DNA from: Sediminibacterium sp.
GTDB taxonomy: Bacteria; Bacteroidota; Bacteroidia; B-17B0; Aurantibacillaceae
Direction: 5' to 3'
Assembly: GCA_030054095.1 (NCBI GenBank)
Contig: JASGCO010000022.1
Location: 1 to 64,000 of the forward strand
Length of the DNA: 64,000 nt
The notes beneath the pieces were generated by a model, which made no database searches, had not been told where the DNA came from, and saw only the letters and a program-made list of their open reading frames with translations. The position numbers and the translations under genes are program-made. This document shows, piece by piece, positions 1 through 64,000 of this stretch. Numbering within the stretch: the first letter of the stretch is position 1; each line of letters begins with the position of its first letter.

Positions 1-362
1 TCCACAACTGCGGCAAAATACATGTGTGCCCAAGCTTCTCCTGATAAATTAAACAACATATAAGGAATGTGAATAATTGCTACAATAATATTGATGATGC
101 GATTTGGTTTGCTAGGTAGAGCCACTGAAATGAAAACCATTAAAGTTGGAATTGTGAGCGCTACAAGTGCCGCCATGATAAAGCTTTGCGTAATTTCAAA
201 TAAATAGACTTTCCCTTTTATAATACCATTAATATTTCCTGGCATATATAAGGCAAAATAATCCACATATCCATAAAGCAACATGAAGCTTATCCATAAC
301 ATGGCAATTTTCAGTTTTACATTTATTTGAATATCTTCAAACAGATTTTGTGTCGTTTTCAT
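1..362 (-). CDS. DUF6326-like small membrane protein (partial, runs off the window)
   Basis: An open frame starts at ATG 362-360 and continues past base 1, so the C-terminus is missing. The 120 visible residues hold about three hydrophobic helices and the segment YVDYFALYMPG, which resembles the small DUF6326 membrane family; function unknown. It follows the 373-996 gene on the same strand with a 10-base gap, so the two are probably co-transcribed together with the Crp/Fnr gene at 1094-1660. The family name is from memory of the motif. Confidence 0.6.
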   Translation of the reverse strand, partial: MKTTQNLFEDIQINVKLKIAMLWISFMLLYGYVDYFALYMPGNINGIIKGKVYLFEITQSFIMAALVALTIPTLMVFISVALPSKPNRIINIIVAIIHIPYMLFNLSGEAWAHMYFAAVV

Positions 363-372
363 CTATGAAATA

Positions 373-996
373 TTAAAAATTAAATCCAAAATTTAGACTA
401 GGTTCAGGTGTCCATTTTGGCCACTTGTCATCTTTTTCTTTGAAATCGGCAGGGAAATTACTTTGATAAATACGACCAGCAATAGCAATACCAGGTTGAA
501 GAAATACTCTGTCCTTAAAAAGTTTGATATGATAACCAACTTTATTAGTACTGAATATTATGAAGCCACTACCCACCTTATCACCGTTTTCATTTTTATA
601 TGTTTGCCACATGGGCGTAGCATCTACTGCTAAGAAAAGACCTTTCCATAAATATCTTTGATAAATAATAGCAAACCCATACTCCCTAATGTAACCGGGA
701 AATTTCTCTTCTGGTTTTTTGTATGCGTCATTATAAAAAGGATTAATTCCAAGAGGCCAAGCGTGTTTCCAAGTTTTTAGTTCAAGTGAAATAACATCTT
801 TCCCTGTGATACGATAACCTATGTTCAGTAGAGCAAAGCCCGGTGGGTTTACCTTATCTAAATTTCCAAACAAAAATAATGTACTACCTATAAAAAGCTT
901 TTTGTGGCTACTGTCTGTTTTATCGTATTGTGCATTTATTTGTAAACTACTTACCAAAACTAGAGCAAGGACAATCCATGAAATTTTCTTTTGCAT
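373..996 (-). CDS. Secreted outer-membrane beta-barrel-like protein, unknown function
   Basis: This 207-residue protein starts with a clear signal peptide (hydrophobic 6-20, cut near INAQ at 20-23). The rest is alternating short strands rich in Tyr, Phe and Gly, ending LNFGFNF, a terminal aromatic residue as in outer-membrane barrels. No family is recognised. It sits between the Crp/Fnr gene (97-base gap) and the DUF6326-like gene, all on the minus strand, so it may belong to that regulator's unit. Confidence 0.55.
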   Translation of the reverse strand: MQKKISWIVLALVLVSSLQINAQYDKTDSSHKKLFIGSTLFLFGNLDKVNPPGFALLNIGYRITGKDVISLELKTWKHAWPLGINPFYNDAYKKPEEKFPGYIREYGFAIIYQRYLWKGLFLAVDATPMWQTYKNENGDKVGSGFIIFSTNKVGYHIKLFKDRVFLQPGIAIAGRIYQSNFPADFKEKDDKWPKWTPEPSLNFGFNF

Positions 997-1093
997 ATCT
1001 TTTTAAATTAATATTAAATGATACTGCAAAAATAGATTGCTGTGTAATTTACAATCGTTATCTTAAGATAATAAATGAGAATTAATTAGTGTT

Positions 1094-1660
1094 TCATTTA
1101 ATTCGTGCTCTTAATCTGCTGAGTGATACTGGAGTTATGCCTAAATAGCTTGCCAATTGATGTTGAGGCACACGTTGAATGAGGTCGGGTCTGTTTTGAA
1201 GCAAATTCAAGTATCTTTGCTCAGGCGAAGAAGTTTTAAATTCATCAAAATTAATTTGCTGTTTAGCCAAAAGTTCTTCTGATAGTATCCCGCACATTTG
1301 TTGAAATTTAGGGAATTTAGTATTTAATTCAACGCCCATATCTTTATTTGCAACAATAAGTATAGAATCTTCTATACAGTTTATAAAATATTCTGACGGA
1401 GTATTATTTATTGTACAATTAGGCGTTAAACCTTCCATTTCTGTATAAAAAGCAGTAGTTTTTTCTTCACCATTTATGATGTAATATTTCCGTATGCAAC
1501 CTTTTAGAACAAAATAGTGCTCCTGCGATTTCTGTCCTACTTTGAGTAAAATAGCTCCTTTCTTAAAAGTGCGGAATATGTCTAAAGTTAGTATTGCGTT
1601 CTTTTCGTCTTTTGTTAACGAAATGTATTTTGATATAAATTCAAATAATATGTCTTGCAT
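1094..1660 (-). CDS. Crp/Fnr-family transcriptional regulator
   Basis: The 188-residue protein has a cyclic-nucleotide-binding-type beta-roll over about residues 20-110 (VGQKSQEHYFVLKGCIRKYY and following) and a short C-terminal helix-turn-helix with VPQHQLASYLGITPVSLSRLR, the usual ending of small Bacteroidota Crp/Fnr proteins. Ligand and targets are unknown. ATG 1660 lies 35 bases after the outer end of attC-like site A (1695), the short leader usual for a cassette's first gene. With the two genes downstream it could therefore form a further integron cassette whose attC lies beyond base 1; this is inference. Confidence 0.85.
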   Translation of the reverse strand: MQDILFEFISKYISLTKDEKNAILTLDIFRTFKKGAILLKVGQKSQEHYFVLKGCIRKYYIINGEEKTTAFYTEMEGLTPNCTINNTPSEYFINCIEDSILIVANKDMGVELNTKFPKFQQMCGILSEELLAKQQINFDEFKTSSPEQRYLNLLQNRPDLIQRVPQHQLASYLGITPVSLSRLRARIK

Positions 1661-1694
1661 TGTTTTACATTTTTACTGCCGTCTGTTACACTTG

Positions 1695-1876
1695 CCACTA
1701 ACGTTCCTAGGTCGTACACCGGCGGGGCTTTCAGAGCCTCCTGCGTCTATACCCTAAAACGGTTATATGAAGATACAAATGTTTTTTAGTGAGGGCAAAT
1801 GAAATTCGCGAAGTGGTAACTTTTCGGCCCGAGCGATGACCGAGTCCGCCCGCTTACGTTTATTTGCTGTTAGCGG
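1695..1876 (-). repeat. attC-like site A (after the leucine-rich-repeat cassette)
   Basis: A 182-base imperfect palindrome with outer boxes CCACTAAC (1695-1702) and GTTAGCGG (1869-1876). Inner arms at 1713-1729 and 1843-1858 pair (CGTACACCGGCGGGGCT against the reverse complement CGTAAGCGGGCGGACT). In cassette orientation R'' is CCGCTAAC, one base from the complement of the cassette's start box GTTAGTGG at site B. The central part closely matches site B (shared GTCTATACC, GGTTATAT, AGATA, AATGTTTTTAG), so A and B form a subfamily of about 180 bases. Confidence 0.75.
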
Positions 1877-1925
1877 TTCGGTTTGCGAACACAGTTTAAG
1901 TCTTGCTTAGGTGTTCGACGAACTA

Positions 1926-2576
1926 TTACTTACCACACAGAGGCATTGTTGTGTAACTTTTCATTGCTGGCAAAACATGATTGGGTAAGCATGTATTAGG
2001 ATTGGAAGAAAGATCAACGTAGGTAAGTGATTTAGGGAAAGATGGAAAATAAGTTATTTGATTATAGTGGCATTGTAACATATCAAGTGAAATAGGTAAT
2101 ATCGGAAGACTGGTTAGAGAATTAAACTGACAATTAAGTTCAGTAAGAGAATTAGGTAATGACGGAAGACTCGTTAGAAAATTATTACAACAAATTAAAT
2201 TAGTAAGTGAACTTGGTAAAGCAGGTAGATTGGTTAAATTATTTGAACTGCAATCCAAAAACTGCAATGAATTAGGTAGAGCTGGAATATTGGTCAGCCC
2301 GGATAGATGGCATTCTAATCGTGTCAGTGAAGTAAAATATTGTATACCACTTAGGTCTTTGATGTTTTGTCCGCCAACATTAATTGTTTTAGTCCCTGTT
2401 GTTACCAATGTATTTGTAATGTCCAATGATTGCGCCTTCATAGCGCTTGGTACTAGTCCTTTCAAATAGGTCGCAAAGTTGTCGTCAGGTATGAGAACAT
2501 AAGTTTGTGCTTTGCTCATGAAAATGGCGGTAAATAATAAACTCGTTATTAAGGCTATTTTTTTTGTGGTTTTCAT
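1926..2576 (-). CDS. Secreted leucine-rich-repeat protein (cassette gene)
   Basis: The 216-residue protein has a signal peptide (1-23, ending MSKAQ) and then, from about residue 75, six to seven leucine-rich repeats of about 20 residues. The repeating pattern is SLTNLPALPxSLxxLxCxxNxLT. This is the short Bacteroidota LRR form found on secreted or surface proteins, probably for binding. No T9SS tail is visible, and it ends CGK after a Cys pair. It is the only gene between attC-like sites B and A. Its stop lies 49 bases before site A, and its start 88 bases after site B. Confidence 0.75.
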   Translation of the reverse strand: MKTTKKIALITSLLFTAIFMSKAQTYVLIPDDNFATYLKGLVPSAMKAQSLDITNTLVTTGTKTINVGGQNIKDLSGIQYFTSLTRLECHLSGLTNIPALPNSLQFLDCSSNNLTNLPALPSSLTNLICCNNFLTSLPSLPNSLTELNCQFNSLTSLPILPISLDMLQCHYNQITYFPSFPKSLTYVDLSSNPNTCLPNHVLPAMKSYTTMPLCGK

Positions 2577-2664
2577 GTCTTTTCGCTTTATGCGTCATTA
2601 TAACGGAAATGTCCAAATAGGTTACAAATTATTTTGTCTGCCGAAATGTCTGGCAGCAAACTGA

Positions 2665-2844
2665 CCACTAACGGTTTGCGAATTTGCCCAGTGCGGCTTT
2701 CGAAGCTTCCTGTGTCTATACCGACAAAAGGTTATATCGAAGATAAATGTTTTTAGCGAGGCGCAAAACTGTCTGCGAAGCAGGCCAAAACGCGCCCGAG
2801 CGACTTCGAGGTCTGCCCGTTGGATTTTATGTGCTGTTATGTGC
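2665..2844 (-). repeat. attC-like site B (after the lipoprotein cassette)
   Basis: A 180-base site with outer boxes CCACTAAC (2665-2672) and GTTATGTGC (2836-2844). In cassette orientation R'' is GCACATAAC, the exact reverse complement of the start box GTTATGTGC at site C, where this cassette begins. Inner arm pairing is weaker than in A, C and D, but the centre matches site A. The gene's stop codon (2850-2848) is only 3 bases from R'', the tight packing usual in integron cassettes. Confidence 0.75.
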
Positions 2845-2847
2845 TGT

Positions 2848-3579
2848 TTATTCTGTCTTATTACCGAAAGATAGTCGTAGTCCGAAACCTATATTTAATA
2901 TGCTTGTTCGCATAGTTGCTGCATAAGGGTCATTAGAAAGGCCTTGAATCATTGTCAAGCCAAAATTGCCTACGAAAGATAGTCGTTTTGTTATTTTATT
3001 ATTTATAAAAAAATACGGTTCTAAGGCATAATGGTCAGCAGTTGTATTTATTAGCCAGTTAAAATTAGCGTCTGTATAACTATAGCGAATATTACCGGCT
3101 CTTATACATACACCAATAAGTCCATCGTCTATTAATTTATGACTACCAAAATTTATTTGGGCATAATATTTTTCGTAATGTCCTTTAGCCCTGACCAAAA
3201 GAGTTTCATTAGAAATTATTGGATCGCCGAATTTTGAAGCGCCTTGCCCATATCCTCCGTAGAGCTCTATAACCGAATTATTTTTGAAGCAATAATAAGT
3301 TCCAATAGCCCCTTCAAGATACTGATGATATTTTCTATTCGGATTCGGTTGATCGAATTCTTGAGAATATTGTCCGTTTAATTGAATAGCAAGATGATTG
3401 ATCGGAGTATACGCAGTCTTTAAATTGAGTCCATTTGTAAAAGCAGTCGATTCAATTTGAATTTGTTTTTTATTTTGAAAAAGTGGAGTATTTGGTGTTG
3501 TTGGTGTATAAATCGACCTACAGCTAACTAAGCAAGAAGTCAAAATTATGAAAATGTCTATAGAGGAAATTCTAATCAA
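2848..3579 (-). CDS. Putative lipoprotein with outer-membrane-barrel features (cassette gene)
   Basis: The 243-residue protein begins with a hydrophobic stretch ending LVSC (Cys 20), a plausible lipobox. It continues with amphipathic strands (QLNGQYSQEF, VIELYGGYGQG, FVGNFGLTMIQG, LNIGFGLRLSFG) suggesting a beta-barrel. No ATG is in frame at the right place. The best start is TTG 3579, 14 bases inside the cassette from the site C box, an unusual and uncertain start. It is the single gene of the cassette between sites C and B. Function unknown. Confidence 0.6.
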   Translation of the reverse strand: MIRISSIDIFIILTSCLVSCRSIYTPTTPNTPLFQNKKQIQIESTAFTNGLNLKTAYTPINHLAIQLNGQYSQEFDQPNPNRKYHQYLEGAIGTYYCFKNNSVIELYGGYGQGASKFGDPIISNETLLVRAKGHYEKYYAQINFGSHKLIDDGLIGVCIRAGNIRYSYTDANFNWLINTTADHYALEPYFFINNKITKRLSFVGNFGLTMIQGLSNDPYAATMRTSILNIGFGLRLSFGNKTE

Positions 3580-3592
3580 GGTTTCTACATAT

Positions 3593-3727
3593 GCACATAA
3601 CGGTTTGCAGCTACAAGAAGTTGGCGATTTCGGAGACGAAAACTGTCAGCCAGCACTGAACTTGATACGAAGCAAAAAACTTCATTTAACCACTGAACCG
3701 CCAATTTCTTGTAGGTGCTGTTACCGG
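3593..3727 (-). repeat. attC-like site C (after the AAA ATPase/RloB cassette)
   Basis: A 135-base palindrome with outer boxes GCACATAAC (3593-3601) and GTTACCGG (3720-3727). Inner arms CTACAAGAAGTTGGCG (3611-3626) and CGCCAATTTCTTGTAG (3699-3714) pair at 15 of 16 positions. In cassette orientation R'' CCGGTAAC is the exact reverse complement of the cassette's start box GTTACCGG at site D. It has the same length as D, and the central loops are alike (AAACTGTCA, TTGAT-CGA, TTAACCAC), so C and D are one subfamily. Confidence 0.85.
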
Positions 3728-3865
3728 TAGTTCTTCTTTCCTGTCCAAAGGTCTCTTGAGTAATGTCAGCACCTACCCCATGCGTTAGATTGCAAACTCT
3801 TTTTATTTTTTTGTGGGTAAGCATTGTGTGTAGTGAAAAAAATGTGCTTGCAAATGTGTGTGGAT

Positions 3866-4591
3866 TTATTGATAACTTATTAGTTCTCTCACAAGTTCAA
3901 ATACTCTTGTCGTTGATTCCTCATTGGCGGGATTGCGATGACTCCATTTATTGTAGTTTCGTTCTGCTCTATCAATTGCTAAGTCAATTCTTTCTGTTTT
4001 AGTTTTATCGTCAATGGACATAAGTAAATCAAAAAATTCTTCCGTTACTTTTTTGTCTCCAGTTCCATCATAGTTTGCTCCCAATTTATTGATGTATGAG
4101 TTTATCTTCTTTTCATAATCGCTTCTATTCATTGCACCACCTTGATGGTCTTCAAAATGAAGTAATAGCCAGTATTCAAATGCTTGATTTGAGTATGCAA
4201 CTCCGAAACCGTTTGCTGTTGCCATTTTAACAGCAGCATTAAAGTTCTGGGCTTGTTTTGGATTGTCCGGTTTGGGGTCAGCATCAAAAACGCACCAAAC
4301 TTTTTCATAATTCCCTTTCTTGCTCAATGCTATTGCCTGTTTTACTAATGAAACCGTATTGAATCCTTTGCCAACTGTCTTGATTGTAGCCAAGGATAAT
4401 TTGAACTGCTCAAAATAACTTGGTTCAGTATTCTCACCTTCACAAACTATCAGAATGGTTGGCTTCTCCTTCTTTGTTGGCTTGCCTCTTTCTAAAATTG
4501 GTTCGCCTCTTCTCCTTTTTTTGGCAGCGTTTAGAGCTGCAAGATGTTTTTCTTTAGCTTCAATTTGAGCCACCTTTTTATTTTTCATCAT
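3866..4591 (-). CDS. rloB: RloB-like protein (second gene of an AAA ATPase/RloB defence pair)
   Basis: About 241 residues from ATG 4591 (ATG 4588 is equally possible), with a basic N-terminus and then ILIVCEGENTEPSYFEQF, the RloB signature of a Toprim-like fold. VWCVFDADPKPDNP supplies the acidic pair and SNQAFEYWLLLHFED the conserved end motif. RloB/AbiLii proteins pair with AAA ATPases in phage-defence or abortive-infection loci such as Rlo and AbiL. The gene overlaps the end of the ATPase gene by 14 bases, indicating translational coupling. 138 non-coding bases separate it from attC-like site C. The defence role is inferred from family and pairing. Confidence 0.85.
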   Translation of the reverse strand: MMKNKKVAQIEAKEKHLAALNAAKKRRRGEPILERGKPTKKEKPTILIVCEGENTEPSYFEQFKLSLATIKTVGKGFNTVSLVKQAIALSKKGNYEKVWCVFDADPKPDNPKQAQNFNAAVKMATANGFGVAYSNQAFEYWLLLHFEDHQGGAMNRSDYEKKINSYINKLGANYDGTGDKKVTEEFFDLLMSIDDKTKTERIDLAIDRAERNYNKWSHRNPANEESTTRVFELVRELISYQ

Positions 4592-5894
4592 TCGGCAGCT
4601 TTTTAAAGTTAAAGAGATTTTCAAAAGCGTTTAAGTATGGGATGGCACCATATTTACCTTCAATGTAATTACTTTCAAAGTTTTCATTCTTCCGAACAGC
4701 AAAATCAGCAAGAGAAAATAATTTTGAAACCCCAATTCTATCTTTTTCAACAAACCAAATTTGGTCTCTACGGAATAAACCAGAACCCAATAAATTCGTA
4801 TCGTGAGTATTGAAAATTAATTGAGCATTATTTGGATTGTGTTCAACAGAATTAAAAAGAGAAACTAACTTGCAAACAAGATTCGGATGAAGTTTTGAAT
4901 CAAGTTCGTCAACAACCAATACATAACCATTTTCAAGTGAATCCAACACTGGACCTGTCAAGGCAAAGAATTTTTTTGTTCCTGATGATTCTTCTTCATC
5001 TAATGAGAATTTGATGTCACCGACATACTTTTTATTGCTATCAAATTTTTTATGCGTTGTAAGGACATCTGAAATAAATTCTGCTCCCTCGTCTTTTACC
5101 TTTTTTGAAATCATATCCTTCAATTCTTGAGGCATGTCTTTCGGAAATTTTGATACATCAAGAATCTCAAGTGAAATATCCTGAATACCAAGGTCAGCAA
5201 CCTTTAATAACTCAAGTATTTTGGCTTTATGCTTGGGGTCTTTTGTTCTACTCATGGTAAATCCTTGATATCCGCTTTCATTTAACCCCGAGATTGTTTT
5301 AAATCCTTTGAACCAATCAAGAACTTTACCCGCAATCTTGTCGTTAAATTGTGCTGCTTTTGAAAGCATAAGTTCATTGTCACGAATCACGTCTTCTTTA
5401 ACCAAAAAAGCTCCCTTACTAAAATTCCTGCTATGAATTTCAAACTTTTGTTTCTCACGATAAAAGATTTCTACTTCTTTGGTCTTTGGACGATGGTAAA
5501 GCCACTCTGAGATAACTTTCTCATTAGTAACTTCAAAACCATATCTGAACATTGCTTTCTTGTAAAGGAAAATCACTTCAAACTCACTTGAATCTTTCTC
5601 CGAGTCTGTTTGAAGTTTGAACGGTTCAACTTCTATTGGCTCTCCTTTTTGGCTGTCTTTTGATGACCGAATTACAAACTGTTTCATGAACATTAACCCG
5701 TCAATCAACTTACTCTTGCCACTCGCATTTGCTCCAAAGATTACAGAGCTTTTCAATAGCCGTAAGTTGAAGTCATTTTGTTGGGTAATATTTTCTTTTT
5801 CTCTTGTTGACTTGTCGTAATTAGATGCCACCATGTTTAAGACAGTCTTTTCTTTGAAGGTCTTAAAGTTTCTTATTGAGAACTGTATTAGCAT
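4578..5894 (-). CDS. rloA: AAA-family ATPase, RloA/AbiLi-like (defence pair with RloB)
   Basis: 438 residues from ATG 5894, where the usual N-terminus of the family (MLIQFSIRNFKTFKE) begins. Longer readings upstream have no family support. Walker A is GANASGKS (about 53-60). The Walker B region is YVLVVDELDSKLHP, followed by LIFNTHDTNLL, the AAA_21/AAA_15 arrangement seen in OLD, AbiLi and RloA proteins. It forms a two-gene cassette with RloB. A TAnnTTTG-type -7 element (TACATTTG, minus strand, 5930-5923) lies 29 bases before the start, so the cassette may carry its own promoter. Confidence 0.85.
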   Translation of the reverse strand: MLIQFSIRNFKTFKEKTVLNMVASNYDKSTREKENITQQNDFNLRLLKSSVIFGANASGKSKLIDGLMFMKQFVIRSSKDSQKGEPIEVEPFKLQTDSEKDSSEFEVIFLYKKAMFRYGFEVTNEKVISEWLYHRPKTKEVEIFYREKQKFEIHSRNFSKGAFLVKEDVIRDNELMLSKAAQFNDKIAGKVLDWFKGFKTISGLNESGYQGFTMSRTKDPKHKAKILELLKVADLGIQDISLEILDVSKFPKDMPQELKDMISKKVKDEGAEFISDVLTTHKKFDSNKKYVGDIKFSLDEEESSGTKKFFALTGPVLDSLENGYVLVVDELDSKLHPNLVCKLVSLFNSVEHNPNNAQLIFNTHDTNLLGSGLFRRDQIWFVEKDRIGVSKLFSLADFAVRKNENFESNYIEGKYGAIPYLNAFENLFNFKKLPNDEK

Positions 5895-5922
5895 AACAAA
5901 TGTCGTTTTTGAAAATATTTGA

Positions 5923-5930
5923 CAAATGTA
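5923..5930 (-). promoter_or_regulatory. Possible cassette promoter -7 element for the AAA ATPase/RloB pair
   Basis: TACATTTG matches the Bacteroidota -7 consensus TAnnTTTG, 29 bases upstream of ATG 5894. A TTG lies only 13 bases further upstream (5946-5944), a shorter spacer than usual, so the call is weak. The leader back to site D (about 190 more bases) shows no other gene. Confidence 0.3.
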
Positions 5931-6139
5931 GTGATTATTTTCACAATGACGCAAAATAAAGCTAAATATTGCATTAAATATGTCAAAAAACAGGCTTAAT
6001 GTGCATTGGCGAAAATAAAATGTGAAGCAACTTGCTTGGGTGGTGTGTAGGGTTGCTTCTCTGTTTATTTTACGAAGCGTAGAATTTTGTCAGTCTGTAT
6101 CAGCAAAAAAATGGTTTATGCACTGTCGCTATAGAATTA

Positions 6140-6274
6140 CCGGTAACGGTTTGGCGCTTGGCGCAGTGGCGGATTTCGAAGCACAAAACTGTCAATATAC
6201 CACAAAAGTTGATGCGAGGTAGAATGTTCAATTAACCACGTCACCCGCCATTGAGCCAAACGCCTGTTATAGGC
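6140..6274 (-). repeat. attC-like site D (end of the first cassette after attI)
   Basis: A 135-base palindrome with outer boxes CCGGTAAC (6140-6147) and GTTATAGGC (6266-6274). Inner arms GGCGCTTGGCGCAGTGGCGG (6153-6172) and CCGCCATTGAGCCAAACGCC (6245-6264) pair at 17 of 20 positions, with mismatches mostly allowing G-T. In cassette orientation R'' GCCTATAAC is the exact reverse complement of GTTATAGGC at 8308-8300, beside the recombinase gene. This ties the first cassette to the attI-like site. Confidence 0.85.
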
Positions 6275-6311
6275 AGCCATTCTTCTCCGTTCGTTTTGTT
6301 GACCTATTGAG

Positions 6312-7229
6312 TTAAGCACTTGTCTTACGTTTTAGTGTTTCAATGTCGAGAACTTGGTCGTATTCTTTTTTGTGAATTTTCTTGCTTGTAATGTCAATTT
6401 TAACTGTCGAGATAAACTCTTTGAAATCGGAATTCATTGTCAGTTTATTGATTGTCTCCCAGTCAAGTGCTTCACGATATTTTGCAGGAAAAATAATTTC
6501 TGATGAATGAGGGTCGTCAAGATTAAGTTTGATTACTCCAATACCAAATGATGTAGATAGTCGAGATAGTTCGCTTCTAAATTCTTCTTCTTCGGAAACT
6601 TCGGCAGCAACCAAATAACTTTCGTTTGCCCAAGATGAGTTAGAAACTGTCTGGAAAAAACTTTCTCTTAAATTCCCAAAACTTAATTCTCGCTTTAGTT
6701 CAAATGATAAAAGTCGAATTGAAATATTACCAATAGATGAACTTAATTCATAAACTTCTTGCTTCCAATCGTCAAGCGGAAAGTAGCAACCAACGATATC
6801 CGGGTGAACCCACTCACCAAATTCCTTTTTTGAAGATTGTGAATGGTTAATTGTCTTGGTGTAGCAATGTAAATGGTAATAAGCGTAATATGTCAGATAT
6901 GGGTGTAGGTCTTTCTCTAAAAAGTCAAACCGTTTTTTCTTAACAACGGTCGGCTCTTTTGAAACTGCTGTTTCTGATAAGTCGAGTTGGCTTGCTTGCG
7001 ATTTTAGATAGAATTTTTTCGGTCTGCTGTCTGTCTGTGTAAACGGTGATTTTGGATTGTCTTTTGCGTTAACGTAAATCTGTGCACCAAGTGTCGCCCA
7101 AGGAGTTTTGCCTTCGCTGTTAAGTTGTTTGTCATAACCTTTTTCTGTCGCCAAAGTCCAAATTTCGTTGGCGGTCAACGGTCGTTTTTCTTCTCTTAAA
7201 ACTCTTTCGGCTAATTCTAAAAATGTCAT
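6312..7229 (-). CDS. HARE-HTH (HrgA/COG2958-like) protein, cassette gene
   Basis: 305 residues. The first 75 match the HARE-HTH/HB1-ASXL winged helix: TFLELAERVLREEKRPLTANEIW, then PWATLGAQIYVNAKDN and FYL. This module is found in HrgA and in restriction-linked proteins. Residues 110-260 look like the COG2958/HrgA effector half, including EKDLHPYLTYYAYY and a middle segment with LLSFELKRELS and SYLVAAE that is compatible with a PD-(D/E)XK-like fold (E..K..). It follows the 7279-8259 gene after 49 bases, in the same cassette. A role in restriction or defence is inferred. Confidence 0.6.
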   Translation of the reverse strand: MTFLELAERVLREEKRPLTANEIWTLATEKGYDKQLNSEGKTPWATLGAQIYVNAKDNPKSPFTQTDSRPKKFYLKSQASQLDLSETAVSKEPTVVKKKRFDFLEKDLHPYLTYYAYYHLHCYTKTINHSQSSKKEFGEWVHPDIVGCYFPLDDWKQEVYELSSSIGNISIRLLSFELKRELSFGNLRESFFQTVSNSSWANESYLVAAEVSEEEEFRSELSRLSTSFGIGVIKLNLDDPHSSEIIFPAKYREALDWETINKLTMNSDFKEFISTVKIDITSKKIHKKEYDQVLDIETLKRKTSA

Positions 7230-7278
7230 ACTTTTTTGTCTTTAATTTTTTGTTGCACTGTCTTCCTATTCTTGCTTG

Positions 7279-8259
7279 TTATTCGCTGACCTTGTTTTTT
7301 GATGTATCTCCGTCATCTGAAATTTCGATTAAAAATTCAAAAAGAGTCTCCTTATCACTCTTGGTTTTTAACGGGTAATGTTGTGTGTGGTGATATTTTC
7401 GTTCAGGTCGAAATTCTGAAAAAATTCTTGCTAATACAGGTCTTGTGTTTATTTCCATAGCTGAATAATCAAATTCTGTATTGAATATTTCTTCGTATGA
7501 AATATGGGGAGATGGGAAAGATTTTTTATACTCAGTATTCAATTTTGGTTGAAAATAGCGAATTAATGATGCTTCAAAAACTGTAATTTCTTGAGCTTCT
7601 GGAATTCTCATTGTAGCCTTTTTTTGCAACTCTAATAAATCTTCAACTGTCGGTGCTTTTGTATTAGAGTTAATTGTTACAAATGAAGTAGCAAGGTCTT
7701 TAACTTCTATTTTAATTCCGATAACAAGGACTTCTTCATTACTCCCTTTATTCAGAATGTCAATGGCAATTTTTTGAATTTTGTCGTGATTTTCTAATCT
7801 GTAATCTATTTTTTTGGTTTCTGTCCTGCCAAAGGCTTGTCCGATATACATCACTTCCAAATCTGATGGTAATGGTTCTCCAATCGAAGTTCCAAAAAAG
7901 TCTTTGTCAAGAAAAGTAAAAAGGTTTATTAAGTCGTAATCTCGTATAAGTGCATTTTTGGAAACATTATTATCAATGTTGTAGATTCCATCATTAAATG
8001 AATTGATTTTAAATACTGAAGGAGAAATATAAGGAAAGTATTGTTTATTGTGTTTATCGTCTAGCCAATAAAGAATGGTTTTTGTATAATCACCGTCTAT
8101 GTATGAAGTTTCAAAGAAGATTTTTTTTCTTTTGCAAATCAAGTAAATATGATACTTGTCGTTTTCAATTTCCTTCTTCAGTTCTTCATTGTCCAAATCA
8201 TTTGGTGTAAAGAGGATTGCTTTTGTAGCATAAAAATTAAGTCCTATTTTCCAGTCCAT
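7279..8259 (-). CDS. Uncharacterised protein with GIY-YIG-like C-terminal half (first cassette gene)
   Basis: 326 residues, no confident family. Residues 135-250 contain VMYIGQAFGRT, then RLENHDKIQKI, then EITVFEASLIRYFQPKLNTEYK. These resemble in order the YIG core, the R-x-x-x-H helix and the closing E-x-x-L-I-x-x-F-x-P-x-L-N of GIY-YIG nucleases, though the first GIY is degenerate. The N-terminal half is unassigned. The gene is the first expected from the Pc-like promoter (8330-8356), and its start codon lies 41 bases inside the cassette from the attI core. It pairs with the HARE-HTH gene. Confidence 0.5.
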   Translation of the reverse strand: MDWKIGLNFYATKAILFTPNDLDNEELKKEIENDKYHIYLICKRKKIFFETSYIDGDYTKTILYWLDDKHNKQYFPYISPSVFKINSFNDGIYNIDNNVSKNALIRDYDLINLFTFLDKDFFGTSIGEPLPSDLEVMYIGQAFGRTETKKIDYRLENHDKIQKIAIDILNKGSNEEVLVIGIKIEVKDLATSFVTINSNTKAPTVEDLLELQKKATMRIPEAQEITVFEASLIRYFQPKLNTEYKKSFPSPHISYEEIFNTEFDYSAMEINTRPVLARIFSEFRPERKYHHTQHYPLKTKSDKETLFEFLIEISDDGDTSKNKVSE

Positions 8260-8299
8260 TTTTAGTGTGTGTCTTTTTAGTTGTCATTTTCCTATGGTT

Positions 8300-8308
8300 G
8301 CCTATAAC
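8300..8308 (-). other. attI-like recombination core (cassette insertion point)
   Basis: On the minus strand this reads GTTATAGGC, in the context AGGGAGTTATAGGCAACC. It is the exact reverse complement of the R'' box of site D, 2 kb away at the other end of the first cassette. In integrons the junction G/TTRRRY at attI gives the 5' end of the first cassette, and the rest of that site comes from the fixed leader. The fixed attI half would be roughly 8308-8390. Only the core is supported by sequence; outer recombinase-binding boxes are not identified. Confidence 0.7.
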
Positions 8309-8329
8309 TCCCTAATATACGCAATATTA

Positions 8330-8356
8330 CAAATATACTTCAAATAACCCAACCAA
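8330..8356 (-). promoter_or_regulatory. Pc-like promoter reading into the cassettes
   Basis: On the minus strand a -7 element TATATTTG (8337-8330) fits the Bacteroidota consensus TAnnTTTG exactly. TTG (8356-8354) lies 16 bases upstream as a -33 element, slightly short of the usual spacing. Transcription would begin just before the attI core and run through the cassettes, the position of Pc in classical integrons. Confidence 0.5.
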
Positions 8357-8392
8357 TTTAATTGACTGATTATCAATGTTATTAATGGTGAT

Positions 8393-8425
8393 ATACATAT
8401 AATACGCACTACGTATTATGTGTAT
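8393..8425. promoter_or_regulatory. Near-perfect inverted repeat upstream of the recombinase gene (possible operator)
   Basis: Arms ATACATATAATACG (8393-8406) and CGTATTATGTGTAT (8412-8425) pair at 13 of 14 positions around CACTA. It lies 33 bases before the recombinase ATG. A TAnnTTTG-like TATTTTTG (8429-8436) follows directly, so a protein bound here would cover the recombinase promoter. It is also a candidate recombinase-binding site of attI. Confidence 0.5.
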
Positions 8426-8457
8426 TCTTATTTTTGTTAGAATAAATAATATACATT

Positions 8458-9537
8458 ATGCGTAGTATTGATTTAATGCGTGAAATTGTTTTTTCATTAG
8501 GGAAACATAATAACAAAAACGTTATCTGGTGCAAATTTCCCAAAAATGATGTACTGCTATTGGCTTTCCAAAAACAGTATCCCTTTTGCCGTTGGAGCAA
8601 TACAAATAAATGCTGGTATATTACAGATAGTGTTGAAATCAGAAAACAAGCGGGACTCACGCTCAAAGCACCCACCGAAAATTTACTTCATAAAATCCAT
8701 CCTGTTAATCAACCGGCTTTGCAAAGAATGGAACATGAACTAAGACTAAAAGCCTATAGCATCAATACGGCAAAGGTTTATTTAGGCGAGTTTTCTCAAC
8801 TCCTGATCTTATTAAACCATTATCCGGTTGATACCCTAACACCCGACCGGTTAAAATCATATATGCTCTATTGTGTAAACGAACTCAAACTTTCTGAGGC
8901 GCATTTACACAGTCGGTTAAATGCGCTTAAATTTTATTTTGAACACGTACTTTTTAAAGAGAAATTTTTTATCGAGATCCCGCGCCCTAAATCAAAAAGC
9001 AAATTACCCAAAGTATTAAGTACAAAAGATATTAAAAACTTATTTGATGTAACCACCAATCCTAAACATAAACTAATGCTGCAATTGTGCTACGGCATGG
9101 GCTTACGGGTGAGCGAAATTGTAAAGCTTAAACTAACAGATATTGATAGTAAACGCATGCAAGTACTTATCGAAAACGCCAAGGGAAAATCTGACAGGTA
9201 TGTGAATTTACCGGAATCGGTGTTAGCATTGCTCCGCACCTATTACAAGGCTTACAAGCCTAAGCATTTTCTGTTTGAAGGCCAGTACGGCGGTGAATAT
9301 TCCATTCGCAGTGTACAGGCTGTTTTTAAAAATGGAATGCGTTTGGCTAAAATTAATAAACCCGTGGGCATACATAGTTTACGTCATAGTTACGCCACCC
9401 ATTTACAGGAGTGTGGTACGGATATGGCGTTTATTCAAACATTATTAGGACACAAGGATATGAAAACCACAATGGTGTATGCCCGGGTGGGAAGAAAGGA
9501 AATACAAAAGGTAAAAAGCCCTTTAGATAATTTGTAA
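8458..9537 (+). CDS. Integron-type tyrosine recombinase lacking the IntI-specific insertion
   Basis: 359 residues from ATG 8458 (ATG 8476 also possible). Residues 1-65 are the Bacteroidota N-terminal module with WSNTNKCWYI. A SAM-like core-binding domain covers about 85-170 and the catalytic domain 185-359. All catalytic residues are present: R217 (GLRVSEI), K242 (NAKGKSDR), H306/R309 (HSLRH), H332 (LGHKD) and Tyr 341 (TTMVYARV). The tail KVKSPLDNL recalls the IntI tail. Between LPESV and the HxxR box it is short, without the extra helix region of canonical IntI. It is divergent from the cassettes, with attI between, as in integrons. Confidence 0.9.
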   Translation: MRSIDLMREIVFSLGKHNNKNVIWCKFPKNDVLLLAFQKQYPFCRWSNTNKCWYITDSVEIRKQAGLTLKAPTENLLHKIHPVNQPALQRMEHELRLKAYSINTAKVYLGEFSQLLILLNHYPVDTLTPDRLKSYMLYCVNELKLSEAHLHSRLNALKFYFEHVLFKEKFFIEIPRPKSKSKLPKVLSTKDIKNLFDVTTNPKHKLMLQLCYGMGLRVSEIVKLKLTDIDSKRMQVLIENAKGKSDRYVNLPESVLALLRTYYKAYKPKHFLFEGQYGGEYSIRSVQAVFKNGMRLAKINKPVGIHSLRHSYATHLQECGTDMAFIQTLLGHKDMKTTMVYARVGRKEIQKVKSPLDNL

Positions 9538-9591
9538 CCGAACATTCAAGCCAATGCTTATCTTCTCCATTTCATCCCCCGGTAAGGGACA

Positions 9592-9706
9592 GCAGCGGCA
9601 GCCTTGCGTAACCGCTTGCGTGGTGTTGCGCGGGCGCGGCGGCTGAGGCACGAAGACCCCGCCGGCCGCAGCAACAGCCGCAAGGGGGCAGCAAGCTACA
9701 GCGTAT
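9592..9706 (-). repeat. GC-rich structured intergenic element, copy 1
   Basis: On the minus strand this aligns along its length with the copies at 15192-15350 and 42718-42871 (shared ACGCTGTAGCTTGC at one end, CGCAAGGCTGCCGC at the other). It is the most diverged copy. Its stems stay paired through compensatory change: CTTGCG/CGCAAG where the others have CTTTGTG/CACAAAG, and TGTTGC/GCAACA where the others have TTTTGC/GCAAAA. Confidence 0.75.
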
Positions 9707-9733
9707 GGCCCGACCCCGGTGTGGGCCTGCATA

Positions 9734-9766
9734 ACCCTTTCCAAAGTTTAGGACTTTGGAAAGGGT
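9734..9766. terminator. Perfect 14-bp hairpin between convergent genes
   Basis: ACCCTTTCCAAAGT and ACTTTGGAAAGGGT pair fully around TTAGG. It lies downstream of both the recombinase (+) and the dihydroorotase-like gene (-). No U-run follows on either strand, so it may be a transcript end or processing structure rather than a classical intrinsic terminator. Confidence 0.4.
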
Positions 9767-9860
9767 GTGGGGCGGAGGCGGGGATACCGCCAACGGATTA
9801 TTCGGAATGGGATTAAGAAACCCTGTTTCACACAAAAGCGGAATCAGAGCGCTGACTGGT

Positions 9861-11126
9861 TTAACTGTTAAAATAACTTTTTCCGCCGTTAATAATGCCA
9901 ATAACTTTACCCGGCAACGCGGTATTAAAAAACGGTGAGTTTTTAGAGAGGGATTTGTTATTTTTTTCGGTAAGGGTAAAGCTATCTTTTACACTGAACA
10001 GGGTTAGTTCGGCGTTTTGTCCTTCTTCCACACTTACTGGTTCTAACCCTAATACACGCCTTGGGCCCTGCGTAAGCGCGGTGATGAGCGCGTCAATCTG
10101 TTCGTCTTTTAAACCGGCCAGCGCGCAGGAAAACGCGGTTTGCAATTGTATGGCGCCTTCATCGGCCAGATCGAATTCGAGTTCTTTGCTTTCTACATCC
10201 TGTGGCTGATGATCGCTTACAATTACATCAATGGTACCATTTTCAACGGCTTTGCGCAAGGCATCCACGTCTTTTTTGGTGCGTAGCGGCGGCAATACTT
10301 TATAGTTGCTGTCGAACTCTTCGAGTTCTGAATCGGTTTTAAAAAGGTGCAGGGCGGTTACGCCGGCTGTAACGTTTAACCCGGCGGCCTTGGCTTTGCG
10401 GATGAGTTCGGTACTGCCTTTGGTACTGATGGCGGAAACGTGCAACTTACCGCCAGCATACTCTAATACGGCCAGTTGTTGTGCCAGACTTATTTCTTCG
10501 GCTACAGCGGGAATGCCTTTTAAGCCTAGTTTAATGGCGGTTTCGCCTTCATTCATTTGTCCGCCGTGCGATAGGCTTTCTTCGTTGCAATGGGTCATAA
10601 TAAATGTATCCACATTTTTACTGTATTGCAGGGCGCGCAGGAGTAACCCTGCCGTGTTAATGCTGTGTTTGTAATCGCTGAACGCGATGGCGCCGGCTTG
10701 TTTCATGTCGTAAAGCTCGGCCAGGTCTTTTCCTTCCTGCTTTTGGGTAATGGTGCCTAAAGGGTACACGTTTACCACTTTGCCATCGGCTTTGTTTTTA
10801 ACGTACTCGATTTGGGCTTTACTACTCAATGTGGGGGCATTGGCGCTGTGTACGCATACGCCTGTAAACCCTCCGGCGGCGGCGGCTTTAATGCCGCTTT
10901 CAATGGTTTCTTTGTGTTCGTGACCCGGATCGCAAAATACGGCCTGCAGGTCTATCCAACCGGCCGATACGCAAAGGTTATCGGCTTCAATGGTTTTGCC
11001 CGCTTTGGCGGTACAGTTTTTTTTGATTTCGGTAATTTTGCCGCCTTCAATAAAAATATCCATGGTTTTTAAATGGTGCGGCCCGTTAGGGTCTATGATT
11101 CTGGCTTGCCGGATAATAATGCTCAT
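9861..11126 (-). CDS. pyrC: Dihydroorotase-family protein lacking the metal-binding HxH motif
   Basis: 421 residues with the cyclic amidohydrolase layout: small N-terminal beta domain, TIM barrel, and a C-terminal return to the beta domain. The catalytic Asp region is kept as VIVSDHQPQD, and TQGPRRVLGLE matches the family end. The first metal motif, normally DxHxHxRDPG, reads DLQAVFCDPG at 59-68, so both His and the substrate-binding Arg are replaced. This is the non-catalytic DHOase-like type, as known for partner DHOases of aspartate transcarbamoylase, or a changed enzyme. ATG 11126 is one base after the stop of the BatA-like gene, so the two form an operon. Confidence 0.85.
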   Translation of the reverse strand: MSIIIRQARIIDPNGPHHLKTMDIFIEGGKITEIKKNCTAKAGKTIEADNLCVSAGWIDLQAVFCDPGHEHKETIESGIKAAAAGGFTGVCVHSANAPTLSSKAQIEYVKNKADGKVVNVYPLGTITQKQEGKDLAELYDMKQAGAIAFSDYKHSINTAGLLLRALQYSKNVDTFIMTHCNEESLSHGGQMNEGETAIKLGLKGIPAVAEEISLAQQLAVLEYAGGKLHVSAISTKGSTELIRKAKAAGLNVTAGVTALHLFKTDSELEEFDSNYKVLPPLRTKKDVDALRKAVENGTIDVIVSDHQPQDVESKELEFDLADEGAIQLQTAFSCALAGLKDEQIDALITALTQGPRRVLGLEPVSVEEGQNAELTLFSVKDSFTLTEKNNKSLSKNSPFFNTALPGKVIGIINGGKSYFNS

Positions 11127-11127
11127 G

Positions 11128-13176
11128 TTACTTTAAAAAACGTATTAATAGTGTTTCCGCTAACAAAAACAACAAAGTTAAAACTATAAATAATTTCCAG
11201 AGGGCTTTGCCTTCGCTTTCCTGTTTTACCAGGTCGGTAATGGAGGTTTCGCCGGCTGAACGGACGCTGTAGCGGGTAAGGTTCTTTTTTTGCAATAGCT
11301 CACTCACCTCACCGGTTTCAAAAACAGAGAGGTTGCTTTCGCGCCGGTCGAAGTTAAAGGCTAATCCGCCCAGGCGTTCGTTGTTAAAGAGGATGTCGTA
11401 AAAGCCTTGTTGTTCAATTTGCTGACGGGTAAAGAGTGACAGGGCGTTGTTGACGTTGCGCATTTCGGGAATAATATCGTGTTTGCCGTTAATTTCGGTA
11501 ATGTGTGGCGGGGTTTCGCTCATCAGGTTGTTTTGCAACAGGGGAATAACGGCATTGGTTTTTACCGTATAAAACAGAGGCACGGGTTTCAGCCCCAGAA
11601 TGGCCATTTTAATAAAGGTGGGCACAAACAGGGCGTGCTTACCAAAGTTACCGGCCTTATCGGATAAGGGCGCGGAAAAAAGGTAAACGGTGCTGTTATT
11701 GACCGGTATTTCCTGGAGAAAGAAATCGCCGTTTTGCAGATTTAAAATTGTTTGTCCGTTGCTGCGGGTATTTTTCTGATGAAGGTAGTGTTGGGTAATG
11801 AGGGGGAGGTTAACGCGCTCGTCTGTTTTTTCAAACACCCCTTCGTAAAATACAGGATGATCGCGTAAACTGTTTACCCGTAGCGCGTGGGTATCGGGTG
11901 CCATTGGTAAAGGAAGGCTTAGTGTTTTATAGGCGGGTTCATAGTTTTTTAAGTCGGCATTTACCGCCGGAATAATAACCAGACTACCGCCTTTGCGGGT
12001 GTATTTTTCTAACTCGGATACTAAACCGGAGCTAAGGTTTTCTACTTCGTTAAGTACCAGCAGAGAAGCGGTTTTAAAGTCGGCATAGTCAATAGCGTTT
12101 TCGTTACAGGTTTTATACTGGAACAAGCTGTCGGTTTGCATGAGGGTGTTAAAGTAGGAACCGGAACCGGCATTTTTGCCATTAATGACCAGGGTGGGAA
12201 TGTTTAAGCGGGAGTTAAAGGTGAACAGGAGCTCGTCATCGAAAGTAACGGGATAATCTTCGAGTTTTATGGAGCCGTAATGGATGCCGTTTTGTTTGCA
12301 CTCGAACGAGAAGACAATTTCTTTTTCTTCTCCGGCAATTATGCTAAAGGAGGATAGGGCAATGGGCTGCTTGTTCAGGAATAAACGCGCGCTTCCGGCT
12401 TCAATGGTTTTATCGCTGTTATTGGCAATGGTGGCATGGAGTTTTAAAATAAAGCCTTTTTGTTGTACCGGGCTCTCGAACCAGCAACTGTCAATATACA
12501 CGTTGGCGGTTTGATTGGCTTTTACGGCAACAATGCTTACGTTAACGGAAGTGTCGTTCACAAACGCGTCGGTATCAAAGGTAGATTGCTGAAGGTCGGA
12601 TATGAGGTAGAGTTGTTTAAAGCCGGATTTTTGACTGGTTAAAAAATCGCTCTGGCGTTTAATGACCTGAGAAGCGTTTTTAACGGACGGGGAAATGCGA
12701 ATGTCTTCAATGGCGGCTAAGGCATCTTCTTTCGATAACAAGCGTTGCTGGCGCCCTTCGAAATCGTTGGTAATGATTTGGAATTTATCGCCATTGCCAT
12801 AGGCATTTACAATTTCAACAGCTTTACGTTTGGCGTTATCGAGCAGGCTGCCTTGTTTGTTAACGGCTTCCATGCTGAACGAATTGTCTATATAAATGCT
12901 GATGTGTTTTTGGCCGGTAAAGGCTGTTTTGTTACGATCGGGGAGAAGGGGTTGGGCAAAGGCCAGTACCAGACAGGTAATGGCTAATATGCGGGCCGCT
13001 AAAATCAGCCATTCTTTTAAACGCGACCGGGATTGGCTTTCCTGCTGAAGGGCTTTTAAAAAGCGGACATTGGTGAAATAGACTTTTTTGTATTTCCTGA
13101 AATTAAACAGGTGGATAATAACAGGAATCGAAATTGCCAACAACGCCCATAAAAATGCCGGATAAGCAAAAATCAT
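11128..13176 (-). CDS. BatA-type membrane protein with VWA domain
   Basis: 682 residues from ATG 13176, chosen because the conserved BatA N-terminus (MIFAYPAFLWALLAISIPVI) starts there; earlier in-frame codons are unsupported. One membrane helix leads to HLFNFRKYKKVYFTNVRFL, the aerotolerance-regulator N-terminal domain, then a second helix. A VWA-like domain follows with MIDAS DNSFS in ISIYIDNSFSM. A long extracytoplasmic region of beta-sandwich and glutamine-amidotransferase-like segments follows, and a last helix (LFIVLTLLFLLAETLL). The family is envelope-located; precise function unknown. Confidence 0.8.
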   Translation of the reverse strand: MIFAYPAFLWALLAISIPVIIHLFNFRKYKKVYFTNVRFLKALQQESQSRSRLKEWLILAARILAITCLVLAFAQPLLPDRNKTAFTGQKHISIYIDNSFSMEAVNKQGSLLDNAKRKAVEIVNAYGNGDKFQIITNDFEGRQQRLLSKEDALAAIEDIRISPSVKNASQVIKRQSDFLTSQKSGFKQLYLISDLQQSTFDTDAFVNDTSVNVSIVAVKANQTANVYIDSCWFESPVQQKGFILKLHATIANNSDKTIEAGSARLFLNKQPIALSSFSIIAGEEKEIVFSFECKQNGIHYGSIKLEDYPVTFDDELLFTFNSRLNIPTLVINGKNAGSGSYFNTLMQTDSLFQYKTCNENAIDYADFKTASLLVLNEVENLSSGLVSELEKYTRKGGSLVIIPAVNADLKNYEPAYKTLSLPLPMAPDTHALRVNSLRDHPVFYEGVFEKTDERVNLPLITQHYLHQKNTRSNGQTILNLQNGDFFLQEIPVNNSTVYLFSAPLSDKAGNFGKHALFVPTFIKMAILGLKPVPLFYTVKTNAVIPLLQNNLMSETPPHITEINGKHDIIPEMRNVNNALSLFTRQQIEQQGFYDILFNNERLGGLAFNFDRRESNLSVFETGEVSELLQKKNLTRYSVRSAGETSITDLVKQESEGKALWKLFIVLTLLFLLAETLLIRFLK

Positions 13177-13340
13177 AGTTTTTAAAATTACGCAAAAGCC
13201 TTTAATTGAGCGAGCAGGGGTTATGCTTAGTTTTTGACAGATTTGATAAAGAGTGTTAAGAACAATTACCGTCTGTTGTAGCTTCCCGAAAAAGAGAATA
13301 GAGGAAAATAGTACATTTGTTAGCGTAAAACTAAAAAACA

Positions 13341-13532
13341 ATGTCAGCTTTTATCCGATTAACGCTTTTAACAATAGGTATGATAGTGGTATTGGGACTT
13401 TACTTTGAGTATTGTGTCAATCGCCCACTCAATATTTACCTTCAGTATGGTATTTCTGCGGTGGTAATAGTGGTAACGGTTTGGTTTTTAGTGTATCTGG
13501 TAAAGCAAATTATTAAATTTTTAAATCCCTGA
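13341..13532 (+). CDS. Small two-helix membrane protein
   Basis: 63 residues with two transmembrane helices (about 5-25 and 36-58). No family is recognised. It ends 2 bases before the SPFH gene and is probably co-transcribed with it. It is divergent from the BatA-like gene. Confidence 0.6.
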   Translation: MSAFIRLTLLTIGMIVVLGLYFEYCVNRPLNIYLQYGISAVVIVVTVWFLVYLVKQIIKFLNP

Positions 13533-13534
13533 AT

Positions 13535-14455
13535 ATGATTTCATCTTCTCTGTTCATTGTCTTTTTTTTAGTGGCGTTGGCCATTCTTTTCAGAACCCGT
13601 AATAGTTTTAATCTTAAAACGGAATTGTGGAAATGGCTGATGCGGCCTATCCTGATTCTTATTATCGGGGTAATTATTAGTTTGGTGAATCCTTTCTCTC
13701 TGGAACGGGTAGATGCCGGCCATATTGGGTTAAAAGTAAATCTGACAGGTAATGAACGTGGTGTGTCGGATTACGTTTATAAAACCGGATGGGTGGTGTT
13801 TAATGAATGGACCGAGAAATTGTATGAATTTCCAACCTATCAGCAGCACATTGACTATAATATACAAACCGTTATAACCAAAGGTGGCTTTAACGCTGAT
13901 ATTAAACCTTCGTTTAATTATGCGCTTATCCCCACTACTGTTGGCGATATGTTTCAGAACCTGCGTTTGCCCATAAAGGAAGTGGAGCAGGGGTGGCTTA
14001 AAACCGCCATTGTAGGATCGGTGAATGATGTGGCCAACAAATGGGCGGTGGATAGTATTTTTAATAACCGGGAGCAGTTTGAATCGGCTATTGTAGTAGA
14101 GTGTAATAAGCGGATTTCGAAATGGTTTAATGTAAGCCAGTTACGTACCAATATTACGCCTCCACCAGCCCTGCAATCGGCTATTGAAGCTAAAACCAAG
14201 GCGCTGCAGGAGGTACAGGTGGCCGAAAATCAGAAACAGGTAGCCATTGCAGAGGCGATGCGGAAAATTGCCATAGCGCGTGGCGACTCGGCTAAAATGG
14301 TGATTGAAGCGGCCGGTGAGGCTGAGGCCATTCGCCGAAAGCAACTTACACTTAGTAGCCTGTATATTGAATACCTTAAAATTCAAAAATGGGATGGTAA
14401 AAATCCGACTACAGTTTTAGGGAAAGAAGGAAGTACAATTATTTCCGTTAAATAA
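13535..14455 (+). CDS. SPFH/prohibitin-family membrane protein
   Basis: 306 residues. Two hydrophobic segments near the N-terminus (5-20, 36-52) anchor the protein. A band-7/prohibitin domain follows from VDAGHIGLKVNLTG (about 59) to 225, and then an Ala/Glu-rich coiled coil (IEAKTKALQEVQVAENQKQ to AGEAEAIRRKQ), the classical prohibitin stalk. Such proteins form large membrane rings that scaffold proteases. It follows the 63-residue membrane protein directly. Confidence 0.85.
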   Translation: MISSSLFIVFFLVALAILFRTRNSFNLKTELWKWLMRPILILIIGVIISLVNPFSLERVDAGHIGLKVNLTGNERGVSDYVYKTGWVVFNEWTEKLYEFPTYQQHIDYNIQTVITKGGFNADIKPSFNYALIPTTVGDMFQNLRLPIKEVEQGWLKTAIVGSVNDVANKWAVDSIFNNREQFESAIVVECNKRISKWFNVSQLRTNITPPPALQSAIEAKTKALQEVQVAENQKQVAIAEAMRKIAIARGDSAKMVIEAAGEAEAIRRKQLTLSSLYIEYLKIQKWDGKNPTTVLGKEGSTIISVK

Positions 14456-14509
14456 AGGGATTATAAAAGAGGTTGCAAACAAATTAGTAAGTTTGCGCTT
14501 CCATTCTAT

Positions 14510-15139
14510 ATGAATACTGCGTTTGCTTCTCTCGGAAAAAACCTGCTTTTAGTGGGGCTCTTGATTTTATCGGTTTACAATTTCTTTTACGGAAGTTTTG
14601 GGTTTAAAGAATTGCTGTCTATTCAGGCTATTGCCGGATTGGTGTATGTATTTCTAAGTTGTTACGAATACCTGAATGCCAGCTACCGGGCGCAAATTCC
14701 GGTGCAACGTCACGCGTATTTTCCTTACCGGTTTTTTGCCTTTGGTGTTCTTAAAACGGGGCTGTATGTGCTGTTCGCGTTATCGCTTTTTCTTGCGGGC
14801 GGGCGGGTAAAGTACCTTTATCCGGTTTGTGTGATTATTGCGGTAACCGAATTAGTGATTATGGGATTGCGGTATAAGAAACGCCTTTGTTTTATCAGTA
14901 TTTACGCGAATTATTTATTTGTGTCGCAAAGCAGGTTGTTTAAAGTATTTGCGTCTGAAATTCAGGAAGCGGAATTTAGGCATAACATCCTTTTTTTTAT
15001 TAAAAAAGACAGAAGTACGTTTAGTATAAAGCTCGATGAAATTGAAAATGCCGATCTGTTTCTGGAAACACTTAAGGGGTGGTTAGTCAGAAACGCGGTA
15101 CCAATAAGTACAGAGTCTAAACAAAAGCTCGGGCTTTAA
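14510..15139 (+). CDS. Four-helix membrane protein with cytoplasmic C-terminal domain, unknown function
   Basis: 209 residues with four hydrophobic helices (about 11-28, 33-50, 75-95, 100-118). A soluble C-terminal part of about 90 residues with alternating strands (FISIYANYLFVSQ, NILFFIKK, FSIKLDEI) has a pattern compatible with a bacterial PH-like domain; that assignment is a guess. It lies 54 bases after the SPFH gene. Confidence 0.55.
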   Translation: MNTAFASLGKNLLLVGLLILSVYNFFYGSFGFKELLSIQAIAGLVYVFLSCYEYLNASYRAQIPVQRHAYFPYRFFAFGVLKTGLYVLFALSLFLAGGRVKYLYPVCVIIAVTELVIMGLRYKKRLCFISIYANYLFVSQSRLFKVFASEIQEAEFRHNILFFIKKDRSTFSIKLDEIENADLFLETLKGWLVRNAVPISTESKQKLGL

Positions 15140-15191
15140 TGATCAGACTTCTTTCTTGTTTTTGCCTTTAATAGAACAGGAGCCGTTTTTT

Positions 15192-15350
15192 TCTTCCCGC
15201 CATCTGCGCTAAAAACCGCGTTTTCCGTTATAGCTTGCTAGTACTTTGTGGCTTTTGCAGCGGCTCCGGTAGCTTCCGGTGGTCGCTTCCTCGCCTGCGC
15301 AAAATCACACAAAGTCCGGCGCAAGGCTGCCACTTCAACCGCTCGGCCGG
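15192..15350 (+). repeat. GC-rich structured intergenic element, copy 2
   Basis: It is nearly identical in its core to the copy at 42718-42871 (TAGCTTGCT, GTACTTTGTGGCTTTTGC, CGGCTCCGGTAGCTTCC, GCGCAAAATCACACAAAGTC, CGGCGCAAGGCTGCC). The element is one large imperfect palindrome: ACTTTGTG pairs with CACAAAGT, TTTTGC with GCAAAA, and outer TAGC-TTGC with GCAAGGCTG. It occupies most of the 281-base gap between convergent genes; nothing else is visible there. Confidence 0.85.
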
Positions 15351-15420
15351 TAATACCAATGTGGTCTGCTCTTTTGCAGCGTATTGCTGTTTTATAGATG
15401 AAGATTGCGAAGGCGTGAAA

Positions 15421-17439
15421 TTAGGGTAAAATCATAAATTCAGTACGGCGGTTTTTGGCGCGACCTTCTTCAGTTTTATTATCCGCAATAGGTTTGGCGG
15501 CCCCGTATCCTTTTGCAAAAATACGTTTGGCATCTACACCCAGTTCTTCCAGCACCCACTTTATACTGTGCGCGCGGTTACTGCTTAAGGCATCATTGTC
15601 TTTAGGATTTCCTACATTATCGGTGTGCCCCTGAATTTCAATTTTAATCTTTGGATTTTCTTTCAGGTAATCGGCAAAGGCTTCCAGTACAATACGGCTT
15701 TCTACTTTCAAGTCGGCACTGTTGGTGTTATAATAAATGTTGTTGATGACAAAACTTTTACCGGGTTTAGCTTCGGCCACTTCCAGTTTAACGGTTTTGG
15801 GGGCACTGCTGTAACTCATGTCTTTCGTGCTGACTACTTTACTGGCAAAGGCCATTTCATCTTTTTTTACGGTAATTAATATGTCTTCTTTGGTTTTAAG
15901 GTTTACCGCCGCCAGAAACTGACCGTTAACACTGTCCACCACGGCCATTGTTTTTTGCTTGGTTTTGGTGTTTTTAATTTCAACGATTGCCCCCGGAATA
16001 TCGGCACCGGCCACGTCTTTTACCTCTCCTTTAATAAAAGCCACTTCCTGCGGGCGCGCTTCCTTATACAATTCAAAATTATAAAGGTCGTAACGGCCCA
16101 CGCCACGGCCTCTTACTTTGCCCTCATCGAAACTAAAAAAATAACCGTATTTGGTATCGGTACTTACAAAAAAGCCGGTATCGTCGGCATAACTGTTTAT
16201 GGGCGATCCTATGTTTTCTGGTTCCAGCCATTCGCCTTTATCGTCTTTACGTACAAAAAAGATATCGTAGCCGCCAAATCCAAAATGGCCGGTACTACTA
16301 AAGTAAAGGGTTTCGCTGTCACTGTGCATAAACGGGGTTTTTTCATCGCCACTGGTGTTAATTTTGGGTCCCAGATTTTTTGGTGCCGACCAAACACCGG
16401 TTTTAGGATCGCGTGTTGTTACGTAAAGGTCAATGCCGCCGTATCCGCCCGGGCGGTCGCTGGCAAAGTAAATCGTATTGCCATCGGCTCCAACAGTAGG
16501 TTGCGAATCCCAATACACCGGGTGGTTAACCATATTACTGAGTTTACGGATAGGTCCCCATTCGCCATTGGCAAAATCGCTGACGTACAGATCGCAGTTG
16601 GGCTGAGCGCCGCCTTCCTGGCGCATCATGGCAAAATAGAGGTGCTTGTTATCAATACTAATCGTACATCCGCCCTGATTGTCTTCGGCTTCATTAAACG
16701 GATACATCATGGGTTCGCCTTTACTGAAATTACCGCTGGCATCGCGTGTGGCCTGCATAAATACTTCTACTTCTTTATCACTGGCAAATACCTGATCCAT
16801 TTTTTTGATGGGCATGCGACGTACAAAAAAACAGTTTTTATCATCGGGCGAAATATAGGCCAGGTACTCATCGCGCTCAGTAGAAATACCTTTTACTACT
16901 TTGGGGTCGAACGGTACATTTTTGCGCAGATCATTTTCCTTTTTAGCTGATTTAATCATCATTTTGGCCTGATAGATTTCCGCGTCGTAGTCTTTGGCAA
17001 ATTTCTTATCGTCGTCGTCTTTAAATTCCGTAAATTTTTTCAGGTATTTAATAGCGCTGTCGTTTTTACGGTTCTCGTAAAAATCAAAACCAATATAGTA
17101 ATACGGTTCACTGTGTACTTGCGGACAACTTTGTATGGCTTTAAGGAAGTAGGGGATAGCAGGTGTAAAAGGTTTATTCTGAAGTTTACAGGTTACTATT
17201 AGCTCTAATCCCATGGACAGGTTAGCTTCTGCAAAATCGGGTTCCAACTCCATGGCTTTACTCAGGTATTCGAGGCGTTCGGGCTTTTTATTTTTCTTTT
17301 TATCTATGCCTTTTTCGTAAAGTGATATGGCTTTTTTAGAAATATCTTCATTGCATAATTTGGATGGTTTAGAGTCATCATCTTGTCCGTTAACGGAGAA
17401 GGCGAGGCCTACAAGCAGGGGAAGAATAAACAGTTTCAT
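15421..17439 (-). CDS. OmpA-family protein with TPR and PD40 propeller repeats
   Basis: 672 residues from ATG 17439, where a signal peptide begins (MKLFILPLLVGLAFSVNGQ). Tetratricopeptide-like helices cover about 20-150. A WD40-like PD40 propeller follows at about 195-440 with repeats such as LYFAMMRQEGGAQPNCDLYVS and IYFASDRPGGYGGIDLYV. A carboxypeptidase-regulatory-like fold comes next. The C-terminal OmpA peptidoglycan-binding domain (about 560-672) has GHTDNVG, LSSNRA and NRRTEF. This architecture is common in Bacteroidota, including PorE-type T9SS-associated proteins. It probably links the outer membrane and peptidoglycan. Confidence 0.9.
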   Translation of the reverse strand: MKLFILPLLVGLAFSVNGQDDDSKPSKLCNEDISKKAISLYEKGIDKKKNKKPERLEYLSKAMELEPDFAEANLSMGLELIVTCKLQNKPFTPAIPYFLKAIQSCPQVHSEPYYYIGFDFYENRKNDSAIKYLKKFTEFKDDDDKKFAKDYDAEIYQAKMMIKSAKKENDLRKNVPFDPKVVKGISTERDEYLAYISPDDKNCFFVRRMPIKKMDQVFASDKEVEVFMQATRDASGNFSKGEPMMYPFNEAEDNQGGCTISIDNKHLYFAMMRQEGGAQPNCDLYVSDFANGEWGPIRKLSNMVNHPVYWDSQPTVGADGNTIYFASDRPGGYGGIDLYVTTRDPKTGVWSAPKNLGPKINTSGDEKTPFMHSDSETLYFSSTGHFGFGGYDIFFVRKDDKGEWLEPENIGSPINSYADDTGFFVSTDTKYGYFFSFDEGKVRGRGVGRYDLYNFELYKEARPQEVAFIKGEVKDVAGADIPGAIVEIKNTKTKQKTMAVVDSVNGQFLAAVNLKTKEDILITVKKDEMAFASKVVSTKDMSYSSAPKTVKLEVAEAKPGKSFVINNIYYNTNSADLKVESRIVLEAFADYLKENPKIKIEIQGHTDNVGNPKDNDALSSNRAHSIKWVLEELGVDAKRIFAKGYGAAKPIADNKTEEGRAKNRRTEFMILP

Positions 17440-17589
17440 AAGTGTAATCCAAAGGTAACTAAAAATAAAATTTACGGCCACCTTTATTACTAAGGTTGCG
17501 GTAACTATTACTTGATTTTTTGGGGATGATACGGTTGCGGAAGATTGGTTGTTCTAAAAAGGGTTAGGGGATGAATAACCCATTTAGTA

Positions 17590-17889
17590 TTAATTCATAA
17601 TCAGGTCAGGTAAGCCAACAGGCGCGCTGTCGTAAAAGGCTAACTCGTGGATATCTATTCTTACATACTTTATGATTGGAAATGTAGCTAAAATATCCAT
17701 TAATTCATTTTCGGAACGGGCTTCAATAAATGCCCATACGTTTTTGCGTTCCATGTCTAATGAATAATTTAAAACAACTCTTTCTTCCAGTAATTTATTG
17801 ATTCGCTCCCTTTGCTTGGGGACCAATGACCAGAGGGTAGTTGTAAAGACCTCGGGCAGGCGAATGTGTACTAAAAAAACATCTTTCAT
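17590..17889 (-). CDS. Muconolactone-isomerase/YciI-like small protein
   Basis: 99 residues with a dimeric alpha/beta-barrel pattern: MKDVFLVHIRLP strand, a helix with the basic run PKQRERINKLLEE, NVWAFIEARSENELMDILATFP, then a closing strand. This is the ferredoxin-like layout of the muconolactone delta-isomerase family. The role is unknown. It is monocistronic, between the OmpA and M28 genes. Confidence 0.6.
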   Translation of the reverse strand: MKDVFLVHIRLPEVFTTTLWSLVPKQRERINKLLEERVVLNYSLDMERKNVWAFIEARSENELMDILATFPIIKYVRIDIHELAFYDSAPVGLPDLIMN

Positions 17890-17966
17890 GTTATAAACAA
17901 AGATAGAATAATTTGGCGTTAAAAAAAGTAAGAGAATGTTAAATGAGAATAAAAAGCAATAAGCGA

Positions 17967-19343
17967 TTACTTTTTATCTATCAGGTATAAAAGAGCTCCA
18001 ATAGCAGCAGCACCAAGCTCCAGTTCACGTTTGTTAATTTTATCAAATGTGTCATCGGCAGTATGATGATAATCGAAGTAACGTTGTCCGTCGGGTTCAA
18101 ATCCGATACAAGGAACGCCTTGTTTTTCGAGCGGACTAATGTCAGCACCTCCGCCTTCGGGATCTATGCGATCAACAAAATACGGCCTGAATAATGGTTC
18201 CCATTTTTTAACGGATTTATAAAGGCCATTAAGTGTGTCAACATTAAAACCCCGGGGCGTAAATCCACCGGCATCCGTTTCCAGAGCGGCAATGTGTTTT
18301 TCGTGGTTCTGAATGGCAGCCAGTGCATAGGCTTTACCGCCGGCCAATCCGTTTTCTTCATTCATAAACGCAACAGCGCGGATGCTGTGACGGGGTTTAA
18401 TGCCCAATTTTTTATAAGCGCTTAAAATTTCAATGCTTTGTACAATACCCGCCCCATCATCATGGGCGCCTTGTCCGTTATCCCAGCTATCTAAATGTCC
18501 GCCCGTGATAATAAACTCATTTCGTTTTTCGGAACCGTTTAATTGACCAATAACGTTGTATGAAAGAACTTCCGGTAAGTTTTTACAGTCCGTTTCCATG
18601 GTTAAGGTTAATTCCGGATCTTTTTTCAGCGATTCGCTCAACACATCAGCGGCAACATAACTTAAAGCCATGGCAGGCAGTTTGGTTTTACTGATAGTGG
18701 TATCGTATCCCATATTACCCGTATGCGGAAAATCGTTTTGAGCGGTGCTCATACTTCTTACCACACATCCTAAAGCACCATATTTAGCAGCCCGGCTGGC
18801 ACCACCCCAACGGTAACGCACACTTTCGCCATAGGCTTCTCCGGTATAAATGTGCCTCGGATCCATAAATACATTGTAGAATACAATTTTGCCTTTTACC
18901 GCTTTTTCTCCAAGCTTATCCAGTTCATCAAAGCTTTTTACTTCTATTACCCGCGCTTTTATTCCGCCTTTAGGTGTGCCAACAGAACTACCTAAAGCAC
19001 AAGCTTTTAATTGTTTTTCAATTTGAGGTTTGCCAAAAGTTAATTTACAACGTTCTGTTTTCCCTCTTTCCCAGTGAGGAACCATACAGGGTTGTAAAAA
19101 AACGGTATCGGCGCCAGCTTCGAGCATGGTTTGTTTAGCCCATAAAACGGCTTTTTCTGCTGCTTTGCTACCACTGATCCGGCCTCCTATTTTGGTAGCC
19201 AGATACTCCAGATTTTTATAACATTTACTTTCTGTGAGGTAGTAATCGTATAACTTTCGCAGAGCTATGCTGTCATTTTCAAACTGAGCATAGGAACACG
19301 ATGCAATAAAGAAGAGGAGGGTAATTAGTTTTTTTTGTTTCAT
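17967..19343 (-). CDS. Secreted M28-family aminopeptidase/carboxypeptidase Q-like
   Basis: 458 residues with a signal peptide (to about 19, SYAQ). A PA-like insert lies at about 125-245. The M28 zinc ligands are visible in order: H283 (GGHLDSWD), D295 (AHDDGAG), E329/E330 (MNEENG), D357 (ETDAGG) and H427 (YHHTADD). The length and SWDNGQGAHDD signature match Bacteroidota M28 dipeptidases resembling PGCP. It overlaps the DUF721 gene by 4 bases (ATGA), making a nadB-sulfatase-DUF721-M28 operon. Confidence 0.9.
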   Translation of the reverse strand: MKQKKLITLLFFIASCSYAQFENDSIALRKLYDYYLTESKCYKNLEYLATKIGGRISGSKAAEKAVLWAKQTMLEAGADTVFLQPCMVPHWERGKTERCKLTFGKPQIEKQLKACALGSSVGTPKGGIKARVIEVKSFDELDKLGEKAVKGKIVFYNVFMDPRHIYTGEAYGESVRYRWGGASRAAKYGALGCVVRSMSTAQNDFPHTGNMGYDTTISKTKLPAMALSYVAADVLSESLKKDPELTLTMETDCKNLPEVLSYNVIGQLNGSEKRNEFIITGGHLDSWDNGQGAHDDGAGIVQSIEILSAYKKLGIKPRHSIRAVAFMNEENGLAGGKAYALAAIQNHEKHIAALETDAGGFTPRGFNVDTLNGLYKSVKKWEPLFRPYFVDRIDPEGGGADISPLEKQGVPCIGFEPDGQRYFDYHHTADDTFDKINKRELELGAAAIGALLYLIDKK

Positions 19344-19630
19344 TTAATAACCAGTTGTTCTACAAGTTTATAACCACAAAATTTATTAATAGAATTAATC
19401 ACAAGGCTTTTATTCAATAACAATTCGTTACGCATTACAGCGGAATTTATACTTACAAAAAGTGTACTTTGCTGAAAATATAATTCGGAAGTATGATTGG
19501 CAATGGCCTGACCAACAATCTCTTTCCACCCGGTTTTAACCGCGTGTTGCGACAGTTTAATATCCAATTTTTCTTCTTTCAGAATAGCCTGAATGGCGTC
19601 TCCGAGTTTTATAAGGTTCGATTTCCGCAT
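19340..19630 (-). CDS. DUF721 (DciA-like) protein
   Basis: 96 residues from ATG 19630, at which the family start MRKSNLIKLGDAIQAIL appears. It has the DUF721 core WKEIVGQAIANHTSELYFQQSTLFVSI and ...MRNELLLNKSLVINSIN. DUF721 proteins include the DciA helicase loaders of bacteria without DnaC; whether this short form loads DnaB is inference. The start follows the sulfatase stop by one base, and the stop overlaps the M28 start. Confidence 0.8.
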   Translation of the reverse strand: MRKSNLIKLGDAIQAILKEEKLDIKLSQHAVKTGWKEIVGQAIANHTSELYFQQSTLFVSINSAVMRNELLLNKSLVINSINKFCGYKLVEQLVIK

Positions 19631-19631
19631 G

Positions 19632-21260
19632 TTATCTGATGTCCGTGATAGTACTGTCGTTAACAAACACTCTGGCATAACCGTCGCGCCCTCCTAAATC
19701 CACTCCGTTTATAATGTAATAGTTCTGCGGATGGTATTGGTAATTGTAACCCAGCACACGGGCTATCTCCAAAGCTAAGAAATAATTAGAATATACGTAC
19801 GGATAATTCATAATACGTGGAATAACCGAATCGTTTGGCACCCTGAAGGAACGCATGATCAAAGGTGTTGCCGCTACATTGCGTCTGAACATGAGATGTC
19901 CGAAGATATCTTCGCCTTCTTCACCCTGACATTCGCCATGGTCGCTCATGTAAAAAAAATAAGTAGGTTGTGAACTTTTTTGTTCAATGCAGGTTTGAAG
20001 CTCCGTTAAAATATGGTCGGTATAAAGCAGGGAGTTGTCGTAAGCGGCATTTTGCGGGAAGGGGTATTTGTTTTTAGGGAACACGTTGAACGCGGGCGGA
20101 TAACGTTCTTCGTACAATTCATGACTACCATACATTTGTAACACCACAAACTTTTTGCCGCTATTCAGATCAATTTTTTGAAGTTCATTAACCAGAACAT
20201 TATCCATGCAGGCTTCTTCACTGCCCTTGGAAGGATCAATGTCTTTACTGGTTTTAAACACATCAATATAGTTTTTGTTCATTTGCCCGGCATAATTGGT
20301 AGCGCCATCCGAACTTTGGGCTGTAATAAAATAGGTTTTATATCCCTGATCTTTAGCCAGTTTAAATAAAAGGTGTTTTCCGTTTAACACCGTTTGGTAC
20401 TGGTTTACCGAATCTAACAAATTAAAGAATGATAAAAGTGACACATCGGTACAGCTGGCCTGAGCAATGCTTTTTTTGGCGAACAATATTCCTTCCTGTT
20501 GTAATTTTAATAATCCGGGAGTCGTGTTGATACGGTAGCCAAAAACACTCATGTGTTCACTGGTAGCGCTTTCACCAATAATAAGCACAATAGAAGCGCC
20601 AGATGAAGGAAGAGAAGCTGGAACGGGTTTATCGGGCACTTCCGTATTGGTGTCGCTGAGTTTATATGGCAGATAATTACCAAAAAATGCACCACACATT
20701 TCTATACCGCTTCTTACCAGATGTTGTTCGGGACTAAACGTATGGCTGGTGGTGGTGGTTTTACTGTAGTTAAAACTCATTAAACCGATCATGAGCAGGG
20801 GCGCCCATCCTATAAAAGGAATGCTGCTGAATTGCTGGTTCCAGCGTTTTATGAATTGCAGAATGATTATGGTAAGGATAACGATTGCTGTAACCGGAAA
20901 CACAAAACGTTTCCATAACCCTCCGCCTATACCTTGTGTTGCTTCCGTAAAATCGGTGAAAAATTTATACAGTTCACCCGGACTGATAGGGCTGCCAAAA
21001 TAGCGCCAATGAAGCATTTCCACCAGAAAAAGGAAAAGGAAAAATATAAAATAACTAATTTGCCATACTCTTTTCTGCACACAGGTGCCTAAAAAAGCGA
21101 TGAGTAATATGATAAAAAAATCGCCGGTCTTAAAGGCGTTGAATAACGTAAACCCTGTAATGTACCAGTTTAATAAAGAAAATAAAAGTGCAATAACCAG
21201 CGCAATGAACAGGTTTAACCGGCTATTCTTTAAAAAGTTCAGTAGTTTACTTTTTATCAT
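19632..21260 (-). CDS. Sulfatase-fold phosphoethanolamine-transferase-like membrane protein
   Basis: 542 residues: about five N-terminal membrane helices (to about 170), then a periplasmic alkaline-phosphatase/sulfatase domain. The catalytic region is IGESATSEHMSVFGYRINTTPGL, with the nucleophile Thr/Ser in SAT. Metal-site motifs are YMSDHGECQG and FGHLMFRRN. EptA/EptB-type enzymes of this layout add phosphoethanolamine to lipid A or other envelope lipids; the actual substrate here is inference. It overlaps nadB by 14 bases. Confidence 0.8.
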   Translation of the reverse strand: MIKSKLLNFLKNSRLNLFIALVIALLFSLLNWYITGFTLFNAFKTGDFFIILLIAFLGTCVQKRVWQISYFIFFLFLFLVEMLHWRYFGSPISPGELYKFFTDFTEATQGIGGGLWKRFVFPVTAIVILTIIILQFIKRWNQQFSSIPFIGWAPLLMIGLMSFNYSKTTTTSHTFSPEQHLVRSGIEMCGAFFGNYLPYKLSDTNTEVPDKPVPASLPSSGASIVLIIGESATSEHMSVFGYRINTTPGLLKLQQEGILFAKKSIAQASCTDVSLLSFFNLLDSVNQYQTVLNGKHLLFKLAKDQGYKTYFITAQSSDGATNYAGQMNKNYIDVFKTSKDIDPSKGSEEACMDNVLVNELQKIDLNSGKKFVVLQMYGSHELYEERYPPAFNVFPKNKYPFPQNAAYDNSLLYTDHILTELQTCIEQKSSQPTYFFYMSDHGECQGEEGEDIFGHLMFRRNVAATPLIMRSFRVPNDSVIPRIMNYPYVYSNYFLALEIARVLGYNYQYHPQNYYIINGVDLGGRDGYARVFVNDSTITDIR

Positions 21261-22809
21261 AGTGAACCATATAGTGTAAACCTATACTTTCTTTTCGCCT
21301 CATGGCATGTTTGATGATGAGGTAGCCAATGCAAATCAGGTTTCGGAGTTCGCACAACCGTTGGGTAATAATGGTTTTTTCGTACAGCGCTTCGTTTTCA
21401 TGATACAGAATTTCGAGGCGGTCAAAAGCCCTTTTTAAACGGAGCCCACTTCGTACAATACCCACATAATTACTCATGATTTGCTGTACTTCCTTTAAAG
21501 ATTGAGTGATCAGGATCATTTCTTCGGCCTGCTCTGTTCCTTCGGCATTCCATTCCGGAATGTTGTCCTGAAAAGTGATAGCGTCAATTCCTGCCTGCGC
21601 GTGTTCGTAAGCGCGATGAGCAAATACCACCGCTTCCAGCAGGCTGTTACTGGCTAAACGGTTGGCCCCGTGTAAACCGGTACAACTGCACTCGCCAATG
21701 GCATAGAGGTGGTGAATGGTACTTTGCGCGTATTCATTAACCAGAATACCGCCGCATAGATAATGTTGAGCCGGAAGAACGGGAATCATTTTTACAAACG
21801 GATCTATTCCCAGACTCATGCATTTATTATAAATATTGGGGAAATGTTCAATAAACCCTTTGCGGTCAAAGTGACGGCAATCGAGCAGAACGTAGTCATC
21901 GCCCCGTGTTTTCATTTCGTTATCAATAGCGCGGGCTACAATGTCGCGTGGCGCCAAACTACCCCGTTCATCGTATTTGTGCATGAATTCTTTACCATCC
22001 TGGGTTTTCAGAATACCTCCAAAACCCCGCATGGCTTCTGTGATCAGAAAACTTGGATTTTCTCCCGGATTATAAAGCGAAGTAGGGTGGAACTGAACAA
22101 ATTCCATATCCTGTACATACCCTTTTGCCCTGTAAACCATGGCAATGCCATCGCCAGTAGCAATGGTTGGGTTAGTGGTAGTAGCGTATACATGACCGGC
22201 ACCGCCTGTTGCCATTACCGTTATACGTGAAAGCACAGTGTCTATCTTGCCATTTTTAGTATTTAATACATAGGCTCCGTAACAGGTAATATCGCGTGTT
22301 TGCGAGGTAACAACCTGCCCCAGATGATGTTGGGTAATAATATCAATGGCATAGTAATGATCGTAAACGGTAATGTTGGGGTTAGCATGAACTTGTTCCA
22401 GTAAGGCTCTTTCTATTTCGTAACCGGTAATATCTTTGTGATGCAGAATACGGTGTTCGCTATGCCCTCCTTCTTTGGCCAGATCGTAATTGCCGGTTTT
22501 ATCCTTGTCGAAACGTGCGCCAAGTTCTATTAATTCTTTTACCCGTTCGGTACCTTCGGTAACAACAATTCTTACTATTTTTTCATCGCAGAGGTAAGCA
22601 CCGGCGTTAAGCGTATCCTTAACGTGCTTTTCGATGCTGTCGGTATCGTGCCATACGGCTGCAATGCCTCCCTGGGCGTATTTGGTATTGCTTTCGTCTT
22701 CATTGCTCTTGGTGATGAGCATTACTTTCCCCTTTTGAGCGGCTTTTAAGGCAAAACTCAATCCCGCAATTCCCGAACCAATCACCAGGAAATCTGTTTT
22801 TAACTGCAT
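21247..22809 (-). CDS. nadB: L-aspartate oxidase
   Basis: 520 residues from ATG 22809 (MQLKTDFLVIGSG), the natural family start. It oxidises L-aspartate to iminoaspartate in NAD synthesis. The FAD Rossmann motif is VIGSGIAGLSFAL. Characteristic blocks are SNTKYAQGGIAAV, GGHSEHRILHHKDITGYEIE, QFHPTSLY, AQHYLCGGI and LHGANRLASNSLLEAVVF. The length equals the family norm. No nadA or nadC is in the window. It heads the minus-strand operon with the sulfatase gene. Confidence 0.95.
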   Translation of the reverse strand: MQLKTDFLVIGSGIAGLSFALKAAQKGKVMLITKSNEDESNTKYAQGGIAAVWHDTDSIEKHVKDTLNAGAYLCDEKIVRIVVTEGTERVKELIELGARFDKDKTGNYDLAKEGGHSEHRILHHKDITGYEIERALLEQVHANPNITVYDHYYAIDIITQHHLGQVVTSQTRDITCYGAYVLNTKNGKIDTVLSRITVMATGGAGHVYATTTNPTIATGDGIAMVYRAKGYVQDMEFVQFHPTSLYNPGENPSFLITEAMRGFGGILKTQDGKEFMHKYDERGSLAPRDIVARAIDNEMKTRGDDYVLLDCRHFDRKGFIEHFPNIYNKCMSLGIDPFVKMIPVLPAQHYLCGGILVNEYAQSTIHHLYAIGECSCTGLHGANRLASNSLLEAVVFAHRAYEHAQAGIDAITFQDNIPEWNAEGTEQAEEMILITQSLKEVQQIMSNYVGIVRSGLRLKRAFDRLEILYHENEALYEKTIITQRLCELRNLICIGYLIIKHAMRRKESIGLHYMVHYDKK

Positions 22810-22865
22810 AATTAATATTACGAAATTAAACAAAATATACGCTTATTAGTTAGTATTTTTGCCGT

Positions 22866-23489
22866 ATGAACCTACAGGATATTCCATTTATTATTTACGC
22901 TGAAGAAACGCCTAACCCGGCCAGTGTAAAATTTGTAGCCAATAAACTGCTTTTGGTAAGCGGTGCGTCGGCTGAATATACTTCGGCTGAGGAAACGGCC
23001 GATGCGCCATTAGCCCGTCAGTTGTTTCAGTTCCCTTTTGTAAAGCGGATTTTTATAAGTTCTAATTATGTTTCTATCACTAAACACGATTCTGTTTTGT
23101 GGGAAGAAATACGGGACGAATTAAGGGTGTTTATTACCAGTTACCTCAACCGAGGGGAGGCTGTTGTTACGCGCCTTCCGGAAAAAAAAGTGGCTAAGGA
23201 TTCTTCGTTTAAAGAAACGGTTACCATTAATACGCAACACGAAGTGCCAAAAAATGAAGTGGAAAATAAGATTATAGAAGTGTTGGAGCAATATATTCGT
23301 CCGGCGGTAGAGCAGGATGGAGGACTTATTACTTTTAAGGAACTGAAAGATGGAGTTGTAACGGTTCAAATGCGTGGAAGTTGCAGCGGTTGTCCGAGCA
23401 GTACCATGACCCTGAAAGCGGGAATTGAAGCCCTGTTAAAGCGACTGTTGCCTAACGATGTGAAAGAGGTAGTAAGCGAAGCGGTTTAG
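22866..23489 (+). CDS. NifU/Nfu-type iron-sulfur scaffold protein
   Basis: 207 residues with two domains: Nfu N-terminal domain (about 5-90, starting YAEETPNPASVKFVAN) and NifU C-terminal domain (about 130-200), with the cluster-binding CxxC at C173-C176 (GSCSGCPSS). It delivers Fe-S clusters to apoproteins in the cytoplasm. It is divergent from nadB, which itself does not need a cluster. A TAnnTTTG-type TATTTTTG (22854-22861) lies only 4 bases before the ATG, implying a very short leader if it is used. Confidence 0.9.
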   Translation: MNLQDIPFIIYAEETPNPASVKFVANKLLLVSGASAEYTSAEETADAPLARQLFQFPFVKRIFISSNYVSITKHDSVLWEEIRDELRVFITSYLNRGEAVVTRLPEKKVAKDSSFKETVTINTQHEVPKNEVENKIIEVLEQYIRPAVEQDGGLITFKELKDGVVTVQMRGSCSGCPSSTMTLKAGIEALLKRLLPNDVKEVVSEAV

Positions 23490-23557
23490 CATTATTCTTA
23501 ATGGCTTTGTTTATTTAAAAATAAAAATGTATTTATGTAGCCAGTTATCCGGAAATT

Positions 23558-24271
23558 ATGAAAGCTATTATTATTGATGATGAACGTTTGGCGCGTCAGG
23601 AACTGAAAAGTCTGTTAGCTGAATTTAAGGAGATAGAGATAGTTGCTGAGTGTGTTTCGGCAGCAGATGGAAAGCAAAAAATAGAAGAATTAAAGCCGGA
23701 TGTGGTTTTTTTGGACATTAACATGCCCGGAAAAAGTGGTCTGGAATTGGTAGAAGAAATTTCAGCGCTTCCGGATGTAGTATTTGTAACGGCTTATGAT
23801 GAACATGCTATTAAAGCTTTTGAATTAAACGCGTTCGATTACCTTTTAAAACCGGTACAACCACAGCGTTTGGCAGAAACGATAAAGAAATTAAGCCTTA
23901 AAGACAATGTATCGGGTAAAGAAAACACCTCTTTACTAAATGAGAACGATCAGGTGTTCATAAAAGACGGGGAAAAGTGCTGGTTTGTGCGGTTAAATGA
24001 TATACGTTTATTTGAAAGTGAAGGAAATTATGTGCGTGTGTATTTTGAAACGAACAAGCCTCTTATCTTGCGTAGTCTTAATAATCTGGAACAACGTTTA
24101 AGTGAAAAGACATTTTTCAGAGCCAGCCGTAAACACATATTAAACCTGAATTATATAGCTACGATTGAAACCTGGTTTAACGGGGGCCTTATGGTAAAAA
24201 TGAAAGATGGGCGGGAAGTGGAAATATCGCGCCGCCAGGCGGTGAGGCTAAAGGAACTTATGAGTCTTTAG
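23558..24271 (+). CDS. LytTR-family response regulator
   Basis: 237 residues: receiver domain 1-120 with acidic D7/D8, phosphorylated D53 (VVFLDINMPGKSG) and K105 region (LLKPVQ). A LytTR DNA-binding domain follows at about 135-237 (FIKDGEKCWFVRLNDIRLFESEGNYV, RASRKHILNLNYI). The LytS-type histidine kinase that normally accompanies it is not adjacent. It lies 68 bases after the NifU gene. Confidence 0.95.
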   Translation: MKAIIIDDERLARQELKSLLAEFKEIEIVAECVSAADGKQKIEELKPDVVFLDINMPGKSGLELVEEISALPDVVFVTAYDEHAIKAFELNAFDYLLKPVQPQRLAETIKKLSLKDNVSGKENTSLLNENDQVFIKDGEKCWFVRLNDIRLFESEGNYVRVYFETNKPLILRSLNNLEQRLSEKTFFRASRKHILNLNYIATIETWFNGGLMVKMKDGREVEISRRQAVRLKELMSL

Positions 24272-24450
24272 TCATATTATATATTACGATCTTTTCGGCG
24301 AGGTTTTTGAACTGTATGTAGTGTCAAAAATTCTGGTAATGCTAAATGTTAAATAGCATTTTCGATGAGTAGAAATCTCAATCCTTTTAGTTAATTTTTA
24401 ATAAGTACATATAAAAATATGTATTTTTAGCTCAGCTAAGTATTAAACAC

Positions 24451-26775
24451 ATGATAAAACATTTACGAAATGCGTTTTTGGGTCTATCGCTTGTTGTTTC
24501 AGCAACAGTTACCGCCCAAAATAATCCAGAAAAGGGAATTTCTCACCGGACCTGTGCTACCCCCGTTCCCAATGCCGAATGGGATGCCTGGTTCAATCAA
24601 AAAGTAGAAGAGTTTAAAGCTGCCTACGGTAACAACAGGGCAGCAATGCCAACGTATCAGATACCAGTTGTAATGCACGTTATCCATGGGGGGCAGGCGG
24701 TAGGAACCTATCCCAACCTGAGTATTCCTCAGCTTACTACACAAATAACCGTTTTAAATAACGATTTTGCCGGCACGGGACAAAATGTGAATAATTGCCC
24801 TGCGGCATTTCAGCCGGTAATTGCTAATAGTGGTATCGCGTTTTGTCTGGCTGTAAAAAATCCTACAGGTGGAACCATGGCAGATCCTGGTATTAATCGT
24901 ATAGATTTTAATACATTTACTTTATCAGCAGGTTTTACAAGTAAAGATCCTTCCTCTCCGGCCAACGCGGCTAATTTTATGAATTTTATTAATCAGATTG
25001 TTAAACCTCAAACAATTTGGGATCCAACCAAGTACTGTAATATTTGGGTGACCGATCAGCCACCTAATGGAGGTTTACTTGGGTTTGCTACTTTTCCGTC
25101 AGGAACCACCTTGCCGGGTGTTGCTGGTGGAGGAAGTGCCACAACTGATGGAAACTGGTTATGGGCAAAGGCTACCGGTACTGTAGGTACCCTTGATCCA
25201 ACTTACAATCTTGGTCGTACGGCTTCTCATGAAGTAGGCCATTGGTTGGGGTTGAGACATGTTTGGGGTGATGGAAACTGTGTTACCGATTTTTGTAACG
25301 ATATTCCTCCTGCTGAGGCGCCGCATTATGGTTGCCCGTCGGCACCTCACCATGTTAACCAATGTGGCGCTGGGCAAAGTCCCAATGGTGAGCAAACGAT
25401 GAATTTTATGGATTATACAGATGACCCTTGTATGTACATGTTTTCAAATGATCAGAAAACCCGTATGTTAACGGCAATGAGTCAATGCCCTTTCCGTAAT
25501 TTACTTGGAACACATGGTTTATGTTCAGCGGGGCCACCACCTGTTCCAGGTCCGGCTGTAGCCAGTTTCTCTTTTCAGAATACGGCTTGTAGCGGAAAGC
25601 CATTGAACATCGTTAATAATTCATCGGGCGGACCTGCTCCAACGTTTTCATGGAGTGCTAGTCCGGCACCTTCAGTTAGTTTTACGCCTAACAATATAGT
25701 AGCATCTCCAGCTATTACCTTTTCAGTTCCAGGAACCTATACCGTTACATTAGTCGCTACCAACACTGTGGCAACTTCTACCTTTAGTACGGTAGTAACA
25801 GTTACGCCATGTCCTAAAGATCCGGTGTGTTTAGATACTCTGCGCGCTATTCGTAACGTGGATACTATTATTACCTATCCGGCTCCTGTTAACGCAGCCA
25901 TTCAGGGATGCGGTGCCAGTGATAAACGAGGTTGGTTAACCGGAACCAATTGTTACAAGGATAAGGAAAAAGCCCAGTATTTTGCCGCTGGTACATATAG
26001 CGATACACCATTTCCGCAGATTAATACTTTAATTGTATTGTTTGATACAGTAGGAACCAAAGGAAATCCTGGTACTCAAATTAAGGCTAAAATATGGGGG
26101 TATTCTCCAATAACCGGAGCGCCTACAAATTCATTAATTGCCACCAAGAGTGATAGTTTGGGACGTATAACCGGTAGTCTTACGCCTTCAACCAACTCTG
26201 TTACTTACGTGGGGGCGCAACCTTATACCTTACCAAGTAAGCGCCTCAAAATACATAAGTTTAATTTTAGCCCGCCTACATTGTTACCAGCCAATGGTTT
26301 TTTTGCCTCTGTTGAAATGCCATTCTCCAATTCCACAGATTCGGTTCTGATTTTCTCGAATACCTATGCCAATACCGGAAGTGATTCTAGTGCCTGGGTA
26401 ATGGAGTTTGTTCAGAACAACTGGAAACGGATTAAAACTAAATACGGAGTGTCGGTTAAATTGGGTATTATTCCGGTTATTACCTGTCAGCCAAAAGTTG
26501 GTATAAACGAAATACCAATGTTGTCGTCTCAGGTTAATGTGATGCCAAATCCATCTGAGGGTATATTTAACATTGTAACTAGTTTTGAGCAATCGCGTAA
26601 TATTAAAATCCAGATCCATAATTACATGGGACAACTGATTGACACAGTAGAATACGATTCGGTTACAACCAACGTATTTACTACCGATTTAAGTTCACGT
26701 TCAAACGGTATCTATTTCTTAACAATTAGTACCGGAAACGAAAAAGTAACTAAGAAGTTAGTGGTTAGTCGCTAA
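24451..26775 (+). CDS. Secreted M43-family (pappalysin-type) zinc metalloprotease with PKD domain and T9SS tail
   Basis: 774 residues. Signal peptide to about 22 (TVTAQ). The metalloprotease domain has HEVGHWLGLRH at 260-270 (HExxHxxGxxH zinc site) and Met-turn NFMDYTDD at 318-325, as in M43B cytophagalysins. Cys-rich loops follow. A PKD-like domain lies at about 370-455 and a further beta-domain with Cys at 485-690. The C-terminal 80 residues (VMPNPSEGIFNI ... GIYFLTISTGNEKVTKKLVV) are a type A T9SS sorting signal for export to the cell surface. It probably digests extracellular protein. Confidence 0.9.
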   Translation: MIKHLRNAFLGLSLVVSATVTAQNNPEKGISHRTCATPVPNAEWDAWFNQKVEEFKAAYGNNRAAMPTYQIPVVMHVIHGGQAVGTYPNLSIPQLTTQITVLNNDFAGTGQNVNNCPAAFQPVIANSGIAFCLAVKNPTGGTMADPGINRIDFNTFTLSAGFTSKDPSSPANAANFMNFINQIVKPQTIWDPTKYCNIWVTDQPPNGGLLGFATFPSGTTLPGVAGGGSATTDGNWLWAKATGTVGTLDPTYNLGRTASHEVGHWLGLRHVWGDGNCVTDFCNDIPPAEAPHYGCPSAPHHVNQCGAGQSPNGEQTMNFMDYTDDPCMYMFSNDQKTRMLTAMSQCPFRNLLGTHGLCSAGPPPVPGPAVASFSFQNTACSGKPLNIVNNSSGGPAPTFSWSASPAPSVSFTPNNIVASPAITFSVPGTYTVTLVATNTVATSTFSTVVTVTPCPKDPVCLDTLRAIRNVDTIITYPAPVNAAIQGCGASDKRGWLTGTNCYKDKEKAQYFAAGTYSDTPFPQINTLIVLFDTVGTKGNPGTQIKAKIWGYSPITGAPTNSLIATKSDSLGRITGSLTPSTNSVTYVGAQPYTLPSKRLKIHKFNFSPPTLLPANGFFASVEMPFSNSTDSVLIFSNTYANTGSDSSAWVMEFVQNNWKRIKTKYGVSVKLGIIPVITCQPKVGINEIPMLSSQVNVMPNPSEGIFNIVTSFEQSRNIKIQIHNYMGQLIDTVEYDSVTTNVFTTDLSSRSNGIYFLTISTGNEKVTKKLVVSR

Positions 26776-26800
26776 TTACAGAATTTTAATCCTAACATTA

Positions 26801-26829
26801 AACCCCGAGGTAATACTTCGGGGTTTTTC
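26801..26829 (+). terminator. Intrinsic terminator after the M43 protease gene
   Basis: AACCCCGAGG pairs with CTTCGGGGTT (9 of 10) around TAATA, followed by TTTTCTTTT. It lies 25 bases after the stop. The rest of the gap to 27012 shows no gene. Confidence 0.85.
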
Positions 26830-27012
26830 TTTTATTGTTCTTAACTGCAGCGGTAACCGATGTTTAAAATAGGAATATAGTTATCGGAACAACGGTAAGA
26901 GTATTAAACTTTAACGTAGAATTTAAAATAGCAAAACCCAACTGTTTATTTACAGGAAAATACAGAAAAAGCCACTGCCATTATTTTATCTCCCGTAAAA
27001 CGAGATCAGATC

Positions 27013-27627
27013 CTATATTCTAAAAAGTGTAGATGTTTCAATGGTGCTATCATTAATAGTGGTGGCTTCACATTTCGCTATTAAACTAAACGGTACATAA
27101 GCAATAAACTCATTTAAGTTGGTGAAAAACTCGGTACCGTATTTTTGAGTCCCTTTATAAAACACCTGGTTAACCATCAGATATTTGCCCTTGAAATCTT
27201 TTTCCAACACCTCAAACAGGTTCTTTAAATCGGGGAGGATATACCACACAATCTCTGATAACATAACACATTCATACGCTTTGAACTTATGCAGATCAGT
27301 TGAAATGTTGGCTTGCTCAAAGTCTAAGTCCGGAAATAGTGCCTTTGCCTTCTCTATAGCCACCGCAGAAAGATCAATACTTTTAGGAATAATATCCGTT
27401 TCTCGCTTAATCCAGTCGGCATAGTAACCAAGTCCACAACCACATTCCAATACACTTTTAATATTAAAATTTTTTAGGTGAATGATTCCAGCCATTCTGG
27501 AGTACTTGTTGGGTTGGGTGGACTGTGTCCATGGATCATTACACTCGGCGTACATTTCATCAAATTTTCCAATAAATTTTCCGTCTTTGATCACGTAATC
27601 GTGATATGTTTTTCCTGTTTCTGACAT
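27013..27627 (-). CDS. Class I SAM-dependent methyltransferase
   Basis: 204 residues with the Rossmann motif I VLECGCGLGYYADWI (about 60-74), an acidic residue at the end of strand 2 (IPKSIDLS), and motif IV YECVMLSEIVWYILPDL. This is the small NodS/methyltransferase-25 layout. The substrate is unknown, and its neighbours (protease gene, ssb genes) give no hint. Confidence 0.8.
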   Translation of the reverse strand: MSETGKTYHDYVIKDGKFIGKFDEMYAECNDPWTQSTQPNKYSRMAGIIHLKNFNIKSVLECGCGLGYYADWIKRETDIIPKSIDLSAVAIEKAKALFPDLDFEQANISTDLHKFKAYECVMLSEIVWYILPDLKNLFEVLEKDFKGKYLMVNQVFYKGTQKYGTEFFTNLNEFIAYVPFSLIAKCEATTINDSTIETSTLFRI

Positions 27628-27754
27628 AAGCTTAAAGCATTAAGTACGTAAAAAGTCGTTTAAACCTCAAATTTTTTTATCCTTTTTTATCTGCCTTTAT
27701 TTATGTATGTAATTTATTGATAATCAGTATTTTGCTGTGTTTGCTAAACCGACA

Positions 27755-27781
27755 ACAAACGTTTGTAACCGTTTATAAACG
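27755..27781. promoter_or_regulatory. Two adjacent perfect palindromes upstream of the ssb genes
   Basis: ACAAACGTTTGT (27755-27766) and CGTTTATAAACG (27770-27781) are perfect 12-base palindromes three bases apart. They lie about 140 bases before the first ssb gene. They look like an operator for a dimeric repressor, possibly stress- or damage-linked, but no regulator is identified. Confidence 0.35.
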
Positions 27782-27920
27782 AATACAAATACTTAATAAC
27801 CGAATCGGGCTTTTGAGGAGCAGTAATTTTGTATCGTCGAATTTTGAAACTACTTGCGCAAGATTAAAACCAAAACAAGACACCAGAATTTAAAAACATA
27901 ATAATTAAAATTTAAGTAAC

Positions 27921-28268
27921 ATGAACAGTATTATCAATCACGTACAATTAGCAGGTAACGTGGGTGCCACTCCCGAAATTAAAATTTTAGAATCCGGAAA
28001 ACGATTAGCTAAATTCCCAATGGCCATACACGAGTATATTAAAAACGCACAAGGTGAGTACACTAAAACCACGCAATGGCACACCATTACAATATGGGGG
28101 GCACTTGTACAGCGGGTAGAAAAATATATACAGAAGGGTAGTCAGGTGACCATTAGTGGCAAACTTAATACAAATCAGTACGTAGATAAAAACGGACAGA
28201 AACAATACCGAACCGAAATTATAGCCCGTGATCTTATGGTACACAGTAAACCCAATACGAACAACTAA
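27921..28268 (+). CDS. ssb: Single-stranded DNA-binding protein, copy 1
   Basis: 115 residues, an OB-fold only: NHVQLAGNVGATPEIKILESGKRLAKFPMAI, then TQWHTITIWGALVQRVEKYIQKGSQVTISGKL and YRTEIIARDL. It lacks the flexible tail with the acidic DDxxPF tip that recruits partner proteins, so it is a short accessory SSB. It is first of three tandem ssb genes on this strand, 42 bases before the next. Confidence 0.92.
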   Translation: MNSIINHVQLAGNVGATPEIKILESGKRLAKFPMAIHEYIKNAQGEYTKTTQWHTITIWGALVQRVEKYIQKGSQVTISGKLNTNQYVDKNGQKQYRTEIIARDLMVHSKPNTNN

Positions 28269-28310
28269 TTTTTAAACTCATTTATTTTTAATGTTTAATC
28301 AGAGAAACGT

Positions 28311-28664
28311 ATGAATACATTGCAAAATCATGTTCAATTGGTTGGAAACCTGGGAGCAAATCCGGAAGTAAAGTTTGTGCAGGCCGGTAAAAAAGTCGCC
28401 AATTTTTCAATCGCTATTACAGAAAGGGTAAAGCAAAAGAATGGCCAGATTGTAAAAAATACACAGTGGCACAAAGTGGTGGCCTGGGGGTCTCTGGCAC
28501 AGATTGCTGAAAATTTTCTCCATAAGGGTAGTAAAGTAACCATAGATGGTAAACTGAGTAACCGCACGTATGTAGATCCTAATGGCAAGAAGCATTTTCT
28601 TACAGAAATTGTGGCAACACAGTTATTAATTATGAATAATAAAGTAATAGGCATTCAGATATAA
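28311..28664 (+). CDS. ssb: Single-stranded DNA-binding protein, copy 2
   Basis: 117 residues, again only the OB-fold (NHVQLVGNLGANPEVKFVQAGKKVANFSIAI, TQWHKVVAWGSLAQIAENFLHKGSKVTIDGKL). It has no acidic interaction tip. It is closest to copy 1, from which it probably arose by tandem duplication followed by strong divergence. Confidence 0.92.
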   Translation: MNTLQNHVQLVGNLGANPEVKFVQAGKKVANFSIAITERVKQKNGQIVKNTQWHKVVAWGSLAQIAENFLHKGSKVTIDGKLSNRTYVDPNGKKHFLTEIVATQLLIMNNKVIGIQI

Positions 28665-28685
28665 TCACATCAAAACTATTTAACC

Positions 28686-29066
28686 ATGAATCAGGTAAAA
28701 TTAACAGGCAATTTAGGTAAGGACGCTGAAATTAAATGTTTCGAAAGCGGTGCCCGAAAAACCAACTTCAGTTTGGCAACCACCGAACGGTATACAAATC
28801 GCAGAGGTGAAAATGTAACCGAAACACAATGGCATAATATCTCATTTTGGGGTAAAAACTTTGAAAATCTGGAAAACCGTTTAAAAAAGGGAACATCCGT
28901 TTCCGTACTCGGAAAAATTAGTTATAACCGTTATACGGATAAAGAAGGTAAAACCCGCTATATTACTGAAATCATTGCTCAGGAGGTACAATTGGTTGAA
29001 AAAACACAACCTTCGGTAGCCGCGCCCGTAAGCCCGGCCACCGGTACCGACCACTTGCCCTTCTGA
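28686..29066 (+). CDS. ssb: Single-stranded DNA-binding protein, copy 3
   Basis: 126 residues. OB-fold (NQVKLTGNLGKDAEIKCFESGARKTNFSLAT, TQWHNISFWGKNFENLENRLKKGTSVSVLGKI), then a short Ala/Pro linker ending GTDHLPF. Of the three copies only this one has a short tail with an acidic-hydrophobic tip (DHLPF), like the partner-docking end of housekeeping SSB. It lies 21 bases after copy 2. Confidence 0.92.
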   Translation: MNQVKLTGNLGKDAEIKCFESGARKTNFSLATTERYTNRRGENVTETQWHNISFWGKNFENLENRLKKGTSVSVLGKISYNRYTDKEGKTRYITEIIAQEVQLVEKTQPSVAAPVSPATGTDHLPF

Positions 29067-29497
29067 CCAACCACCGCAAAATGTATCGGGTAAGCTGGTA
29101 CCTTAATTATGGTTCATGTAGCCGATACATCTTTATGGAAACTGATCTGTAAGTGACTTTCTGCTTACTGTTACGTTTCCGGTGGATAAAGGCTATTAAT
29201 GGAGTTTTTCCGGTCCGGGATAGGAGGTACCATTATCAGCTGAACACAACCAACTGTTACCGGCCATATTTTGCTTCAGGTAAAATATGGCTTTAGGTAA
29301 TAGTTTTTTCATTATCAACGGCATTCTCTTTATTGTTATGTTTTATTGTAAATAACACTATTAAATTTTCTGAACGATGCATAACGCCATTTAGTAACCG
29401 TATTACGTCCAACTGTTCAAAATCCTTCAATAATACCCTAAGTCTGTATGTTTTATTATCATCCAGATCAGGTTATCTTTAGCTTTTTATTACATTA
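29067..29497. other. Gene-free 431-base spacer with two perfect hairpins
   Basis: No gene is visible. Two inverted repeats stand out. ATGTATCGG (29081-29089) with CCGATACAT (29122-29130) encloses 32 bases. GCCATATTTT (29263-29272) with AAAATATGGC (29282-29291) encloses 9 bases and is followed by TTTAGG. Either could end the ssb transcript. The latter half, up to the helicase start, is A+T-rich and may hold its promoter, but no clear -33/-7 pair was found. Confidence 0.5.
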
Positions 29498-32017
29498 ATG
29501 ACTCAACCCATCATAGATGAGACCTTTCAGCAGGTAGTTGATTTTGTTACCCAAACCAATCAATCGGTTTTTCTTACCGGCAAAGCTGGTACTGGTAAAA
29601 CCACCCTGTTGAAATACTTAAAACAACATTGCCTCAAACAAATGGCGGTGGTAGCACCTACCGGTGTAGCAGCGGTTAACGCTGGCGGAACCACCATCCA
29701 TTCATTATTTCAATTACCTTTTCAGCCTTTTTTACCGGAGCACGCCCGGCATTTGTTACAAACGCTTAAATACCAGCGGAATCGTCTTACATTATTACGT
29801 CAGTTAGAGTTATTGATTATTGATGAGGTGAGCATGGTAAGAGCCGATGTTCTGGATGCCATAGACGCAGTATTACGATCGGTTCGCCGCCGTCATACTG
29901 AAGCGTTTGGCGGAGTGCAGTTATTGTTAATAGGCGATATGTTTCAGTTACCACCGGTTGTTAAAAATGAAGAACTTGACATTTTATCAACGGTTTATCC
30001 TTCTCCCTTTTTTTTCGATGCCAGGGTATTACAGGAACATCGCCCCGTTTATATTGAGTTAACTAAAGTATTCCGTCAAACAGATCAAACCTTTATTGAT
30101 TTACTGAATAAGGTTCGGAATAACCAGATGGATGAACAGGCTATCACACTTTTAAACAGCCGTTATAAACCCGATATGACCCAGGCTGAACTGGAAAGAA
30201 GTATTACACTCACCACTCATAATCATAAGGCAGATGCGATCAATCAAAACGCCTTGGCGTCTTTAAAAGGGAAAGTTTTCCAATTTAAGGCAAATGTAAA
30301 TGGTAGTTTTCCGGAGCGGAATTACCCGGTGGATGAAAATTTAAGTTTAAAGGTAGGCGCCAGGGTAATGTTTGTAAAGAACGATACCGAAAAGCGTTAT
30401 TTTAACGGGAAAATAGGGGTTGTTACCTCTATTACCGATAAAGAGATTCAAGTACGAGCGGAAGGTGACAAGTATGATATAAAAGTGGAGAAGGAACTTT
30501 GGGAAAATGTCAGTTATAAGGTAAATAAAAGTACCAATCAGATAGAGGAAGATAAACTAGGCGACTTCTTACAATATCCTTTACGTTTGGCCTGGGCCAT
30601 AACCATACACAAATCGCAGGGACTTACATTTGATGAGGTGATTATTGACGCGCAGGAGGCATTCAGCGCCGGACAAGTTTATGTGGCCTTGAGCCGTTGT
30701 CGTAGTTTGCAGGGGTTAACGCTTAAAACACCGGTACAAAACCGGGCACTGATGAATGACCGTAATGTGCTTAGTTTTTCAGAAAGCGGCAGCCGGCAGG
30801 GCAACGTTAAAACAACGTTTCAGCAGGCCAAGAAGCAATATCTGGGACGCATACTCATTAATTTGTTCCAGTTTTCGGAACTGGCAGAACAGCATTCTGA
30901 ACTGAAAGGGTATATGGATTTGTTTCGTAAACATTTACCACCAGCGGCTTTTACCTGGCAGGAGCAGTTTGCTAATCATATCGAAGCACTGACCAACACC
31001 GCCGTAAAGTTTAAGCCACAATTGGAGCAATTGATCGCAAACGCTGCGGATCCGGAACAGGACTTCCCCCTTCAGGACCGGATTAAAAAAGCGGCGGTCT
31101 ATTTTGAAGAACAGTTAGCCGATCTGGTAAAGCACATCAAAAACCATAGTTTGCTTACTGAAAGTAAACTGGCTCATCAGGATATAACCCCGGCTTTAAA
31201 TACATTATACGATGAAGCCTTTACGAAACATTATTTACTGAGTAGTTGCACGCAAGGCTTTAATTTACAGACCTATCTTGGCACCAGATTAAAGTTGGTA
31301 TTGCCATCGGTTCGTTTAACGGTATATGCTACTGCCCGGCAGGAGATACTTACGAATGTGTCGCATCCGGCCCTGTTAAGGGCCTTAATGCTGGTACGGG
31401 ACGAGATTGTGGAAGAAACAGGTATGCCCATTTATATGATTGCCAAAAAGGAAACACTGGAGGAGATGGCCGAATTTTTGCCTTTAAAGCATGGCGATTT
31501 ATTAATGATTAAAGGGTTTGGAAAGGCCAGGGCGGATGCTTACGGCGAACGGTTTTTACAACTGGTGCGTAATTACTGTAACGAAACAGGTTTAAGTTCT
31601 AATATGGAGGCTAAAAATCCGGCTATCAAAAAGAAAGAAAAAAAGGGGAAAGAAAAATCGGTTAAGAGTGAGGCTAAGACTAAGGAAGAAAAAATACCCA
31701 AGCCCAATACCAAACAGTTAAGTTACGATTTGTATAAACAGTTGAAATCCATTGAGGCGGTAGCTAAAGAGCGTGGCTTTAGCATTAGTACCATAGAAGG
31801 ACACCTGGCACATTTTATAAAATCAGGAGAATTGGATATACAGGATATAGTAGCGCCCGATCGGATAAAACGGATTGAATCCGTATTGGGGAAAGTAAAT
31901 CCGGAAGAGGGATTGGCACCTGTTATGGGACTTTTACCTGCGGGATATGGATACGGTGAAGTACGAATGGTACAGGCCAATCTGGCGCGCTTTTCAGAAT
32001 CGGGCGAAAAGTCATAA
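29498..32017 (+). CDS. Pif1/RecD2-like SF1 helicase with HRDC and C-terminal HTH domains
   Basis: 839 residues. Walker A TGKAGTGKTT (27-36), APTGVAAVNAGGTTIHSLF (motif Ia), LLIIDEVSMVRADVLD (Walker B), LLIGDMFQLPPV (motif III), and WAITIHKSQGLTFDEVIID with VYVALSRC (motifs V-VI) mark the Pif1 group. An HRDC domain follows at about 625-695, then a Lys-rich linker (about 706-735) and a RecQ-type helix-turn-helix (about 738-795). This fusion is frequent in Bacteroidota. It probably unwinds DNA in replication or repair; the three ssb genes just upstream fit that role. Confidence 0.9.
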   Translation: MTQPIIDETFQQVVDFVTQTNQSVFLTGKAGTGKTTLLKYLKQHCLKQMAVVAPTGVAAVNAGGTTIHSLFQLPFQPFLPEHARHLLQTLKYQRNRLTLLRQLELLIIDEVSMVRADVLDAIDAVLRSVRRRHTEAFGGVQLLLIGDMFQLPPVVKNEELDILSTVYPSPFFFDARVLQEHRPVYIELTKVFRQTDQTFIDLLNKVRNNQMDEQAITLLNSRYKPDMTQAELERSITLTTHNHKADAINQNALASLKGKVFQFKANVNGSFPERNYPVDENLSLKVGARVMFVKNDTEKRYFNGKIGVVTSITDKEIQVRAEGDKYDIKVEKELWENVSYKVNKSTNQIEEDKLGDFLQYPLRLAWAITIHKSQGLTFDEVIIDAQEAFSAGQVYVALSRCRSLQGLTLKTPVQNRALMNDRNVLSFSESGSRQGNVKTTFQQAKKQYLGRILINLFQFSELAEQHSELKGYMDLFRKHLPPAAFTWQEQFANHIEALTNTAVKFKPQLEQLIANAADPEQDFPLQDRIKKAAVYFEEQLADLVKHIKNHSLLTESKLAHQDITPALNTLYDEAFTKHYLLSSCTQGFNLQTYLGTRLKLVLPSVRLTVYATARQEILTNVSHPALLRALMLVRDEIVEETGMPIYMIAKKETLEEMAEFLPLKHGDLLMIKGFGKARADAYGERFLQLVRNYCNETGLSSNMEAKNPAIKKKEKKGKEKSVKSEAKTKEEKIPKPNTKQLSYDLYKQLKSIEAVAKERGFSISTIEGHLAHFIKSGELDIQDIVAPDRIKRIESVLGKVNPEEGLAPVMGLLPAGYGYGEVRMVQANLARFSESGEKS

Positions 32018-32147
32018 CAGTAAATTTCAACTTAACTACAGAATACATCCATCAGAATGTTTTAGAATACCTCTTGTCGTATAAAAACGGATACGGCTTT
32101 TGTTTCTTAAAGAATATTCTTAATATTACAGATAAAACCATAGTTAG

Positions 32148-33377
32148 ATGAGAACATTTTTTGTTATCGCTTTTTTGTATTTGTCAGGTCTTGTTGTTGC
32201 CCAGGCGCCAACCTTTGATGAAATGGAATTTGAAATGGATTCTACCAAAGCGGCCTATAAACCGGCTGGTAAATATTTTGCTTTAGTTAAGTCGAAACGG
32301 GGAAACAGTGGCGTAGCCAAAACCTCGAAGGCGGATTCGATACTCGCTTTCCCAATAACCGAGATTGTTCTGGTTTATTCTGAACTGAATGCTGAAGCCA
32401 CGGCCGAACGTGATCAGGCAAACCGTGAGCGTTGGGAAAATCTCCTGAAAACCTATCCCGATCTTTTTCAGTTTAGCACCACGTATAAAAATGTATGCCA
32501 GTGTAATTATAAAGGCGATAGCGCCGCGTTTAAAAAAATGCAGGGCTTTTACGTTTATTTTACGCCTGAAGAACCCAAAAAACCCGAGGTAAAACCGGCG
32601 GTGACGGTAAAGGAAGAGAAAAAAGAAGAAGTAAAAGTAGTTAAGGAGGAGAAAAAGGAAGAGAAATCAACATCCCGAAAAGATAAGGAGGATGAAAAAT
32701 TAGCGGCAAAGGAAAACGAAAAGCGTAAGGAACGCGAACGTGAAAAAGAGGCGGAGAAAGCCGAGAAAGAAGCTGCTAAAGCTAAAAAAGAGAAGGAAAA
32801 AGAAGAAAAGGAACTGGCAAAATCTAAAGACAAGGACAAAGAAAAAGAGAAGGAAAAAGAAAAAGAAGATGATGCGCCTTTGCAGGAAGGTCCCGAAACA
32901 ACCGTAACCATTTCAGATGCCGATCTGGCTAAAGCAACGGTTAAAAAACGTGCGGGTTATACAAAACCTAAGCGCACCAAAGACCCTAAAGCGTGTCGCC
33001 CGGCTTGTTATGGAAATGGAGATGAGGATTTGAACGCGTTTTTTGTGTCAAACATTCCGTTGACCAAAAAGCAAAAACGCCACGGTAAACAATTAAACGC
33101 GCAGTTAAAACTACAGTTAAACATTGATGGGTCTATCAAGAAAGCATTTATTACGGGAACCAACGAAGACCTTAATAAACTGGTGATGGAATCGGTTAAA
33201 TCAATGGATTTATGGAATCCAACCATCCGGAACGGGGTGACTGTAAAATCAGAGATTAAATTAACGCTTAAGTACGATAAGGAATCGAAAGGAATGAAAG
33301 TATTTGAGTCAGCGCTTATTCCGCGTTTACTTCCAAAATGTAAATGTGCCAGCGACGAGGAGCTAGGGTTACAGTAA
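32148..33377 (+). CDS. Secreted protein with long KEKE region and TonB-like C-terminus
   Basis: 409 residues. A signal peptide (to 19, VVAQ) precedes a globular N-terminal region to about 140. A run of about 100 residues of nearly only Lys, Glu, Ala and Asp (about 145-245) probably forms a long charged helix. The final 110 residues contain LNAQLKLQLNIDGSIKKAFITG and WNPTIRNGVTVKSEIKLTLKY, resembling a TonB C-terminal fold. It may be a periplasm-spanning rod. No family was assigned. Confidence 0.6.
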   Translation: MRTFFVIAFLYLSGLVVAQAPTFDEMEFEMDSTKAAYKPAGKYFALVKSKRGNSGVAKTSKADSILAFPITEIVLVYSELNAEATAERDQANRERWENLLKTYPDLFQFSTTYKNVCQCNYKGDSAAFKKMQGFYVYFTPEEPKKPEVKPAVTVKEEKKEEVKVVKEEKKEEKSTSRKDKEDEKLAAKENEKRKEREREKEAEKAEKEAAKAKKEKEKEEKELAKSKDKDKEKEKEKEKEDDAPLQEGPETTVTISDADLAKATVKKRAGYTKPKRTKDPKACRPACYGNGDEDLNAFFVSNIPLTKKQKRHGKQLNAQLKLQLNIDGSIKKAFITGTNEDLNKLVMESVKSMDLWNPTIRNGVTVKSEIKLTLKYDKESKGMKVFESALIPRLLPKCKCASDEELGLQ

Positions 33378-33403
33378 AATTTAGCTACAATCCGTTAATA
33401 TTG

Positions 33404-33440
33404 AAAAGCCGGCAAATCGTAATGATAAGTCGGCTTTTTG
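33404..33440 (+). terminator. Intrinsic terminator after the KEKE-protein gene
   Basis: AAAAGCCGGC (33404-33413) pairs with GTCGGCTTTT (33429-33438) at 9 of 10 positions, followed by a U-run, 26 bases after the stop. Confidence 0.8.
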
Positions 33441-33604
33441 TTTATGAATGTTTTGGTGCTAAAAAAGCAAAAGGTAGTATTTGTCGTTTTTTTCTTGTTA
33501 TAGACATGACGATAAGTATTGATGGATAGTGTTAAAAATTAAACAATCAGCACCTTGTAGAGAAAAATATGGTTTCTTTGTATGAACTACACAAAAACCT
33601 TTCG

Positions 33605-34999
33605 ATGAAAACAATACATCTGCTTTTTTTTCTTGCCGCCGCTAACTTTGGATTTGCGCAGTGGACAGCTTTTGGTCCGGCAGGAGCCTCTAATAATACT
33701 ATTGTTGATTTTGAATATTACAACAATGATTTGTATGCTACAGGTTTGTTTACACAAATTAATGGTGTAACGGCTAAAACGGTGGCTAAGTGGACAGGTG
33801 CCACCTGGGTGCAAAGCGGAAATTTTACCGATTGGGGACATTCGATCCGAACAATAGATACGGTTTTGTTCTTAGCTAAATACCGGGCAACGAATGATTC
33901 AAATTATGTGTGGTACTTTAACGGTACTTCATGGAATACTTTGGGTAGCGCTTTTCGGCTGGTTGGTGTATCCGGACTTAAACCGGATATATACGACATC
34001 ATTAAGTTTAATAATCAGATTTACGCTTGCGGCGAGTTTAACCGGTGCGGAACAGATACTGTTAATGGAATAGCCCGCTGGAACGGAACGAAATGGGTGC
34101 GTTGCGGGCTGGGATTTCAACAATCCATTTTGCCCAATCCGCCTAATATGTATCCGCACCAAATGCACGTATTTAACAACAAACTGTATGTTGCCGGCAA
34201 TTTTCAAAAGGCGGGAGGGATTACATGTAATGGCATTGCCGAATGGGATGGGGTAGCATGGAGTGCTTTAGGAACCGGTTTCAACAAAACCGTTTATTCA
34301 GTTACCTCTTTTCAGGGTGATTTATACGCGGGCGGCGAGTTTACAGCTGCCGGTACAAATTCGGTGGGTGCCATTGCTAAATGGAATGGCGCGCAATGGG
34401 TTCAACCCGGGTTTAAGTTGTTTACTGTTTTTCCTCCCAGTGGTAATTTCTGCTTTGTTCATACCTTGGAAACCATACAAAACAAACTTTACATTACAGG
34501 AGGATTTAACAGATTGGCTACCGCCACAACTTCTACGGTGGGGAATGTTATTGCTTTCGATGGGATAAATCTTTTTGATTTAAACAAGGGGACAACTAAT
34601 GATGTTGAAGCGGTGATTCAGTATCAATCCGGACCTCCAAATTCAATACTGTTTGGTGGTATATTTAAAGCGGTTGGCAATCCTACACTTTCTTGCGAAA
34701 ATTTAGCCTTATTCAACACCTTAGCCATGAGTAGTAACGACTTGTTACCTGAATCGGAATATGCCCTGTTTCCGAATCCATTTAGCGAACAAATTACCAT
34801 TACGGGCTCCTCAGAAATTATCTCGGCAAGTATAATTGGTTTAAATGGTGAACAGATCATGGAACAGTTTTTTAAACCATCTCAGGGAACGGATACAAAA
34901 ACAGTATCACTCAATATGGCACAGTTAGAGCAGGGAGTATATATCGTTAAAATCATTAACGGGAAAGGTGTTTTTTACAAACGGGTCATAAAAGTCTAA
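33605..34999 (+). CDS. Secreted beta-propeller protein with T9SS tail
   Basis: 464 residues from ATG 33605, where the signal peptide (MKTIHLLFFLAAANFGFAQ) starts. Five to six repeats of the form LYxxGxFxxxxGxxxNxIAxWxGxxWxxxGxGF give a kelch-like propeller. The final 75 residues (ALFPNPFSEQITI ... GVYIVKIINGKGVFYKRVIKV) are a type A T9SS sorting domain. It is a surface or secreted protein of unknown ligand. Confidence 0.85.
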   Translation: MKTIHLLFFLAAANFGFAQWTAFGPAGASNNTIVDFEYYNNDLYATGLFTQINGVTAKTVAKWTGATWVQSGNFTDWGHSIRTIDTVLFLAKYRATNDSNYVWYFNGTSWNTLGSAFRLVGVSGLKPDIYDIIKFNNQIYACGEFNRCGTDTVNGIARWNGTKWVRCGLGFQQSILPNPPNMYPHQMHVFNNKLYVAGNFQKAGGITCNGIAEWDGVAWSALGTGFNKTVYSVTSFQGDLYAGGEFTAAGTNSVGAIAKWNGAQWVQPGFKLFTVFPPSGNFCFVHTLETIQNKLYITGGFNRLATATTSTVGNVIAFDGINLFDLNKGTTNDVEAVIQYQSGPPNSILFGGIFKAVGNPTLSCENLALFNTLAMSSNDLLPESEYALFPNPFSEQITITGSSEIISASIIGLNGEQIMEQFFKPSQGTDTKTVSLNMAQLEQGVYIVKIINGKGVFYKRVIKV

Positions 35000-35111
35000 A
35001 GTTGTACCTTCTTCCTTTACGTCTTCAAGAAATGGCGTCACCAATAAGCGTTTGAAAAACGGATTATGACGTGTGTAATGTTGGATAGTAATGAAACACG
35101 TTTATGTTCAT

Positions 35112-35489
35112 CTAACTCATATCCGTTAGCCGGATAATTTTATCACCATCAAATTCAAAAACCGATTTGCCCGACAAGCTTAGGGTTTGTCCTTTTTGGG
35201 GGCCATTCGGAAAATCAACAGCTACAATGGCTTTGTAGGCAATTTCTATTTCAGTGCTATTCCCCACATGATGAATAGCGATAATCGTTTGGGTTCTTTC
35301 CGAAAACCAGGCTTTGGCATCTTCTGCCTGTTGTTTAAATGCCAGTAAACCTATTAACGACATGGTAACCTGTCCGTTATGAAGGTTTTTAAACGCGATG
35401 TGCTCGTCAAAATCAGCCACCATCTGTTCAACATCAAACCGGTTATAACCGTTTATATAGTTTTTAATGATCGTTTCCCTGTTCGTCAT
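35112..35489 (-). CDS. SnoaL/NTF2-like protein
   Basis: 125 residues from ATG 35489 (MTNRETIIKNYINGYNRFDVEQMVADF), the typical NTF2-fold start. The pattern continues to GKSVFEFDGDKIIRLTDMS. Such nuclear-transport-factor-2-like proteins are small ligand-binding or isomerase folds; no substrate can be named. It is 40 bases downstream of the DUF5686 gene on the same strand. Confidence 0.8.
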   Translation of the reverse strand: MTNRETIIKNYINGYNRFDVEQMVADFDEHIAFKNLHNGQVTMSLIGLLAFKQQAEDAKAWFSERTQTIIAIHHVGNSTEIEIAYKAIVAVDFPNGPQKGQTLSLSGKSVFEFDGDKIIRLTDMS

Positions 35490-35529
35490 AATGTTGTGTT
35501 TATTTTGTTGGTTATGTTTACTATATGTT

Positions 35530-38007
35530 TTATTCCAGTTCAATGCTTAACACCAGTTTTAGCATTAGGTTGCGTTTTGCTTCTTCGTAAGCGTAATTGC
35601 CGTAACGGTAAAACGCGGCAATACCAAATGAACTGAATCCGCTTTTGTAAATATTACGCACCCGCAGACCGGCTTCCGAAAACCCTTTACTCATGTCATT
35701 CAACTCCACATAAGTCATGTGGCCGTTGCCTCGTGTAAAATTACCAATACCGTAATGGTGACAAAATTCAAGTACCGGATTAAAGTACGGGTTGCGTTTT
35801 AAAATATATCCGGTAGTATACGATAGAAAGAGCGCGGCGTATTCATCACTGATAAACTCATTTAAAAACATGGTTTCAAATGTCCTTTCCACGCTGATGC
35901 GGTTACGTTCGCTCCGGCTACCCTTGTTATTATAGCGCAGGGTATAAGGCACATCGCCCCATATTTTACCGGCTTGTAACTGATAGCCGATACCGCCTTT
36001 TACTTTAAACCTCCAGTTGCCATCAATCCGTAAATCCATACGGGTATAATCAAATTGCCCGGTGTACGACTGGTAGCTGTTTGTTAAACCCTTAGCCACA
36101 TTAATAAAAAACGTAGGCCATTTACTACCAATGGAAATGGTTTGTCCGAGACTTTCAATAAATTTTTCGGCCGGACGCCAGCGCAGCATCAATCCCGTTT
36201 CGTGGGTAACGTATCGGGTACTGTAATTTAAGACACCACCATAACTATCGGGAATGAACCATCCCGAAGGCGATTGCCGTTCCGAAATAGCATAATAGCC
36301 CTGAGCTTTAAACGCGTTAAAAAACACATGTTGTAACGAAACACGGCCGCTACCGGTTTTATCCATTTTGGTTACCAGTAATTCCCGTATCCCTTCGGTC
36401 ATAACCAGTTCGTTTTGGCGAATCAGAAAACTGGTGCCCGCTGTTTCGGTCAGATCCTGAAATAATTCTACTTTCAGGAACCGATCGGGTCGCCCCAGAT
36501 AATTGAGTTGGGCATAACCGCCGTATTTCCAGGCTTTATCTCTGAATCCGTAACCGGCAAACCCGCCGATGGTAAACCAGCGACTCAGTTTTTCAGAAGT
36601 GGACAGTCCGGCGCCCAAGCGTAAACCTTCGTATTCGTTTACTTTTAAAATCCGGTTTAAATCCGCATCTACATACCCTAATGGAATTTTACCGGTAATA
36701 AGTACTTTATACAATGCCAGTTTCTTTTCAATATTAGTGGCCTTTCCCAAACTATCTAAAACATGATAAGTGTTTTGTTCTTTTACGTTTAACGTATCGC
36801 GGCGCAATTTAAGCCATTCATTTTCCGATGTTTTCTCGTAACCATTCTTGTTAATAACGGTCACATTCCGGTTCCGGATTTTAAAAATGGTATCGAATAC
36901 CACATCATCCACATAGGTTTTGCTAACACATTTTAAAACACCCGGACTACCCGATGATTGATCCGGTTTTTCTGAGCCGGAGCCCATACTTATGCCCATA
37001 CCCCCGAAAAGGAGTTCAGCATTTAACTGTTTAGGAAACCAGCGCGTACTATCTACCCTGGCGTATAACTGCTGTATGCTGATGCGATTGTCCTTTTTTT
37101 CGGCTGAAGCAGGTTCGGCCATTACATTGCTGAGGGCGTACTGATTTTTATTTATGTAAAGTGTCCCTTTTAACCCTTTAAAATTGCTCTTAGGGCGTGG
37201 TTCAAAATGAATCAGAATAGTAGTATCATTTTGGTTAATAATGGTATCTTCAATCAGGAAGCGATAGCGTTTCAGTGTACCTTTCATTAAAGGGTTTACG
37301 TATTTGATGCCCAGAATTTCAATATTATCGTTGTAAAAGGTAAACGATTGCAACTGAGAAGCCAGACTGGAAAACGGCGCTGATTTAAAACCGGAAACCC
37401 GCGATGCCAGAATTTTTTCCTGATAGATATTTTTGTATTTATAACGGCGCTCACTAAAACTCTCAACAAAAAACAGGTACTGTTTATCCAGTAACTTTTT
37501 CTCTTCTCTGAAACGAACGGTATCCGTTTCGTAAAAGTCTTCTTTCCCCAATACATCACTTAAGGTGAAATAGGTTTTACTGTACGATTTGCATAAATAG
37601 TGTTTTTGTTCATTGGGATCAAATTTCGGTTTACGTTTTATCACTTCACGAATAATAGCGTTGGCCGGATTCTCTTTAGGATAAACAACCACTTCAGAAA
37701 GGTTAAGTGCTGCGGGAGTCAAACGGATCAGGAACTCGTTACCCGGACTGGCTTCGGTTAAACTTACCGTTTTTTTCTCGTAACCAATGGCCTGTATCAG
37801 AAGCGATTGTTGGTCAGGCGTTACCAACCATTCAAACCGACCGTCAATATCGGCACTTACACCTTTAGTGCTGCCCTGAATACCAATAATGGCGAAAGAT
37901 ACGCCATGACCGTTATCCGCATCCACAATGCGCCCTTTAATAAGCTGAGCGTTTATTACAATTGGAGAAACAATCGCCAGGAACAGAATAAGAATAAGGT
38001 ACCTCAT
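35530..38007 (-). CDS. DUF5686 outer-membrane protein with carboxypeptidase-regulatory-like N-terminus
   Basis: 825 residues from ATG 38007 (MRYLILILFLAIVSPIVINAQ signal peptide). Residues 22-105 are a CarboxypepD_reg-like beta-sandwich (IKGRIVDADNGHGVSFAIIG). The remainder is the DUF5686 family, with a periplasmic part then a large beta-barrel ending RNLMLKLVLSIELE. Common in Bacteroidota; function unknown, possibly an outer-membrane channel or receptor. Confidence 0.85.
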   Translation of the reverse strand: MRYLILILFLAIVSPIVINAQLIKGRIVDADNGHGVSFAIIGIQGSTKGVSADIDGRFEWLVTPDQQSLLIQAIGYEKKTVSLTEASPGNEFLIRLTPAALNLSEVVVYPKENPANAIIREVIKRKPKFDPNEQKHYLCKSYSKTYFTLSDVLGKEDFYETDTVRFREEKKLLDKQYLFFVESFSERRYKYKNIYQEKILASRVSGFKSAPFSSLASQLQSFTFYNDNIEILGIKYVNPLMKGTLKRYRFLIEDTIINQNDTTILIHFEPRPKSNFKGLKGTLYINKNQYALSNVMAEPASAEKKDNRISIQQLYARVDSTRWFPKQLNAELLFGGMGISMGSGSEKPDQSSGSPGVLKCVSKTYVDDVVFDTIFKIRNRNVTVINKNGYEKTSENEWLKLRRDTLNVKEQNTYHVLDSLGKATNIEKKLALYKVLITGKIPLGYVDADLNRILKVNEYEGLRLGAGLSTSEKLSRWFTIGGFAGYGFRDKAWKYGGYAQLNYLGRPDRFLKVELFQDLTETAGTSFLIRQNELVMTEGIRELLVTKMDKTGSGRVSLQHVFFNAFKAQGYYAISERQSPSGWFIPDSYGGVLNYSTRYVTHETGLMLRWRPAEKFIESLGQTISIGSKWPTFFINVAKGLTNSYQSYTGQFDYTRMDLRIDGNWRFKVKGGIGYQLQAGKIWGDVPYTLRYNNKGSRSERNRISVERTFETMFLNEFISDEYAALFLSYTTGYILKRNPYFNPVLEFCHHYGIGNFTRGNGHMTYVELNDMSKGFSEAGLRVRNIYKSGFSSFGIAAFYRYGNYAYEEAKRNLMLKLVLSIELE

Positions 38008-38290
38008 AAGAGAATAAATGTCAGTTTTTTGAATGAACAAGCAACTAAAGATAAGTTTTATAGCGTTATAATATAGTCATCGAATAAAAAATAGCGGTTT
38101 ACTTTGGATTGGTTTAAACATAATGAAGTAGAAAATCAGGCTAATGATTCTGTTAGTAAAGCGGTAATGGTAGTTTACGTAATTTTTTACAGTACGTTTC
38201 CTTTCACATTAAAATGAAAAATCAGTATTAAGAGTCTGTTTAAAATAATAATTTAATTTTATAGACGTTATTTGTGTAATGCGGTAATTT

Positions 38291-40042
38291 ATGAACTCTG
38301 TAAAAAGTCTAGCAATGCAGATGGGGAAATATGTTCCTTCCCTGTTTAAAACCCTGTTATTTACAGCCTTTGTATTTATCGTGTCTTCTTTTACTTTATT
38401 CTTAAGTTTTATCCTTAAAAAACTGAACCCTTCTGAGTATGGCTTAATACAAGGCACCAAACACGATCTGGAAATTACCTATAAGGAAATTTTGTTTTTT
38501 TGCAGCATTGTACTTGCTTTTTTCCTGATTTCTGTATCCTACCGCTATATTAAAACGCGCTGGATTAAAAATAGCCTGATTGGAATAGTGGTACTTTATC
38601 TTATAGTGGCTTCATTTTTAATTCTGGCTGATGTGGTAAACTATCTTATTTTTGCTTATCCTCTTACGTTTGCGGCAGTACAAACGGTATTAAACACCAA
38701 TCCGGATGAAGCAGGAGAATTTGCAAAACTCTACCTGTCAACCGGAAACATAATGGCATTAATTAGTTTTTTGGGCATACTTTTGTTTGTTTTTTACAAA
38801 CGGCACGCCTTCATCCGTTTTTTTACGGGGAGTAGTTTTTTCTATGTGTCCATGGGGGTTTCCGTTTTCGGGGTGTTAGATTTTATACAACTGTCGCACT
38901 CCAAAGGGAACGGAACTCATAATGTCCGGTACTGGGACATTCTTATTGGTGAGTATAACGAATACAAAGCTTTTAACCGTAAACTGGCGGCTGAAAAAAA
39001 TGTACTGGCTTTATCGGGGGAGTACAGTCACTTTTACAAAACCGATACCTTACCTAAAACCGTGGTGCTGGTGGTATCTGAATCACTCAGTAAGCGGCAC
39101 ATGAGCCTTTACGGTTATCCGCGCTCAACTACTCCCGGTTTAGATACCAATACAAGTATTTATCCATTCAACAATTGGGTTACTATGGCCGCGCTTACCG
39201 CGGAGGCGGTGCCTTCTTTATTTTACAATGGTTACCTCTCACAAAAAGTAAATTTGCTGGCCCTATTAAATAAACTGAATTATGATACCTATTGGTTATC
39301 TAACCAGTCAGGGTGGGGGAAAACGGATGCAACCATTGTACTCTTATCTCAACTCTGTAAAAAAAGTGCTTTTATGGATTCGCTGAACGACGATAGTAAA
39401 TCCAATTCCAGTTTACATCTTGATGAAGCGATACTAAAATCGTTTGATGAAACATTGCAGCGTACACCGCAAAAGTCCCGGTTTATTGTGGTGCATTTAA
39501 TGGGCTGCCATTTCGATTACGAAAAGCGATATCCGGCTGCCAGAAACTACTTTACAGGCGAATCGCCGGCAAAAGTAGCCGTTAAAACACCCAAAACCCG
39601 TCAGTTGCTTAACGCCTACGATAATGCCATGCGCTACCACGATTCGGTTGTTAATACGCTGATTACTATTTTTAATCAGCGGTGTCATAACCAGAATGCA
39701 GCCTTGTTGTTTTTATCCGACCACGGCGAAGAACTTTTCGAGAACCGGGATTATGCGGGACATTGTTACCCTCCGGATAAATGCATGGCCGAAATACCAG
39801 CGTTTGCGGTATTATCGCCCGCGTATAAAAAACAATACCCCTTAATGGAAGAAATTATTAGAAAACGTAAAACCACGCCCTTTAGTTCATCCAACGCTTT
39901 TTTCAGTTTGTTACACCTTGCAGGTGTTCACTCAAAGAAACACGAACAACACATACGGCATCAGTCGTTCTTTAGTGCGGCCTACGACAGTACTAAACCG
40001 CGTTACATAATGGGGTTCGATTACAGTAAAATGACATATTAA
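38291..40042 (+). CDS. Second phosphoethanolamine-transferase-like sulfatase-fold protein
   Basis: 583 residues with five N-terminal membrane helices (to about 210) and an extracytoplasmic sulfatase domain. Motifs are VVSESLSKRHMSLYGYPRSTTPGL (nucleophile region), VVHLMGCHFDYEKRYP, and LFLSDHGEELFENRDYAGHCYPPDK (metal site). This is the same family as the 19632-21260 protein but a distant paralogue. Envelope lipid modification is inferred. Confidence 0.8.
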   Translation: MNSVKSLAMQMGKYVPSLFKTLLFTAFVFIVSSFTLFLSFILKKLNPSEYGLIQGTKHDLEITYKEILFFCSIVLAFFLISVSYRYIKTRWIKNSLIGIVVLYLIVASFLILADVVNYLIFAYPLTFAAVQTVLNTNPDEAGEFAKLYLSTGNIMALISFLGILLFVFYKRHAFIRFFTGSSFFYVSMGVSVFGVLDFIQLSHSKGNGTHNVRYWDILIGEYNEYKAFNRKLAAEKNVLALSGEYSHFYKTDTLPKTVVLVVSESLSKRHMSLYGYPRSTTPGLDTNTSIYPFNNWVTMAALTAEAVPSLFYNGYLSQKVNLLALLNKLNYDTYWLSNQSGWGKTDATIVLLSQLCKKSAFMDSLNDDSKSNSSLHLDEAILKSFDETLQRTPQKSRFIVVHLMGCHFDYEKRYPAARNYFTGESPAKVAVKTPKTRQLLNAYDNAMRYHDSVVNTLITIFNQRCHNQNAALLFLSDHGEELFENRDYAGHCYPPDKCMAEIPAFAVLSPAYKKQYPLMEEIIRKRKTTPFSSSNAFFSLLHLAGVHSKKHEQHIRHQSFFSAAYDSTKPRYIMGFDYSKMTY

Positions 40043-40063
40043 ACCAAAGGAGTTGCAGAACGT

Positions 40064-41242
40064 TTAAAACCCTACATTAATCTGTCCCAGTTGCGAATAT
40101 ACACTCCGCGTTTCATCCCTGAGGTTATACCGGCTGCTCATCACTTCGCCATAAGCTCCGGCAGAACGAATGGCCAGTAAATTCCCGCGTTTCAGTTCAG
40201 GTAACACCACCGCTTTTCCAAAACAGTCCGAGCTTTCGCAAATGGGTCCTACCACATCGTATTTACGGGTGCGTTCTTCTGATACGGCAGGTTCCAGCGA
40301 TTGAATGCAATGGTAGGCCTGGTATAATGCCGGGCGAATCAACTCCGTCATGCCAGCATCCAGAATGGCAAAATTGGTGGTAATACCATTCTTAATATAA
40401 AGTACCCGTGCAATAAGGCTGCCGCACTGTGCCACAATACTTCGGCCTAATTCAAAGTGAACCGCTTGCCCGGGGTGTAACGCCAGAAATTTTTTAAATA
40501 CCTGAAAATACGCGTCAAAATCAACAATGGCTTCTGTATCCGGCTCTTTGTAATTAATGCCAAGTCCACCGCCCAGATTAATGTGTTCAACGGTAAGCCC
40601 TTTGTGAATAAAGAATTGATTAATCTCATTTACCCGCGAACATAAATTTTTGTAAGGGGTTAAACTGGTAATCTGCGAACCGATGTGAAAATGCAGGCCA
40701 CTTAATCTTATGTTTTTAAGTGTTTTCAGTAAGCTCAGAATATCATCGAGTTCGTAAGGATTAATGCCAAATTTATTTTCTTCTAGCCCGGTAGTAATGT
40801 ATTTGTGGGTATAAGCGTCCACATTCGGGTTAATGCGCAGCGCAATGGAGGCCGTTTTGCCCTGTTGGGTAGCCAGTTGATTGAGCACCAGTAACTCGTG
40901 ACTACTTTCTACATTAAAGCAAAAAATGTCGTTTTCGAGTCCCAGTAGTATTTCATCATCACTTTTACCAACACCGGCAAACACAATTTCCTCCGGTTTA
41001 AAGCCGGTTTCCAGCGCGCGTTTAACTTCGTTACCGCTAACACAATCGGCACCCAGACCGTAATGTTTTATCAGTTGCAGAATTTCAGGATTGGCATTGG
41101 CTTTAAGCGCGTAATGGATATGGTAGTCAGCCGGGGCTGCCGCTTTCAGTTGTTGCAGCGTTTGGTTGAGTACCTCCATATCGTAATAGTAAAACGGTGT
41201 TTTCAGCGTTTTAAAATAATTTCGTTGCGTGTCGTTAAACAT
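40064..41242 (-). CDS. lysA: Diaminopimelate decarboxylase
   Basis: 392 residues from ATG 41242; an in-frame TTG lies upstream at 41263 but inside the aspartokinase gene. It makes lysine from meso-diaminopimelate with PLP. Signatures are YHIHYALKANANPEIL (PLP lysine), GLHFHIGSQI, NLGGGLGI, GPICESSDCFGK (active Cys) and GAYGEVMSSRYNLR. It lies 10 bases after lysC and is an operon with it. Confidence 0.95.
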   Translation of the reverse strand: MFNDTQRNYFKTLKTPFYYYDMEVLNQTLQQLKAAAPADYHIHYALKANANPEILQLIKHYGLGADCVSGNEVKRALETGFKPEEIVFAGVGKSDDEILLGLENDIFCFNVESSHELLVLNQLATQQGKTASIALRINPNVDAYTHKYITTGLEENKFGINPYELDDILSLLKTLKNIRLSGLHFHIGSQITSLTPYKNLCSRVNEINQFFIHKGLTVEHINLGGGLGINYKEPDTEAIVDFDAYFQVFKKFLALHPGQAVHFELGRSIVAQCGSLIARVLYIKNGITTNFAILDAGMTELIRPALYQAYHCIQSLEPAVSEERTRKYDVVGPICESSDCFGKAVVLPELKRGNLLAIRSAGAYGEVMSSRYNLRDETRSVYSQLGQINVGF

Positions 41243-41252
41243 AGTTTCCGTT

Positions 41253-42575
41253 TTAATACCCAAATAAACCTTTATTTAATGCCATCAGCGCCTCCTTTTT
41301 GTGTACGCTGTTTACCAGCACCGAAATGTTGCTGCTGCTGCCACCGTACGATACCATGCGCAATGGAATATGCTGAAGCGCATCCAGTACCTTATACCCA
41401 TAACCGGGTTTATCTTTTGGGAGTTGCCCCACAATACTGATAATGGTTTGATCGGTTTCTACCTGTACCGTTGCAATCTCTTTCAGTTCGGCAAGTATAT
41501 CATTAAGGTGAGCAGAGGAATCAATGGTTAAAGAAACCGCTACTTCACTGGTCGTAATCATATCTATGGGTGTTTTATGGCGCTCAAAAATTTCAAATAC
41601 GGCCCTTAAAAAACCATAGGCCAGTAACATGCGTTCGCTTTTAATATTAATGGCTACAATGCCATCCTTGGCGGCAATGGCTTTAATGCCTTCACCCGAT
41701 AACTGATTATCAATAAGTGTTCCCTCCGCGTCGGGCTGCATGGTGTTTTTTAAACGTACCGGAATATTCCGCTTCTGAGCCGGTAAAATACAGGTAGGAT
41801 GCAGAATTTTAGCGCCAAAATAGGCCAGCTCGGCCGCTTCATCGAAACTGAGCTGCTGGATGGGATGTGTTTTATTAACGATTCTCGGATCGTTATTGTG
41901 CATCCCGTCAATATCGGTCCATATTTGTATTTCCGGACTCCTGAGCGCCGCGCCAATAATAGAGGCCGTGTAATCACTGCCCCCGCGTTTCAGGTTATCA
42001 ATTTCGCCAAACGCGTTACGGCATATATACCCTTGTGTAATAAAAAATGTGTGTGCGGGGTAATTGGTAAGTAGTTGTTTCAGTTGTTCTTCAATGTAGG
42101 CCATGTCGGGCTCATCGTTGGCATCCAGTCGCATAAACTGAAGCGCGGGTAACAGAACCGATGCAATACCTTGTTCTTCCAGATAAAAGTGATACAAGGC
42201 GGTACTCAACAGTTCACCCTGTGCCAGAATGGCTTTTTCTTCGTTGGCGGTAAACATATCGAGGGTAAATCCTCTGATGTAATCAAAATGCTGGTGCAGT
42301 AACTGTTTACCTTTATCGAGAGCCGCAGGGGTCGAAAACAGTTCAGTTATAACGGTATGGTATTTATCTTCCAGTTGCTTTATTAACGTGCCGGCCTTTA
42401 TGTGCTCCTTCGTGTAAAGGGTTTCACATATTTCAACAAGCGCGTTAGTTGTACCACTCATGGCACTAAGTACAACAAGTTTTGGTGTGCTGTTAACTGT
42501 AAGGTTTACCAGGGCTTTAATGCGCTGCGGACTGCCTACACTGGTGCCACCAAATTTCTGGATTAATAAATTCAT
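41253..42575 (-). CDS. lysC: Aspartate kinase, monofunctional
   Basis: 440 residues: kinase domain with KFGGTSVGS (7-15), GGSDYTASIIGAAL and IWTDIDGMHNNDPRIV, then two ACT-type regulatory domains (about 305-440) with VAINIKSERML and TIISIVGQL. It catalyses the first step of the aspartate pathway and is probably controlled by lysine or threonine through ACT. It has no homoserine dehydrogenase part. It is paired with lysA downstream. Confidence 0.95.
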   Translation of the reverse strand: MNLLIQKFGGTSVGSPQRIKALVNLTVNSTPKLVVLSAMSGTTNALVEICETLYTKEHIKAGTLIKQLEDKYHTVITELFSTPAALDKGKQLLHQHFDYIRGFTLDMFTANEEKAILAQGELLSTALYHFYLEEQGIASVLLPALQFMRLDANDEPDMAYIEEQLKQLLTNYPAHTFFITQGYICRNAFGEIDNLKRGGSDYTASIIGAALRSPEIQIWTDIDGMHNNDPRIVNKTHPIQQLSFDEAAELAYFGAKILHPTCILPAQKRNIPVRLKNTMQPDAEGTLIDNQLSGEGIKAIAAKDGIVAINIKSERMLLAYGFLRAVFEIFERHKTPIDMITTSEVAVSLTIDSSAHLNDILAELKEIATVQVETDQTIISIVGQLPKDKPGYGYKVLDALQHIPLRMVSYGGSSSNISVLVNSVHKKEALMALNKGLFGY

Positions 42576-42717
42576 ATTGGTTTAATGGATAAAATAAAAG
42601 TGTACAAAGGAAAAATTATTTTCCATTAAAAGCAAGATGGGTAAGCAAACCCGTTACAATACTTTTTTTGTGGTATATCACCTTGACATAGTAAAGAGGG
42701 GCAGTTTTGCCACCGCG

Positions 42718-42871
42718 CATTTCCCGGCCCTAAAAAACGCGCTTTACGCTGTAGCTTGCTTGTACTTTGTGGCTTTTGCTGCGGCTCCGGTAGCTTCCAT
42801 AGGTCGCTTCCTCGCTCGCGCAAAATCACACAAAGTCCGGCGCAAGGCTGCCGCTTCAATCGCTCTGCCGT
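42718..42871 (+). repeat. GC-rich structured intergenic element, copy 3
   Basis: The core closely matches copy 2, and copy 1 on the opposite strand. The whole forms an imperfect palindrome with GTAGCTTGC facing GCAAGGCTGCC and ACTTTGTG facing CACAAAGT. It fills the centre of the 405-base gap between lysC and the OsmC gene, where no gene is visible. Open frames across it are by-products of G+C richness. Confidence 0.85.
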
Positions 42872-42980
42872 TCGTACATAATGTTTTACCAGAACAAAAA
42901 GAGCAACGAACCCATCGGTAACGTTTCCGGAACGTAAAACTAAAAATACAGTTGCCTTTGGTGTAAAATGGTATTACAAC

Positions 42981-43457
42981 TTAAATAGCCTTTGTTTCCG
43001 CTATACAGGAGGGTTCGTGCCTTACTTTAAAATTACAGGAGTTGGCAATAAAGCATTTCTGATTGGCATCGTGGTGCAAAGCATTCGCCTTAGCAATCAT
43101 CCACGATTCTTTAACAGTCACCATCGGGTAAAGGCAGGCATCGGTAAAGCGTCCACTACCGTTTTCAATGCTTAAAGTGCCTTTAGCGGTATCGGTATAG
43201 GCGGTTACAATTATGCCCGCGTCGGCACATAAATGCAGGTACCAAAGCATGTGACACGATGACAAGGCGCTTAACAGGAAATCTTCCGGATTATGTTTGG
43301 TGCCGTCTCCCCTGAAAGGCTTATCCGAAGAGCAGAACAAGTCTGGTTTATTTTCGACCAATACTACGTGCGAGCGCTCGTAAGTAGTGTAGGAGCTGGT
43401 GCCCTCTCCATTGTTTCCGGTCCACACAATTGTTGTTTCGTAATGATGCGTTGCCAT
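42981..43457 (-). CDS. OsmC-family protein
   Basis: 158 residues with the OsmC layout: HHYETTIVWTGNNGEG, then GDGTKHNPEDFLLSALSSCHMLWYL with the first redox Cys (SSCH), and a second Cys in QKCFIANSC. OsmC/Ohr proteins reduce organic hydroperoxides through this Cys pair. This subgroup, with SSDKPFRGDG, is the non-Ohr OsmC type common in Bacteroidota. Gene alone, divergent from the YCF48-like gene. Confidence 0.85.
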   Translation of the reverse strand: MATHHYETTIVWTGNNGEGTSSYTTYERSHVVLVENKPDLFCSSDKPFRGDGTKHNPEDFLLSALSSCHMLWYLHLCADAGIIVTAYTDTAKGTLSIENGSGRFTDACLYPMVTVKESWMIAKANALHHDANQKCFIANSCNFKVRHEPSCIAETKAI

Positions 43458-43553
43458 AATATATCCGGTTTAAAAGTTTGCAGGATTTGACAAAGATACA
43501 GTTTAAGAAGCCAGTCTGTTTTGGTATTTTTGATTCGCTATCTACATTATGTT

Positions 43554-45308
43554 ATGAAATTATTCTTTTCTGCAATTCTGCTTTTTATAGTATTGGGTTC
43601 CACAGCGCAACGAATTCAAACGGCACCTTACTGGGCACAGCAAAAAACGGATGCTTATCCCGGGAAACAGGACGATATTTGTTTTGTAAACGATTCGCTG
43701 GGCTGGTACGTAAATGGCTATGGCAGAATTTATAAAACCCGGAATGGCGGGAAAGACTGGCAACTGATAACCGAAAAAAAGGGAACGTTTTTCCGGTGCA
43801 TTGGCTTTGTAGATAGTTTACTGGGGTTTGCAGGAACCATTGGCACCGATTATTTCCCGAATGTGGAAGATACCGTTCCCCTGTATAAAACCACCGATGG
43901 GGGCCATAACTGGACGCCTGTAGAGTATAAAGGTCCGCGGGTAAAGGGACTCTGTGCCATCAGCATATACAACGAACCGGTTATAAACGCAGGTAATCTG
44001 GCGTACCGCGCGCACATTTACTGTGGCGGACGGGTGGGGAGTCCGGCGTTTACAATGATTTCGCACGATCATGGCAAAACATTTGAAGCACAGGATATGA
44101 GTCAATACTGTTCCTATATTCTGGATATTAAATTTTTTAATGTAAAGGAAGGGGTGATTTGTGCCGCCAGCGATGGAGAACTGGATAAAACCCGGGCCAG
44201 AATGTTAATGACCTCAGATGGGGGTAAAACCTGGAAGATAACGTACACCGGAAAACGTCCGTTTGAAAATGTGTGGAAATGTTATTTCCCCAGCCGTAAG
44301 GTAGGGTATGGTACTGTACAGAGTTACGATACCAGCGCGGCCATGAGTCAGCGTTACGTAATTAAAACAACAGATGGCGGAAAAACCTGGCAGGAATTGC
44401 CGCTGGTAAACGATATAAAGGTACGTGAGTTTGGCGTAGGCTTTACCAACGAGCAACACGGATGGGTAGGGGCAGTGCCTTATGGCTTTGAAACCTTTGA
44501 TGGCGGGAAAACCTGGAAACCCTCTTATATGGGGGCGGCGGCTAATAAATTCAGGGTGTTCCGTAACAGGGATGGCGATACAATAGCTTATAGCATTGGT
44601 ACTTTGGTAAGCCGGAACAAATCGGTAATAAAAAGCGGGTACGATGCATTGGAAGCGATGCGTAATGCGTATGCGGGTGGGCGCTGGTACCGGTATTTTA
44701 CATTTAGTCAGGAGGTGCAGTATTTTAACAAGGAAGGCGCTCCCGATAAAAAAGAAGTATGGCACGAAGCGGCCGCGTTTCCCGGAAAATTGCTGATTAA
44801 GTTTGATAATAAAGCGTCTCAGAATGGCGTATTGTTTGCCAACAACACTTATTATGGTTTTAAAGATGGAAAAGAACAGGTAAAGTTGCCTATGGTACAC
44901 GATCTGGTACTGGCCGGGTTTGATGTTTATTTTTTAAAGCCCTGGGAAACGGCGCATTTACTCGACTCGATGGGATATAACCTTAAAAAGGTACGGGAGG
45001 AGCAGTGGATGGGGCGACAGTTATTGGTTATCGGGGCCGATAAGGGAGATACACTGAGTCCGCAGTTGTGGATTGATAAGGAACGGTTTTACCTGCACCG
45101 GATCATTTACCGTCAGCGTTCGGCAATACGGGACGTAACGTTTGAAAACTATGAAAGGTTGGAAGGCAACTGGGTGGCAACGTTTATTACTTTTCGGCAA
45201 AATGGCCATTTACAGTTAACCGAGCGGTACTATGACATTAAATTCCCGAAAACGCTAAAAGAAGAGTGGTTTAAACCCGAAAAATTTGCGGAAATTAAAC
45301 TGGAATAA
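43554..45308 (+). CDS. Secreted YCF48/BNR-repeat propeller protein
   Basis: 584 residues from ATG 43554 (signal peptide MKLFFSAILLFIVLGSTAQ). Five BNR/YCF48-like repeats occur in residues 50-350, each with TxDGGKTWxx (IYKTRNGGKDWQ, LYKTTDGGHNW, LMTSDGGKTW, VIKTTDGGKTW, FETFDGGKTW). A different domain of about 200 residues then runs to the end (WYRYFTFSQEVQYFN ... LQLTERYYDIKF), resembling outer-membrane lipoprotein-sorting or LolA-like sheets. No T9SS tail. Function unknown. Confidence 0.75.
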   Translation: MKLFFSAILLFIVLGSTAQRIQTAPYWAQQKTDAYPGKQDDICFVNDSLGWYVNGYGRIYKTRNGGKDWQLITEKKGTFFRCIGFVDSLLGFAGTIGTDYFPNVEDTVPLYKTTDGGHNWTPVEYKGPRVKGLCAISIYNEPVINAGNLAYRAHIYCGGRVGSPAFTMISHDHGKTFEAQDMSQYCSYILDIKFFNVKEGVICAASDGELDKTRARMLMTSDGGKTWKITYTGKRPFENVWKCYFPSRKVGYGTVQSYDTSAAMSQRYVIKTTDGGKTWQELPLVNDIKVREFGVGFTNEQHGWVGAVPYGFETFDGGKTWKPSYMGAAANKFRVFRNRDGDTIAYSIGTLVSRNKSVIKSGYDALEAMRNAYAGGRWYRYFTFSQEVQYFNKEGAPDKKEVWHEAAAFPGKLLIKFDNKASQNGVLFANNTYYGFKDGKEQVKLPMVHDLVLAGFDVYFLKPWETAHLLDSMGYNLKKVREEQWMGRQLLVIGADKGDTLSPQLWIDKERFYLHRIIYRQRSAIRDVTFENYERLEGNWVATFITFRQNGHLQLTERYYDIKFPKTLKEEWFKPEKFAEIKLE

Positions 45309-45325
45309 TTATATTTGCAGCCCCT

Positions 45326-45407
45326 GCCCAGGTGTTGGAATTGGTAGACAAGCACGTTTGAGGGGCGTGTGCCGCAAGGCGTACGGGTTCAAGTCCCGTC
45401 CTGGGTA
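45326..45407 (+). tRNA. tRNA-Leu (anticodon GAG)
   Basis: Acceptor GCCCAGG pairs with CCTGGGT. The anticodon stem CACGT/GCGTG encloses loop TTGAGGG with anticodon GAG. A long variable arm (TGCCGCAAGGCGT) and T-arm ACGGGTTCAAGTCCCGT follow, as expected for Leu. CCA is not encoded. Confidence 0.95.
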
Positions 45408-45410
45408 CGC

Positions 45411-45456
45411 AAGGGGGCTTATCTAATTAAAAAGATAAGCCCCCTTTTCTTTTTAA
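45411..45456 (+). terminator. Strong intrinsic terminator after tRNA-Leu
   Basis: GGGGGCTTATCT pairs fully with AGATAAGCCCCC around an A+T loop, followed by TTTTCTTTTT. Confidence 0.9.
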
Positions 45457-45567
45457 TTAGCAGGATCGTTATACTGAATGATTACATATTCGCGAACCAG
45501 ATCAGAGTATTAATCATACGGAAATAAAAGAAGCCTATATTTAAATTATACTTAAAAATACTGTTAC

Positions 45568-46203
45568 CTGAATTCATTACTTTTAATATTTGTATTTTCC
45601 TGTCTGGCAAGTTTCATAGGTTCTCTTCAACTTGGACCGGTAAATTTTTTTGTTATAAATACGGTGTTATACACTACTAAAAAAGAAGCCCTTTGGGCAG
45701 CTTTTGGAGGATCCGTTCCTGAGTTCATCTATTGCATGTTAGCGGTTTATATGAACTCTTTTCTCGAAGACAATACACTTTTTCAGACTATTTTTCAGAT
45801 TGCTTTTGTAATTGTTTTATTTGCCATTTCTATAGTTTTTTGGGTAAAAAAAGAGAATCAGACCATTGCAACTGAAGGTGATAAAAGTAAGGCGCCATTG
45901 TTTTGTTTTTTTAAAGGTTTTTCGCTGGCCATCTTAAATCCTCAACTATTACCGTTTTGGGTGTTTGTGCAGGTCTATTTTAACTCGGTAAAATTTCTTG
46001 AAATTCAATCCGGTAGTCAGAAAATTTCGTTTATTTTAGGTGCCGGTACAGGTGCCTTTATTCTTTTAACAATCTTGATAATCATAGTAAATAAGTATAA
46101 AATGCAAATTTTAAAATACATCAACAACAAATTTTACTTCAAAGCGTTATCTATACTGTTTTTTGCAATTGCTATACAGCAACTTAATAAATTAATATTT
46201 TAA
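45568..46203 (+). CDS. LysE/RhtB-type transporter-like membrane protein with no canonical start codon
   Basis: About 211 residues. The conserved start of the LysE fold (LASFIGSLQLGPVNFFVINTVL) is encoded from 45604. In frame upstream there is no ATG, GTG or TTG before the stop at 45553. The family-like start LNSLLLIFVFSC points to CTG 45568. The first ordinary candidate is GTG 45664, which would delete helix 1. About six membrane helices follow. Either a CTG start is used or the ATG was lost. It lies 6 bases before the Crp/Fnr gene. Confidence 0.65.
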   Translation: MNSLLLIFVFSCLASFIGSLQLGPVNFFVINTVLYTTKKEALWAAFGGSVPEFIYCMLAVYMNSFLEDNTLFQTIFQIAFVIVLFAISIVFWVKKENQTIATEGDKSKAPLFCFFKGFSLAILNPQLLPFWVFVQVYFNSVKFLEIQSGSQKISFILGAGTGAFILLTILIIIVNKYKMQILKYINNKFYFKALSILFFAIAIQQLNKLIF

Positions 46204-46209
46204 CATTTC

Positions 46210-46881
46210 ATGAATCAAGCCAGCAAATATTGGTACCTGAGAAACCACCGGTTGTTTGATCAATTAAATCATAAGGAAGTTGAAGATTTATGTATTATCT
46301 CGAACATGAAATCCGCAGAAAAGAACGATGTTATTTATTTTAATGAATCGGAGATTAAAAAAATTTTTATACTTAAAGTGGGTACGGTAAAAATTTGCAG
46401 GGAAGATGAGAAGGGAAAAGAAATAATTACTGAAATGTTAACAGAAGGTGACATCTTCGGGCATATTAATAGTACAAGTAGCCAATATGCCAAAGTTTTA
46501 TCAGATCATGTAAAACTATGTTTTTTTGAACTTAATAATTTTATGAATGTTTTAAAAAACAATACCAATCTGGCATTAAGGTATAATGAAGCCATGAATG
46601 AGAAACTGATCTCATTTCAGCAAAAATATGAGGATCTTATTTTTAAAGATGTTGACACGCGCGTTTTAGATTTTTTTAAAAAATACGCGAAGTATCATGG
46701 TAAAACCAATGGCAATACCGTTGAAATGGAAATGATGCTGACTCATCAGGACATTGCAGATTATACAGCCTCCTCCCGCCAATCTGTAACAACAATAATA
46801 AATCGTCTTGTGGAAAAGGGCACAATTGTTTATGAAGGCAGAAAAAAGGTAATTATTCCAAACATAAAAGCCCTCGGTTAA
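46210..46881 (+). CDS. Crp/Fnr-family regulator next to the YceI/polyketide operon
   Basis: 223 residues: N-terminal sensor beta-roll (about 25-120, FILKVGTVKICREDEKGKEIITEMLTEGDIFG), dimer helix, and C-terminal winged helix with recognition helix SSRQSVTTIINRLVEKGTI (about 192-210). It has no Fnr-type Cys cluster. Its likely targets are the TGTCA-N6-TGACA palindromes at 48281-48300 and 58540-58555 and a weaker one at 56102-56117. That link is inferred from proximity and palindrome type. Confidence 0.9.
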   Translation: MNQASKYWYLRNHRLFDQLNHKEVEDLCIISNMKSAEKNDVIYFNESEIKKIFILKVGTVKICREDEKGKEIITEMLTEGDIFGHINSTSSQYAKVLSDHVKLCFFELNNFMNVLKNNTNLALRYNEAMNEKLISFQQKYEDLIFKDVDTRVLDFFKKYAKYHGKTNGNTVEMEMMLTHQDIADYTASSRQSVTTIINRLVEKGTIVYEGRKKVIIPNIKALG

Positions 46882-48245
46882 ATTTTTATACCAACAACCA
46901 AAATATCATCAGTTTGTGATACGTTGCCTTGATGCTCTGATAGAACATTTATCAATACCTGACGCTGTTCCTCCAATTTTAAGGTGCTGGTATCCAATAA
47001 TAATTGCAATAATTTTCTTTTTAACAGCTTTTTTCCATTAATATTAAATTGATCGTAATACCCGTCAGAAAAGGAATAAACAATGTCATTTTTCTGTAAT
47101 TCAAACTCAATACTTTTGAAAGGATGATAGTTGATCATCGTTTCTCCTATTGGCCTTCTATCGCCCTTTAATTCGATAATTTTACCAGTCCTTACAATGT
47201 ACACTGATCGATTGGCCCCCGAAAACTGAAGTGTTTGCTTTTCTGTGTTTATTCTTAGTAAGGCTATATCCATTCCATCATCATTCAGCTTTTGGTTTTT
47301 AACGTTTTTATTTAAGGTTCGTATAACTTCATGATGTAGTTTATCCAACACCTCATTTGTATTTTGCAATTGATGATAATTAACAACTGCATCCAGCAGA
47401 AAATTGCCAACAATGGATAATAAGGCCCCAGGAACACCGTGTCCGGTACAATCCGCAACAGCCATAAAAACATCCTCCTTGCACTTGTTTGTCCATAAAA
47501 AATCTCCACTTACTGTATCTTTAGGCTTAAACAAAACAAATGAGTCTGAAAATGACTTTGTAAGCCCTATTTCATTCTGAACAATAGAATTTTGTATGTT
47601 TTGCGCATAATCCAGACTGCTTTTAATCTGAGACTGGACATCTTCCAGATTCCTGTTTTTCGCCGATATTTGCTGGTTTTTTACTTTTAATTTTTTATAA
47701 AATAAAATTGTAGAAACTATAATGATCAATAAAAAGATCAAGACAATAATAAAAAGGTAAACTATTTCCCTATTCTTCCTTTTTTGTTCAATTTTATCAG
47801 CTTCAATTATTTTGTAAAGTGTATTATTATTGTAAAGTACATTTTGAGTTAGAGAGAACGTTTTATCGTATTTTTCCATTTCCTCAAACAAACTTATGGT
47901 GTTAAAATAGTAGGTAAATGCGGAATCGTACTCTTCTCTTAACGAATGAATATATCCTATATCAACTGCCAAAGCTTGTAAAGTATCAAACATGTTAAGT
48001 TTCTTACAAATTTGATAGGCCATTTTAGCAAAATTCAGATTAAACACATTAGCTGAATTTGCATTGAAGTTTCCTTCTAAAGGCTGTTGGTTGTAGTGTA
48101 ATTCAAGAAGACTATCAAGTACTGCCTTTTTAGAGCTTTGTATTCGGTCACTTTTTACATCAACAGAATCCAAAACCACCGAATAACTGTTAAAATTCAG
48201 TATGAATATGGCCAGAAAGCTAAATAAATTGAATCTATTAACCAT
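46878..48245 (-). CDS. SpoIIE-type serine phosphatase with membrane anchor
   Basis: 455 residues. Signal-like N-terminus, then a truncated helical (TPR-like) region to about 155. One membrane helix (about 162-185, IVYLFIIVLIFLLIIIVSTI) and a coiled coil (190-215) follow. The PP2C-SpoIIE domain (about 225-455) has VSGDFLWTN, VADCTGHGVPGALLS and VYSFSDGYYDQ metal motifs. Such proteins act through anti-sigma antagonists or partner switching; none is adjacent. It is divergent from the YceI operon, with the 48281-48300 palindrome between, and its end overlaps the Crp/Fnr gene by 4 bases. Confidence 0.88.
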   Translation of the reverse strand: MVNRFNLFSFLAIFILNFNSYSVVLDSVDVKSDRIQSSKKAVLDSLLELHYNQQPLEGNFNANSANVFNLNFAKMAYQICKKLNMFDTLQALAVDIGYIHSLREEYDSAFTYYFNTISLFEEMEKYDKTFSLTQNVLYNNNTLYKIIEADKIEQKRKNREIVYLFIIVLIFLLIIIVSTILFYKKLKVKNQQISAKNRNLEDVQSQIKSSLDYAQNIQNSIVQNEIGLTKSFSDSFVLFKPKDTVSGDFLWTNKCKEDVFMAVADCTGHGVPGALLSIVGNFLLDAVVNYHQLQNTNEVLDKLHHEVIRTLNKNVKNQKLNDDGMDIALLRINTEKQTLQFSGANRSVYIVRTGKIIELKGDRRPIGETMINYHPFKSIEFELQKNDIVYSFSDGYYDQFNINGKKLLKRKLLQLLLDTSTLKLEEQRQVLINVLSEHQGNVSQTDDILVVGIKI

Positions 48246-48280
48246 TGTTTTACCAAATATATTTACAAAAAACGCCCTTC

Positions 48281-48300
48281 TTTGTCAGGTAAGTGACAAA
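48281..48300. promoter_or_regulatory. Perfect palindrome TTTGTCA-N6-TGACAAA (probable Crp/Fnr-type operator)
   Basis: TTTGTCA (48281-48287) and TGACAAA (48294-48300) pair fully around GGTAAG. It lies between the divergent SpoIIE and YceI genes, 36 bases from either start. The arm sequence recurs at 58540-58555 in front of another YceI operon. Confidence 0.65.
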
Positions 48301-48336
48301 TAGCTAAAGGATAAATCGCTTCATTTGTTAAATATT

Positions 48337-48885
48337 ATGGCCTGCATAAACATTATTTTGATTAACCTATTCCTTTTTTGCTCACTGGCTAAGCAATATG
48401 AAAATGAAATACCTTCAGATAATTACAGCATCTATTTCAAAGTTAAAAACTCAGGTTCAACTGTAACTGGTAATTTTAAAGGGTTAAATTTGAAATATGA
48501 ATTTAATAAGAATAAGTTAAATACTTCCTTTTTTGAAGGATCACTTGATGTGGCTTCCATTAAAACTGGAATCGAAATGCGGAATCGCCATTTAAAAAAA
48601 GGAGAGTACTTTGATGCTTTATATTATCCAAAAATACTATTAAAAACGACCAAAATTGAATCAGTTTCAGATGACAATTACAAAATTACCTGTAACCTTA
48701 CAATAAAAGGAATATCTAAAACAATAATTTTACCCGCTAAAATTAATTATTCCGGTAATTGGCTTTTATTAAGCAGTCAGTTTGAGTTAAATCGCCTAGA
48801 TTTTGGACTAGGTAGTCCAAGCATTGTTATGTCTAAAAATGTTATTGTATTTATTGATATTAAACTAAGTAAAAATGAAAAATAA
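48337..48885 (+). CDS. YceI-family periplasmic protein (first gene of the polyketide operon)
   Basis: 182 residues from ATG 48337, with an N-terminal export segment. The YceI lipocalin-like barrel shows YFKVKNSGSTVTGNFKGLNLKYEF, LDVASIKTGIEMRNRHLKKGEYFDALYYPKI and the end LNRLDFGLGSPSIVMSKNVIVFIDIKL. Family members bind polyprenyl chains such as isoprenoid quinones. That fits the UbiA and type III polyketide synthase genes in the same operon. It overlaps the DM13 gene by 11 bases and is a paralogue of the 59355-59906 protein. Confidence 0.9.
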   Translation: MACINIILINLFLFCSLAKQYENEIPSDNYSIYFKVKNSGSTVTGNFKGLNLKYEFNKNKLNTSFFEGSLDVASIKTGIEMRNRHLKKGEYFDALYYPKILLKTTKIESVSDDNYKITCNLTIKGISKTIILPAKINYSGNWLLLSSQFELNRLDFGLGSPSIVMSKNVIVFIDIKLSKNEK

Positions 48886-49291
48886 AACACTAGTTATTAT
48901 TGTTACAATTCTATTTTTAGCAGGTTGCAAAAAGAAAGAAAAAAACAACTCTCTAAATGAAGGTTTTGATACTGAGGGAGCAACACTCATTGCGCAATCT
49001 AACTTTTCAAGTAATGCGCATACTACTTCCGGCCGTGTGAGTGTATATTCTAAAGATGGCTCAAAACAACTGGTATTTGACGGATTTAAAACAGATAGCG
49101 GTCCTGATTTAAGGGTTTATCTTTCAAAAACTACTACCAATAAAGACTTTATAAATATCGGGAATTTAAAATCTACCAATGGAAATTTCAATTATTCTTT
49201 TGATAACGCCGTTAACACGTCAGAATATAAATACGTTCTGATTTGGTGCGAAGATTTTTCAGTTCTTTTTGGTAATGCGCTATTACATTAA
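48875..49291 (+). CDS. DM13-domain lipoprotein
   Basis: 138 residues with lipobox FLAGC (Cys 18) and a DM13 domain: ARSNF-like SNFSSNAHTTSGRVSVYSKDGSKQLVFDGFKTDSGPDLRVYLS, then YKYVLIWCEDFSVLFGNALL. DM13 has one near-invariant Cys, here WCEDF, and is proposed to take part in redox or electron transfer. It overlaps the YceI gene and is 3 bases from DoxX. Confidence 0.85.
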   Translation: MKNKTLVIIVTILFLAGCKKKEKNNSLNEGFDTEGATLIAQSNFSSNAHTTSGRVSVYSKDGSKQLVFDGFKTDSGPDLRVYLSKTTTNKDFINIGNLKSTNGNFNYSFDNAVNTSEYKYVLIWCEDFSVLFGNALLH

Positions 49292-49294
49292 AAC

Positions 49295-49699
49295 ATGGTT
49301 TCAGTTAGAGTTATTTCATGGGGGGCCGCGGTTATAGCCGCGGTGATAATGCTCCAAACATTGTATTTCAAATTTACAGGAGCACCTGAAAGTATTTATA
49401 TTTTTACCCAATTAGGAATAGAGCCTATTGGAAGAATTGGTATTGGTGTTGCAGAGTTGATTGCTTCTATAACATTGGTAATACCCAAAAGCCGATTTTT
49501 TGGCGCATTAATAACTATTAGTTTGATGATCGGAGCTGTTGTCGGTCATTTAACCAAAGTTGGCATTGAGGTTATGAATGATTCGGGATACTTGTTTACA
49601 TTATGTTTAATTGTTTTATCGAACGCGTTTATATGTTTATATTTAGAAAGAAAACAGTTGATCTTATTTGTAAAAAATGCCTTTACTTCCCGATTATAA
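49295..49699 (+). CDS. DoxX-family four-helix membrane protein
   Basis: 134 residues, four membrane helices (about 7-24, 48-65, 72-90, 100-117), with the DoxX-like LQTLYFKFTGAPESIYIFTQLGIEP and GVAELIASITLV. DoxX proteins are linked to thiosulfate:quinone oxidoreductase and oxidative stress. It overlaps UbiA by 23 bases. Confidence 0.8.
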   Translation: MVSVRVISWGAAVIAAVIMLQTLYFKFTGAPESIYIFTQLGIEPIGRIGIGVAELIASITLVIPKSRFFGALITISLMIGAVVGHLTKVGIEVMNDSGYLFTLCLIVLSNAFICLYLERKQLILFVKNAFTSRL

Positions 49700-50555
49700 T
49701 ACATTAAAACTATTGAGGATTCCATTCTCGTTTTTCTTAATGCCCGTTTTTATCCTGGCACTAAGTCAAACCAACGATGTAAAACTACTAAATGCAATTG
49801 GAACGTTTCTGGTTATACATTTATTAGTATATCCGGCAAGTAATGGTTACAACAGTTACATAGACAGAGACGAATCACCTATTGGTGGTTTGGAACATCC
49901 GCCTTTACCAACCAAAAAATTGTTTCATATAACCTTACTAATGGATATAGTATCGGTTAGCTTATCATTTTTTTTGATAAATAAGCTGTTTTCAGTTTGC
50001 ATACTAGCCTATATCCTTGCATCCAGAGCTTATAGTTCAAAACAAATACGTTTAAAAAAATACCCGTTAATTGGCTTTTTGGTGGTGGTTGTGTTCCAGG
50101 GTGCCTTCACGTTTTTCATGTGTTCAGCGGGCATCTCAAATGTTCCGTTTTCAGTTACATCCACCAACAGTTATATTCTTCTTGCCTGTTCGTTTCAAAT
50201 TGCCGGTGCCTACCCACTTACACAAATTTATCAGCATAAAGAAGACGTTGCAGCCGGCGTTGTAACGCTTAGTTACAAATTGGGGTATAAAGGAACCTTT
50301 GTTTTTACGGCTATTATGTTTGCAATTTGCAATATCTTCTATTACATCTACTTTTATAGAACAGACAAAGTCAGTCATTTCTACATTCTACAGCTTTTTT
50401 TTGCTCCTGTAATTATCTTTTTTACTTACTGGCTTTTAAAAGTGATAAAAACTAAATCAGAAGCCAATTTCAAAAATACCATGATCATGAATACAATTGC
50501 GGCTATTTGTATGAATAGTTGTTTTACACTACTTACCTTCTTAAACCATTTTTAG
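49677..50555 (+). CDS. UbiA-family prenyltransferase
   Basis: 292 residues with eight to nine membrane helices. The first Asp-rich motif is NGYNSYIDRDE (N-x-x-x-D-x-x-x-D type, about 56-66). The second is HKEDVAAGVVTLSYKLG (about 186-202), where UbiA enzymes bind Mg-diphosphate. It would attach an isoprenoid chain to an aromatic acceptor in the membrane. The following polyketide synthase, one base downstream, is the obvious source of that acceptor; this is inference. Confidence 0.88.
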   Translation: MPLLPDYNTLKLLRIPFSFFLMPVFILALSQTNDVKLLNAIGTFLVIHLLVYPASNGYNSYIDRDESPIGGLEHPPLPTKKLFHITLLMDIVSVSLSFFLINKLFSVCILAYILASRAYSSKQIRLKKYPLIGFLVVVVFQGAFTFFMCSAGISNVPFSVTSTNSYILLACSFQIAGAYPLTQIYQHKEDVAAGVVTLSYKLGYKGTFVFTAIMFAICNIFYYIYFYRTDKVSHFYILQLFFAPVIIFFTYWLLKVIKTKSEANFKNTMIMNTIAAICMNSCFTLLTFLNHF

Positions 50556-51626
50556 TTGAGCTATTTAATTGCCATAGGAACCGCTTTACCCGATTATTGC
50601 CATAAGCAACAAGATATCTGCTCATTTTTTGAAAAGGCTACAACCGATGAAAATACACGAAGAAAACTACGGTTTATTTCAGAAAAATCCGGAATATCTG
50701 AACGGTACTCTGTTTTAAACGATTTTAGCCTTGCAGAAAAAAATCCTGCCTTATTTAAAAATAAGTTAACAGTTCCATCCTTAAGCGACCGAATGGCTGT
50801 TTATAAGGAGCAGGCTCTCAACTTAGCACTTAAAGCTATTTTAAATATTACTCAATTTAACGATATTAAAAATAGTATTTCGCATATTATTACGGTGACC
50901 TGTACTGGTTTATTTGCCCCGGGATTAGATATTGATTTAGTTCGCGAACTATATTTGTCGCCCACCGTTCAGCGTAGTAGTATTAATTTTATGGGATGCA
51001 ACGCGGCCATATTAGCGCTAAACGCAGCAAATAACATTTGTAATACTCATCCAAACTCAAAGGTATTGGTTGTATGTGTTGAGTTATGTACCATACATTT
51101 TCAAAACAATGACACTGATGATTTTATCTTAGCCAACACATTATTTGCAGATGGAGCTGCGGCCGTCCTGATTGGATCGCAATCTCTCGAAGAAAAGAAA
51201 GTTAAGATTCATTCCTTTAACTCTTTAATAATAGATAAAGGTAAAAATGACATGGCATGGAACATATCTGAAACCGGCTTTATTATGAATTTAACATCTT
51301 ATGTTTCCGCATTAATCAGTAGCAATATGCATGCGTTTTTGAAAGGCATTGATCTGGAAAAGGAGGCCATTGATTATTGGGCAATACATCCGGGGGGTAA
51401 AAAAATTATTGATGATTTTGCGTCAGTATTAGAGCTGAAAAATAGTGAACTGCAAGCTTCTTACGATGTCCTCAACAGTTACGGTAACATGTCTTCTCCT
51501 ACTGTTTTGTTTGTGTTAAAACAAGTGTTGCAAGTTTCAGGAAACGCGCCAATTGGCAGCAAACTGTTTTCGGCAGCATTTGGACCAGGTTTAAGTATTG
51601 AAACCATGCAATTGCAGTATGTTTAA
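50556..51626 (+). CDS. Type III polyketide synthase
   Basis: 356 residues of the chalcone/stilbene-synthase type with the full catalytic triad: C148 (NFMGCNAA), H278 (AIHPGGK) and N311 (SYGNMSSPT). The start is TTG 50556, directly after the UbiA stop; MSYLIAIGTALP is the normal family N-terminus. It would condense a starter, possibly fatty acyl, with malonyl-CoA to a resorcinol or pyrone. Methyltransferase and flavoprotein genes follow, as in the Streptomyces srsABC phenolic-lipid operon. Confidence 0.92.
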   Translation: MSYLIAIGTALPDYCHKQQDICSFFEKATTDENTRRKLRFISEKSGISERYSVLNDFSLAEKNPALFKNKLTVPSLSDRMAVYKEQALNLALKAILNITQFNDIKNSISHIITVTCTGLFAPGLDIDLVRELYLSPTVQRSSINFMGCNAAILALNAANNICNTHPNSKVLVVCVELCTIHFQNNDTDDFILANTLFADGAAAVLIGSQSLEEKKVKIHSFNSLIIDKGKNDMAWNISETGFIMNLTSYVSALISSNMHAFLKGIDLEKEAIDYWAIHPGGKKIIDDFASVLELKNSELQASYDVLNSYGNMSSPTVLFVLKQVLQVSGNAPIGSKLFSAAFGPGLSIETMQLQYV

Positions 51627-52308
51627 AGAAAGATGTTATAAAAAGGAATTACTGGACGCGGATATTATTCCTGACGCGGCTTTATACCAAAACCTCAGAG
51701 AACTGGATGTGATAAATGCTCTGTTAGGCGGTTACAGAATGACTTTTAGCGCTTTAAGTAAGGTGCTAAAAAAAGGGATAAAATACACCATTGTTGATAT
51801 AGGATGTGGCGGCGGAGATACACTTAAACGGATTTTCAGGTGGAACAAAACACAGCACTATGATATTGACCTATATGGCATTGATTTAAAACAAACCTGT
51901 ATTGATTATTCAATAACTAACAATTCAATACCAGCTATCCAATTTATTCGCGACGATTATAAAAATATCTATAAGCACTTGCCTAAAGTTGACATCATAC
52001 ACGCCTGCTTATTTTGCCATCATTTGGCAGATTCAGAAATAATTGAGTTGATCAAATTTGCTCAGGAGCATAAATCTACTTTAATTATTAATGACCTGGA
52101 GCGTAACGTGCTTGCATATTATTCTATAAAGTTCCTCACGCACCTTTTTTCTAAGTCCTATCTGGTAAAGAACGATGCGCCTCTTTCTGTTTTAAGAGGA
52201 TTTAAAAGGAAAGAATGGGAAAAGCTCATTCAAGCATCAGGAACAAACAGATACACGATAAAATATAAATGGGCATTCAGGCACGAAGTGATTATTTATG
52301 CAGATTGA
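51619..52308 (+). CDS. SAM-dependent methyltransferase (polyketide tailoring)
   Basis: 229 residues from ATG 51619, overlapping the polyketide synthase end by 8 bases. Motif I is IVDIGCGGGDTLKRIF (about 54-69), motif II LYGIDLKQ, and IIHACLFCHHLADSE follows. The position equals srsB in srsABC-type operons, so it is likely to methylate the polyketide product. Substrate inferred. Confidence 0.88.
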   Translation: MFKERCYKKELLDADIIPDAALYQNLRELDVINALLGGYRMTFSALSKVLKKGIKYTIVDIGCGGGDTLKRIFRWNKTQHYDIDLYGIDLKQTCIDYSITNNSIPAIQFIRDDYKNIYKHLPKVDIIHACLFCHHLADSEIIELIKFAQEHKSTLIINDLERNVLAYYSIKFLTHLFSKSYLVKNDAPLSVLRGFKRKEWEKLIQASGTNRYTIKYKWAFRHEVIIYAD

Positions 52309-53425
52309 AGACGCTAAAATATACGATTGTGTGATTATTGGCGGCGGCTTGGCTGGTCTTTGTTTATCTATTCTATTAACCCAAAAAAACTACAGTGTTG
52401 TTCTTATTGAAAAAAATAAATACCCTTTTCATAAAGTGTGTGGAGAGTATGTTTCAATGGAAAGTTATGACTTTATAAAGTCATTAGGACTTAATTTAGA
52501 TGAAATGGATTTGCCAATCATCAATCAATTAAACATCACCGCGCATAATGGTTACAAAATAACCTCTCAGTTAAAAATGGGTGGATTTGGAATAAGCAGA
52601 TACACGCTGGATTATGAATTGGCCCGGATAGCAAAAAATAATGGTGTACAAATTTTTGAGGATTGTACTGCTACGCATGTTCAATTACAAAATGCGGAAT
52701 ATACAGTAGAAACAACATTAAGAAATTTTAAATCTAAATTGGTTTGCGGATCTTATGGCAAGATAGAGCCATCTTTTATTGAAAGAACTAAAAGTAAAAA
52801 GAAACGTAATTTTATTGCAGTTAAATACCATATAAAAACCTCTTTTCCCGATAATTTAATTGAATTGCACAATTTTAAGGACGGCTATTGTGGTATTTCT
52901 AAAGTGGACAATCAAACAATTTGTTTATGCTATTTAACTACCGCTGAAAACTTAAATGAAAACGGTAAATCAATTAAAGAAATGGAAAGAAATGTTTTAA
53001 TGAGAAACCCGCACTTGCATAAGTACTTTTCGGAAGCCACGTTTCTTTTTGAGAAACCCTTAACTATTAGTCAGATTGGGTTTAGTAAAAAACAGACATA
53101 TAAAAACGACCTCTTGTTACTTGGCGATTCTGCCGGAGCCATTGCGCCATTATGCGGGAATGGTATGAGTATGGCTTTGCGATCCTCACAGATTATTTCC
53201 AATTACATGGATAAGTACCTGCAAAATAAATTAACAAAGGATGAATTAATAAAACACTACACTGATGAGTGGAATACTAATTTCTCATTCAGAATAAAGG
53301 CAGGTTACTATTTACAGCTACTTTTTGGAAAATACCAAACAACTTTATGGAGTTTGAAGTTACTTCGCTATTTTCCTGTTCTATTTCGGAAATTAATAAC
53401 ATTAACCCACGGAGAAAAATTTTAG
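52298..53425 (+). CDS. FAD-dependent oxidoreductase (geranylgeranyl-reductase/hydroxylase type)
   Basis: 375 residues. FAD motif CVIIGGGLAGLCLS (about 11-24), YPFHKVCGEYVSMES (about 43-57), a signature of this group, and LLLGDSAGAIAPLCGNGMSMAL (about 270-292) for the second nucleotide contact. It overlaps the methyltransferase by 11 bases. In srsABC the corresponding SrsC hydroxylates the alkylresorcinol so that it becomes a quinone; the same role is a reasonable inference. Confidence 0.88.
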   Translation: MQIEDAKIYDCVIIGGGLAGLCLSILLTQKNYSVVLIEKNKYPFHKVCGEYVSMESYDFIKSLGLNLDEMDLPIINQLNITAHNGYKITSQLKMGGFGISRYTLDYELARIAKNNGVQIFEDCTATHVQLQNAEYTVETTLRNFKSKLVCGSYGKIEPSFIERTKSKKKRNFIAVKYHIKTSFPDNLIELHNFKDGYCGISKVDNQTICLCYLTTAENLNENGKSIKEMERNVLMRNPHLHKYFSEATFLFEKPLTISQIGFSKKQTYKNDLLLLGDSAGAIAPLCGNGMSMALRSSQIISNYMDKYLQNKLTKDELIKHYTDEWNTNFSFRIKAGYYLQLLFGKYQTTLWSLKLLRYFPVLFRKLITLTHGEKF

Positions 53426-53426
53426 C

Positions 53427-54086
53427 ATGGAAGCAAAGTTCATCCCCTATTCAAAGGAACTTCTCCGAGGAGAAGAGTTGAAAAATGAGAGTCTAAGGCA
53501 CTATCAATTTATGAACAGCAGGAGAACGGTGAGGGAGTTTTCTAAGGAATCTATTCCCTTAGACGTAATCAGTAATATTATCATGTCCGCTTCTACCGCA
53601 CCATCAGGTGCAAATAAGCAACCCTGGACCTTCTGCGTAGTAACAGATCAAGCGTTGAAATCGAAAATAAGAGCAGCAGCAGAAAAGGAAGAGTACGAAA
53701 GTTATAACGGGCGTATGCCGCAAGAATGGTTAGACGACTTAAGTTATTTAGGAACAGATTGGCATAAACCATTTCTGGAAGATGCACCTGCGTTGATTAT
53801 TGTGTTCAAAAAATCGTATGATCTGGAAAACAACATCAAAAGAACGAATTACTATGTTACTGAATCTGTTGGTCTGGCTTGCGGCTTTTTGTTACAGGCA
53901 ATTCACCAATGTGGATTAGTAGCCTTGACGCATACGCCCAGTCCGATGAATTTTTTATGTCAACTGTTAAACAGGCCAGTTAACGAAAAACCCTTTTTAC
54001 TGATTCCAATTGGCTATCCGGCAGAAAATGTAATGGTGCCAGACATTAAAAGAAAGGAAAGAAAGGATGTAATTGTTTATTACTAA
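53427..54086 (+). CDS. Nitroreductase-fold flavoprotein of the iodotyrosine-deiodinase type
   Basis: 219 residues. FMN-binding SRRTVREFS (31-39) and APSGANKQPW (58-67). Between them and the end lies the lid of iodotyrosine deiodinases: E89, Y93 and K114, spaced 4 and 21 residues as in human IYD (E157, Y161, K182), within EEYESYNGRM and WLDDLSYLGT-DWHK. Homologues reductively remove halogen from halotyrosines. It is last in the operon, one base after the FAD gene; an unhalogenated quinone could also be the substrate. Confidence 0.88.
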   Translation: MEAKFIPYSKELLRGEELKNESLRHYQFMNSRRTVREFSKESIPLDVISNIIMSASTAPSGANKQPWTFCVVTDQALKSKIRAAAEKEEYESYNGRMPQEWLDDLSYLGTDWHKPFLEDAPALIIVFKKSYDLENNIKRTNYYVTESVGLACGFLLQAIHQCGLVALTHTPSPMNFLCQLLNRPVNEKPFLLIPIGYPAENVMVPDIKRKERKDVIVYY

Positions 54087-54202
54087 GATAGCAAACTAAC
54101 TGTGTAAAATGGTTTGACAAGGTATTTCTGAAAAGAATACTGAATGCATTTTGCATTGAACTAAATGTTGGGATAGACATCAAATACTATACACGCAGTA
54201 AA

Positions 54203-54340
54203 ATGATGAATTGTATCCGAATTCTGGTTTGGACGCACATCGTAACTAATTCCGGCTACTCACAGAATCAGTTTAATGGAATTTACAAAGATCAATATTC
54301 CGGATTAATTGATAAGCAGAACAGACGATTTATTGTTTAA
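54203..54340 (+). other. Possible small gene or gene remnant (45 codons)
   Basis: An open frame from ATG 54203 to TAA 54340 encodes 45 residues ending NQFNGIYKDQYSGLIDKQ-NRRFIV. It overlaps the end of the convergent T9SS gene by 11 bases. No ribosome site or family is recognised. It could be the decayed start of a secreted-protein gene or a chance frame. Confidence 0.2.
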
Positions 54341-55013
54341 TAAACTGCTTTCTTATGAAGTGTTCTTTGTTTTCAATAATCAAGAAGTAATTCCCATTGG
54401 GTAGTCCGGAAACATCAACGGTACTAAATAAGTCAGTAATTTCTGCTTCAATAACTATGTTCCCCGTAAAATCAATGATCCGAATGTTGTTCCCTCTGTA
54501 TTTCCTTTTCAATAGAACATTAATTTCATCATTAACCGGATTAGGGTATATAGAAATTAAATCATTATCGGTATATTCATTTATACCAACCGCGTTAGTT
54601 GAAATATTCCAGGTTAATGTATCCCCTTGATTGTAATATCCATCCTGATATACATAAATTTGTACAACTCCGGCTCCGTTTGTATTTGCTGGATCAACGT
54701 CAATTCCAAGAAAACCCTGATTGCCTGCAGAGATAGAATCCATGACATGTAGTCCGGCAGGAACACCACCATAGCAAAAACTATTATCACACGTTGTATA
54801 AATCCATCCTAATGGAAGATTCTCAAAAATCTTTTCCCATTTTAAAATAATTTTTGAATTTCCGGTGTTTACCTGATAGATTTTATAGCCTGTTGATTGA
54901 TTCAATGGCAATGATAAATTAACCGATTTCGCAGGATTCAATGTGTAGGTAACCTGAGCTTGAATTATGCTTACGAAACACATTAATCCTATAATCAACT
55001 TTATATTTTTCAT
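54330..55013 (-). CDS. Secreted protein with T9SS type A sorting domain
   Basis: 227 residues. Signal peptide (to 19, SIIQAQ), one beta-sandwich domain (about 25-145), then the sorting tail from about 155 (ISIYPNPVNDEINV ... GNYFLIIENKEHFIRKQFIKQ). It starts on the stop of the Omp28-like gene with a 4-base overlap, so the two are co-translated and probably work together at the surface. Confidence 0.85.
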   Translation of the reverse strand: MKNIKLIIGLMCFVSIIQAQVTYTLNPAKSVNLSLPLNQSTGYKIYQVNTGNSKIILKWEKIFENLPLGWIYTTCDNSFCYGGVPAGLHVMDSISAGNQGFLGIDVDPANTNGAGVVQIYVYQDGYYNQGDTLTWNISTNAVGINEYTDNDLISIYPNPVNDEINVLLKRKYRGNNIRIIDFTGNIVIEAEITDLFSTVDVSGLPNGNYFLIIENKEHFIRKQFIKQ

Positions 55014-56014
55014 TGTAGTAATAGTTTGCCAGTTTTAACATGTGTCGCTCCAGATTTAATGCTGTATAAGTAAATTCCAGCGTCAAGGTGGTTCAGATCC
55101 ATTTGTTCAGCGGTTGAGTCAATAGTTTTGTTACTTAATAGCCTTCCGCTTAAATCATAGATTGAAAACGTTAAATTCTCTATAAATTTATCCTGATTAA
55201 CGTATACTGTTTTCTGTGAAGAATATACATTAATAGTTGCTTTTAAAAAATTAAACTCGGATACGCCTGTGTATATACTGTTTGAACTGGCCGATATGTT
55301 TTGAGCTTGAACTACAGCTTTTGAACCTGTTTCTTGAAGAACTGCCAGTGTAAATATTCTTGAGAAATTCCAGGCTCCGTTTACTGTTGAAGATTTTGTG
55401 TAAACAACCGAATCTCCAATGGTTGCAGGTAGTGTAATATTTATGCCCGACGCCCCTGTTAAGGATTTACGAAATACATCGTAATGAACCGGCTCACCGT
55501 TCGAGCCGGTGTAGTTGATTGTATCTTCGGCCAAAGCCACAAATAAACTTAATCCAGGCAATGAATGGGCGGCTTCCGTTTTAATTACAACTCTGGAACG
55601 AATAGAATCATTGCCATATTTTACTTGCATAATTTTAATACTTGCTGGTGATTGCTGCCCTAAATAAGGTGTAAAAATAGAAGCAGAACCATAGTTTGCC
55701 CCACTGTTAACAACAACTCCTTGAATCACCAGTCTTGGTGTACCACCGTATATGCCGTAATAATTTGTTCGTGCATCATTTTCTACGGCATTGTGCTGAC
55801 TTAAAACGCATGCGCTATAGGGTGAACTTGGGTGAATGGCTAAATGAATTACGCCTGTTTGTGCGTTATAGTTCGTGTAAAAACCTGGATTGCGGGAAGC
55901 ACAAATACTACATTTCGTATTTGTAAAATGTTCCACAATTACTTTTTTGGGAACTTGTGAATGCCCAATTTGATAGAGGCAAACAAAAGCAGAGAGCAAA
56001 ATAAATCTTTTCAT
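55010..56014 (-). CDS. Omp28-related secreted protein with thioredoxin-like CxxC and T9SS tail
   Basis: 334 residues. Signal peptide to about 19 (QIGHSQ), then VIVEHFTNTKCSICASRNP with a CxxC (C37, C40) as in Omp28-related outer-membrane proteins. A central beta domain follows, and a C-terminal sorting domain (VYSSQKTVYVNQ ... HLDAGIYLYSIKSGATHVKTGKLLLQ). It is first gene of a two-gene minus-strand operon. Confidence 0.85.
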   Translation of the reverse strand: MKRFILLSAFVCLYQIGHSQVPKKVIVEHFTNTKCSICASRNPGFYTNYNAQTGVIHLAIHPSSPYSACVLSQHNAVENDARTNYYGIYGGTPRLVIQGVVVNSGANYGSASIFTPYLGQQSPASIKIMQVKYGNDSIRSRVVIKTEAAHSLPGLSLFVALAEDTINYTGSNGEPVHYDVFRKSLTGASGINITLPATIGDSVVYTKSSTVNGAWNFSRIFTLAVLQETGSKAVVQAQNISASSNSIYTGVSEFNFLKATINVYSSQKTVYVNQDKFIENLTFSIYDLSGRLLSNKTIDSTAEQMDLNHLDAGIYLYSIKSGATHVKTGKLLLQ

Positions 56015-56101
56015 TTTAGTAGTAGTTTAATGGATTAATGACAGGTTATACCTTTTTACTAATTTTATAAGCCAAAGGTAGACCACCTAGTTTTTACTTA
56101 T

Positions 56102-56117
56102 TGTCGGATAAACGACG
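56102..56117. promoter_or_regulatory. Variant palindrome TGTCG-N6-CGACG upstream of the peroxiredoxin gene
   Basis: TGTCG and CGACG flank GATAAA with 4 of 5 pairs. Spacing and arms resemble the TGTCA-N6-TGACA sites, with a matched change of the inner pair. It lies in the divergent region between Omp28-like and peroxiredoxin genes. Weak. Confidence 0.3.
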
Positions 56118-56163
56118 TATTGGCAATAATTTCAAGCTTACATTTGATCAAAAATCACATTAA

Positions 56164-56748
56164 ATGAAAAAACTTATCTTTTTACTACCAGTAGCTATTA
56201 TCGCATTTTCGTTTACGACCAGCGATAAACCAATGGGTTTAAATATTGGCGATGTTGCACCTGATTTTACAGCTAAGAATCAAAGCAATAAGGATATAAG
56301 CCTAAAAACACTTTTACAATCAGGTTCAGTTGTACTCTTGTTTTATCGCGGTGAATGGTGTCCTTATTGTAACCGGCAATTAAAAGCTCTGGAGGATTCT
56401 TTAACTTTCATTAAGGCAAAAGGCGCTAACATTATTGCGGTTTCGCCCGAAAAAACTGAAAACATCTATAAAACAGTTGAAAAAACAAAAGCTACTTACC
56501 ACATTGTTACCGATGAACAATCGCTAATAATGAAAGCGTATAAAGTCGCTTATGAACTGGATGAGAAAACCACAGAGAAATATAAAGGTTACGGCATTAA
56601 TTTAGTAGAACGAAATGGTACCAATGGAAATAACTTACCTGTACCAGCTGTTTACATTATCAACAAAGAAGGGAAGGTAACTTACCGCTATTTTGACAGT
56701 AACTACAAAAACAGAGCCAGTGTTAAGGAAATACTCAAAAACCTTTAA
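56164..56748 (+). CDS. Exported peroxiredoxin-like (AhpC/TSA) protein
   Basis: 194 residues. N-terminal signal/anchor (to about 20), then a thioredoxin fold with LNIGDVAPDFTAKNQSNKDIS and YRGEWCPYCNRQLKALED (C72-C75, CxxC). It differs from classical Prx with one peroxidatic Cys by this paired motif. It probably reduces peroxides or disulfides outside the cytoplasm. It is first of three packed genes. Confidence 0.88.
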   Translation: MKKLIFLLPVAIIAFSFTTSDKPMGLNIGDVAPDFTAKNQSNKDISLKTLLQSGSVVLLFYRGEWCPYCNRQLKALEDSLTFIKAKGANIIAVSPEKTENIYKTVEKTKATYHIVTDEQSLIMKAYKVAYELDEKTTEKYKGYGINLVERNGTNGNNLPVPAVYIINKEGKVTYRYFDSNYKNRASVKEILKNL

Positions 56749-56753
56749 GTAAG

Positions 56754-57860
56754 ATGATTAGCCAGATAGATAAAGATGCTATTGTTTTTAAGGGAATCCT
56801 CTTTTTTGTAATTTTTGCTCTTTGGAACAGGGTATTTTCTTTTCCGTCAGATTCTCTTAAAAAAATTAAAATTGGTATACTGCCCTCTGCGTTCTATTCA
56901 CCTGAAACCAGACTGGGTTTTGGCGGATTGTTTTATAGTTATTTTAGAATTTCAAAAAAAGATTCAGTCACAAAAAAGTCTAATACACAATCGTACATTT
57001 CGTACACCTTAAATAAGCAATTCGCCTTTGAGAACGATTACCAATTATGGCTTCGGGAAAATAAGTACTATTTTACCGGGGCATTTGATTACAGCAGATT
57101 CCCTCAATTTTTTTATGGTATAGGAAACAGTACCAGAGAAGACGATAAAATAATGATGTCCTTCGATATTATTAGAATTCAGACAAAAGCGCTAGCCAAG
57201 TTTAACGAACATATATATGGAGGAATCTTTTTCCAGTACCATAATGTATTTAATCAAGATGTAACATTATTACCTAATTCTACCTGTATGGAGATTTTTG
57301 GGAATATGGGATTTGAAGCGGAAGGAATTGGTCCTGTGTTTATGATTGATAAACGGGATAATCCGTTAAATCCATCTAAAGGTGGTTATTTGGAAACTTC
57401 CTATTTAGATTATAAAAACATCATAAATAATCAAAACATGTTTACTTCCTTAGTAATAGATGCCCGAAAGTACGCTACTTTTTTTAAACGATTAATCTGG
57501 AATGGTAACCTATATATATCGCATAATAAAGGTAAAGTGCCTTATAAAATGCTTCCGGAGATTGGAGGAGCCCGTTTTTTAAGAGGATATTACAGAGGAA
57601 GATTCCGGGATAATAACATGGCTATACTACAACAGGAATTTAGAATGCCAGTTTACAAGATGTTTGGAATGGCACTATTTGGGGGGATTGGATCAGTAGC
57701 CAAATCTTTAAATCAGTTTAAAAAAAACGAGATTCATTATAATTATGGCGCAGGGTTAAGGATCAGAGTAAATAAAAAAGAAAATACCAATGTTAGAATA
57801 GATTATGGTGTTACCAAAGATTCACAAGGATTATATATCGTTTTTGCAGAGGCCTTTTAA
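56754..57860 (+). CDS. Omp85/BamA-superfamily outer-membrane barrel without POTRA repeats
   Basis: 368 residues. N-terminal hydrophobic segment, then directly the Omp85 barrel: GFGGLFYSYFRISKK strands and DKRDNPLNPSKGGYLETSY. The L6 loop region is GGARFLRGYYRGRFRDNNM with the conserved LRGY and RFRD, and it ends in Phe. The usual POTRA domains are missing, as in several Bacteroidota surface-antigen proteins. It is 5 bases after the peroxiredoxin gene. Confidence 0.85.
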   Translation: MISQIDKDAIVFKGILFFVIFALWNRVFSFPSDSLKKIKIGILPSAFYSPETRLGFGGLFYSYFRISKKDSVTKKSNTQSYISYTLNKQFAFENDYQLWLRENKYYFTGAFDYSRFPQFFYGIGNSTREDDKIMMSFDIIRIQTKALAKFNEHIYGGIFFQYHNVFNQDVTLLPNSTCMEIFGNMGFEAEGIGPVFMIDKRDNPLNPSKGGYLETSYLDYKNIINNQNMFTSLVIDARKYATFFKRLIWNGNLYISHNKGKVPYKMLPEIGGARFLRGYYRGRFRDNNMAILQQEFRMPVYKMFGMALFGGIGSVAKSLNQFKKNEIHYNYGAGLRIRVNKKENTNVRIDYGVTKDSQGLYIVFAEAF

Positions 57861-58533
57861 GTGCATCCTTATTGTATTATTTTTTAGCCAGGTTGTTCCT
57901 GCTCAGAAAATATACACCCTGTTTCATAAAGATTCTGCCCGGTTCTACCTGACACAGGATACCATATACCTTAATAAGACCATCCCTGTTGAATACAGAG
58001 AGGTTATTAACATTGCGTTACAATACTATCCTGAATTGAAGAGAATCAATATAAAATTCAGATTAAAAAGGGCGAGATCGCCTCTTTCAGCAAGACCAAC
58101 CCTTTGGGCTGTTTTTAGGCAATCGTCAAAAAGAAAATACATTATAACCATTAGCCGCCATTCATACAAAAAACTGGATCCTGTTTTATTGAAAAATTTA
58201 AGTTTTAACTCCCAGATAGGAGTTATCGGTCATGAGTTAGCGCATGTATCCTTTTATCAATCTAAAAGAGGCCTGTACTTTATTAAATTAGTATTAATGC
58301 AATTAAGCCCAAGAGTCCTTGATGCATTTGAATTTGCCACAGATAAAACGTGTATTGAACGAGGTTTGGGTTTTCAGTTATTAAGCTGGAGCAAGGAAGT
58401 AAGAAAAAAACTGGATTTAAGACAGTGGGGGGGATCAGATATGCCGGAAAGTAAGCGGGAACGGTACATGAATCCAAAAACGATTATCAACCACATAAAC
58501 ATGCTTCCAGTATATTTTTCAGTATTAAAATAG
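57844..58533 (+). CDS. Exported HExxH metallopeptidase-like protein
   Basis: 229 residues from TTG 57844 (overlapping the Omp85 end by 17 bases), chosen because a signal peptide LQRPFKCILIVLFFSQVVPAQ follows. The zinc motif is VIGHELAHVSFYQSK (about 117-131), with a possible third ligand in FATDKTC. It resembles M48-type gluzincins only locally. Substrate unknown. Confidence 0.7.
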   Translation: MQRPFKCILIVLFFSQVVPAQKIYTLFHKDSARFYLTQDTIYLNKTIPVEYREVINIALQYYPELKRINIKFRLKRARSPLSARPTLWAVFRQSSKRKYIITISRHSYKKLDPVLLKNLSFNSQIGVIGHELAHVSFYQSKRGLYFIKLVLMQLSPRVLDAFEFATDKTCIERGLGFQLLSWSKEVRKKLDLRQWGGSDMPESKRERYMNPKTIINHINMLPVYFSVLK

Positions 58534-58539
58534 TCAAAA

Positions 58540-58555
58540 TGTCAGTTGCGTGACA
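58540..58555. promoter_or_regulatory. Palindrome TGTCA-N6-TGACA upstream of the second YceI operon
   Basis: TGTCA (58540-58544) and TGACA (58551-58555) pair fully around GTTGCG, 52 bases before ATG 58607. Same arms and spacing as at 48281-48300. Confidence 0.55.
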
Positions 58556-58606
58556 ATTTATTAATTATATAGTGTCGAAATTTGTTTAATATTAAAAGTT
58601 CATACT

Positions 58607-59347
58607 ATGAAGTATTCGTTAACAACGTTCCTGCTTGTTTTATCCCTTACTACAAGCATAAATGCGCAGGAAACATCCACCGGAAAAACAGGATATAAAT
58701 ACAATAACAACTTTGATCTGGCTTTGTCTTCAGCAGGAGCGCAGTCTTCCGGAGCTTTATCATGGGTTAAATTTCATTCCATAACGAAAAAAGGCAGATT
58801 TAAACTTGGTTATGGGTTAAGGTTTACTTCACAGTTTGGAAAGGATCTGAACTATACAACGGCCCCTGCCATTCTAACTTCAAAACAAACTGGTCCGCAA
58901 GTACTTTTTTCTGAAACATTTCCCGAAAATATAGACACTTTAGTTGTTCCATCTTCGCAAAATAATGCTCTGAATATCAGCGTTAATCTTCAGTACACCA
59001 TAAAAGAAAAGTTTGATATTGGGTTTAATATTGATGCTATCGGTGTTTCTTTTGGAGGACGCACTACCGGAAAGTATATGGCTTATCAGTCAACCGATAA
59101 AGGAACACAACAATCAGCGAAACCAACATCTTATAATTTACTTTTAGTAAGTGATAATGATATAGGGATGTTAAATTCTGAACTATACTTTAGATATTGG
59201 TTTAATCAGCGTTGGGCAATTCGCGCAGGTGCCACTTTTTTATTTACCGAGTACACTACAGATAAAAAATTACGTTTAAATAATGATCGCTGGAGGAATA
59301 AATCTTTAATGGGCTTAGTTGGTATTACGTTTTCACCTTTCAGATAG
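58607..59347 (+). CDS. Outer-membrane beta-barrel protein, unknown function
   Basis: 246 residues. Signal peptide to 20 (TSINAQ), then repeated amphipathic strands (LGYGLRFTSQFG, LNISVNLQYTIKEKFDIGFNID, LNSELYFRYWFNQRWAIRAGATFLFTEY) ending GITFSPFR. No family recognised. It heads the operon with YceI, DinB, NRDE and ATP-grasp genes, 8 bases before YceI. Confidence 0.65.
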   Translation: MKYSLTTFLLVLSLTTSINAQETSTGKTGYKYNNNFDLALSSAGAQSSGALSWVKFHSITKKGRFKLGYGLRFTSQFGKDLNYTTAPAILTSKQTGPQVLFSETFPENIDTLVVPSSQNNALNISVNLQYTIKEKFDIGFNIDAIGVSFGGRTTGKYMAYQSTDKGTQQSAKPTSYNLLLVSDNDIGMLNSELYFRYWFNQRWAIRAGATFLFTEYTTDKKLRLNNDRWRNKSLMGLVGITFSPFR

Positions 59348-59354
59348 TTACTAA

Positions 59355-59906
59355 ATGAAAAAATTACTCTTTTTAGCATTATGCTTAATCAGTTTGATGG
59401 CTGTTTCACAAACAGTTGTAACCCATAATAAGGAGTGGCAGGTAAGCTCTTCAGCCGTTAAATTCAAAATTAAAAATGCGGGATTTAATGTAAGTGGCAT
59501 ATTTACTGGTTTAAATGCGAAAATTATTTTTGACGTATCGAAAAGTTATGGCAATTCTATAGAAGCTACAATAGAATCTAAATCAGTAAGCACAGGAAAT
59601 AATACAAGAGATAATCACTTGAAAAAGACAGATTATTTTGACGTGGAAAAATTCCCGGTCATTACAATGAAAGCGACCCTTTTTAGTAAAGAAACAAATG
59701 AAAACTTCAAAGGGTATTTTAAATTAACCATAAAAAATAAAACTAAAGACGTTGTTGTACCTTTTACATTTACAGAGAAGGATGGAAAAGCTACGTTTAA
59801 AGGAATATTTACAATTAATCGTCTGGATTTTGGGGTTGGCGAGTCGAGCGTGATTCTGTCTGATAATGCCACAATAACAATTGAAGTTAACACTACGAAA
59901 AAGTAA
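59355..59906 (+). CDS. YceI-family periplasmic protein, second copy
   Basis: 183 residues. Signal peptide to 18, then the YceI barrel (VKFKIKNAGFNVSGIFTGLNAKI, NNTRDNHLKKTDYFDVEKFPVI, TINRLDFGVGESSVILSDNATITIEV). Paralogue of the 48337-48885 protein with matching blocks. It probably binds a polyprenyl lipid or quinone. Confidence 0.92.
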   Translation: MKKLLFLALCLISLMAVSQTVVTHNKEWQVSSSAVKFKIKNAGFNVSGIFTGLNAKIIFDVSKSYGNSIEATIESKSVSTGNNTRDNHLKKTDYFDVEKFPVITMKATLFSKETNENFKGYFKLTIKNKTKDVVVPFTFTEKDGKATFKGIFTINRLDFGVGESSVILSDNATITIEVNTTKK

Positions 59907-59907
59907 T

Positions 59908-60408
59908 ATGTTAAAACAAGAAGCCATTAAACAACTTTTAAGTGTACAATCTATCCTCTCTCAAATAAAAGATGAAGATTACAGAGCCCCGCTTAATACC
60001 ATCAAAGGATCATCTATTGGTAAACACATCAGGCATGTTGTTGAATTTTACGAATGTTTGCTGTTCGGCAATTCTAACAACACCGTAAATTACGATGCGC
60101 GAAATAGAGACATACTCTTAGAGGAGAATATAAAATATACAGAAAATTTTATTACTGAAATAATAGACAAATTAGAGAAGATTGAAACAAACTCAAGAAT
60201 TTTACTAGTATCGAACTACCAAAATCAGGCTTTTAGCATAGAGTCATCATTCTACAGAGAACTTACTTATAACATCGAACATACAGTACATCATCTGGCT
60301 ATTGTTAGTATTGCAATTCCTATACATTTTGGGTACATTCATTTGACACCAGATTTTGGGTATGCAAATTCAACAATACAGTATTTTAATTCACAAAAAA
60401 ACACCTGA
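59908..60408 (+). CDS. DinB-superfamily metal-binding protein
   Basis: 166 residues from ATG 59908, one base after the YceI stop. Four-helix DinB-like fold with three His ligands expected at GKHIRHVVEFYECLL and YNIEHTVHHLAIVSIAI. Members include thiol-transferases (bacillithiol or mycothiol type) and stress proteins; the exact reaction is unknown. Confidence 0.85.
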   Translation: MLKQEAIKQLLSVQSILSQIKDEDYRAPLNTIKGSSIGKHIRHVVEFYECLLFGNSNNTVNYDARNRDILLEENIKYTENFITEIIDKLEKIETNSRILLVSNYQNQAFSIESSFYRELTYNIEHTVHHLAIVSIAIPIHFGYIHLTPDFGYANSTIQYFNSQKNT

Positions 60409-60413
60409 ATTTT

Positions 60414-61142
60414 ATGTGTACAGTTACCTATTTACCGTTTAATCAAAGAGAATTTATCCTTACTTCTAACAGGGATGAAGACGTAAACAGATCATCGGCT
60501 TTGCCAGTTCAGGAATACACTATAAACAACAGAACCATTTTTTTTCCAAAAGATCAAAAAGCCAACGGCACCTGGATAGCCTATGATGTGAAAGGATACA
60601 CCCTTTGTTTACTAAACGGAGCCAACAAACCGCATGTTCCTAAAATAAATTACAAGAAAAGCAGAGGATTAATGTTGCTTGATTTTTATTTTTATAATGA
60701 ACCTGAAAGTTTTGCAAAGCACTACGATTTTAAAGGTATTGAACCATTTACGTTGATTATGGCCTATTCTTGTTCAGATACAGACAAGGTAAGATTATTT
60801 GAACTAAAATGGGATGAAGAGAAAGTAGAATTGATCCCTCTTGATTCATCTTTGCCACAAATATGGTCATCAGTTACATTGTATAGTAGTGAGGTAATTA
60901 AGAATAGAGAGAAGTGGTTTAATGAATGGTTAGGTAAAAATACTACTTATACACCAGACACTATTCTGTTTTTTCATCACTTTGGAGGTAATGGTTCAGT
61001 TGATAATGATTTAATAATTAACAGAACAACAAAAAAAACAGTAAGTGTTTGCTGCATCAATAAAAGTATAACACATACAGATATTATTTACGAAGACATT
61101 CTGAATAAAACACTTCATAAAAGTAAGGTTATTAATTGTTGA
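60414..61142 (+). CDS. NRDE/TANGO2-family protein
   Basis: 242 residues beginning MCTVTYLPFNQREFILTSNRDEDVNR, the TANGO2 signature in which Cys2 is thought to become an N-terminal nucleophile. NRDE is at about 19-22. FFHHFGGNGSVDND lies near the end. TANGO2 proteins are linked to membrane-lipid or haem handling; the role here is unknown. Its stop overlaps the ATP-grasp start by one base. Confidence 0.92.
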   Translation: MCTVTYLPFNQREFILTSNRDEDVNRSSALPVQEYTINNRTIFFPKDQKANGTWIAYDVKGYTLCLLNGANKPHVPKINYKKSRGLMLLDFYFYNEPESFAKHYDFKGIEPFTLIMAYSCSDTDKVRLFELKWDEEKVELIPLDSSLPQIWSSVTLYSSEVIKNREKWFNEWLGKNTTYTPDTILFFHHFGGNGSVDNDLIINRTTKKTVSVCCINKSITHTDIIYEDILNKTLHKSKVINC

Positions 61143-62176
61143 TGAAAGTCCCTTTATTTATAGCAAAATTTAGCAGGTATGAATATTGGCCATGGTGGAT
61201 TTTTTATCTGCCCGTACTTCCATATTGGCTCTATCTGTCTTTAAAAACCAAATCTTTAACATATTTTACCGCTGCAAACCCCGGAATAGAACTGGGTGGA
61301 TTTTATGGAGAAAGTAAAAGCAAAATTCTTGATTTAATTGACAAGCGCTATTTACCTAAATCTGTATCGGTAGATAGTTCAGCAAGTGTTGAAAGTATCT
61401 TAGATCAGATGAACGCTATTGGGCTTTTATATCCGGTAATTGCGAAACCGGATGTTGGAGAGCGGGGCAATCAGGTCACCTTAATTCACACTGAACAAGA
61501 CTTGATACGTTACAACAGAACGTCAAAATCAAAATACATTATTCAGGAGTTTATTGATTATACAATTGAATTGGGCGTTTTGTACAGCAGAATGCCGGAT
61601 GAACAAAAGGGTAAAGTGACCTCTATTACACTAAAAGAATTTTTGAGCGTAACCGGCGACGGAACATCTACGGTGCTCGAACTAATGCAAAAAAAATTAC
61701 GTGCCAGATTTCAAATTGATCGACTGAGCAAAGAATTTCCAGATAAAATGAATGTTGTTTTGAAAGAAGGAGAACATATACTTTTAGAACCCATAGGTAA
61801 CCACTGCAGAGGCACACTGTTTATTGATAATAACTATCTGATTAATGACACGCTAAATGAGGTCTTTGATAAAATATGTGTACCGATTCATGGATTTTAC
61901 TATGGCAGATTTGATTTAAAAGTAAAGAGTATCGAAGATTTATATAAAGGGAATAATATCAGGATTATGGAACTGAACGGGGCAAGTTCTGAACCCGGAC
62001 ATATTTATGATCCTTCATTAACTCTTTTTAAAGCATATAAGGATTTATTAAGCCACTGGAAACGGTTAGCTGAAATATCCAACGCAAATATGAAACTTGG
62101 ATTTACTCCCGTTTCATTTTCTTTAATAATAAAGACGTATTGGAAGTTTGTCGTACTAAGAAATGGCCAATCTTAA
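61142..62176 (+). CDS. ATP-grasp domain ligase-like protein
   Basis: 344 residues from ATG 61142. An N-terminal hydrophobic region (about 16-32) may attach it to the membrane. ATP-grasp elements are VIAKPDVGERG (ATP lysine and loop, about 102-112), KYIIQEFIDYTIELGV, and IRIMELNGASSEPGHIYDP with the metal ligands E and N (about 278-296). Carboxylate-amine ligase chemistry is typical. It is last in the YceI-DinB-NRDE operon; substrate unknown. Confidence 0.85.
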   Translation: MKVPLFIAKFSRYEYWPWWIFYLPVLPYWLYLSLKTKSLTYFTAANPGIELGGFYGESKSKILDLIDKRYLPKSVSVDSSASVESILDQMNAIGLLYPVIAKPDVGERGNQVTLIHTEQDLIRYNRTSKSKYIIQEFIDYTIELGVLYSRMPDEQKGKVTSITLKEFLSVTGDGTSTVLELMQKKLRARFQIDRLSKEFPDKMNVVLKEGEHILLEPIGNHCRGTLFIDNNYLINDTLNEVFDKICVPIHGFYYGRFDLKVKSIEDLYKGNNIRIMELNGASSEPGHIYDPSLTLFKAYKDLLSHWKRLAEISNANMKLGFTPVSFSLIIKTYWKFVVLRNGQS

Positions 62177-62401
62177 AAAGCAGAGACATTTTGGAACTAC
62201 TATAACCTCAGGTTTTATGGAAGTTTAACGGGCAATACTTCCATGTATCTTTCGATGCAATTCTGTCACCTTCATCACACAAATCCAATCGCATTATGTG
62301 TTAAAATGGACTTACTAAGCTTTTTTACACATAGAATACATCACGATGTATTAAAGGGTATTTGTACTCGTCTTTTCTGAAGGCATAAAAATTATATGCA
62401 A

Positions 62402-63178
62402 TCATTTATGGTTATTTTTATGCCCTTTAGGAATTCCCAATATTATTGATGTAAGGATGGGTATGACAAATATCGCCACTGTTCCAAAGGAAAAAAGCAG
62501 GTCAATTATATGACTTTGCTCCGATTCAACCAACGCAGTATCAACACTCATGAAATATTCCAATCCTAAGCGTAAACCAAGTAAACCAATAACGATAAAA
62601 GCCATTGTGTCGAGAAAGGGAAAACGGTGCATGAGTTTTACAAAATACCCTGCTACAATACGCATGGTAATTATGCCAATAAAAACACCTGTACATATTA
62701 TATAAATGTTGTCGGTGTAGGCAACGGCAGCAAGTACATTGTCCAAAGAAAATACAAGATCCATTATTTCAACCATAATCACGGTTGACCAAAGTGGGCT
62801 TAAACCTAGAATGCGTTTTTTGGTAGCATGTTCTTTTACTTCTTCTTTGGCCTCTTCCATGATACCCTTGTCCTTCAGTATCAGTTCATAAAAGAACTTT
62901 AATGATAAAAATAAAAGATACCCGCCGCCGACTAGTTTTAACCAGTCAATTTTAATAAGATATTGGGCAAGTAATAAAGCTGCTCCCCTGAACACATAGG
63001 CAAGTATCAGTCCAATGCGTAAGGCTTTTGTTTGCTGATCTTTGGGTAAGTGCCTTACAAGTGTAGCTAATACGGCAGCATTGTCAACGGACAATAAACT
63101 CTCAATAAAAATGATATTGAGGATGGTAACTGATGCAGTAAAAAGATCGGGGCCTAAAATTGAATGTAAAAAGTCCAT
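62402..63178 (-). CDS. TerC-family integral membrane protein
   Basis: 258 residues, about seven membrane helices, with the two TerC signatures IESLLSVDNAAVLATLV (about 25-41) and MVEIMDLVFSLDNVLAAVAY (about 133-152). The acidic DN pairs are thought to bind metal. TerC/Alx proteins are linked to tellurite resistance and manganese export. The 225-base gap before it (62177-62401) holds only a small hairpin (ATGGAAGT/ACTTCCAT, 62217-62244). Confidence 0.92.
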   Translation of the reverse strand: MDFLHSILGPDLFTASVTILNIIFIESLLSVDNAAVLATLVRHLPKDQQTKALRIGLILAYVFRGAALLLAQYLIKIDWLKLVGGGYLLFLSLKFFYELILKDKGIMEEAKEEVKEHATKKRILGLSPLWSTVIMVEIMDLVFSLDNVLAAVAYTDNIYIICTGVFIGIITMRIVAGYFVKLMHRFPFLDTMAFIVIGLLGLRLGLEYFMSVDTALVESEQSHIIDLLFSFGTVAIFVIPILTSIILGIPKGHKNNHK

Positions 63179-63303
63179 AATTATTGGTTATTAAAGGTAC
63201 ATGTTTTTACAGAATCTCTGTATGTCAATAAGTTATCTGTCAGATTGTAGTTGCTTGAACGTTGGAGGTATTTTTCTTTTGTTCCGTCCATATCATTAAG
63301 TGG

Positions 63304-63323
63304 TAATTGTGATGTGACAATTA
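63304..63323. promoter_or_regulatory. Perfect palindrome TAATTGT-N6-ACAATTA
   Basis: Two 7-base arms around GATGTG pair fully, in the divergent region between the TerC gene (125 bases) and the SBBP gene (109 bases). The spacing differs from the TGTCA sites. Possible operator for either gene; regulator unknown. Confidence 0.4.
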
Positions 63324-63432
63324 TGTAACAAACGGCACCCGGTTGTTTTTGTTAAACGATACTTTTGATCTCCTAAAAACTGTTGTGTCCTCAGTAATAA
63401 CAGTAAATAGTAAAACTTTTTAACAGTAAACT

Positions 63433-64000
63433 ATGGAACAAAAAATACATTTTAAAACAGTTGTCATATTAACGGCGCTTTTTTGCTTAACGTCTTTGAT
63501 TGCTTTTCCTCAAACTTCCTTTAACTGGGTAATGGGTATGGGCGGTGCGGCAACTGATCAGGCAAGCGCTATTGATAAAGATGCGAATGGTAACATTTAT
63601 GCTGTTGGTTCGTTTTCGGGAACGGCGAACTTTGGGGTTAACTTTACGTCGGCAGGTACAACCAATGGGTTTATTGTTAAGATGGATCCTTCTGGTAATT
63701 ACCTTTGGTCGAAACACCTTGCCGGAAACTCTACAGCTAGAATAAATGACGTTAAAATAGATGCAACGGGTAATATTTACATGACCGGAGAATTTAATGC
63801 CGGAGCGGATTTTGACATGGGGGTAGGTACGGCATCTTTAACAAGTGCTTCAGTAGCAACATTTATACTAAAACTTGACCCATCAGGTAATTACATGTGG
63901 GCAAAGCAATTTGTGTCATTACCTCCTTCTGGTTCCAGTAATGGAAACAATATTGATTGCGATGCTTCAGGGAATATTTATATTGCAGGCGAATTTAACG
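63433..64000 (+). CDS. Secreted SBBP-repeat protein (partial, runs off the window)
   Basis: ATG 63433 opens a frame that continues past base 64000; 189 residues are visible. A signal peptide (to about 26, IAFPQ) is followed by beta-propeller repeats of the SBBP type: DANGNIYAVGSFSGTANFG, FIVKMDPSGNYLWSKHL, DATGNIYMTGEFNAGADFD, FILKLDPSGNYMWAKQF, DASGNIYIAGEFN. Such proteins normally end with a T9SS sorting domain, which would lie outside the window. Confidence 0.85.
   Translation, partial: MEQKIHFKTVVILTALFCLTSLIAFPQTSFNWVMGMGGAATDQASAIDKDANGNIYAVGSFSGTANFGVNFTSAGTTNGFIVKMDPSGNYLWSKHLAGNSTARINDVKIDATGNIYMTGEFNAGADFDMGVGTASLTSASVATFILKLDPSGNYMWAKQFVSLPPSGSSNGNNIDCDASGNIYIAGEFN

Follow-up and report, generated by a model that had tools for sequence, protein, structure and literature searches.

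A four-gene core that pairs a type III polyketide synthase with an unusual UbiA-fold membrane enzyme in Bacteroidota, and its probable role in making a phenolic redox lipid

Type III polyketide synthases (PKSs) are encoded beside modifying enzymes in several described systems. The agq cluster of Actinoplanes missouriensis makes alkyl-O-dihydrogeranyl-methoxyhydroquinones (Awakawa 2011, cited in PMC10896814, PMC7692728, PMC4044012); it consists of four genes, agqA-D, and, as summarised in PMC10896814, the alkylresorcinols made by AgqA are then prenylated and hydroxylated. In the losA region of Micromonospora, which is related to agq, the PKS gene lies next to genes for a UbiA-family protein and a methyltransferase (PMC7587189). 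In the hidABC operon of cyanobacteria (hierridins) and in operons of Planctomycetota, genes for a methyltransferase (MT), an FAD oxidoreductase and a type III PKS lie together; these operons make methylated alkylresorcinols, and their PKSs, when expressed, gave alkylresorcinols bearing no prenyl group (PMC10896814). Loss of srsA, from the srsABC operon of Streptomyces griseus (alkylquinones), raised beta-lactam sensitivity (PMC10896814). Type III PKS genes occur in about half of the genomes that we sampled from Bacteroidota (190 of 395), and our search of the open-access literature turned up no identified product for this phylum.

The locus analyzed here lies in a 64-kb stretch of DNA (the window; 64,000 nucleotides), in which the list of open frames shows eight that overlap or abut on the + strand between 48337 and 54086:

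48337..48885, + strand: YceI-domain protein with an N-terminal signal-like segment; accessory, recurrent (Pfam YceI, 2.8e-25)
48875..49291, + strand: DM13-domain lipoprotein with lipobox LAGC; accessory (Pfam DM13, 9.4e-21)
49295..49699, + strand: DoxX-like membrane protein; accessory (Pfam DoxX_2, 1.3e-06)
49677..50555, + strand: membrane enzyme of UbiA fold whose metal/diphosphate motifs are altered; core (Pfam UbiA, 5.7e-19)
50556..51626, + strand: type III PKS; core (Pfam Chal_sti_synt_N/C, 1.3e-33/1.1e-20)
51619..52308, + strand: class I SAM methyltransferase; core (Pfam Methyltransf_31/25, ~1e-7)
52298..53425, + strand: FAD-dependent oxidoreductase; core (Pfam DAO/FAD_binding_3, ~1e-8)
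53427..54086, + strand: nitroreductase-fold flavoprotein; accessory (Pfam Nitroreductase, 1.6e-19)

Intergenic spacings across the eight genes range from -23 to +3 bp. The first ATG of the YceI frame is at 48337 (the mechanical ORF start is a TTG at 48325). The TTG start of the PKS gene directly follows the TAG of the UbiA gene in the same reading frame, the ATG of the MT gene (51619) overlaps the PKS stop, and the ATG of the FAD oxidoreductase gene (52298) overlaps the MT stop. The Pfam matches and spacings bear out a preliminary description of this DNA, which had listed eight families overlapping or abutting on one strand. Its term "eight-gene operon" fits the arrangement in the source genome; an eight-gene conserved unit is ruled out, as the accessory genes are patchy among relatives. 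The operon core comprises the UbiA-fold membrane protein, the PKS, the MT and the flavoprotein, which alone are kept together as a unit.

This division comes from a survey of operon conservation, a check that the preliminary description had proposed: the four-gene core was retained in relatives, whereas DM13, DoxX and the nitroreductase were scarce. The UbiA gene adjoins or is fused to the PKS gene in 56 of 57 named relatives, and the MT is kept in the core of 54; of the three exceptions, two are contigs that break off too soon. An identical set of 23 genomes, among those sampled from the class, carries the UbiA and the PKS subfamily (E<=1e-40 and E<=1e-50, respectively), and in six of these the two genes lie apart. 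In nine Dyadobacter species, including D. fermentans and D. beijingensis, UbiA and PKS form a single ORF of 653–692 residues, and these fused proteins make up one clade on the PKS tree. In genomes that lack the fusion, the start codon of the PKS gene is usually TTG or GTG and overlaps or directly adjoins the stop codon of the UbiA gene. The structure model of the fused protein has a mean per-residue confidence of 90 and a pTM of 0.66; our case for the fusion is based on the sequence and the per-residue confidence. Shared occurrence in the same 23 genomes, nine fusions and a contiguous core support the view that this UbiA is an obligate partner of the PKS subfamily. The earlier proposal of a PKS/MT/flavoprotein pathway whose product is an oxidised phenolic lipid is likewise supported. 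The core ties one PKS clade closely to a partner membrane enzyme, and the fusion predicts that a lipophilic polyketide would be handed straight into a membrane active site.

At the genus level, the distribution of the operon is patchy, so its product is not essential. The group of bacteria that carries the core lives in soil and water. Cultured hosts include Dyadobacter fermentans, D. beijingensis and Cytophaga aurantiaca, making direct testing feasible.

The core resembles agq in content, compared by description only: genes for a PKS, an MT, an oxidase and a UbiA-like protein are clustered in the core and, reportedly, in agq as well. Unlike the core, agq is actinobacterial, and the accounts of it cited above describe no UbiA-PKS fusion; a plasmid search for agq-type UbiA found none. 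The oxidative gene of the losA region is annotated as an acyl-CoA dehydrogenase, unlike the core's flavoprotein. A parallel with srsABC had also been drawn, and functionally it stands, for there too a PKS, an MT and a flavoprotein make oxidised alkylresorcinols, as proposed for the core. Gene for gene it does not: SrsB belongs to the isoprenylcysteine carboxyl methyltransferase family, whereas the MT of the core, a class I SAM enzyme of the general kind, matches Methyltransf_31/25 and not that family; srsABC is not known to include a UbiA. The core shares with hidABC-type operons a PKS with adjacent MT and flavin oxidoreductase genes, but those operons run MT-FAD-PKS and have no UbiA. A planctomycete operon also includes genes for a lipoprotein and a lipid/isoprenoid-binding protein, like DM13 and YceI of the source operon (PMC10896814). 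UbiA-297 of the ebo cluster, which farnesylates 8-hydroxyquinoline-2-carboxylic acid, is like the core UbiA in being a UbiA-fold protein from a conserved operon in Bacteroidota, and is itself an aromatic prenyltransferase; however, it keeps DxxDxxxD and the ebo cluster has no PKS, so that motif and neighbours rule out identity with that cluster (PMC9235831). Given the published prenylated hydroxylated alkylresorcinols (agq) and MT-FAD-PKS operons (hidABC; Planctomycetota), the earlier suggestion of a new type of product was overstated (PMC10896814, PMC7692728). The new part is the fused membrane enzyme with its altered active site; the pathway type has relatives elsewhere.

Membership of the core membrane enzyme in the UbiA superfamily is clear (PF01040, 68.8 bits versus a cut-off of 34.2). 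Its AlphaFold model has a mean pLDDT of 94, and the best fold matches in the PDB are UbiA-superfamily prenyltransferases (7bpu, 4tq3, 4tq4), including digeranylgeranylglyceryl phosphate synthase and GPP-bound Archaeoglobus UbiA. In a sequence search of the PDB no relative came up; the match to a Fab was due to chance. The canonical Asp-rich motifs NDxxDxxxD and DxxxD are absent. In their place stand NSxxDxD and TQxYQxxxD, with N59, S60, D63, D65, T182, Q183, Y185, Q186 and D190 invariant in 81/81 aligned sequences of the subfamily; position 67 is mostly T, G, E or S, and aspartate in 10/81. The subfamily thus lacks two of what we take to be the four essential aspartates of E. coli UbiA (equivalents D75 and D191). 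Seven other UbiA-family genes are present in the source genome, several with more typical NDxxDxxxD and DxxxD motifs, and for this reason a place for the core enzyme in menaquinone or haem synthesis was set aside.

Residues that would hold a prenyl diphosphate are therefore replaced, and prenylation is not assured. The expectation that this UbiA adds an isoprenoid agrees with its fold and PDB matches and sits less easily with the invariant S and Q substitutes; prenylation by the core enzyme is plausible. The main alternative is that the same phenolic lipid is made and the UbiA-fold protein is no prenyltransferase, its rebuilt site instead serving to transfer some other group to the PKS product or to close a ring in it, or the protein acting mainly as a membrane anchor for the PKS. 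The invariance of the altered motifs, set against more typical ones in its own-genome paralogues, and the fusion and coupling to the PKS speak for this idea. However, the fold matches prenyltransferases with bound GPP or DMAPP, the remaining D63, D65 and D190 could hold Mg, carotenoid-gene neighbours fit an isoprenoid donor, and side chains so strongly conserved would not be expected of a protein that is just an anchor; we consider this alternative rather unlikely. Should the enzyme do other chemistry, the reaction would be new to a superfamily otherwise reliant on Asp-rich diphosphate sites. A bolder proposal is that the rebuilt site of this enzyme, which in Dyadobacter is fused to the PKS, acts directly on the PKS product in a transfer or ring reaction unprecedented in the superfamily, and that Bacteroidota thereby make envelope redox lipids of a new class; we regard it as doubtful.

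The PKS has both chalcone/stilbene synthase domains and the Cys-His-Asn triad, in the motifs FMGCNAA, HPGGK and YGNMSS (translation and alignment consensus). The MT scores 124.5 bits against NCBIfam PRK06202, under the cut-off of 243. For the flavoprotein, the best curated relative is the geranylgeranyl-reductase superfamily (88 bits, under the cut-off of 158.8). One clade, which includes L092, has a FAD_binding_3/Rng_hyd_C hydroxylase in the flavoprotein's place, and this swap for a second type of aromatic-ring hydroxylase points to ring hydroxylation. The FAD oxidoreductase of the core is thus probably an aromatic-ring hydroxylase.

We favor, on balance, a membrane-tethered pathway to a phenolic redox lipid, namely a prenylated, methylated alkyl-hydroquinone/quinone. 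Starting from a fatty acyl unit, the PKS would build a ring of the alkylresorcinol type, which the MT would methylate and the flavoprotein hydroxylate to a hydroquinone, oxidisable to the quinone. Beside or fused with the PKS, the UbiA-fold protein would receive the newly made phenol at the face of the membrane and, via its altered metal/diphosphate site, attach an isoprenoid. In the envelope, the product may be carried or used by YceI and, in the source genome, by DM13 and DoxX as well. We infer these substrates and products, the prenylation and the envelope role; what the sequence itself shows is the genes with their order and overlaps, the fusion and co-occurrence of UbiA and PKS, the UbiA fold with its altered motif, and the hydroxylase swap. 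If a prenylated hydroquinone is made, the cell would have a further lipid quinone in addition to menaquinone. Against this pathway weigh the flavoprotein's sub-cut-off curated match, the substituted UbiA aspartates, the patchy distribution among genera, and trios in other genomes that lack a core-type UbiA. Balneola-like genomes have PKS-MT-FAD_binding_3, and plasmids of Deinococcus, Psychrobacter and Roseomonas have the PKS/MT/FAD trio (in the order PKS-MT-FAD in Deinococcus and Roseomonas), all without a UbiA of the core subfamily; a phenolic lipid, then, does not need this UbiA.

The PKS product could also be an alkylpyrone. PKS18, which makes alkylpyrones, is among the solved PKSs that the core enzyme resembles, and the core contains no terminal-electron-acceptor gene. 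The operon might then make a methylated and oxidised alkylpyrone or other non-quinone polyketide that has nothing to do with electron transfer and serves as a signal, pigment or antibiotic. We judge this unlikely: genes for an MT and an aromatic-ring hydroxylase come after that of the PKS in different phyla, an arrangement also seen in alkylresorcinol operons (PMC10896814), and the DM13 and DoxX neighbours in the source genome suggest redox. That the genes merely decorate a carotenoid or flexirubin is very improbable, for although genes of carotenoid synthesis (lycopene cyclase, phytoene synthase, desaturase) border the operon in Dyadobacter and flexirubin contains a dialkylresorcinol (PMC9606717), no recognisable carotenoid genes lie near it in the window or in the congeners inspected, the carotenoid neighbourhood is absent in relatives of many families, and in the published flexirubin route condensation is the work of DarA/DarB and not of a type III PKS (PMC9606717). 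The locus is not a flexirubin/dialkylresorcinol (dar) cluster; it has no dar genes, and its one condensing enzyme is the type III PKS.

Among the accessory genes, YceI is a recurrent neighbour, near the core in 12 of 57 named relatives and directly after the flavoprotein gene in 11 of these; the source genome has six YceI genes. DM13 and DoxX (DoxX_2, 29.0 bits versus a cut-off of 26.3) precede UbiA in just one of the 57, L048, where DoxX adjoins UbiA. The nitroreductase, described earlier as a deiodinase-like flavoprotein of the operon, is not a general member: an orthologue follows the flavoprotein gene in one congener (L103), and none is found in the loci of the 57 named relatives.

Three further features in the window bear on possible regulation:

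46210..46881, + strand: regulator of the Crp/Fnr family and a candidate for control of the operon (Pfam cNMP_binding, HTH_Crp_2)
48283..48298, no strand: perfect palindrome TGTCA-N6-TGACA, candidate Crp/Fnr-family site (exact pattern match)
58540..58555, no strand: another exact copy of the TGTCA-N6-TGACA palindrome, lying upstream of the second operon with a YceI gene (58607-62176)

The first palindrome lies 39 bp upstream of YceI, the first gene of the operon, and is a candidate Crp/Fnr-type site. Exact sites number four in the 4.63-Mb genome, compared to three for a control pattern; with no genome-wide enrichment, it is the position that speaks for the palindrome. In L048, a copy with one mismatch occupies the matching place upstream of DM13, and the Crp/Fnr-family regulator gene is syntenic in L039/L102 and L048.

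The eight genes between 48337 and 54086 all lie on the forward strand and overlap or abut one another, as the preliminary description had it:

48337-48885, + strand, YceI, operon gene 1
48875-49291, + strand, DM13, operon gene 2
49295-49699, + strand, DoxX, operon gene 3
49677-50555, + strand, UbiA, operon gene 4, core
50556-51626, + strand, type III polyketide synthase (PKS), operon gene 5, core
51619-52308, + strand, methyltransferase, operon gene 6, core
52298-53425, + strand, FAD enzyme, operon gene 7, core
53427-54086, + strand, nitroreductase, operon gene 8

The PKS start (TTG) directly follows the UbiA stop (TAG) in the same frame, and hence a single stop codon parts the two proteins.

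With the PKS protein as sole query, a pattern search yielded 57 named relatives, a set that derives from one protein, is biased to close kin and includes many metagenome assemblies. In 56 of these, UbiA either directly precedes the PKS or forms one protein with it; the exception is a contig that begins within the PKS gene. The methyltransferase follows the PKS in 54/57 (for two of the remaining three, the contig ends too early), and a flavoprotein of the window type comes next in 44/57. YceI lies inside the cluster at 12 of the 57 loci (11 after the flavoprotein, one before UbiA), and its association with the core recurs, since its presence changes about six times across the PKS tree; the whole genome has six YceI genes. 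Among the named relatives and congeners, DM13 and DoxX were seen again only at locus L048, and the nitroreductase only in congener L103. Thus, of the proposed eight-gene operon, a four-gene core is kept, and YceI, DM13, DoxX and the nitroreductase are patchy, local accessories. Within the genus, the operon itself has a patchy distribution.

To gauge co-occurrence, we used 395 genomes of the phylum. The PKS (E ≤ 1e-50) and UbiA (E ≤ 1e-40) subfamilies occupy an identical set of 23 genomes in the window's class, and coincide in the same three genomes of family f14. With at least 82 class genomes listed, the probability of two matching 23-genome sets by chance is about 1 in 10^20, a figure that kinship makes far less extreme. 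Judged from coordinates, the two genes are contiguous on one strand in about 8 cases, divergent neighbours in 12 and apart in 6. At three loci of family f10 (L109, L110, L112), UbiA is unlinked from the PKS and sits beside another, SAM-methyltransferase-like gene (starting ...FEFEDLPWFPAVIRAGMMDYLRFMIS).

In relatives without the fusion, the PKS gene mostly starts with a TTG or GTG that overlaps the UbiA stop or sits a few bases beyond. Nine Dyadobacter species encode both in a single ORF of 653-692 residues, and because these form one clade in the PKS tree, the fusion arose a single time. The predicted structure of the fusion has a pTM of 0.66, leaving the relative placement of its domains unsure. 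Among the open-access papers searched, we found none on a product or on the fusion.

The AlphaFold model of UbiA (44 family members; mean pLDDT 94) best matches UbiA-superfamily prenyltransferases in the PDB, some with GPP or DMAPP bound. Its two motifs, NSxxDxD and TQxYQxxxD, do not vary among 81 sequences, whether the loci are linked, divergent or unlinked. Alignment with paralogues from the same genome shows loss of positions 2 and 9 of NDxxDxxxD and of the first aspartate of DxxxD; D63, D65 and D190 are retained. E. coli UbiA needs D71, D75, D191 and D195, of which D75 and D191 are the aspartates missing here. From these sequences, we read the protein as an active, re-specialised enzyme; prenylation would be its default activity, given the predicted fold and the precedent of agq of Actinoplanes.

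In nine relatives (the Bacteroidales-like L092 clade), a flavoprotein of ∼540 residues replaces the window-type enzyme. This longer, ring-hydroxylase-type protein is encoded 3' of the methyltransferase (L077, L079, L080, L085, L088, L089, L091-L093). The L092 protein, the sole one scanned, matches FAD_binding_3 (282 bits) and a ring-hydroxylase C-terminal domain. Because an aromatic-ring hydroxylase takes the flavoprotein's place, the fourth step may well be ring hydroxylation, not prenyl chain reduction.

PKS-MT-FAD_binding_3 operons occur without the window-type UbiA subfamily in Balneola-like family f25, of another class (L025-L037, often next to a MATE-like transporter gene), and the trio is also plasmid-borne in Deinococcus, Roseomonas and Psychrobacter. 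The trio is therefore the more widespread pathway, to which UbiA is a Bacteroidia addition. The 49-kb Antarctic plasmid 5 of Psychrobacter urativorans (L096) encodes a type III PKS 41% identical to that of the window; the FAD and methyltransferase genes there run towards the PKS gene, in convergent orientation.

In the pathway we propose, the PKS would convert a fatty acyl starter to an alkylresorcinol-type ring, which the methyltransferase would methylate and the flavoprotein hydroxylate to a hydroquinone/quinone. UbiA would transfer an isoprenoid at the membrane face; methylation, hydroxylation and prenylation may follow one another in any order. From family annotation, we infer an envelope role for YceI, DM13 and DoxX. 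The Dyadobacter operon adjoins genes for lycopene cyclase, phytoene synthase, phytoene desaturase, MerR and a NUDIX protein resembling IPP isomerase. This convergent carotenoid set, which also has a hydroxylase-like gene, abuts the core at L044, L047, L050, L052, L054, L055, L061, L062, L065, L067-L069 and L095, at about 12.9-18 kb. Such neighbours fit an isoprenoid donor; they may be coincidence.

Pathways of this type are known already: agq, which makes prenylated, hydroxylated alkylresorcinols, cyanobacterial hidABC, planctomycete MT-FAD-PKS operons and srsABC of Streptomyces griseus (PMC10896814, PMC7692728, PMC7587189). Four features are new: across the Bacteroidia, the PKS is paired with a single UbiA subfamily; this UbiA carries an altered motif; it can be fused to the PKS; and one type of flavoprotein can be exchanged for another.

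Three features bear on regulation:

48283-48298, perfect palindrome TGTCAggtaagTGACA (TGTCA-N6-TGACA), 39 bp ahead of the YceI start codon
58540-58555, same palindrome again without mismatch, 52 bp ahead of another operon with a YceI gene, at 58607
46210-46881, Crp/Fnr-family gene, with synteny in L039/L102 and L048

The whole genome has four exact sites: two precede separate YceI-containing operons, one is within an ORF and one is away from any obvious promoter. L048 has a one-mismatch copy in the corresponding place, upstream of DM13. The palindrome is a candidate Crp/Fnr-family site of the operon, and only a lead, as the motif is not enriched over control genome-wide. Divergent from the operon is a gene at 46878-48245 (- strand), syntenic in L102, whose product combines repeats at the N-terminus with a membrane helix and a SpoIIE-type-phosphatase-like region.
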